Positions 1 through 24,234 of a stretch of 24,234 nucleotides of DNA are shown here, piece after piece. A program made the translations under genes and the position numbers. Numbering within the stretch: position 1 is the first letter of the stretch; the number at the start of each line of letters is the position of its first letter. The notes below the pieces were generated by a model that saw nothing but the letters and a program-made list of their open reading frames with translations, was not told where the DNA came from and did no database searches. The stretch comes from a virus. Where the stretch lies: positions 1 to 24,234 of IMG/VR virus record IMGVR_UViG_3300008262_006466. One strand, 5' to 3'.

Positions 1-723
1 GCTTCATCAGTAGATTCATCGGTCTCGTTAACATCAGCTTTTGATGTAGGAGTAGCCTCTTCAAAAACACTCTCGATTGAGGTATTTGTTTTAACGACAT
101 TAGAGGGTTTCTCATTACGAATTGAGGCATATTCATCTTCAGTATCTACCTCCACTGGTGAGCCGGTTGTTAGATTAAAGAAATGTTCGTCAAGTAAGCG
201 CTGCATCTCAGCAGGAGTAGTTTGTTTGTTGACTGCTTTAAGGTCGTGAACTGACCCATAGATTTGCTCCAAAGAACTGTCGTCAAGTTCCAATGCAGCT
301 GGGCTCAAGAACTTAGAAGAAGCGTATGTTACCATTTGTTTGGCCCCACGATTGCTTCCTGTACGGCTTTCACATTTAATGCGAAGAGTGCTACCATTAG
401 CTACATCAAATACTTTTTCTACTCCAAACTCAGAAGCATCGTCTCCCTCTAAAGCTGATTCGATAATCTTAGCAAGCTCTTTTCCATAACGAAGGATCTT
501 AACCTTACCTTCGTTCTCTGGATTTTCTGGATCGGAAATTACATAAACATTGACCATCCAAGCCTCTTTACGGGACAGTACACGAGCTGATTCTTTTTCA
601 GACTCAGTACCAGTACGATAAGTCTTCAAATAATATGCATCAATTGTTTCCGTTGCCTTCCTTCTTATCTGAAGAAAGTGATTGCTTGATTGCCTCGAAC
701 ATGGATTTAGTATTGATACTCAT
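1..723 (-). pseudogene. 32: gp32-like single-stranded-DNA-binding protein, internally deleted and frame-broken, partial at the window edge
   Basis: Two out-of-phase pieces are visible. The first is a 27-residue frame from ATG 723 (MSINTKSMFEAIKQSLSSDK...) that stops at 640-642. The second is open from about 650 to the window edge and begins ETIDAYYLKTYRTGTESEK. It contains RKEAWMVNVYVISDP, then ENPENEGKVKILRYGKEL, which match the OB-fold region of T4 gp32 (T4: WANILVVKDPAAPENEGKV), followed by an acidic C-terminal part rich in E, D, S and T. The stretch that should lie between the pieces is absent: the first OB strands and the zinc-binding segment, roughly 65-100 residues by family comparison. 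The two pieces are also one base out of phase. As written the gene cannot make a normal gp32. An assembly collapse is as likely as a real deletion. Family assignment is firm; gene state is uncertain. Confidence 0.8.
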
Positions 724-734
724 AATTTCAGTTT

Positions 735-1415
735 TTATATTAGATTGGTTTGTTTGTTTGTCAACTTTTTTCTGACAAATTCGTTTAGAATAGGGATTGT
801 TTTTTTGACGTAGGGTTTTACTACCTTAGAATTGTTATAAAGCACGTATAAATTTTTAAATTGCTCCACAAAATCACTTACAAAGAAGCGTCTGACGTCT
901 TCTGCCAAGTCTTGTACGGATGAAAAAATATCTGAAAATTCAAACAACACATACAAGTTAATTTTGTTTTGTTTGTAGTGTGTCATCCAAGTAAACAAGT
1001 CAGAAGAACGATGATAAGGATATTGGTGTATAAAAATGTTATTTTCTATACAAAATTTTGTCATAAACTGTAACGATTCTTTAACTTGTTCAATTTGACT
1101 GTCTGGGTCTTGCAGAAAGAGTTGTTTTTTATATGTTGTATATGCTTTGACAGCTCTCATTGTTGAGTAATAATCCAAGCCAAAAAACTCTACATCCTTA
1201 TAAAGTTCATATGGAGCTCTAAAAAACAAATCTGGATTAATTTCTGGATGCTTTTTAAACAGCGTTGAAATTCTTTTTAAGAATTTGTGTTTGTCTGTGT
1301 CAACTATATCAGCAAAATCTTTTTTAATTTTAAATGGTTTGTTCTTAATACTCCTCGATACAATCAGATGTTTGTTGTAAAGATGTTTTTCTAGATCTGT
1401 GATTTGATTTTGCAT
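735..1415 (-). CDS. Hypothetical protein in the gp59 (helicase loader) position
   Basis: A 226-residue protein starting at ATG 1415 (MQNQITDLEKHLYNKH). A TTG 15 bases upstream is in frame but less likely. It is rich in Lys, Phe and Tyr, appears mostly helical, and has no signal peptide or membrane segment. I see no catalytic motif. It lies directly upstream of the gp32 gene and downstream of another small gene, which mirrors the T4 order 33-59-32. A helical stretch around 'QVKESLQFMTKFCIENNIF' and onward has only a vague resemblance to the C-terminal half of T4 gp59, which loads gp41 helicase on gp32-coated DNA. The gp59 assignment rests mainly on synteny and size (T4 gp59 is 217 residues). 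It overlaps the preceding gene by 71 bases, which is long for this genome. Confidence 0.6.
   Translation of the reverse strand: MQNQITDLEKHLYNKHLIVSRSIKNKPFKIKKDFADIVDTDKHKFLKRISTLFKKHPEINPDLFFRAPYELYKDVEFFGLDYYSTMRAVKAYTTYKKQLFLQDPDSQIEQVKESLQFMTKFCIENNIFIHQYPYHRSSDLFTWMTHYKQNKINLYVLFEFSDIFSSVQDLAEDVRRFFVSDFVEQFKNLYVLYNNSKVVKPYVKKTIPILNEFVRKKLTNKQTNLI
737..764 (-). promoter_or_regulatory. Candidate sigma70-like promoter for gene 32
   Basis: On the minus strand TTGACA (759-764), a 16-nt spacer and TAATAT (737-742) lie at the very end of the preceding gene, 13 nt before the gp32 ATG. The -35 box is a perfect consensus, but it sits in coding sequence and the region is AT-rich, so chance is possible. 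The 16-nt spacer is shared with four other candidates in the window. Confidence 0.35.
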
Positions 1416-1713
1416 TAAGTTTGCGGACAACTGATTTTGTAATCTTTGATTTTACTAGAATTGGATTAAGATACAACAATGAAAGTATTGCTTCTTTAAA
1501 ATTTTCAGAAGCTGTTATTTCAGTAAAAAAATCTTGATAGTCGGGTTTTTCTAAAAGCAATGAAAACAACGTAGTAGTATTAATTTTTTTATTTTCAATC
1601 ATTGAAATTAATGATCCAGCTTTGAGTAAGCCTTCAACAAATTCTCTCGAATGTATTTGATCTAAAGGAGTAGCATTCGAGCTCTCAAGATCAGAAAAGA
1701 CGTTTTGTAACAT
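1345..1713 (-). CDS. Small hypothetical protein in the gp33 (late transcription co-activator) position
   Basis: A 122-residue protein from ATG 1713 (MLQNVFSDLESSNATPLD); the TTG codon just before it is not needed. It is predicted mostly helical, with a basic C-terminus (VVRKLNAKSNHRSRKTS). No enzyme motif is visible. It sits 30 bases after the DHH phosphoesterase gene and runs 71 bases into the following gene. In T4 the order is 33-59-32, and gp33 (112 residues) is a small helical RNA-polymerase- and clamp-binding protein. Size and position fit, but I cannot align the sequence convincingly, and the hydrophobic clamp-binding C-terminus of T4 gp33 is not obvious here. The long overlap could also mean that the true end of this gene or the start of the next one differs. 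Confidence 0.5.
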   Translation of the reverse strand: MLQNVFSDLESSNATPLDQIHSREFVEGLLKAGSLISMIENKKINTTTLFSLLLEKPDYQDFFTEITASENFKEAILSLLYLNPILVKSKITKSVVRKLNAKSNHRSRKTSLQQTSDCIEEY

Positions 1714-1743
1714 CAAGACTACTTAGGTATTATTCCAAAGGCT

Positions 1744-2571
1744 TCAACATTTTTGTGAATGGCCACCACCAGAAGCAATTCTTTGAACAAACTTGGAAAC
1801 GTCTATTGTAGAATTGTTTGAATTTCTTCTGACAGCAATTCTTTTTTGTTCAATTAAAACAGCAATTGCTACGTCAACTTTAAATTTGTTAAGCAAATGA
1901 TCGCAACATTCTTGAACAAATTTATTGCAAAAAACAGCACCAACTTTAATATTTTTCTGGCCGTCAAACTCTATTTCTCCAACAAAAGGACTCAATGTAT
2001 CAATATATTCTTTTCGGTGTTTCTTATAAAGCAATATTGTATTTTCTTTAAATTTGTCAAATGGTTTAAATCCTTCCCAATAATCTTCAACAAAAGAATT
2101 AAACTTGTCAGACATTGAATGATACACAATATTTAAGCTTTCTGAAAGTGGAGTTGCTTTCGTATTTGAGTCCCAATCGTCAGCTAAAGCAATTAGTGTT
2201 TTTTGAGATCCCGTTAAAGGTTTATTAGTGGCTTTAAAAAATGTATCGTAAATTAATTTTGCGCAGCTTGTTTCATTATAGATTCTTACAACTGCGTTTT
2301 TAAACGGATACAAATTTGTTTTGTGATGATCAAGTACAACGGTGTTTTTTAAATCGATTTGCTCTCCAATTTTGGAAACATCAAGATCTAAAAAATATAA
2401 CTTATCCCATTGCTTTCCGGAAGAAATGAGCTTGTTGTAATCTTGTTCAAGCTTCATCGGAGTAGTTCCAACTACATCTAGCTTTCTTCCATATATCCAA
2501 CAAAGAACTAGATAGCTCACAACGCCATCAAGATCCGTGTGGACAACTACCTGAATTTTCTTCTCTTCCAT
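1744..2571 (-). CDS. DHH-family phosphoesterase
   Basis: A 275-residue protein with the complete DHH/DHHA1 signature. It has HTDLDG (residues 11-16) and LDLD (61-64) for metal binding, the family triad DHH (81-83) in VVLDHHKTN, an Asp pair in ALADDWDSN (131-132), and a C-terminal GGGH motif (268-271) typical of the substrate-binding DHHA1 domain. Members of this superfamily include RecJ-type exonucleases and NrnA-type enzymes that cleave nanoRNA or pAp. The short two-domain form, without a RecJ-sized core, favours the NrnA/nanoRNase-like group, so RNA-primer or short-oligonucleotide turnover is plausible. The start is ATG 2571, preceded by a visible Shine-Dalgarno AAGG 9 bases upstream, unlike most genes here. 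It lies just downstream of a terminator-like hairpin, so it probably begins a new transcript. Confidence 0.85.
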   Translation of the reverse strand: MEEKKIQVVVHTDLDGVVSYLVLCWIYGRKLDVVGTTPMKLEQDYNKLISSGKQWDKLYFLDLDVSKIGEQIDLKNTVVLDHHKTNLYPFKNAVVRIYNETSCAKLIYDTFFKATNKPLTGSQKTLIALADDWDSNTKATPLSESLNIVYHSMSDKFNSFVEDYWEGFKPFDKFKENTILLYKKHRKEYIDTLSPFVGEIEFDGQKNIKVGAVFCNKFVQECCDHLLNKFKVDVAIAVLIEQKRIAVRRNSNNSTIDVSKFVQRIASGGGHSQKC

Positions 2572-2592
2572 TTGCGTACCTTATATTAATAC

Positions 2593-2667
2593 AAAAAAAG
2601 CTCAAACATTAATTGAAAAAATCAAATTACCACAAATGAAATTTATCAAAAAAATTAATGCTTGAGC
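2593..2667 (-). terminator. Terminator-like long hairpin on the minus strand
   Basis: Arms 2600-2614 and 2653-2667 are inverted repeats of 15 nt separated by 38 nt. Read as minus-strand RNA all 15 positions pair, one as G-U; read as plus-strand RNA that position is an A-C mismatch. The minus-strand stem is followed directly by seven T residues (2593-2599). Polarity and T-tract both point to a rho-independent terminator for minus-strand transcripts arriving from the helicase region. The long loop is unusual. Confidence 0.6.
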
Positions 2668-2706
2668 ATAAATACTTATACCACAAATGAAAGCCATCTA
2701 TCAAAA
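2628..2706 (+). repeat. Direct repeat in the leader of the HNH gene
   Basis: TACCACAAATGAAA occurs at 2628-2641 and 2679-2692, 51 bases apart. Each copy is followed within a few bases by TATCAAAA (2644-2651 and 2699-2706). Each copy contains an ATG opening a tiny frame: nine codons plus stop (2636-2665) and thirteen codons plus stop (2687-2728), the second overlapping the HNH start. It looks like a duplicated leader. Confidence 0.6.
2667..2676 (+). promoter_or_regulatory. Possible T4-type late promoter for the HNH gene
   Basis: CATAAATACT on the plus strand differs by one base from the T4 late core TATAAATA and its usual CT extension. It lies 32 bases before the HNH ATG. T4 late promoters are read by gp55-containing polymerase, and a gp55 gene is present in this window. 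No equally good copy was found for the minus-strand genes. A single near-match in AT-rich DNA is weak evidence. Confidence 0.3.
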
Positions 2707-2708
2707 TT

Positions 2709-3329
2709 ATGAAAACAAACTCAAATAAACAAAGTTATTGGCAAAAAAACAAAGAAAAAATTGTAAAACAAAGAAAAGAAAAATACAACAACGATCCAGA
2801 ATATAGGAAAAAAGTACTATCTTGGAACAAACAAGGAGTAGATAAAAATCCCGAAATGCGAAAGCGGTGGGCAAAAAATTCTTACCTTAAAAATAAAGAA
2901 AAAATTTCAAAACAACACAAAGAGTACTATCAATCTAATAAAGAAGCAGCTAAATTGTATGCAGCTGAGTGGTATCAAAAAAATAAAGATTTGAGAAACA
3001 AACAAGAATATGAGCGATACTACAACAATCCTCTTAATAAAATATCTCGAGCTTTGAGATCAGTAGTAAGAAATGCATTCAAAAGAATTGGAAAGAATAA
3101 ACCTGCCAATACGGAAAAACTGATGGGGTGTTCATGGATTGAAGCAAAAAAACATTTTGAAACTTTATTTACTGAAGGAATGTGTTGGGAAAATTATGGC
3201 AAATGGCACATAGATCATGTCCGTCCTTGTTCCTCTTTCACTGAAGAAGATATGCATTTAATGAATCAAATCTCAAACCTCCAACCTTTGTGGGCCGAAG
3301 ATAATCTTAAAAAGAGCGACAAATACTAG
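2709..3329 (+). CDS. HNH homing endonuclease
   Basis: A 206-residue protein and the only plus-strand gene in the window. The N-terminal half (about residues 10-105) is strongly basic and made of three loosely repeated helical units (YWQKNKEKI..., YLKNKEKI..., WYQKNKDLR...), probably for DNA binding. The C-terminal HNH nuclease core has WHIDH (166-170, with D169 and H170), then N190 in SNLQPLW and the ending EDNLKKSDKY, a common phage-type HNH pattern. It is convergent with the C-terminal helicase gene and their stop codons overlap by 4 bases inside ACTAGT. Free-standing HNH genes of this type are mobile and cut cognate alleles of a nearby gene; the neighbouring gp41 gene is the obvious candidate target. 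No Shine-Dalgarno is evident. Confidence 0.9.
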   Translation: MKTNSNKQSYWQKNKEKIVKQRKEKYNNDPEYRKKVLSWNKQGVDKNPEMRKRWAKNSYLKNKEKISKQHKEYYQSNKEAAKLYAAEWYQKNKDLRNKQEYERYYNNPLNKISRALRSVVRNAFKRIGKNKPANTEKLMGCSWIEAKKHFETLFTEGMCWENYGKWHIDHVRPCSSFTEEDMHLMNQISNLQPLWAEDNLKKSDKY

Positions 3330-3853
3330 TCATCGATCAACTTATTTAGAGTGTTGTCAGCGTTTTGTACATTGTCTTCTGTAGAATTTCCATCAGCTGC
3401 AAAATAATCTGAATTTGTTTCTTTTAAGGTTAGTGTGTTATAATTGCATTTGAAAGCAGCTGATCCAAAGTTAGGACCAAAACGATTCTTTTGCATTCCC
3501 ATATTAATAATTCCAAGCTCCCTGTCCTCTTCTTCTTGCCACAAAGAACAGATCACATCACACGTTGCAGCTAAACCAATTGAGTTTTTCGTTAAAATTC
3601 CATTGCAGTAAAAAAGACTATCTCCAGTTACTGATATATCGATTGTTTCTCTTTCCCCTAAAAACTCTATTTCCACTATCTCATCATTATAATCTAATAA
3701 ACTATCACTAAGTTTTGTTTTCTCTTCCTGCTCTTCAAACATCTTAGTAACAACTTCCATGTATTTTTCGTTGGAAGTCTTGCTGTCTGTCATTCCCATG
3801 AGCTTCATAAACTCAATCCGTTTCGAAATGAAATTTAATATATTTTGATTCAT
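3326..3853 (-). CDS. 41: Gp41 replicative helicase, C-terminal piece: C-intein plus C-extein
   Basis: A 175-residue protein. Residues 1-53 are a charged extension. Residues about 54-90 form a C-intein with DEIVEIEFLGERETIDISV and LFYCNGILTKN, ending at N90 (codon 3584-3586). S91 is the +1 nucleophile. Residues 91-175 are the C-extein, starting SIGLAATCDVICSLW, which matches the T4 gp41 segment SFGLPATADF, and continuing with MGMQKNRFGPNFG. The penultimate intein residue is Lys instead of the usual His. After trans-splicing with the upstream N-terminal piece the product would be about 452 residues (T4 gp41 is 475). Its ATG overlaps the stop of the endonuclease gene by 4 bases, suggesting translational coupling. 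Alone this protein has no ATPase site. Confidence 0.9.
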   Translation of the reverse strand: MNQNILNFISKRIEFMKLMGMTDSKTSNEKYMEVVTKMFEEQEEKTKLSDSLLDYNDEIVEIEFLGERETIDISVTGDSLFYCNGILTKNSIGLAATCDVICSLWQEEEDRELGIINMGMQKNRFGPNFGSAAFKCNYNTLTLKETNSDYFAADGNSTEDNVQNADNTLNKLIDD

Positions 3854-4956
3854 TTTAAAATTAATTCCTTTAAAGTTTGAATATCAGGCAAATTATCCGA
3901 CCATACATAGACAATGTCAAATCCTAATTTGGAAGCAACTCTTTTTTTATTGAGATCTCGTTCATAAGACTCCTCGTAAGTTACCATGGGATTTTTCCAT
4001 TCGTTTTTGTCCCGAGCGTGCCAAAACACATCATTGTATTCAATTATTAGTTTTTTTGTTTTGATTACAAAATCAAAAGCATAATTTTTATTAGTTTCTT
4101 TGTCGAATGTTGTAAATTCTCGTCGTTTGCCAATCCCCCAAATGATATCCTCCTTAAGAATTCCGCATTTTCTTAAAGCTTTATACAATGGTTTAAAATA
4201 TCTAATAGAAGTTTTGGATACGTAACCGTTCAACATCAAAGAGCCGTATTTGTCCATTTTTGTTTTTCTTTGTTTTTCGTAAGTGTTTCTATACATTTCT
4301 TTGCCAACTTCTTCTCCATGTCTTTCAATAAAACTTTGCAATGTATGAGAAGGAGGTATATATTTTTTAATTTGAATTATTGCTTGTTCTTTCGTATATC
4401 CTTGTTGTACCCAATACTCTATGTTTTTTCTTTCTTTCTTAGTTTTAGAAACTTGTTCGTATTTTTTTCTTTTTTTGTCGGGATTTTCCGTTAAGGTTTT
4501 AATGGACGCTGCAGTGCCTTTTTTATTCAGATCTGCATAATGCTCCCGCTTTTGTTTAAGAGCTTCTTCTAAGGAAAACCCTTTGTTTAGCCAAAACTCA
4601 ATACGTCCAAACGAAATTTTATTTACTGCTTTGGCTTTTAAATTGTTTGTATATTTTAGTCCCGAACCTTCTCCGTGTCTTATGTCTAATTGTCTAGTTA
4701 TTGGAGTATGCTTGTTGTGATATTCTTGAATTAATAATTTAAGGCTCTGTTCTGAAGTAGACGAATTTGTATTCATAATTTGCAAAATTATTTTAAGTCT
4801 GTTTTGAAATTTAGATTGAGTTAAAGGATACAAACTAAATTCTGAACAATACCATTTAAATATGTTTTTTAGATAGGTTAACTTTTTGCCCCATCTTTGG
4901 AAAAAAAGTTCAAAATCCTGTTCATTAGTACACTTACAGTAGTTTCTTTTTTGCAT
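3850..4956 (-). CDS. Vsr-like (EDxHD family) homing endonuclease inside the fractured helicase gene
   Basis: A 368-residue protein. The C-terminal nuclease core resembles Vsr mismatch endonucleases and the related phage homing endonucleases: YAFDF (D295), LIIEYNDVFWHAR (E306, H313), YERD (332-334, with D334) and VYVWSD (349-354). The middle holds two copies of a helical DNA-binding-like unit, EFWLNKGFSLEEAL (about 120-133) and EYWVQQGYTKEQAI (about 180-193). ATG 4956 makes it overlap the N-terminal helicase gene by 79 bases, and its stop overlaps the C-terminal helicase start. It therefore fills the break in gp41 exactly. Split-intein genes separated by endonucleases of this family have been described from marine metagenomes as 'fractured genes'. 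Its likely role is homing into unbroken gp41 alleles. Confidence 0.88.
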   Translation of the reverse strand: MQKRNYCKCTNEQDFELFFQRWGKKLTYLKNIFKWYCSEFSLYPLTQSKFQNRLKIILQIMNTNSSTSEQSLKLLIQEYHNKHTPITRQLDIRHGEGSGLKYTNNLKAKAVNKISFGRIEFWLNKGFSLEEALKQKREHYADLNKKGTAASIKTLTENPDKKRKKYEQVSKTKKERKNIEYWVQQGYTKEQAIIQIKKYIPPSHTLQSFIERHGEEVGKEMYRNTYEKQRKTKMDKYGSLMLNGYVSKTSIRYFKPLYKALRKCGILKEDIIWGIGKRREFTTFDKETNKNYAFDFVIKTKKLIIEYNDVFWHARDKNEWKNPMVTYEESYERDLNKKRVASKLGFDIVYVWSDNLPDIQTLKELILK

Positions 4957-6323
4957 ACTATACTATTTAATCTATCCCCCACTCGAATTCCATCGACTAT
5001 AGACATTCTTCCACGTTTTGTTGGAAACTTATGTTTGTCACTAACAATAATCTCCTTTCCGGATTTAAGTTTAATTCTATAGCAAGGTTTAGTTTTCTTG
5101 TGATGAACTTGAGTAACGGTTTTAAACCCGTCATTGGACGTTACTTGATCTCCAAATTCTACATCTCCAATTTTTTTTGTTGTTCCGTCTCTCAAGGTAA
5201 TCATCTGGTTTACTTCAATACATTCAGAGATTCCTTCCATTCCAGGAGATGCTGTATTAAAGCTACCTCTGTTCAACTGAGTTGCTGATACAATTGGTAT
5301 GTTGTACTTAAATGACAGAGCTCTAAGATGTTCTGCAATCTCTTTAACTGATTCGTAAGAGTTAAGATTTTTAGCAATAGGGTGAATCAAATTAATATAA
5401 TCTACGACCACTATATCCGGTTCAAATCCTTTATGTTTGAGTTTTGTCATAAACCCGTCAATTTGTCTTACCGTAATAGTTTTTGGTGGATATTCTTTAA
5501 TAACAAGTTTGCTGTTAAGATTCTTTTTAATATGCAGTACTTGTTCTTTTAATTCTTCTGTAAATGTTTTAAGATCTCCATGAGGAATTTGAGTTAATTG
5601 TGTGCTAATTCGCTTGGAGTACATAAACTCCGACATTTCTAGGGAAATAAGCAAAACGTTTTTATCAGCAAGAAGCATGTTTGTTGTTATGTTGCCGAGC
5701 ACGATGGATTTACCTACGTTTACTTGTCCAGCAAATACCGTAAGAGTTTTAGGAAATAAGCCTCCTTCGGTCTTCTTGTCAAAGAAGTCCCAACCAGTAG
5801 GAATCGGATTGTATACTGCGGTTAGATCTTTGATGTGTTTATCAACATCTTCAAAATACCAATGACCTAAATTTTCTCTTAATGTAATGTTGTAAGCCTT
5901 TTCAAAGTCTACGAGCGTTTCTTCGATTGAAAAAGATTGATCAGAAAATTTCTCAGCAACATTTAGAATTGTCTTATAAATGAATCGTTCTTTGAGAAAC
6001 TTTTCTGTATTAGAAACTAATTCATCTTTATTAAACTGACCTTCGATACTGCTAAGTTTCGGCTTAATTTCAGCAAGAGCTTTTTTGTCTTCTTCTGTTG
6101 TAAGACGAGCTTTAATTTCTGGAAGAGTCGGTACAGTTCCTCTTTCATTAAAGAACGAAACTATCTTAGAAACTACCTTTCCTATATTTTTATCATTAAA
6201 GAATGACGAATCAATATAAGAAATTATAGAACTTAGATATTCTGGATTAGTAAATGAATTGTAAAGCAGTATCGATTCAAAATAGTCTAAATCTAGCTTG
6301 GTTTGAGGTTGAACTTTACTCAT
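4878..6323 (-). CDS. 41: Gp41 replicative helicase, N-terminal piece: N-extein plus N-intein
   Basis: A 481-residue protein. Residues 1-367 are a DnaB/gp41-type hexameric helicase: N-terminal helical domain, Walker A GQVNVGKS (199-206), ISLEM (226-230), Walker B VVVDY (305-309) and the SATQLNRG motif (346-353). It runs up to PGMEGISE (360-367), equivalent to T4 PGMEDTSE. An N-intein starts at C368 (codon 5220-5222): block A CIEVNQMITLRDGTTKKIGD, then a block-B-like LKSGKEIIVSDKHKF and VGDRLNS, ending near residue 459. About 22 further residues follow before the stop. The protein lacks the last part of the RecA-like fold, so activity should need splicing to the partner. It overlaps the upstream endonuclease gene by 8 bases. 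Gp41 unwinds the lagging-strand template at the fork. Confidence 0.92.
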   Translation of the reverse strand: MSKVQPQTKLDLDYFESILLYNSFTNPEYLSSIISYIDSSFFNDKNIGKVVSKIVSFFNERGTVPTLPEIKARLTTEEDKKALAEIKPKLSSIEGQFNKDELVSNTEKFLKERFIYKTILNVAEKFSDQSFSIEETLVDFEKAYNITLRENLGHWYFEDVDKHIKDLTAVYNPIPTGWDFFDKKTEGGLFPKTLTVFAGQVNVGKSIVLGNITTNMLLADKNVLLISLEMSEFMYSKRISTQLTQIPHGDLKTFTEELKEQVLHIKKNLNSKLVIKEYPPKTITVRQIDGFMTKLKHKGFEPDIVVVDYINLIHPIAKNLNSYESVKEIAEHLRALSFKYNIPIVSATQLNRGSFNTASPGMEGISECIEVNQMITLRDGTTKKIGDVEFGDQVTSNDGFKTVTQVHHKKTKPCYRIKLKSGKEIIVSDKHKFPTKRGRMSIVDGIRVGDRLNSIVCKKETTVSVLMNRILNFFSKDGAKS

Positions 6324-7392
6324 TTAAGAAATGGGTGTTTTGTATTTTGGAAATTTGTTTAATAACATTTTGTATTGTTTCAAATTTATTGCGTTTGTAA
6401 TCGTCTTCCCAAACTATTATACAGGGCAGTTTAGTTTCTTCCACAAGAAAGGCTATTTTTTTATGATCTCTTTCCCAAATCTTTGAAGCTAAAATGTGAT
6501 GTTTTGAATTATTGCCTCTTTTAAGCACACTATGCGGCTTGTATTTTCTAGGATCAGCATGCCAAAAAGTTCCAAAAAACTCAATAATGCAAACGTTCGG
6601 AATTAAAAAATCTACAATATAATTTCCTATTAGTTCTTCTGTACATATAGCATATTTTAAATGCGAAACCAAGTTAGTGTAAAAGTCTATTGATATTTTA
6701 CTTTGTTTGTTTTTATTGTTTTTACCAAACAAAGTATTAACGCCTGTTTTAGTGTATCCAGCCAGTCTTTTAATTTCAATTTCTTTCCGTCGTTCTTCTG
6801 TTCTGCTTAAAATTGTATTTTTTCGCTTTTCTGCATGCTTTTTTACGCATTCTGGATTTTTCATGTTGTGAGTAAATCCATTTTTTTTATAATATGTTTG
6901 TTGGCCCTTCAGTTGAGCAATTTGCTTGTAGTTAGCTCCATATTTAAGTTGCTTGACTCTATGAGAATGTTCGTAGAACCCTGGTCTCATAAAACTGTAT
7001 TCGTAACCATGTTTTTCAAGACAAGTTTGTTTAGCTTTGTCTTTAGTTTCTCTGCCATTCTTTCGATTAGAACAGGCTTTGCATCTTATTGCAAATTTTT
7101 CGGAGTGTTTTAAGGTTGTTTGATTGCAAACAGAAAATGTAAACAAAGAGCTGAGTTTGACATCTTTTAATATTTGTTTGTCACAATCGACACAAAAAAC
7201 ATTTAAAATAAATTTATTGTTACGAGTTAAATTTATTTCTTGCACTTCTCCATGAAGAGTAGCAAACCACTTATAATAAGTTCCATTTTTACCTTTACAT
7301 TCTTTTACAAGAACATCTGTAAGTTTTTCGGGATCAAAATTTGATGTGTATTTTATACTAGACTGTTTTAATAAGTTGGATATTGCATTCAC
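6316..7392 (-). CDS. Free-standing Vsr-like homing endonuclease
   Basis: A 358-residue protein inserted between uvsX and gp41. The start is GTG 7392, eight bases after the uvsX stop; I found no better in-frame ATG. The N-terminal part has a probable zinc ribbon (C67/C70 and C104/C107). Residues about 122-195 carry three degenerate units of the type CLEKHGY...MRPGFYEHS, LKYGANYKQ and KKNGFTHNMKNPE, a DNA-binding repeat seen in phage and giant-virus endonucleases. The C-terminal nuclease core has NYIVDF (D261), IIEFFGTFWHAD (E271, H278, D280), IWERDH (305-310) and IIVWEDD. The core matches that of the endonuclease at 3850-4956, but the N-terminal DNA-binding parts differ, so the two probably recognise different sites. 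A homing role is inferred from family and position. Confidence 0.85.
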   Translation of the reverse strand: MNAISNLLKQSSIKYTSNFDPEKLTDVLVKECKGKNGTYYKWFATLHGEVQEINLTRNNKFILNVFCVDCDKQILKDVKLSSLFTFSVCNQTTLKHSEKFAIRCKACSNRKNGRETKDKAKQTCLEKHGYEYSFMRPGFYEHSHRVKQLKYGANYKQIAQLKGQQTYYKKNGFTHNMKNPECVKKHAEKRKNTILSRTEERRKEIEIKRLAGYTKTGVNTLFGKNNKNKQSKISIDFYTNLVSHLKYAICTEELIGNYIVDFLIPNVCIIEFFGTFWHADPRKYKPHSVLKRGNNSKHHILASKIWERDHKKIAFLVEETKLPCIIVWEDDYKRNKFETIQNVIKQISKIQNTHFLNE

Positions 7393-7400
7393 TCATTTAT

Positions 7401-8555
7401 TTATTCTGTTGGCTCTTGTTTTTCACTTTCGCTCTCTTCTTCTACTTCAGGTGACTCATTTTTAAAACAGAGCTCGGTCTGAAGTTTCTTTTCCAATTCA
7501 GGAAGAATTCTATTCCACACCTCCTCATCTTCCTTCCAATCTTTATAAAATCCCAAAGACTCTCCTTTGAATGCGAATTGATGACCTCGTCTTTCAATAA
7601 CTCCATAACCTTCAGCCATTTCAAGAAGACCGGAAAATTTATTTAAACCTGTACGAAAATTTAAATACATTTCGATTTCCAAAAACGGAGTAACAAATCG
7701 GTTCTTTGTAGTTAAAGCTCTCAGCGTAACTCCATTAATTCCTTTCGAAATTAGCGTAGTTTCCGTATTTGCATCTTTGTTTTTGGAATCTTCTGCTCTC
7801 TCGGTTTTTTTTGCCATCTGAACAATTACGGATGACATATACAATGGTCCGGAACCTCCGGCTTGTTTTTTAATTGCTGTAGGATGAAGTTGAGAAGGGT
7901 CCTCATAAATATGATTAGTAAATACAACGGGGCAGTTTGCTTTGGCTGCTGCATGTGTAACAGCTCGCATCAAACTTTTTAGTTGCTTGCTTCTATTTCC
8001 CATATCTAAGCTTTCTGACCCTTCTTCAATTTTCTTTTTTTCTTGTGCAGTAATTAAATTTCCAAGGGAATCAATAACAATTAAAACCTTTCCTTGCAAA
8101 TTATTTGCTACAACGGAATCCAAAAATTGGACAATCTCGTTTCGACACTGTTCCGTAATTTCTGAAGGAACATGTTTAATTTTTGAGGTATTGCATCCTA
8201 ATCTTTGAGCAGTAGCTTCATCCAAGGCTCCTTCTGTATCAAAATAAGCAACATACATGCCTTTCTTTTGAGCATTAGCCATGATTTTATTAGCCATCAA
8301 AGTTTTTCCACAACTTTCCGCTCCAATAAATGCTGTTAGTCGACCCATCGGAACTCCTCCATATAAAGACCCAGAAATAATTGCATTCAAAGCATAAGAG
8401 CCGGTATCAATCCATTCTGTCACTGTTGATAGACTGTTTCCATTTAAAAATGCTGCATTTGAATTTAATTTATCTAATACTTTAAAGGCATCTTGAATTG
8501 AACCTGAAGTTGAATTCTCTACTTCTTCCATTGATAGTTTTTTTGTTTTAGACAT
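7401..8555 (-). CDS. uvsX: UvsX recombinase (RecA-like)
   Basis: A 384-residue protein (T4 UvsX is 391) from ATG 8555, MSKTKKLSMEEV. A longer frame from TTG 8594 is rejected because it would begin inside the T-tract of a terminator. Residues 50-80 lead into Walker A GAESCGKT (78-85), then YFDTEGALDE with the catalytic Glu region (104-113), Walker B VLIVIDS (157-163), a conserved NHIYEDP (214-220) and the DNA-binding-loop region with QAGGSG (231-236). The C-terminus is strongly acidic, as in RecA proteins. UvsX forms filaments on ssDNA and drives strand invasion for recombination-dependent replication. It follows a terminator and a candidate promoter, so it probably heads the transcript that continues through the endonuclease into gp41, the T4 order uvsX-40-41. 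Confidence 0.93.
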   Translation of the reverse strand: MSKTKKLSMEEVENSTSGSIQDAFKVLDKLNSNAAFLNGNSLSTVTEWIDTGSYALNAIISGSLYGGVPMGRLTAFIGAESCGKTLMANKIMANAQKKGMYVAYFDTEGALDEATAQRLGCNTSKIKHVPSEITEQCRNEIVQFLDSVVANNLQGKVLIVIDSLGNLITAQEKKKIEEGSESLDMGNRSKQLKSLMRAVTHAAAKANCPVVFTNHIYEDPSQLHPTAIKKQAGGSGPLYMSSVIVQMAKKTERAEDSKNKDANTETTLISKGINGVTLRALTTKNRFVTPFLEIEMYLNFRTGLNKFSGLLEMAEGYGVIERRGHQFAFKGESLGFYKDWKEDEEVWNRILPELEKKLQTELCFKNESPEVEEESESEKQEPTE

Positions 8556-8563
8556 ACTTTTAA

Positions 8564-8591
8564 AGTATCTCTCAGAAATATTCTTTTTCAA
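8564..8591 (-). promoter_or_regulatory. Candidate promoter for uvsX
   Basis: TTGAAA (8586-8591), a 16-nt spacer and GATACT (8564-8569) lie on the minus strand, 8 nt before the uvsX ATG and immediately after a terminator. If used, transcription would start within a base or two of the start codon. Confidence 0.4.
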
Positions 8592-8592
8592 C

Positions 8593-8621
8593 AAAAAGAA
8601 AAGACCTCCGAAGAGGTCTTT
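8593..8621 (-). terminator. Rho-independent terminator with UUCG tetraloop
   Basis: On the minus strand a perfect 9-bp stem (arms 8600-8608 and 8613-8621) encloses the tetraloop TTCG closed by C-G, the extra-stable loop common in T4 terminators. It is followed by TCTTTTTG. It lies 26 bases after the stop of the small acidic-tailed gene and before uvsX, so it ends the transcript coming from gp43. Confidence 0.9.
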
Positions 8622-8647
8622 CTTGCAGTTGACTCTTTAGTAAATTT

Positions 8648-9010
8648 TTATTCTTCGTCGTCAAATAATTTCACAACTTTTGTTTCTTTTTGTTGCGGTT
8701 GTTGCGGAGCAGCAAAAAGCTGTTCGTATTGCGCTGAGAATTGTACAGCAAACGGAATTGTTTCTGAAGTGGTGATATTTGCTTTTCTAAAATTCCAAAC
8801 GGTTGGTTCTGCTTTATCTGCTTGGAATTCTCTAAAAAACAAAGGAAGAATTTGAAGCTGGAGTTGGTTAGTTTGAGGGTTTGCTTGAATGTGAACCAAA
8901 GCAGGGTTCTCAATTGTTAGCGTTTCGTTGTCTTGTTTTACAATCTTACCAATGACTGTCCTTCCGATATTGTCGAGGAAGACGGTTAGTTCTTTATTTG
9001 TATTACTCAT
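8648..9010 (-). CDS. Small conserved-looking protein with acidic C-terminal tail, function unknown
   Basis: A 120-residue soluble protein. Residues 1-75 are rich in short beta-like strands (TVFLDNIGRTVIGKIV, ETLTIENPALVHI, QLQLQILPLFFREF), suggesting a small beta-barrel, possibly Sm-like. A Gln/Pro-rich linker (PQQPQQKE) leads to the end VVKLFDDEE. A short hydrophobic-acidic tail after a flexible linker recalls the protein-docking tails of single-stranded-DNA-binding proteins and clamp-binding peptides, but that is only analogy. The ATG overlaps the stop of the preceding gene (ATGA). It sits between gp43 and uvsX and is the last gene before a strong terminator, so a role in DNA replication is likely by context. 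I do not recognise the family with certainty. Confidence 0.75.
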   Translation of the reverse strand: MSNTNKELTVFLDNIGRTVIGKIVKQDNETLTIENPALVHIQANPQTNQLQLQILPLFFREFQADKAEPTVWNFRKANITTSETIPFAVQFSAQYEQLFAAPQQPQQKETKVVKLFDDEE

Positions 9011-9279
9011 ATTTCTTTAGATACTTTATATTGATATTTGTTTAATTCAACTACGTTTCCCAGATGTTGAAATAATTTATTGCCTTTCTGAGTTAACAAA
9101 ATTCTTTCATCTGAAGCAATAAAAACAATATCGTATATTTCCAACAAATATAAAAAATCTTCAAGAACTCTGTCATCAAAAAATTCAGAAAGATAACAGT
9201 CGTCATATGCAAGAGTTCTTAGCGTATAATAAATTTCTTCATATGTCAGCGATTCAAAAATAAGTTCTGCTGCATACAT
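9007..9279 (-). CDS. Small protein, possible winged-helix fold
   Basis: A 90-residue acidic protein from ATG 9279, eight bases after the gp43 stop. The part from VLEDFLYLLEIYDIVFIA to ILLTQKGNKLFQHL looks like the last helix and wing of a winged-helix domain: a helix, two short strands, then the 'LT.KG..L' turn common in such folds. No catalytic residues are evident. Its stop overlaps the next start (ATGA), so it is translated with its neighbours and co-transcribed with the polymerase. It could be a small DNA-binding or regulatory protein. T4 has regA downstream of 43, but this sequence does not resemble RegA. Function is unknown. Confidence 0.65.
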   Translation of the reverse strand: MYAAELIFESLTYEEIYYTLRTLAYDDCYLSEFFDDRVLEDFLYLLEIYDIVFIASDERILLTQKGNKLFQHLGNVVELNKYQYKVSKEI

Positions 9280-9287
9280 AATGTTAT

Positions 9288-11840
9288 TTATTGCATACCA
9301 AACATATCAAAAAGATCAGTCTGAACTTCTTTTCCTATTTCTGGCAAAGACCAACCAATTGCCTCATACAAGCGTTCCGTCGGTTGAGTGACTAGCTTAG
9401 CGAACATTTTATCCCAATTTACTTTAATTCCAAACTCTTCCGGAAGTACTGAAACGTACGTAATTGCATCCAAGCCATACTTATTTTTAGCACAATAAAG
9501 TTTCTTTACTTTTTGTCCTGTTTGTATTGCTTCATATTTGTCATCAATTTTAAATTGTTTAATCAATATGTTGTATGCAATAGCCCCCTTGACATGTGAA
9601 GGAGTAGAATTATTAAATTTGTACAAAGATGCTCCTTCAGAATATTTCTCCAAATTATTAATAGATGTTCTAGCAGCTACTTCATTTGGATCCAGTTTAA
9701 GAAACTCCTCGTACCCCTGTCTATACACTTCATTTGACTGTTTTACGTTTTGAGTCAAAAGAGCAGTTTGAATAATTTTTTCAATAAACTTTTTGACCTT
9801 CTTTGGAGTAGTGGAACGTACCAACTCAATTCCTGTGTATTTAAATTTATCTACAGCAACTCCTTCTTCATCTAATACGTGAAGAATGTATCTCTTTTTT
9901 TGAAGAAAGATTCCGACGTCAGAAATAACTTCTCGTTTGAAAACATATCGAGGATCAATGGAAAACAATTGTTCTCGAGCCCAATCAAGAATTTTTGTGT
10001 TTACTTCTTCATCCAATTCGTCAACAATCTCGTGTACTTGAGTGTTAACTCTACCTTCTACCGTCAAAGGGATTTTAATCTTTTGTAAAACAGAATCAAT
10101 CGATACATAAACAGAATCTGTATCCCCATATTTGGTAATCGACTCCGTAATTCCATACTTAGCTTTAACAAGACCGTCAAGAATATTTCCTCCAGCCTTT
10201 GCAACGTTCTGGCCAGTCATCGTAATAGACATGGCGTTGTCGATATCCATTAGTGAAGAATGTTTGTTGGCAAACGTGCCATAAATTGAATTAAGAAGAA
10301 TTTTATACGTATATTGCAGCGTATCAAAGTATGTCAGTTTGAGTAAAGAGTCTTTATCTTTTTTGCCTGTTTTTTTAAGATTTGATAACTGAATTTTCGT
10401 CTCTACCCGTTCCTTGTAAATTTGATCGATCAAATTTGGAATAACACCTTTTGCTTTTTGTGAATACATTACTCCAGCTTTTGATAGTGAAATCTTTTCT
10501 TGCAACAAAAACTGCTTAAATTTTTCTGAAGATAGCGTGTGAATTTTACCGTTAACCAACCGGATTGTTACTTCAGGGGTTACTCCATACTCTCCTGTAA
10601 TAACTTTACCGAGCTTAGTTTCTGGTGAAATGTTCAAGGTAATGATTGTGTTAGGATACAGCGAATTTACGTCAAAGCTGACAATTGCTTTTTGTATGCC
10701 TTTTTCTGGATCTCTAACAAACCCTCCTTCATATGACTCCCTGTCGCTCTTGTGAACAAAAGTGGGTATAATATATCCTTGCTTTGCAGCTTGAATTGCT
10801 ACCGCTCCTGTTACAATGGCTACCTTGCCCAAGGCAGCTTCAAAATTTGTACACCCTTTGTAGGAAAGCATTCTTGCAATCTCCAAAAACTTTAACTTTT
10901 CTTCAAGCTTAACCAACAAATGTACGTCTTGTATATTATAGTCTACAAACGTTTTCCAATCCGTATAAGCAAGTTCCCCAAGACTAACTGCGTTGTAAGC
11001 AATCTTTCCTTCTCCAAGCTCGAGCTCTGAAATGTAGTTCAAACTAAAAGACTCCTTCTCTCCTGGGGAAAAGGTTTTGTATAAATCCATGTAGTCAATA
11101 AGGGATATTCCTCCAATTGACCATATGGTTACTTCTTTGCCCATGTCAGTAAAGACTTTTCTACTACGAATCGTTCCTACTGGGGAAAGTTGTCGGATAA
11201 AATCTTCCCCAAACAACTTCATAAATCTGTTAATGATATACGGAAAGTCAAAGCCACTGCTATTCCAACCAGAGGCAATATCTGGATAATCAGATTTCCA
11301 ATAATCTACAAACTGTAAAATTAAATCTTGTTCGTCTTTGCAACGGTGATATATACAGTTAGGAAGGGTTGGAGTATATTCGTTTTTGAGTCCCCAAGTA
11401 TGTGTTGATTTAGTTAGCGTGTCATAAACAGTAATCAAATTAATCGGTACTGCTGCTCGTTCTGGTGTGGGAAATTGGGAATCTACTGTAGTATCAACTT
11501 CAATGTCTAACAAAAATATCTTAAGAGGAAATTGAGAAAACTTTGGGTCGTTGTTTTGATCCTTGTACATCTCAATTAAGAATTGCTGCTCCGGAGCCAA
11601 ATTGTGAAATAATCTGTTGTTTGCAGTATTGTCTACAAATTTCCGTCTCTCGATGCTGTTCTTAAATGACTTCTTAATCAAAGAAGTCTTAAAAATTGAG
11701 GTTGCGTCGTCTGCTCCTTCCTTTTCTAAATACAAATAAGGACGAAAAGGAATTTCCGTGTCTATTCTTTCTCCGTCCTCTGTCCAAGTTCTAAGAAATA
11801 CAGACTCATTAAAGGGATTATAGTTAACCGAACGATACAT
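9288..11840 (-). CDS. 43: Family B DNA polymerase (gp43)
   Basis: An 850-residue replicative polymerase (T4 gp43 is 898). The 3'-5' exonuclease is complete: Exo I LDIEVDT (D112, E114), Exo II NSSGFDFPYI (D198) and Exo III YNIQDVHLL (D305). The polymerase has motif A FDVNSLYPNTI (D390), motif B KILLNSIYG (513-521), motif C YGDTDS (571-576) and KKRY (648-651). The last residues, DLFDMFGMQ, resemble the C-terminal clamp-binding peptide of T4 gp43 (LFDMF), so a sliding clamp should exist elsewhere in the genome. There is no intein or intron in this copy. The start is ATG 11840; GTAGGGA directly abuts it and is too close to act as a normal Shine-Dalgarno. It heads a three-gene unit ending at the terminator before uvsX. 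Confidence 0.97.
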   Translation of the reverse strand: MYRSVNYNPFNESVFLRTWTEDGERIDTEIPFRPYLYLEKEGADDATSIFKTSLIKKSFKNSIERRKFVDNTANNRLFHNLAPEQQFLIEMYKDQNNDPKFSQFPLKIFLLDIEVDTTVDSQFPTPERAAVPINLITVYDTLTKSTHTWGLKNEYTPTLPNCIYHRCKDEQDLILQFVDYWKSDYPDIASGWNSSGFDFPYIINRFMKLFGEDFIRQLSPVGTIRSRKVFTDMGKEVTIWSIGGISLIDYMDLYKTFSPGEKESFSLNYISELELGEGKIAYNAVSLGELAYTDWKTFVDYNIQDVHLLVKLEEKLKFLEIARMLSYKGCTNFEAALGKVAIVTGAVAIQAAKQGYIIPTFVHKSDRESYEGGFVRDPEKGIQKAIVSFDVNSLYPNTIITLNISPETKLGKVITGEYGVTPEVTIRLVNGKIHTLSSEKFKQFLLQEKISLSKAGVMYSQKAKGVIPNLIDQIYKERVETKIQLSNLKKTGKKDKDSLLKLTYFDTLQYTYKILLNSIYGTFANKHSSLMDIDNAMSITMTGQNVAKAGGNILDGLVKAKYGITESITKYGDTDSVYVSIDSVLQKIKIPLTVEGRVNTQVHEIVDELDEEVNTKILDWAREQLFSIDPRYVFKREVISDVGIFLQKKRYILHVLDEEGVAVDKFKYTGIELVRSTTPKKVKKFIEKIIQTALLTQNVKQSNEVYRQGYEEFLKLDPNEVAARTSINNLEKYSEGASLYKFNNSTPSHVKGAIAYNILIKQFKIDDKYEAIQTGQKVKKLYCAKNKYGLDAITYVSVLPEEFGIKVNWDKMFAKLVTQPTERLYEAIGWSLPEIGKEVQTDLFDMFGMQ

Positions 11841-11847
11841 TCCCTAC

Positions 11848-11875
11848 ATTATCATATAGGTATTTTTCAAATCAA
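11848..11875 (-). promoter_or_regulatory. Candidate promoter for gene 43
   Basis: TTGATT (11870-11875), a 16-nt spacer and GATAAT (11848-11853) lie on the minus strand in the 31-base gap after the glycosyltransferase gene, with only 7 nt between the -10 box and the ATG. The arrangement is the same as at uvsX and gene 46. Confidence 0.4.
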
Positions 11876-13095
11876 GCTAAAAATTTACGTTCTAAAGAAC
11901 CAAATGGAGTAAAATAGACATCATGGTGCTTCATTAAATTTTTTTCGTCGTCCAACCAAAACTTGTCTGCATAAGATCTAGCTTTTTTACAATGGTCTGC
12001 GTATACACTTTGGTTCTTAAGAACCGTTTTTAAACAGTCAATGAATTCGTCTCCAGTTTTGTATTTTACTGGAGCGTCTTTATATGTTACCATATCTGGA
12101 CAAATACACGGCATGCCGATTGCTCCAGCTTCGATTAGCTTGATGTTGCTCTTGCAACGATTGAAGTTGTTATCTTGAAGGGCAGCAAATGTTACTTGAG
12201 CTCCTGAATTCGCCATTGTTTGAGCGAAATCAGGAAGTTGTACCCATGGGAAAAATTTTATCTGACCGTTGTCAATAAATGGCTTTAAGGGCAAAGGATA
12301 AGATCCATAAAAATGCCAATTAAATTCAGTTCTTGTTTTAATAATATGTTGAACAACTGCTGCAAAATCGTCTTGTTGATTCACTCTGTTTGCAACGTCG
12401 CAGTGCGTGCCAGAGGCAAAAATTGCTACGATTGGTTTTTTCTTGTTTTTATCGTACTTTTTAACCAGATCATTAAGATTATAATATCGATCAAACCACC
12501 ATTTCATCAAATAATTTGGAACAACTGAGACGTTTTTATTTCCAGATTTTTCAATCATGTAATCTCTAAAATAATCACACGTTACAACAATTTCATCCAT
12601 CATTGATAAAATCTCTTTAATGGAGTTCTGAATCTCTGGCGATGTAAAAGCATCTCTGTTTCTATTATACATCGGAATGTCTTCAGCAAAGACTACGTCA
12701 TCTACTTCATATATTAATTTGAGTGGCTTTTGTTTAGAAATCTCTTTAAGCATCTTAACGAATTGCAGTTGATGAGGAGTTGCTTGTCTTTGGAGTTTTA
12801 CTGCTTCAACTGTTTGATAAAATCTTGGATCAAGAATCATTGCGGTTGATTCAATAATCACAGATTTTTGATGCAAATTGAGCAAAAAGTCTGGCGCCAT
12901 GCATCGATAATAACCGCACCCACCGTAATCAGCCAAGTATGTGATTGCCCGCTTGAGTCCTTGTCCAGGAACTTCTGGAGGAGGAAGTTCTTTTGTTTGG
13001 GAACCTCTGTGTATATATGTTGGAGTTGGTATTCCGAAAGGAATCCCTAAAGGTGCTCCAGGCAAATTTTGTATACCAAATTGTACAGGTGTCAT
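11872..13095 (-). CDS. GT-B-type glycosyltransferase
   Basis: A 407-residue protein between genes 46 and 43. A Pro/Gly-rich N-terminal stretch of about 45 residues precedes ITYLADYGGCGYYR, which resembles the first strand and glycine-rich turn of GT-B enzymes. IYEVDDVVF (128-136) and VVPN (about residue 192) follow. The second Rossmann half begins PIVAIFASGTHCD and contains the donor-site-like segment KSNIKLIEAGAIGMPCICPD near the C-terminus, as in family 1/4 glycosyltransferases. No membrane segment is seen. Donor and acceptor sugars cannot be inferred. The Pro-rich leader is odd for the family and could be a docking tail or a sign that the true start is further in (for example near residue 46), but I see no other good start. 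It is separated from the main sugar island by gp46. Confidence 0.8.
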   Translation of the reverse strand: MTPVQFGIQNLPGAPLGIPFGIPTPTYIHRGSQTKELPPPEVPGQGLKRAITYLADYGGCGYYRCMAPDFLLNLHQKSVIIESTAMILDPRFYQTVEAVKLQRQATPHQLQFVKMLKEISKQKPLKLIYEVDDVVFAEDIPMYNRNRDAFTSPEIQNSIKEILSMMDEIVVTCDYFRDYMIEKSGNKNVSVVPNYLMKWWFDRYYNLNDLVKKYDKNKKKPIVAIFASGTHCDVANRVNQQDDFAAVVQHIIKTRTEFNWHFYGSYPLPLKPFIDNGQIKFFPWVQLPDFAQTMANSGAQVTFAALQDNNFNRCKSNIKLIEAGAIGMPCICPDMVTYKDAPVKYKTGDEFIDCLKTVLKNQSVYADHCKKARSYADKFWLDDEKNLMKHHDVYFTPFGSLERKFLA

Positions 13096-13127
13096 ATTGA
13101 TGTAATTAAATTTTTAAAATTTTAAAT

Positions 13128-14924
13128 CTAGCTCAAAACGGTTGATACTCCGTTTTTCTTTACTACGTGAATTGTGTGTTCCGCTTTGGTGGTAACTTCT
13201 GGTCCTCTATGGGTGATAATGTAACATGACTCATTGTTTTCGTTAAACCTTTCTCTAAGAACCCTAAGTGTCAAAAGCACTCCTCTGTCATCCAATGATG
13301 AGTCTAATAGTTCATCGTAAAATACAGTACTAAAATTCACGTCTCCCTGCAGTCTACGAATATCAGCAAAGGCAAACAAGCAAGCCAAATCAATACGCTT
13401 TCTTTCGCCACCAGAAAAGTTAAAGTAAGATTTTTGATTTGAATTTTCATCAACTATTTCTTCGTCAAAAAATTCGTTAAATTGGCACAAACAATTTGCT
13501 TCAAGCTTTTTTAAATAAAAGGCTAATCTGGAGTTAAGAACTTTAAGAACTTTTTTAACAATAAAAGATTTAATTCCTTCCTCTGAAATAACAAATTTGA
13601 CCGTTTCAAGTACATTTAATTCGTTGTTAAGTTTGTCTACTTTTTGCTGCAAATCTTCAGCTGATGTTTTGAGAGTTAATATTTTTCCTTTGAGATCGTT
13701 GTTTTGTTCTTTGTGTACTACTTCTATTTCTTCTTCGACGTCTTTTAAATTTGATTTCAAGTGATTAATACTGAGTTCAAAAGTTTTATTGTCGTTGATG
13801 ACTTGGTTCGTATTTGCTATATTCTCTGTACAAATTTTTTTAGAAGCTTGGAAGCTAATAATTTCTTTATCCACATCTTGTAAAGAACTTTTAACTTTAT
13901 GTTCTGCTTCTAAAAATTTTTCAATGTCTGCTTGGTGTTTTGCAATTAATTCAGAAACATGACCTACGTGCTCTTCGGAGTATTCTCTAGAGCATGTAGG
14001 GCATTTGTCTTTATTTGTCTGTAATTGCTTGATTTGCTTATTAACAGAATTAATTTCAGCTTGAATTGTATTAATTTTTGACTGTAGTTTGCTTTTTTTA
14101 TCAGTAAAGCTCTGTAGTTGCTGTTCGAAATGTTCTAGTTGGGTTTTGTCTTTTTCGATTGTCAGTGTTTCAGACTTAACAATTTTTATTTCGATTTTCT
14201 GTATGTCGGACGTTAGTGTTTTTTTCTTTTCGTTGAGTTTGTTCAGTCTTTCGATTTTCAAATTTTCGTAATTGTCAAATTGTGTTTGGTTAAAGCTGAG
14301 TTCGTTTTGTATTTGCTCGAACTTAGTGTAAGCAATTTCATAGTCTTTTTTAGCAATACTGTAATCGTCTCTTGCTTTTAAGACCATTTGTGTAAAGACT
14401 TCTAATCCTAATACACTTTCAATAAACTTTCTTTTGTCTGTTTTTGGCAACGCCATAAAAGGCAAGGCGTTGTTGGCTGACATTATTACAGAATTTTGAA
14501 ATACGGTAGCTGGAGTATGAATCAGTTCTTGAATTAGAGCGTTAGTTTTGGCTAATGTGGACCTCGTTACATCTTGTCCGTTTTTAACTAAAACACATTT
14601 AGTTGGGTTCAGTTTTCTGACAATTTTATAAATATCAATTGTATTGTTTGAAGTAATCTCAAACTCCAAAGACACTTCACAGCGTTTTTTAGTCAAACTG
14701 TTTTGTATATGATCCTTAGAAATTTCTCGAAGAGTAGTTCCATACAAAGAATAGTACAAGAGTTCTGTAACGCTTGATTTGCCTGCTCCGTTTTTTGAAT
14801 CTTCTTTATCGTAGTTTGTTCCGATAATAGCATTAACCCCTGGTCTCAAGTCTATACTAACTAACTCGTCACCAAAAGATAAAAAGTTTTTGCCCTCAAG
14901 AGTCTTAAACGTAATAAACCGCAT
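13128..14924 (-). CDS. 46: Gp46 recombination nuclease subunit (Rad50/SbcC-like ATPase)
   Basis: A 598-residue SMC-type ATPase (T4 gp46 is 560). The N-terminal ATP-binding half has NGAGKSS (45-51), preceded by GTNYDKEDSK, so the P-loop carries an insertion of about seven residues compared with the usual G.NG.GKS. Long coiled coils (about 185-300 and 315-440) flank a zinc hook CPTC (308-311). The C-terminal half has signature FSGGERKR (503-510), Walker B STVFYDELLD (532-541) and the switch His in YIITHRG (569-574). With gp47 it resects DNA ends for recombination-dependent replication and host DNA breakdown. Unlike in T4, its partner gene lies 7 kb away, beyond the sugar island. A promoter candidate sits right before its ATG. 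Confidence 0.95.
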   Translation of the reverse strand: MRFITFKTLEGKNFLSFGDELVSIDLRPGVNAIIGTNYDKEDSKNGAGKSSVTELLYYSLYGTTLREISKDHIQNSLTKKRCEVSLEFEITSNNTIDIYKIVRKLNPTKCVLVKNGQDVTRSTLAKTNALIQELIHTPATVFQNSVIMSANNALPFMALPKTDKRKFIESVLGLEVFTQMVLKARDDYSIAKKDYEIAYTKFEQIQNELSFNQTQFDNYENLKIERLNKLNEKKKTLTSDIQKIEIKIVKSETLTIEKDKTQLEHFEQQLQSFTDKKSKLQSKINTIQAEINSVNKQIKQLQTNKDKCPTCSREYSEEHVGHVSELIAKHQADIEKFLEAEHKVKSSLQDVDKEIISFQASKKICTENIANTNQVINDNKTFELSINHLKSNLKDVEEEIEVVHKEQNNDLKGKILTLKTSAEDLQQKVDKLNNELNVLETVKFVISEEGIKSFIVKKVLKVLNSRLAFYLKKLEANCLCQFNEFFDEEIVDENSNQKSYFNFSGGERKRIDLACLFAFADIRRLQGDVNFSTVFYDELLDSSLDDRGVLLTLRVLRERFNENNESCYIITHRGPEVTTKAEHTIHVVKKNGVSTVLS

Positions 14925-14930
14925 TAATAA

Positions 14931-14958
14931 ATTATAAGCGTAAAAATTATTAAATCAA
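14931..14958 (-). promoter_or_regulatory. Candidate promoter for gene 46
   Basis: TTGATT (14953-14958), a 16-nt spacer and a perfect TATAAT (14931-14936) lie on the minus strand, with exactly 6 nt before the gp46 ATG. Normal sigma70 spacing would put +1 on the A of the start codon, which predicts a leaderless message. It is the best of the five promoter candidates. Confidence 0.5.
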
Positions 14959-15642
14959 ATTTTTTAAAAAATTGTTTAATTTATTAAGACACATCGTCGT
15001 ATTTTGTGGGACTTGAGGAGGTCTATTGGAAAGACCTATGTTTTTATTTGTTTTTAACGCAAGTTCGTATATAGATTTAGTTTCTGTTCCTACATTAAAA
15101 ATTCCATGGGCATTGTTCTCAATTAGTTTAATTACTAACTTACTAATTACGTCCACATAATCGCAATTCGTCTGAATATTAGACCAAGCTTTTTCGTAAG
15201 GAAATGGATTAGGTTTGTGAGACAGTCTACAAATTAAATAATTTTCACACTTTAATTGTATCAAAGCATCTCCAATTAATTTTGTATAACTATAAAACGT
15301 ATTGTGATGAACGGGTACATCTTCCTCAGAGCAGTTTTCTTTAGACCCTGAATAAACATAATCAGTTGATATGTGTATGAGTTTTTTTGAGGCTCCGTTG
15401 CAGTAATCAATTAAATCACTAAGAGCTTTGACGTTTACGTCCCAACTTGTTTCTTTGTCATTTTCGTATGTTTTTGTAAATGCAATACAATTGACTATTG
15501 TGTCATAACTAAAAAGTTTATAAGACCAGTTTTTAAAATTAACAAAATCTATTTTGTCTTTTTTTCTGCTTACAAAGTCCCATTTAGTTTGTTTTGCTAT
15601 TTCTTTGCCAAGCAACCCGTCCCCAAGAATAACAGCATTCAC
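14950..15642 (-). CDS. RmlD-like NAD(P)-dependent nucleotide-sugar reductase/epimerase
   Basis: A 230-residue extended short-chain dehydrogenase/reductase. It has the nucleotide-binding GDGLLG (7-12), ISTDYVYSG (91-99) with the catalytic Ser/Thr region, and the YxxxK pair Y117/K121. RmlD enzymes make dTDP-L-rhamnose by reducing dTDP-4-dehydrorhamnose. This protein is shorter than typical RmlD (about 290 residues) and may act on another nucleotide sugar. The start is GTG 15642, one base after the preceding stop; no in-frame ATG is nearby. It is the last gene of the sugar island and supplies the only visible sugar-nucleotide-making step, so the remaining donors must come from the host or from genes outside the window. 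Confidence 0.82.
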   Translation of the reverse strand: MNAVILGDGLLGKEIAKQTKWDFVSRKKDKIDFVNFKNWSYKLFSYDTIVNCIAFTKTYENDKETSWDVNVKALSDLIDYCNGASKKLIHISTDYVYSGSKENCSEEDVPVHHNTFYSYTKLIGDALIQLKCENYLICRLSHKPNPFPYEKAWSNIQTNCDYVDVISKLVIKLIENNAHGIFNVGTETKSIYELALKTNKNIGLSNRPPQVPQNTTMCLNKLNNFLKNLI

Positions 15643-15643
15643 T

Positions 15644-16210
15644 TTAAATTTTTAAAAATTCTTCTGGGGAAATTACATTCATTAAAGAAGTTTTATTCTT
15701 TTCGTAATAATAATATGTTTTGGCTAAGTCTAAGGGCACTGCATTATATACAGCTTGAGATCCTCTACGTATTACACCGCAACCGCAATCTGTATCTACA
15801 ACTTTAATATCAAGCTCAGGATTGTTATAACGTAGGTCTATAATAGATCTAAAAACTGTACCATTCCAGCATACTTGAATAAATTCTTCGCAATGAGGCA
15901 AGCAATCGTGAACTACAATAGTTCCTCCTTGATTAAGGCACTTAAGAGCATTCAAGATATCTTTTGTACATTGTTCTTCAACATGAAGACCGTCAACAAA
16001 AACTATATCAAACGTTTTGGTATTTTGTTCAAAATAATTATCTGATGTCATTTCATGAGTTAGTTCATCATACCTTTTTTCAGGATCCACACATTCTTTA
16101 AAGTCTATATCGATTTGAGAAAAACAATCTCCAAATTGAGTTCCAATTTCAAGATAAGTTTTGTAGTTATGTTTTTTAATTAAATGATTAATAATATCAA
16201 ATCGTTTCAT
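15644..16210 (-). CDS. Class I SAM-dependent methyltransferase
   Basis: A 188-residue protein with a Rossmann-type SAM site: YLEIGTQFGDCF (about 19-30), then VDPEKRY as the second strand with its acidic end, FDIVFVDGLHVEEQ (about residues 67-80) and GGTIVVHDCLPH. This pattern belongs to the Methyltransf_24-like group, often found in surface-polysaccharide clusters, where members methylate sugars or related acceptors. It overlaps the preceding gene by 14 bases and is followed after one base by the reductase gene, so it is part of one tightly coupled operon. Sugar O-methylation is inferred from context, not shown. Confidence 0.82.
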   Translation of the reverse strand: MKRFDIINHLIKKHNYKTYLEIGTQFGDCFSQIDIDFKECVDPEKRYDELTHEMTSDNYFEQNTKTFDIVFVDGLHVEEQCTKDILNALKCLNQGGTIVVHDCLPHCEEFIQVCWNGTVFRSIIDLRYNNPELDIKVVDTDCGCGVIRRGSQAVYNAVPLDLAKTYYYYEKNKTSLMNVISPEEFLKI

Positions 16211-17060
16211 AGTGTTTTATTGTGTTTATAAATTGAGTTGCAAGAGCCTTTGTAGTGTTGTTACTTAACACGTGCTTTTCTAATTTGTCAATAACGTTTT
16301 CGTAAATTTCTTTTGCTGATGTTTTGCCAGTCTGTTCAATTACTTGCATGCATAGCTCTTTCGGAAACGTTTTCATTGTGTTTTTTGGGCATTTCTCTAA
16401 ATTTAAAAAATATGGAACACAACCATTACCGAGAATTTCATAGTGTCTCATGCAATCCCATCCTGCCTTTTTAGTAGTTATTCCAAACCGAGCTTGATTA
16501 TAATCGTTGTAATAATCTGCTTCGTTGTTGTAAATGTATGTTTTCCTATCCAGAGGAGTAATGTGTGCAAAATCCTTTGTTTTGTTTTTATTAAAAATGA
16601 CTTTGTTTGTTGGAATAGCAAAAGAAATTGAATGAAGCCGTTTATGATCAAGAACAAGTTCTCTTTTAAAATAATGTATGCCTAAATCAAAAACGTTGTT
16701 TATATTTGTCTCATCTTCTCCATCAACAGCAATGATTTGTGTTTTCGGATAGTATTCTAAAATTTTATTAATTCGGTCATTGCAACGCCAAATTGAACCG
16801 TAAACAATGTAATCAAAATAACGATGTTTAATTTTTGAAGTAATGTCTGTTCTATCAACTTCGATATCAGGCAAAACTCTTGTTACAGACATCCCCATTC
16901 CATATAATTTTTTAGCAGCTTCTTCACTATAGGACAAATAATTGTGTTCTCTTTTATTGTAATCTACTACGTCAGCACCAAGTAGTTCTCTCAAACCAAT
17001 AAATAAACAATCGTCTTGGTAATCTACGTGATCTCCTTTTGTTAGGTATAAAATTTTCAT
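16197..17060 (-). CDS. Putative glycosyltransferase, GT-B-like
   Basis: A 287-residue protein starting MKILYLTKGDHVDYQDDCL, which looks like the first strand of a GT-B-type fold. The strongest landmark is GWDCMRHYEILGNGCVPYF, with a following LNLEKCPKNTMKTFPK. This resembles the donor-binding helix of group 1 glycosyltransferases ('E..a.G..P') and a pattern I associate with polysaccharide-cluster proteins of marine microbes and viruses. DYIVYGSIWR and IIAVDGEDE mark internal strands. There is no membrane segment. It overlaps the FkbM gene by 4 bases upstream and the methyltransferase by 14 downstream. The enzyme class is likely; donor and acceptor are unknown. Confidence 0.7.
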   Translation of the reverse strand: MKILYLTKGDHVDYQDDCLFIGLRELLGADVVDYNKREHNYLSYSEEAAKKLYGMGMSVTRVLPDIEVDRTDITSKIKHRYFDYIVYGSIWRCNDRINKILEYYPKTQIIAVDGEDETNINNVFDLGIHYFKRELVLDHKRLHSISFAIPTNKVIFNKNKTKDFAHITPLDRKTYIYNNEADYYNDYNQARFGITTKKAGWDCMRHYEILGNGCVPYFLNLEKCPKNTMKTFPKELCMQVIEQTGKTSAKEIYENVIDKLEKHVLSNNTTKALATQFINTIKHYETI

Positions 17061-17815
17061 ATTTGATTTAGCGCAAATGTTTTGAATTTTGTATTAAAAA
17101 TAAAGCCTTTAGGAACACACAAAAAGTCGGCCGGATATTTTGTCATTATTTGATACATATCGTATCCAAGTTCTTCTTTAATAAATGAAATAAGATGTTG
17201 GGAGGTGTAACCAAACTTTGCTAATTGAAATTCTTCTATTTCGACAATTAGCGTTGGTTTATCTTTTAAAATTTTTTGTTTGGCTCCTTTTAGTACACGC
17301 AATTCACAACCCTGTACGTCCATTTTAATAAAATTAATATCAGGCAACTTTAAAGAATCGATCGTGATCATTTTTACCAGTTGTTCGCTAATATTGTTTG
17401 TTATTGAATTGTCTCCGTGATTAATCACGTCATCTAAGGTCGTGCTTGGTTCTGGTATATAGACATTCTCTTCTACGTCTCCTACAGCATTATTAAATAC
17501 ACAAACGTTTGTTAACCCGTTCAAATGAGCATTTGCGTTAACTTGATGATAAAATAATTTCATTGGCTCAAAAGAAAATACCTTGCCGTTTTCTTTTGTT
17601 AAAAGACCCATAGCTATTGTGTGATAACCAAAGTTGGCTCCAATATCTAAGCAGTTATGAGTTGGTTTTATATATTCCACTAATATCTCTGTAATGTGCT
17701 CTTCCCAGCAACCCTCCCTCTTAATTGTATTTCCAATTGCATCGTTTGTTAAAAATACATAATTTTTGTTAAGACCAAATTTTGTTATGCTAGCAGTTGT
17801 AAATATAGAACTCAT
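17057..17815 (-). CDS. FkbM-family methyltransferase
   Basis: A 252-residue protein. The SAM-binding motif is CLDIGANFGYHT (about 55-66), followed by GKVFSFEPM, the acidic second strand, then INFIKMDVQGCELRVLKGAK and PTLIVEIEE, the hallmarks of the FkbM family (Methyltransf_21). FkbM-like enzymes O-methylate hydroxyls, often on sugars of capsules, O-antigens or glycolipids. It lies in mid-operon, 5 bases after the CgeB-like gene and overlapping the next by 4 bases. Two methyltransferases of different families in one cluster suggest that at least two positions of the final glycan are methylated; this is inference. Confidence 0.9.
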   Translation of the reverse strand: MSSIFTTASITKFGLNKNYVFLTNDAIGNTIKREGCWEEHITEILVEYIKPTHNCLDIGANFGYHTIAMGLLTKENGKVFSFEPMKLFYHQVNANAHLNGLTNVCVFNNAVGDVEENVYIPEPSTTLDDVINHGDNSITNNISEQLVKMITIDSLKLPDINFIKMDVQGCELRVLKGAKQKILKDKPTLIVEIEEFQLAKFGYTSQHLISFIKEELGYDMYQIMTKYPADFLCVPKGFIFNTKFKTFALNQI

Positions 17816-17820
17816 TTAAT

Positions 17821-18708
17821 TTATAAAATAGATAATAATTTTTCAATTCTGACTTGTGTTGTATGAGACTTGACTACTTTGTTATAACCGCTTTGCGATA
17901 TATTAATTCTTTCTTTATTATTTGCAGAAAAGTAATTAATTTTTTCTACACAATCGTCAATGGAGTCAAAGTAAACAATGTCTTCGTTTTCTTTAAAAAT
18001 TAAATCAATTCTAGTCTTTGGGTCCGGACGGTCTGTTATAACTAATCTGTTTGCCATCATGCCTTCAAATATGCGTCTGGTAATTTCTTTATATTTACTG
18101 TTTTGAATTACTATGTGGCCTTTCATTAAATGGCGAGTGTGAACCTTGCCAATCAAAAACTCTGTTCTGGCTTCAAATCTATCTTGCAATTTATTTTTTA
18201 GCTCTTTAAAAAAATCTTCTTCTATAGAACGGGTCGTTACTGCATCGAATACAGGTTCTTGCTCAACATCATTAAATTGATCAGGATCTGCAAAATGTGG
18301 ACACCACACAGCATTAATATTTTGCTGATTGTATAATTCTACACAACGAATGTCGGGGGACAGAACTACATCGAAATTTTTATCTTTAATTTTCAATAAA
18401 TTTAAATTATAATTTTGCGGATCATCTCCTGACTCAACAACCCATTTTGCTGTGGGTATAAATTTTTTATGCAAAAAAGGAGATTTAAATAAACCAAAAT
18501 CTAAGTGAAAAACAATGTCAGGAACAAATTGTTTTTGTTCATAATCTTCTATCAATTTTTTGAGATTAGTATCGTCAAAGCGGTCGTTTACTAATGTATT
18601 ATAAAATTTTGTATCAAAACCTTTTTTTACAAAGTGATTATAAAAACTAATTGGAATGTTCCATGTTTCATTCAACGAAGATGGACCTAAAACAGCAACC
18701 CGTTTCAT
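17821..18708 (-). CDS. CgeB-like / group 1 glycosyltransferase
   Basis: A 295-residue protein with a two-domain GT-B look. The N-terminal half has KRVAVLGPS and PDIVFHLDFG, then AKWVVESGDDPQNY and FDVVLSPD. The C-terminal half has KYKEITRRIFEGMMANRLVI and a closing helix with YNKVVKSHTTQVRIEKLL. The order matches CgeB-type proteins (glycosyltransferases first known from spore maturation), in which 'R.fE.ma.G...it' contacts the donor; here Ala-Asn replaces the usual Ala-Cys/Gly. It overlaps the preceding gene by 4 bases. Substrate is unknown. Confidence 0.75.
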   Translation of the reverse strand: MKRVAVLGPSSLNETWNIPISFYNHFVKKGFDTKFYNTLVNDRFDDTNLKKLIEDYEQKQFVPDIVFHLDFGLFKSPFLHKKFIPTAKWVVESGDDPQNYNLNLLKIKDKNFDVVLSPDIRCVELYNQQNINAVWCPHFADPDQFNDVEQEPVFDAVTTRSIEEDFFKELKNKLQDRFEARTEFLIGKVHTRHLMKGHIVIQNSKYKEITRRIFEGMMANRLVITDRPDPKTRIDLIFKENEDIVYFDSIDDCVEKINYFSANNKERINISQSGYNKVVKSHTTQVRIEKLLSIL

Positions 18709-19649
18709 GATAGAAATACTTTTTCAAATTTTTGCATTACATTTTCCGGAGCAAATTGCTTGACGAGATTTGAATAAGTTGATTTGAGGTGTTCGGGGTT
18801 CGTTAACTTATTAAGCAAGTTAAAAGCAGAAGTATAGTCTGTGTACCACAAACCTTTTTCTCCAAGCAATGTAATATGATTTTTGTCTAGTCCTTCTTTC
18901 CAACTTATAATTGGTTTATCATTAAACAAGAACTCACTTATAGCTAAGCCAAAACTTTCTCCGTGTTGTCTTCCGTGAATCATGTAATCACAAGTATTAA
19001 TAAAATTAGATTTGTGCTGTAAGTTATATGTACCTTCAACAAATACAATATTAGAATGTTTAGGACCAAATGGCCTGGTGTTCATAAACAAGAAAGTGAG
19101 ATCGTTTCTGTGTTTTAATACTTCATAAATTGCATTATACACAAAAGGTAAATCAAAATCATTATACCCTCCATATCTTCCTATTACGATATTGTCGGAA
19201 GGAATATTTAATTTTTCTCTAAAGTTTTTTGTAGGTTCCGGCAACCAAACAATATGAGGAACCCATTTGTCTGACATTCCCATCTTTTGAGCAAGCCACT
19301 CTGAAACATATGCATACGAATCTCCGTGAGCCTGTTTATTTTGAAACACAGCATGTATTGCATTTTTAACTTCAGGAATTAATTTTCCGTCATTGTCTCC
19401 AGCTTTGATATAATATACATACTGAATATTTTTTTTCTTGACGAACTGATGGCATTCTTCAAATTTATTATACAAAAATACTTCGAATTTGTTTTGAAAT
19501 TTCTTTAGCGTTGTTAGATCTGCATTAGCGTCAGAAATAATATATGATTTATTGCCGAGTATTGTTTCGTTGTAAAAAGCATAATCATACAAGGCAACTT
19601 CTGTTCCTCTGATTCCTAATTGATTTGAATGGAAAGCTACGGTTTTCAT
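18705..19649 (-). CDS. GT4-like retaining glycosyltransferase
   Basis: A 314-residue protein. The start MKTVAFHSNQLGIRGTEVAL has the Gly-rich acceptor-side loop of GT4 enzymes (usually GG.E, here RGTE). The second domain starts NIVIGRYGGYNDFD and contains GRQHGESFGLAISEFLF, an E-x7-E motif (E of GES to E of SEF), the donor-binding signature of retaining GT4 glycosyltransferases. DKPIISW then closes the site. There is no membrane segment. It has 4-base overlaps with both neighbours. It probably adds one sugar in the island's pathway; linkage is unknown. Confidence 0.85.
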   Translation of the reverse strand: MKTVAFHSNQLGIRGTEVALYDYAFYNETILGNKSYIISDANADLTTLKKFQNKFEVFLYNKFEECHQFVKKKNIQYVYYIKAGDNDGKLIPEVKNAIHAVFQNKQAHGDSYAYVSEWLAQKMGMSDKWVPHIVWLPEPTKNFREKLNIPSDNIVIGRYGGYNDFDLPFVYNAIYEVLKHRNDLTFLFMNTRPFGPKHSNIVFVEGTYNLQHKSNFINTCDYMIHGRQHGESFGLAISEFLFNDKPIISWKEGLDKNHITLLGEKGLWYTDYTSAFNLLNKLTNPEHLKSTYSNLVKQFAPENVMQKFEKVFLS

Positions 19650-20395
19650 TTGTATTGTTTAAATTGTTGATAACCGCCAGACTTGAAAGGTTCATTATTC
19701 CATTTTCTAGCTAAAAGATCTCCTTGTTCGTTCATATTTTTAGAAGTGTATTTTAATCGATCTTCTGCGTATTTGTTGGAATGTCCAGATTGGTGTTTGA
19801 CACGAGCTCCTGTATGAACACCGTGCAAAAGGCCGCATCTATTCAAAGACATAATATAATCATTGTCTTGATAAAAGAAATAAAATGTTTCATCCAAAAA
19901 GCCAATTTGCTCAAAGATTGAACGTCTGCAACAAAAAATACAACCGTACATATGCAAAGACACTTCGTTGCCGTAGTAAAGCTTGTTTTCTGATGGCAAA
20001 AACATTTTTGTGTGTCTATGCCACTCTCTGTCAATCGGTGAAATTGAGCTAACTTCAGAGTTTGTTTGAAACTCTTTTAATATTGTTTGCAAACAATTTG
20101 GCTGAATAAGCAAGTCATTGTTTGGTCCAATAACAAATTCTGCTTCACATTTAGCCAGAGCTATATTGTAAAATTCGTTGTAATTAAATTGTTTGTTTGG
20201 TTTAATGACCTCTACTTTTGGTTGATTATAATCTTTGTCGCAAGATGAATTGGTCTCTACTACATAAACTTTGTTAATAAGTTCATTTGCGGTATTAATG
20301 TAAGAATCAATGCATGCTTTGGTTGTTTGATATGTTACATCGTCCACAACCAACGATAAAATAATAACATCAAATTTGTTATTGAGCTTGGACAT
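19646..20395 (-). CDS. Family 2 glycosyltransferase (GT-A)
   Basis: A 249-residue GT-A enzyme. It has the first strand FDVIILSLV, YNEFYNIALAKCEAEFVIGPNNDLLI in which PNND takes the place of the DXD metal site, and a later acceptor-side segment IFEQIGFLDETFYFFYQDNDY with the conserved '(E/Q)D.D' of GT2 rhamnosyl- and related transferases. It then has AGARVKHQSGHS, which fits the 'v.H..g.S' motif of WbbL-like rhamnosyltransferases. That resemblance fits the RmlD-like gene in the island, but is not proof of rhamnose transfer. It starts 17 bases inside the preceding gene. Confidence 0.85.
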   Translation of the reverse strand: MSKLNNKFDVIILSLVVDDVTYQTTKACIDSYINTANELINKVYVVETNSSCDKDYNQPKVEVIKPNKQFNYNEFYNIALAKCEAEFVIGPNNDLLIQPNCLQTILKEFQTNSEVSSISPIDREWHRHTKMFLPSENKLYYGNEVSLHMYGCIFCCRRSIFEQIGFLDETFYFFYQDNDYIMSLNRCGLLHGVHTGARVKHQSGHSNKYAEDRLKYTSKNMNEQGDLLARKWNNEPFKSGGYQQFKQYK

Positions 20396-21155
20396 ATAAA
20401 AAGTTTTCTAATTTCTTTATAACATCATACTGATGCAGAACATAAGGTTCTTTATTATTAATAGTAATGCAAGGACTGTCAAAATTTACTTCAGCATTTC
20501 CGTAATGAGCTAGGTTAGCAATCTCGAAATTGTTTAGCACATTATAGCGATGTTGATCAAAATATACTACTTTGTTTAAAGAAGCTTGATCAATATTTTG
20601 ATAATTGCCAATTCTTGAAATAATTTCTGTCATGTCTAAACACATTTCTTTCAAAAGGCTGGTTACAGATTCTTTTCTCCCCAATATGCTGCCTCCATTT
20701 ATAATTTGATATTTTTTTAATAGATTGTAAATGTCTTGATTGTAACACAATTTAATCCACGTAGTATTTGTTTGACAATTGGCAATATATTGATTTTCGC
20801 TCGTTACATAAGGCTTTGAGTTCTGTATTAAATTGAATACATTTTTTTGAATGCACACATCAGTTAAATCGCACAAATACACATTTGAAGAAGTGCAATA
20901 ATGTTTGCAATACAAATAAAAATAAATTACTTTTAAGGTATAAGGGGAAATCGATGTTTGAATATTGTATTTTTTTGCTAATTCTGTTGCATCAACAATG
21001 TTTACTTCATTCTCTTTTAAAAATTCTGTTAGTTCTGTTGTAAGACCAGATGCAATTAAAGTCAGCGTGTTGCTAAATTTTTTAGCTCCTTTAACAAACA
21101 CTTTAATACCTGGACTAAGTTTGTACCCTTGTCCATATGTAACAATTTCGTTCAT
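20379..21155 (-). CDS. Putative glycosyltransferase-like protein, GT-A fold suspected
   Basis: A 258-residue protein. NVYLCDLTDVCIQKNVF resembles the 'l.D.rDv.fq..pf' metal-site segment of GT-A enzymes that act on glycans. INGGSILGRKESVTSLL resembles the 'naG...G' acceptor-side segment found later in the same families. A YFDQHRYN segment near the C-terminus fits the 'D Q..(l/y)n' motif. There is no signal peptide. It overlaps both neighbours (4 and 17 bases), so it is translated as part of the sugar operon. The sequence is far from families I know well, so the enzyme call is tentative. Confidence 0.6.
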   Translation of the reverse strand: MNEIVTYGQGYKLSPGIKVFVKGAKKFSNTLTLIASGLTTELTEFLKENEVNIVDATELAKKYNIQTSISPYTLKVIYFYLYCKHYCTSSNVYLCDLTDVCIQKNVFNLIQNSKPYVTSENQYIANCQTNTTWIKLCYNQDIYNLLKKYQIINGGSILGRKESVTSLLKEMCLDMTEIISRIGNYQNIDQASLNKVVYFDQHRYNVLNNFEIANLAHYGNAEVNFDSPCITINNKEPYVLHQYDVIKKLENFLYVQAQ

Positions 21156-22003
21156 TTGTTTTTCTTTAATTTTTTTAAAATTTCAATAACTTGTTCTTCT
21201 GTATGTTGAGGTGGTTGGTTGGGGTAATAACCATGCTTTTTTTTATATATTTCTCTTCCTGTCATTACTTTTTCCATCCATGCAGACTTATCTTTAGCAA
21301 TGGATGAATTTTCTATTGCGCCTGGGGCTTCTGTAATTAATTCATGACTATTTGCTAAATCAGCAAACCACCAAAATGGAGGATGGTAGCCAGCTTTAAT
21401 AATATAATTTGTACTAGATACATGCTCCCAACAATTGTCGAAGTCTTCGCACATATATCCAAGACCTTTTTCTAATAAAGTTCTTGTAAAAAAAGAAAAC
21501 ATAGCAACAGTGTGTTCGTATAAAGCAATTTTGCATGTTTTATAATCTACTATCATTTTTGGATTCGGTTCTGTATTTTCATCCAACAAATGTCGATTGT
21601 GCAAGTCGGGATTTTGAATCGTTTGTTTGCGATTAAAGGGCGATCCTGGACCATAGTTAAAATGATGAATGCCACTTGCTTTGTAAGCATCGACATATTT
21701 GCTAAAGATCGTTTTGTCTTTAATAATCATGTCGTCCTCGATAATAAAAATATAATCACAATCTTTGTCAAAAAGGTGTTTCATTGCTTTATTTTTAGAT
21801 TTAGCTACACCTAAATTTACCTCGTTATCTAACAGCTCTCCTTTAGAAAGTATTAAGTCAGCAATTGGCTTACCGTCATTTACTACCACCATTTCATCAA
21901 TAACGTCATGACACGGAACAATAGTTGTTAGTAAATTTTTGAGATATTCGGTTCTATTGCATGTAATAATACCTACACCAATTTTTTCTTTTTTATTACT
22001 CAT
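21152..22003 (-). CDS. Family 2 glycosyltransferase (GT-A)
   Basis: A 283-residue GT-A enzyme and the first gene of the sugar island. It has KIGVGIITCNRTEYLKNLL (residues 6-24), EMVVVNDGK, NLGVAKSKNKAMKHLF and YIFIIEDDMII, where EDD is the DXD-type metal site. Later a tract with HFNYGPGSPFNRK and FDNCWEHVSSTNYIIKAGY probably forms the acceptor pocket. The Lys-rich C-terminal end is 'EILKKLKKNK'. It starts 8 bases inside gp47, so the sugar island appears fused to the gp47 transcript and is likely expressed together with the replication genes. Product sugar is unknown. Confidence 0.88.
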   Translation of the reverse strand: MSNKKEKIGVGIITCNRTEYLKNLLTTIVPCHDVIDEMVVVNDGKPIADLILSKGELLDNEVNLGVAKSKNKAMKHLFDKDCDYIFIIEDDMIIKDKTIFSKYVDAYKASGIHHFNYGPGSPFNRKQTIQNPDLHNRHLLDENTEPNPKMIVDYKTCKIALYEHTVAMFSFFTRTLLEKGLGYMCEDFDNCWEHVSSTNYIIKAGYHPPFWWFADLANSHELITEAPGAIENSSIAKDKSAWMEKVMTGREIYKKKHGYYPNQPPQHTEEQVIEILKKLKKNK

Positions 22004-23063
22004 GTACGGTTTGGCATATTTTATATAATTCTAAACATTTATCAAGCACTTCTTTTTTCGTAGCTCTAGTTTCCACGTGCTCTACAAATTCGTGAAATGC
22101 TGTTTCAATGTCAATTGAAAGCTTTTTAACTTCTTTTGTATCAATTTGTGCATTATCTAGAATATTAAATTCTGTTCTAAATTGTAGAGGCCCGTATTGT
22201 GCTAATTTAGAAATTAATAGATCCAATGTCAAAGTATCTAACTTTGTATCGACATACACACTAACAATATTTCCTTTAACAATTGATGGAAGGTCTTGAT
22301 ATTTCTTTTGAGCAAGTTCAGATATTCTTAAACGTATATGTTTAGGAGTAAGAGTGTTTTCAACAAATTTTAATTTTGTTGTGTCGTCAAAATCAATAAT
22401 AGTGACTCCTTTTTGTTGTTCTCTGTCCCCAAAATCCATTTCGTAAGGCGAACCAAGATAAAGAACATACTTGTTGTTTTCATAGATTCTATGGTCTCTG
22501 AAATGAAAGTGTCCAGTAATCACTGCATCAGCTTTTTCTAAAAGATCAGTTGATGTGTCCCCATGGTCACAAATTTTTGTAGCATTCATTTTAAAGTTTG
22601 CTATTTCAAAATGACCCACGAGCATGTCAACTTTATTAAGATCCTTTACAGTTGTTTGCCAAGGACAAAATGTTACAAACTTTTCGCCAACTTGAATAGT
22701 AGTCGGTTGGGAATAGACAAATATATTATCTCGCTCAAGAATTTCTACAGAATTTACTTCAACAGTAGATGAAAGAAAGGCATCATGGTTGCCTGGAATT
22801 AAGTGAATTTTATAATTTTTAAGAGTATCAAAAAACTTTTTAGCTGTGTGAAGCGTATTGACTCCTATCTCGTGCCGATCGTGAAACACATCACCTGCAA
22901 AAAAGATTGTGTCAAGCTTGTTCTCTTTCATTACTCCGTCAATCCAATTTGCTAGATCCAAACAAATTTTATGCCAAGTTTGAGAGTCTTGATGAACTCC
23001 CAAATGCAAGTCAGAAAAGAAAAGAACTTTGTTGTTTTTTGGATTAATCTTCAAAGTGGCCAT
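21996..23063 (-). CDS. 47: Gp47 recombination nuclease subunit (Mre11/SbcD-like)
   Basis: A 355-residue metallophosphoesterase from ATG 23063 (MATLKINPKNNK). An in-frame extension to 23123 lies mostly inside the gp55 gene and is rejected. Phosphoesterase motifs are in order: FFSDLHLG (D18, H20), FAGDVFHDRH (D58, H61), IPGNHD (N92, H93, D94), MLVGHFE and ITGHFHFRDH. These are the residues that bind the two Mn ions in Mre11. T4 gp47 is 339 residues. It pairs with gp46 to process DNA ends. It overlaps gp55 by 20 bases upstream and the first glycosyltransferase by 8 bases downstream. Confidence 0.95.
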   Translation of the reverse strand: MATLKINPKNNKVLFFSDLHLGVHQDSQTWHKICLDLANWIDGVMKENKLDTIFFAGDVFHDRHEIGVNTLHTAKKFFDTLKNYKIHLIPGNHDAFLSSTVEVNSVEILERDNIFVYSQPTTIQVGEKFVTFCPWQTTVKDLNKVDMLVGHFEIANFKMNATKICDHGDTSTDLLEKADAVITGHFHFRDHRIYENNKYVLYLGSPYEMDFGDREQQKGVTIIDFDDTTKLKFVENTLTPKHIRLRISELAQKKYQDLPSIVKGNIVSVYVDTKLDTLTLDLLISKLAQYGPLQFRTEFNILDNAQIDTKEVKKLSIDIETAFHEFVEHVETRATKKEVLDKCLELYKICQTVHE

Positions 23064-23535
23064 TTTGTGTATAATCATCAGAAGATTGACCACGCGTATT
23101 CTTCTTGCTAGGAATATAACCACTGCATACGTGATCTTCGTAAATTTCTTCTTGATAGCGTTTCAAAGTATCAAAATCCTTTTTGTGTTTTTTAATGCAG
23201 TTTTGAAATGCATGATACGCAACTTTAGTAAAGTAAGAAAAAGGATTGTAACCAGCTGAACATTTAAAGCGCTTTCTGCGAAGAGCCGTCATCATTTTAA
23301 CGATTGCATCACCTTGCATCTCTGATTTAAAGCTATAAGAATAGAAATTCCGAGCAAGAGCAAGACGTGTAGAAATCATTTGTATCATTTCAGCAAGTTT
23401 ATCGGAAATAATATTAGTATCATAGTACTCAATAATCAATAATTCCATCTCTTTTGGGTCAATATAAACGTCTTTTAATTCTTCTTTCGTCCGGCGGACT
23501 CTTTTTTGCGTAGGTGGTTTTTCGTTCTTGCTCAT
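23044..23535 (-). CDS. 55: Gp55-like late-transcription sigma factor
   Basis: A 163-residue protein (T4 gp55 is 185). The basic N-terminus (KRVRRTKEE) is followed by a helical core: IISDKLAEMIQMISTRLALA, then FYSYSFKSEMQGDAIVKMM, RRKRFKCSAGYNPFSYFTKV and YHAFQNCIKKHKKD. This matches the sigma-region-2-like part of T4 gp55 (T4: [33 protein letters not shown]). Gp55 redirects host RNA polymerase to TATAAATA late promoters together with gp33 and the clamp. It lies between uvsW and 47; in T4, 55 and 47 are near each other with alpha-gt between. Confidence 0.9.
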   Translation of the reverse strand: MSKNEKPPTQKRVRRTKEELKDVYIDPKEMELLIIEYYDTNIISDKLAEMIQMISTRLALARNFYSYSFKSEMQGDAIVKMMTALRRKRFKCSAGYNPFSYFTKVAYHAFQNCIKKHKKDFDTLKRYQEEIYEDHVCSGYIPSKKNTRGQSSDDYTQNGHFED

Positions 23536-23546
23536 ATGCTTTATAG

Positions 23547-23574
23547 ACTATATATGTATTGTTTTATTTTTCAA
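23547..23574 (-). promoter_or_regulatory. Candidate promoter for gene 55
   Basis: TTGAAA (23569-23574), a 16-nt spacer and TATAGT (23547-23552) lie on the minus strand, 11 nt before the gp55 ATG. The -35 box overlaps the end of the uvsW gene. The spacer length equals that of the other four candidates. Confidence 0.35.
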
Positions 23575-24234
23575 CAAGCTCCGTTGAAACAACAGGAATA
23601 TTTTCAGAATTGTATAATCTTTTTCTTTCCTCAAAATGTTTATAACCATAGTTTAAACAAACGTCTGCGATATCAAAAATTGTAGCCATTTGTTTTGTAT
23701 GATGCAAACGCAAACTTCTACCAATGGATTGAATAATCTTAATTCTTGCTTTTCCAATAGCTGCAAAAACAATATTGTGCAAGTTTTTAATTGAAATGCC
23801 TGTTGAAAATATCTTGGAAATTGCAATGCACACAACTCCAGAAGTTTCTTCCATAAGTTGTCTCATTTTTTCTCTTTCCTCTACTTCTACTGATCCTTGT
23901 ATAAAATATACTTGTTTATTAGTTTTAGTTTTAAGATATTCGAGCATGTGCTCTCCGTGTACAATTCTATCTACTAATATAAGTGTATTCGTGTCAAGCT
24001 TGTTTATTAATTTTGCTATTACGGAATTTCTGTACTCATTAGTATGAAGCCAGGTAATCTCTTCTTCATAACCAGCTGTTGGTTCGGACATCGAAGGTCT
24101 TTTAAAATGTGGAATGTGTTTATAGTGCAATTCTAAACCAACGACTCTGACTTTAGAAATGTATTTGTCTTGCCTTAATTCAATTGATTTTTTGCTGTAT
24201 ATAACAGATCCAAATATTCTATTAATTGACCATA
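23564..24234 (-). CDS. uvsW: UvsW-like DNA helicase, C-terminal part (cut by the window edge)
   Basis: The frame stays open to the right edge of the window, giving 222 visible C-terminal residues (T4 UvsW is about 500). The visible part begins WSINRIFGSVIYSKKS and contains the second RecA-like domain of an SF2 helicase: TLILVDRIVHGEHM (motif IV region), VYFIQGSVEVEEREKM, AISKIFSTGISIKNLHNIVF (motif V) and QSIGRSLRLH (motif VI with the arginine finger). These resemble the corresponding T4 UvsW sequence. UvsW unwinds branched DNA and R-loops and helps the shift from origin- to recombination-dependent replication. The TTG at 24130 seen in this frame is internal and not the start. Confidence 0.9.
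   Translation of the reverse strand, partial: WSINRIFGSVIYSKKSIELRQDKYISKVRVVGLELHYKHIPHFKRPSMSEPTAGYEEEITWLHTNEYRNSVIAKLINKLDTNTLILVDRIVHGEHMLEYLKTKTNKQVYFIQGSVEVEEREKMRQLMEETSGVVCIAISKIFSTGISIKNLHNIVFAAIGKARIKIIQSIGRSLRLHHTKQMATIFDIADVCLNYGYKHFEERKRLYNSENIPVVSTELVEK

What the first reader, a model, noticed from the sequence alone, without database searches (positions are those of the whole stretch)
3326..6323. Replicative helicase encoded as a fractured gene: split intein with an endonuclease gene in the break
The gp41 coding sequence stops inside an intein (N-intein from C368 of the first gene) and resumes in another gene (C-intein ending N90, +1 Ser91). A 1.1-kb Vsr-like endonuclease gene lies between, overlapping both pieces. 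The exteins together rebuild a gp41 of normal length, and the split sits inside the conserved T4 sequence DTSE/SFGLPAT. Fractured genes of this kind are known from marine metagenomes (gp41, NrdA, IMPDH and others). As I recall, the characterised gp41-1 and gp41-8 split sites lie closer to the QLNR motif, about 14 residues upstream of this site, so this may be a less studied insertion site. Block B and the C-intein resemble gp41-8 from memory.
Basis: partly seen in the sequence, partly recalled or inferred. Interest (0 to 1): 0.9.

Follow-up and report, generated by a model that had tools for sequence, protein, structure and literature searches.

The report
Phage helicase gene split by intein
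A phage's essential DNA helicase is encoded as two separate genes with a DNA-cutting selfish gene between them, and the two protein pieces are predicted to splice themselves into one; this arrangement was already known, but a cultured T4-like phage and near-identical viruses with and without the cutting gene now make it testable.

Summary
On the minus strand a T4 gp41-type helicase is encoded as an N-half (4878-6323), a 368-aa Vsr/EDxHD-type endonuclease gene (3850-4956) and a C-half (3326-3853). The halves carry an N-intein from Cys368 and a C-intein ending Asn90, followed by Ser91. All 47 unbroken relatives read straight through the site. Independent viral contigs share the locus. A cultured, completely sequenced T4-like phage, Shigella phage ESh36, has the same break and no other gp41. 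So this is a fractured gene joined by protein trans-splicing, a kind described in 2009; splicing itself is inferred. What I add: (1) this E/S site is distinct from the QLNR site 14-15 residues upstream (L073 has both filled); (2) all 26 E/S-site inteins have Lys, not His, before the last Asn, and the split ones carry a helical N-terminal extension on the C-intein; (3) the endonuclease is dispensable: present or deleted in near-identical pairs, a relic in L006; (4) inteins are far more alike than their helicases across two lineages, pointing to horizontal spread. Whether the 2009 paper already covers this site could not be checked.

The parts
4878..6323 (-). N-half gene: N-extein of gp41 helicase + N-intein (481 aa)
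5223..6323 (-). N-extein, helicase residues 1-367, with Walker A GQVNVGKS
   Evidence: phrog_19 3.7e-64; T4 gp41 8dtp
4968..5222 (-). N-intein core, from Cys368 (CIEVNQ...) through block B-like VSDKHKF
   Evidence: TIGR01445 from residue 368; PF14890; 6qaz; A4
4881..4967 (-). C-terminal tail of N-half (29 aa), mostly overlapping the start of the endonuclease gene
3850..4956 (-). Free-standing homing endonuclease gene, Vsr/EDxHD-like C-terminal nuclease domain
   Evidence: phrog_22677; Foldseek top hits 1cw0, 1vsr, 3r3p; dN/dS about 0.09-0.13
3326..3853 (-). C-half gene: C-intein + C-extein (175 aa)
3695..3853 (-). N-terminal extension of the C-intein, predicted helix-loop-helix (residues 1-53)
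   Evidence: AlphaFold helices 3-18 and 28-47, pLDDT 81-88; A7
3584..3694 (-). C-intein core ending ...GILTKN90, penultimate Lys
   Evidence: 6qaz match
3329..3583 (-). C-extein from Ser91 (SIGLAATCD...), helicase C-terminus
   Evidence: phrog_19 from profile position 522; structural match to 8dtp
3866..3871 (-). Shine-Dalgarno-like AAAGGA before the C-half ATG, inside the end of the endonuclease gene
   Evidence: read from sequence; inference

Best explanation
This is a fractured gp41 helicase gene. The N-half and C-half proteins are made separately; their intein halves associate, fold as one Hint-type intein, and trans-splice, joining E367 of the N-half to S91 of the C-half and releasing the intein, which rebuilds a 452-aa gp41. 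The gene between the halves encodes a Vsr/EDxHD homing endonuclease that probably cuts unbroken gp41 alleles near the E/S site in co-infected cells, so that repair copies the whole split-intein cassette into them. Shown here: the gene anatomy, the empty sites, the conserved intein residues, purifying selection where measurable, spread between helicase lineages, and endonuclease loss without loss of the halves. Inferred: the splicing reaction, the cutting and the homing. The helical extension of the C-intein and the conserved penultimate Lys are properties of this insertion-site class; I infer that the extension helps the fragments assemble and that Lys replaces His in Asn cyclisation.
For: Anatomy and homology. 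47 unbroken relatives with continuous junction. Same locus with endonuclease in independent contigs L003, L004, L005, L071, L075. Inteins at the same site in diverged helicases (26 distinct C-inteins at E/S). ESh36, a cultured T4-like phage with complete genome: same break, 1,553-bp insert at GCAGAA^TCTGCCGGT relative to Phaginator, no other gp41 match in 170,646 bases. No second gp41 in 7 other records. Endonuclease dispensable: L006 has only fragments of it, L060 none, L092/L093 (96.5-97.9% identical) and L123/L122 (99.9%) differ by its presence, halves open in all. N-intein dN/dS 0.04-0.12 where dS is not saturated. Helicase identity between two lineages median 31% but N-intein 54%. Nuclease domain fold matches Vsr and I-Bth0305I.
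Against: No splicing or cleavage data. The C-intein lacks the usual penultimate His, and the block F His is also missing (Ser), so canonical Asn cyclisation cannot be assumed. The window is a 24-kb fragment, so a second gp41 elsewhere in this virus is not excluded. The ESh36 record is marked UNVERIFIED. Endonuclease Foldseek E-values are weak (5.6e-3 to 2.2e-2) because the model is poor outside the C-terminal domain (mean pLDDT 59).
Confidence: 0.92

Rival explanations
1. Genes in pieces without splicing: the two halves act as a non-covalent two-subunit helicase and the intein remnants are inert linkers, as reported for a phage ribonucleotide reductase split by a homing endonuclease.
For: A precedent for a gene split into two working peptides by a homing endonuclease is cited in PMC10448857. 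Penultimate His is absent.
Against: Cys1, block B His, terminal Asn and +1 Ser are invariant across the class; N-intein dN/dS 0.04-0.12; intein parts are kept after the endonuclease is lost. Inert remnants should decay.
Confidence: 0.05
2. Broken pseudogene or assembly error.
For: The virus is a metagenomic fragment.
Against: Same architecture in independent contigs and in a cultured phage; no intact copy in eight records including a complete genome; purifying selection.
Confidence: 0.01
3. A group I intron or programmed frameshifting joins the pieces at RNA or translation level.
For: Phage endonucleases often sit in group I introns.
Against: No Rfam match anywhere in the window; the reading frame continues into intein motifs on both sides; in L060 the halves are adjacent with no room for an intron.
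Confidence: 0.01
4. On the extension only: the N-terminal extension of the C-intein is a relic (for example of a lost domain) rather than a working part.
For: Fast-evolving (dN about 0.4 between the window and L006 or L060); only Asp50 is invariant in 21 sequences; absent in the contiguous intein L147.
Against: Kept as an open helix-loop-helix in all split E/S members with their start in the contig, with and without endonuclease; dN/dS 0.055 (window-L005) and 0.146 (L060-L071) where measurable.
Confidence: 0.3

Closest known systems
Fractured genes of Dassa et al. 2009 (doi 10.1093/nar/gkp095; not held, content recalled; cited in PMC7090010, PMC6892783, PMC12350094)
   Same: Replication gene broken by a split intein with a free-standing, often Vsr-like endonuclease gene in the break; gp41 among the hosts.
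   Different: Insertion site E/S, penultimate Lys and C-intein extension could not be compared with their 26 loci.
gp41-1 split intein (PDB 6qaz, 6riz)
   Same: N-intein and C-intein both match it by sequence; same host helicase family.
   Different: gp41-1 has His before the final Asn (LTHN); its site, as recalled TRSGY/SSSDV, is upstream.
gp41-8 split intein (recalled junction SQLNR/SAVEE)
   Same: Same host gene.
   Different: Its site would be 14-15 residues upstream; inteins at that NR site here have His-Asn and mostly 4-28-aa leaders. Sequence not compared.
Pseudomonas phage MIJ3 PolB split intein with HNH endonuclease (PMC6892783)
   Same: Split intein with an endonuclease gene in the break in an isolated phage.
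   Different: Other host gene, HNH nuclease, penultimate His (VHN).
I-Bth0305I and Vsr endonuclease (PDB 3r3p, 1cw0, 1vsr)
   Same: Predicted fold of the C-terminal nuclease domain.
   Different: No significant sequence match; the N-terminal two thirds is unassigned.

Membership tests
Fractured gene with split intein | One conserved enzyme encoded in two ORFs, each carrying an intein half at the break | tested here: met
Fractured gene with split intein | Free-standing endonuclease gene between the halves | tested here: met
   ORF 3850-4956
Fractured gene with split intein | Exteins together equal the unbroken protein | tested here: met
   452 aa vs 452 aa in L062; 47/47 empty sites
Fractured gene with split intein | Protein trans-splicing occurs | not testable with these tools
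   needs an expression experiment
Class 1 intein | Nucleophile Cys or Ser at position 1 | tested here: met
   Cys368, invariant in A4
Class 1 intein | Block B His (TxxH) | tested here: met
   SDKH; His invariant, Thr replaced by Ser
Class 1 intein | Terminal Asn followed by Cys/Ser/Thr | tested here: met
   Asn90 then Ser91
Class 1 intein | Penultimate His (typical, not universal, as I recall) | tested here: not met
   Lys in 26 of 26 at this site
Vsr/EDxHD homing endonuclease | Vsr-like nuclease fold | tested here: met
   three best PDB hits are Vsr and I-Bth0305I, probability 1.00, E 0.006-0.02
Vsr/EDxHD homing endonuclease | E-D-H-D catalytic residues | tested here: inconclusive
   E280, D295, E306, H313 and D334 invariant in five relatives; roles not assigned
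Vsr/EDxHD homing endonuclease | Site-specific cleavage of the empty allele | not testable with these tools
   needs an enzyme assay
gp41-8 type (QLNR-site) intein | Insertion at QLNR/S | tested here: not met
   this intein is 14-15 residues downstream; L073 has both
T4 gp41 replicative helicase | Homology to gp41 and location beside uvsX | tested here: met
   uvsX at 7401-8594

The most novel reading that the evidence does not exclude
The E/S site of gp41 hosts a distinct, undescribed class of split inteins that splice with Lys in place of the penultimate His and use a helix-loop-helix extension on the C-intein for fragment assembly; the class has spread across distant T4-like phages and persists as a stable split gene after its endonuclease is lost.
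Probability: 0.4. Interest if true: 0.6.

Novelty: new member of a known kind. Interest (0 to 1): 0.48.

Why it matters
It supplies natural pairs of nearly identical phages with and without the endonuclease, and a cultured T4-like phage whose only replicative helicase is fractured. That makes two open questions testable: whether an essential phage gene really depends on trans-splicing in infection, and whether the free-standing endonuclease moves the whole split intein. The E/S-site class may also give trans-splicing tools with a different catalytic residue and a built-in assembly domain.

Tried and rejected
Group I intron or other structured RNA: no Rfam match. tRNA: none. T4 late promoter TATAAATA near the endonuclease: none in the locus, one chance match elsewhere. 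A promoter-like TTGACA-17-GATAAT at 3920-3892 upstream of the C-half is 11/12, but the scan as a whole is at chance level, so I do not use it. Bacterial genomes: no relative of the C-intein found in the collection of 84,980 species. The extension has no convincing PDB relative; Foldseek hits of the C-half model are to the helicase part. Intein and extein trees are too weakly supported for branch-level claims; I rely on the identity comparison. Synonymous divergence is lower in the N-intein next to the endonuclease than in the exteins for three relatives, which fits transfer but may also reflect sequence constraint. The fractured-gene paper could not be read, and papers on the characterised gp41, NrdJ and IMPDH inteins gave no list of insertion sites.

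Full report
What is there. On the minus strand, in order of transcription, lie a 481-aa ORF (4878-6323), a 368-aa ORF (3850-4956) and a 175-aa ORF (3326-3853). They overlap by 79 nt and 4 nt. The first encodes a DnaB/gp41-type helicase up to residue 367 (phrog_19, 3.7e-64; T4 gp41 8dtp, 4.9e-26) and then an N-intein: the NCBI intein N-terminal model aligns exactly from Cys368, and the gp41-1 intein structure 6qaz matches residues 382-452 (1.3e-12). The third encodes a C-intein ending Asn90 (6qaz) and then the rest of the helicase, which resumes in the phrog_19 profile at position 522, where the first ORF stopped. A structure model of the C-half matches T4 gp41.

The empty site. Close relatives without the break read straight through: 47 of 47 loci have the junction continuous in frame, with Glu (46) or Gln (1) before Ser. 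The exteins sum to 452 aa, as in unbroken L062. In T4 the site is E373/S374, DIAE/SAGLPATAD (8dtp chain numbering). In DnaB the homologous place is in DIKD/SGGIEQDAD; as I recall, the Ssp DnaB intein sits two residues further on (ESG/SIEQ).

The endonuclease. Sequence libraries give only weak hits (DUF559, phrog_22677). An AlphaFold model from five relatives is poor overall (mean pLDDT 59) but its C-terminal domain is better (about 70-82 in most blocks), and the three best PDB matches of the model are Vsr endonuclease twice and the I-Bth0305I catalytic domain, all with probability 1.00 though E is only 0.006-0.02. This supports the Vsr/EDxHD assignment. dN/dS is about 0.09-0.13.

Relatives. 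Searches of viral contigs found the same three-gene locus in L003, L004, L005, L071 and L075, and split inteins at the same site in many more diverged helicases. Counting distinct C-intein sequences, 26 sit at the E/S site; one of them, L147, is contiguous. Inteins at an upstream NR site (SxxR/C...HN/S) form the other main class. L073 has both sites filled, a contiguous intein at QLNR and a split one at E/S, so the two are separate insertion sites.

A cultured member. Shigella phage ESh36 (ON528746.1, Tequatrovirus) carries the same break, DIAE/CLDK...ILTKN/SAGLPATADF, with a different 332-aa ORF in it that shows weak similarity to the window's endonuclease. Against the unbroken phage Phaginator the insert is 1,553 bp at GCAGAA^TCTGCC. 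It is the only one of the 1,366 phage records matching its C-half protein in which one place covers at least 80% of that protein; the others listed match only from residue 106, the C-extein. A search of its complete 170,646-base record found no other gp41. As gene 41 is essential in T4 (established knowledge), a plaque-forming phage with only this copy implies that the halves make working helicase. The ESh36 genome paper does not mention inteins (PMC9686686). The record is marked UNVERIFIED.

The endonuclease is dispensable to the break. L006 keeps both halves open but has only two fragments of the endonuclease; L060 has the stop of one half and the start of the other one base apart. L092 and L093 (96.5-97.9% identical) differ by most of the endonuclease, whose last bases remain in L093; L123 and L122 (NR site) are 99.9% identical and differ by a whole endonuclease between 10-bp repeats.

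Features of the E/S class. All 26 C-inteins have Lys before the last Asn, against 1 of 26 at other sites, and 24 of 26 lack the block F His that 23 of 26 others have (these sequences are related, so the counts are not independent). Split members whose start lies in the contig carry about 45-75 residues before the C-intein core, predicted in the window as two helices (3-18, 28-47; pLDDT 81-88). At the NR site the leader is mostly 4-28 residues, with L145 (80) as an exception. The contiguous L147 has Lys but no extension.

Spread. Between the two helicase lineages median identity is 31% for the N-extein but 54% for the N-intein and 70% for the C-intein core; within lineages the N-extein medians are 56% and 54% against 68% and 55% for the N-intein. 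This indicates that the intein crossed between lineages. Window and L006 are closest by helicase (90%), yet window and L005 are closest by N-intein (92% against 81%), again fitting transfer.

Mechanism and status. Trans-splicing of an essential helicase, with an endonuclease as the mobility gene, is the best reading. Splicing, cutting and homing are inferred. The arrangement is a known kind; the E/S site with its Lys and extension may or may not be in the 2009 set, which I could not read.

Noticed in passing
L067 (ON528746.1 21500-27500): Cultured T4-like Shigella phage ESh36 has a fractured gp41 at the same site, unremarked in its genome paper.
   Followed up: yes
L090 2756-5829: gp41 appears to be in three pieces: an atypical split at the P-loop (about 15-aa N-intein, opposite-strand ORF in the break) plus the E/S split; no intact copy in the 41.8-kb record.
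   Followed up: partly
L122 1844-4404: gp41 also in three ORFs: break at GVGK/C..HN/T in the P-loop and at the NR site.
   Followed up: partly
L060 4259-5995: uvsX is split by a second intein (RAK/C...SHN/CKSMM) in the same virus as a fractured gp41.
   Followed up: partly
window 6316-7392 (-): A second, free-standing Vsr-like ORF between uvsX and gp41, absent there in L056.
   Followed up: partly
window 2709-3329 (+): HNH/endonuclease VII-like ORF convergent with the C-half, stop codons overlapping.
   Followed up: no
window 1744-2571 (-): DHH-family protein ends early after GGGH while relatives continue for about 20 residues; the DNA beyond still encodes part of the relatives' C-terminus in another frame, so a deletion or sequence error is likely.
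   Followed up: partly
L056 3-593 (-): Possible GIY-YIG-type endonuclease ORF upstream of uvsX in a relative, judged by eye.
   Followed up: no
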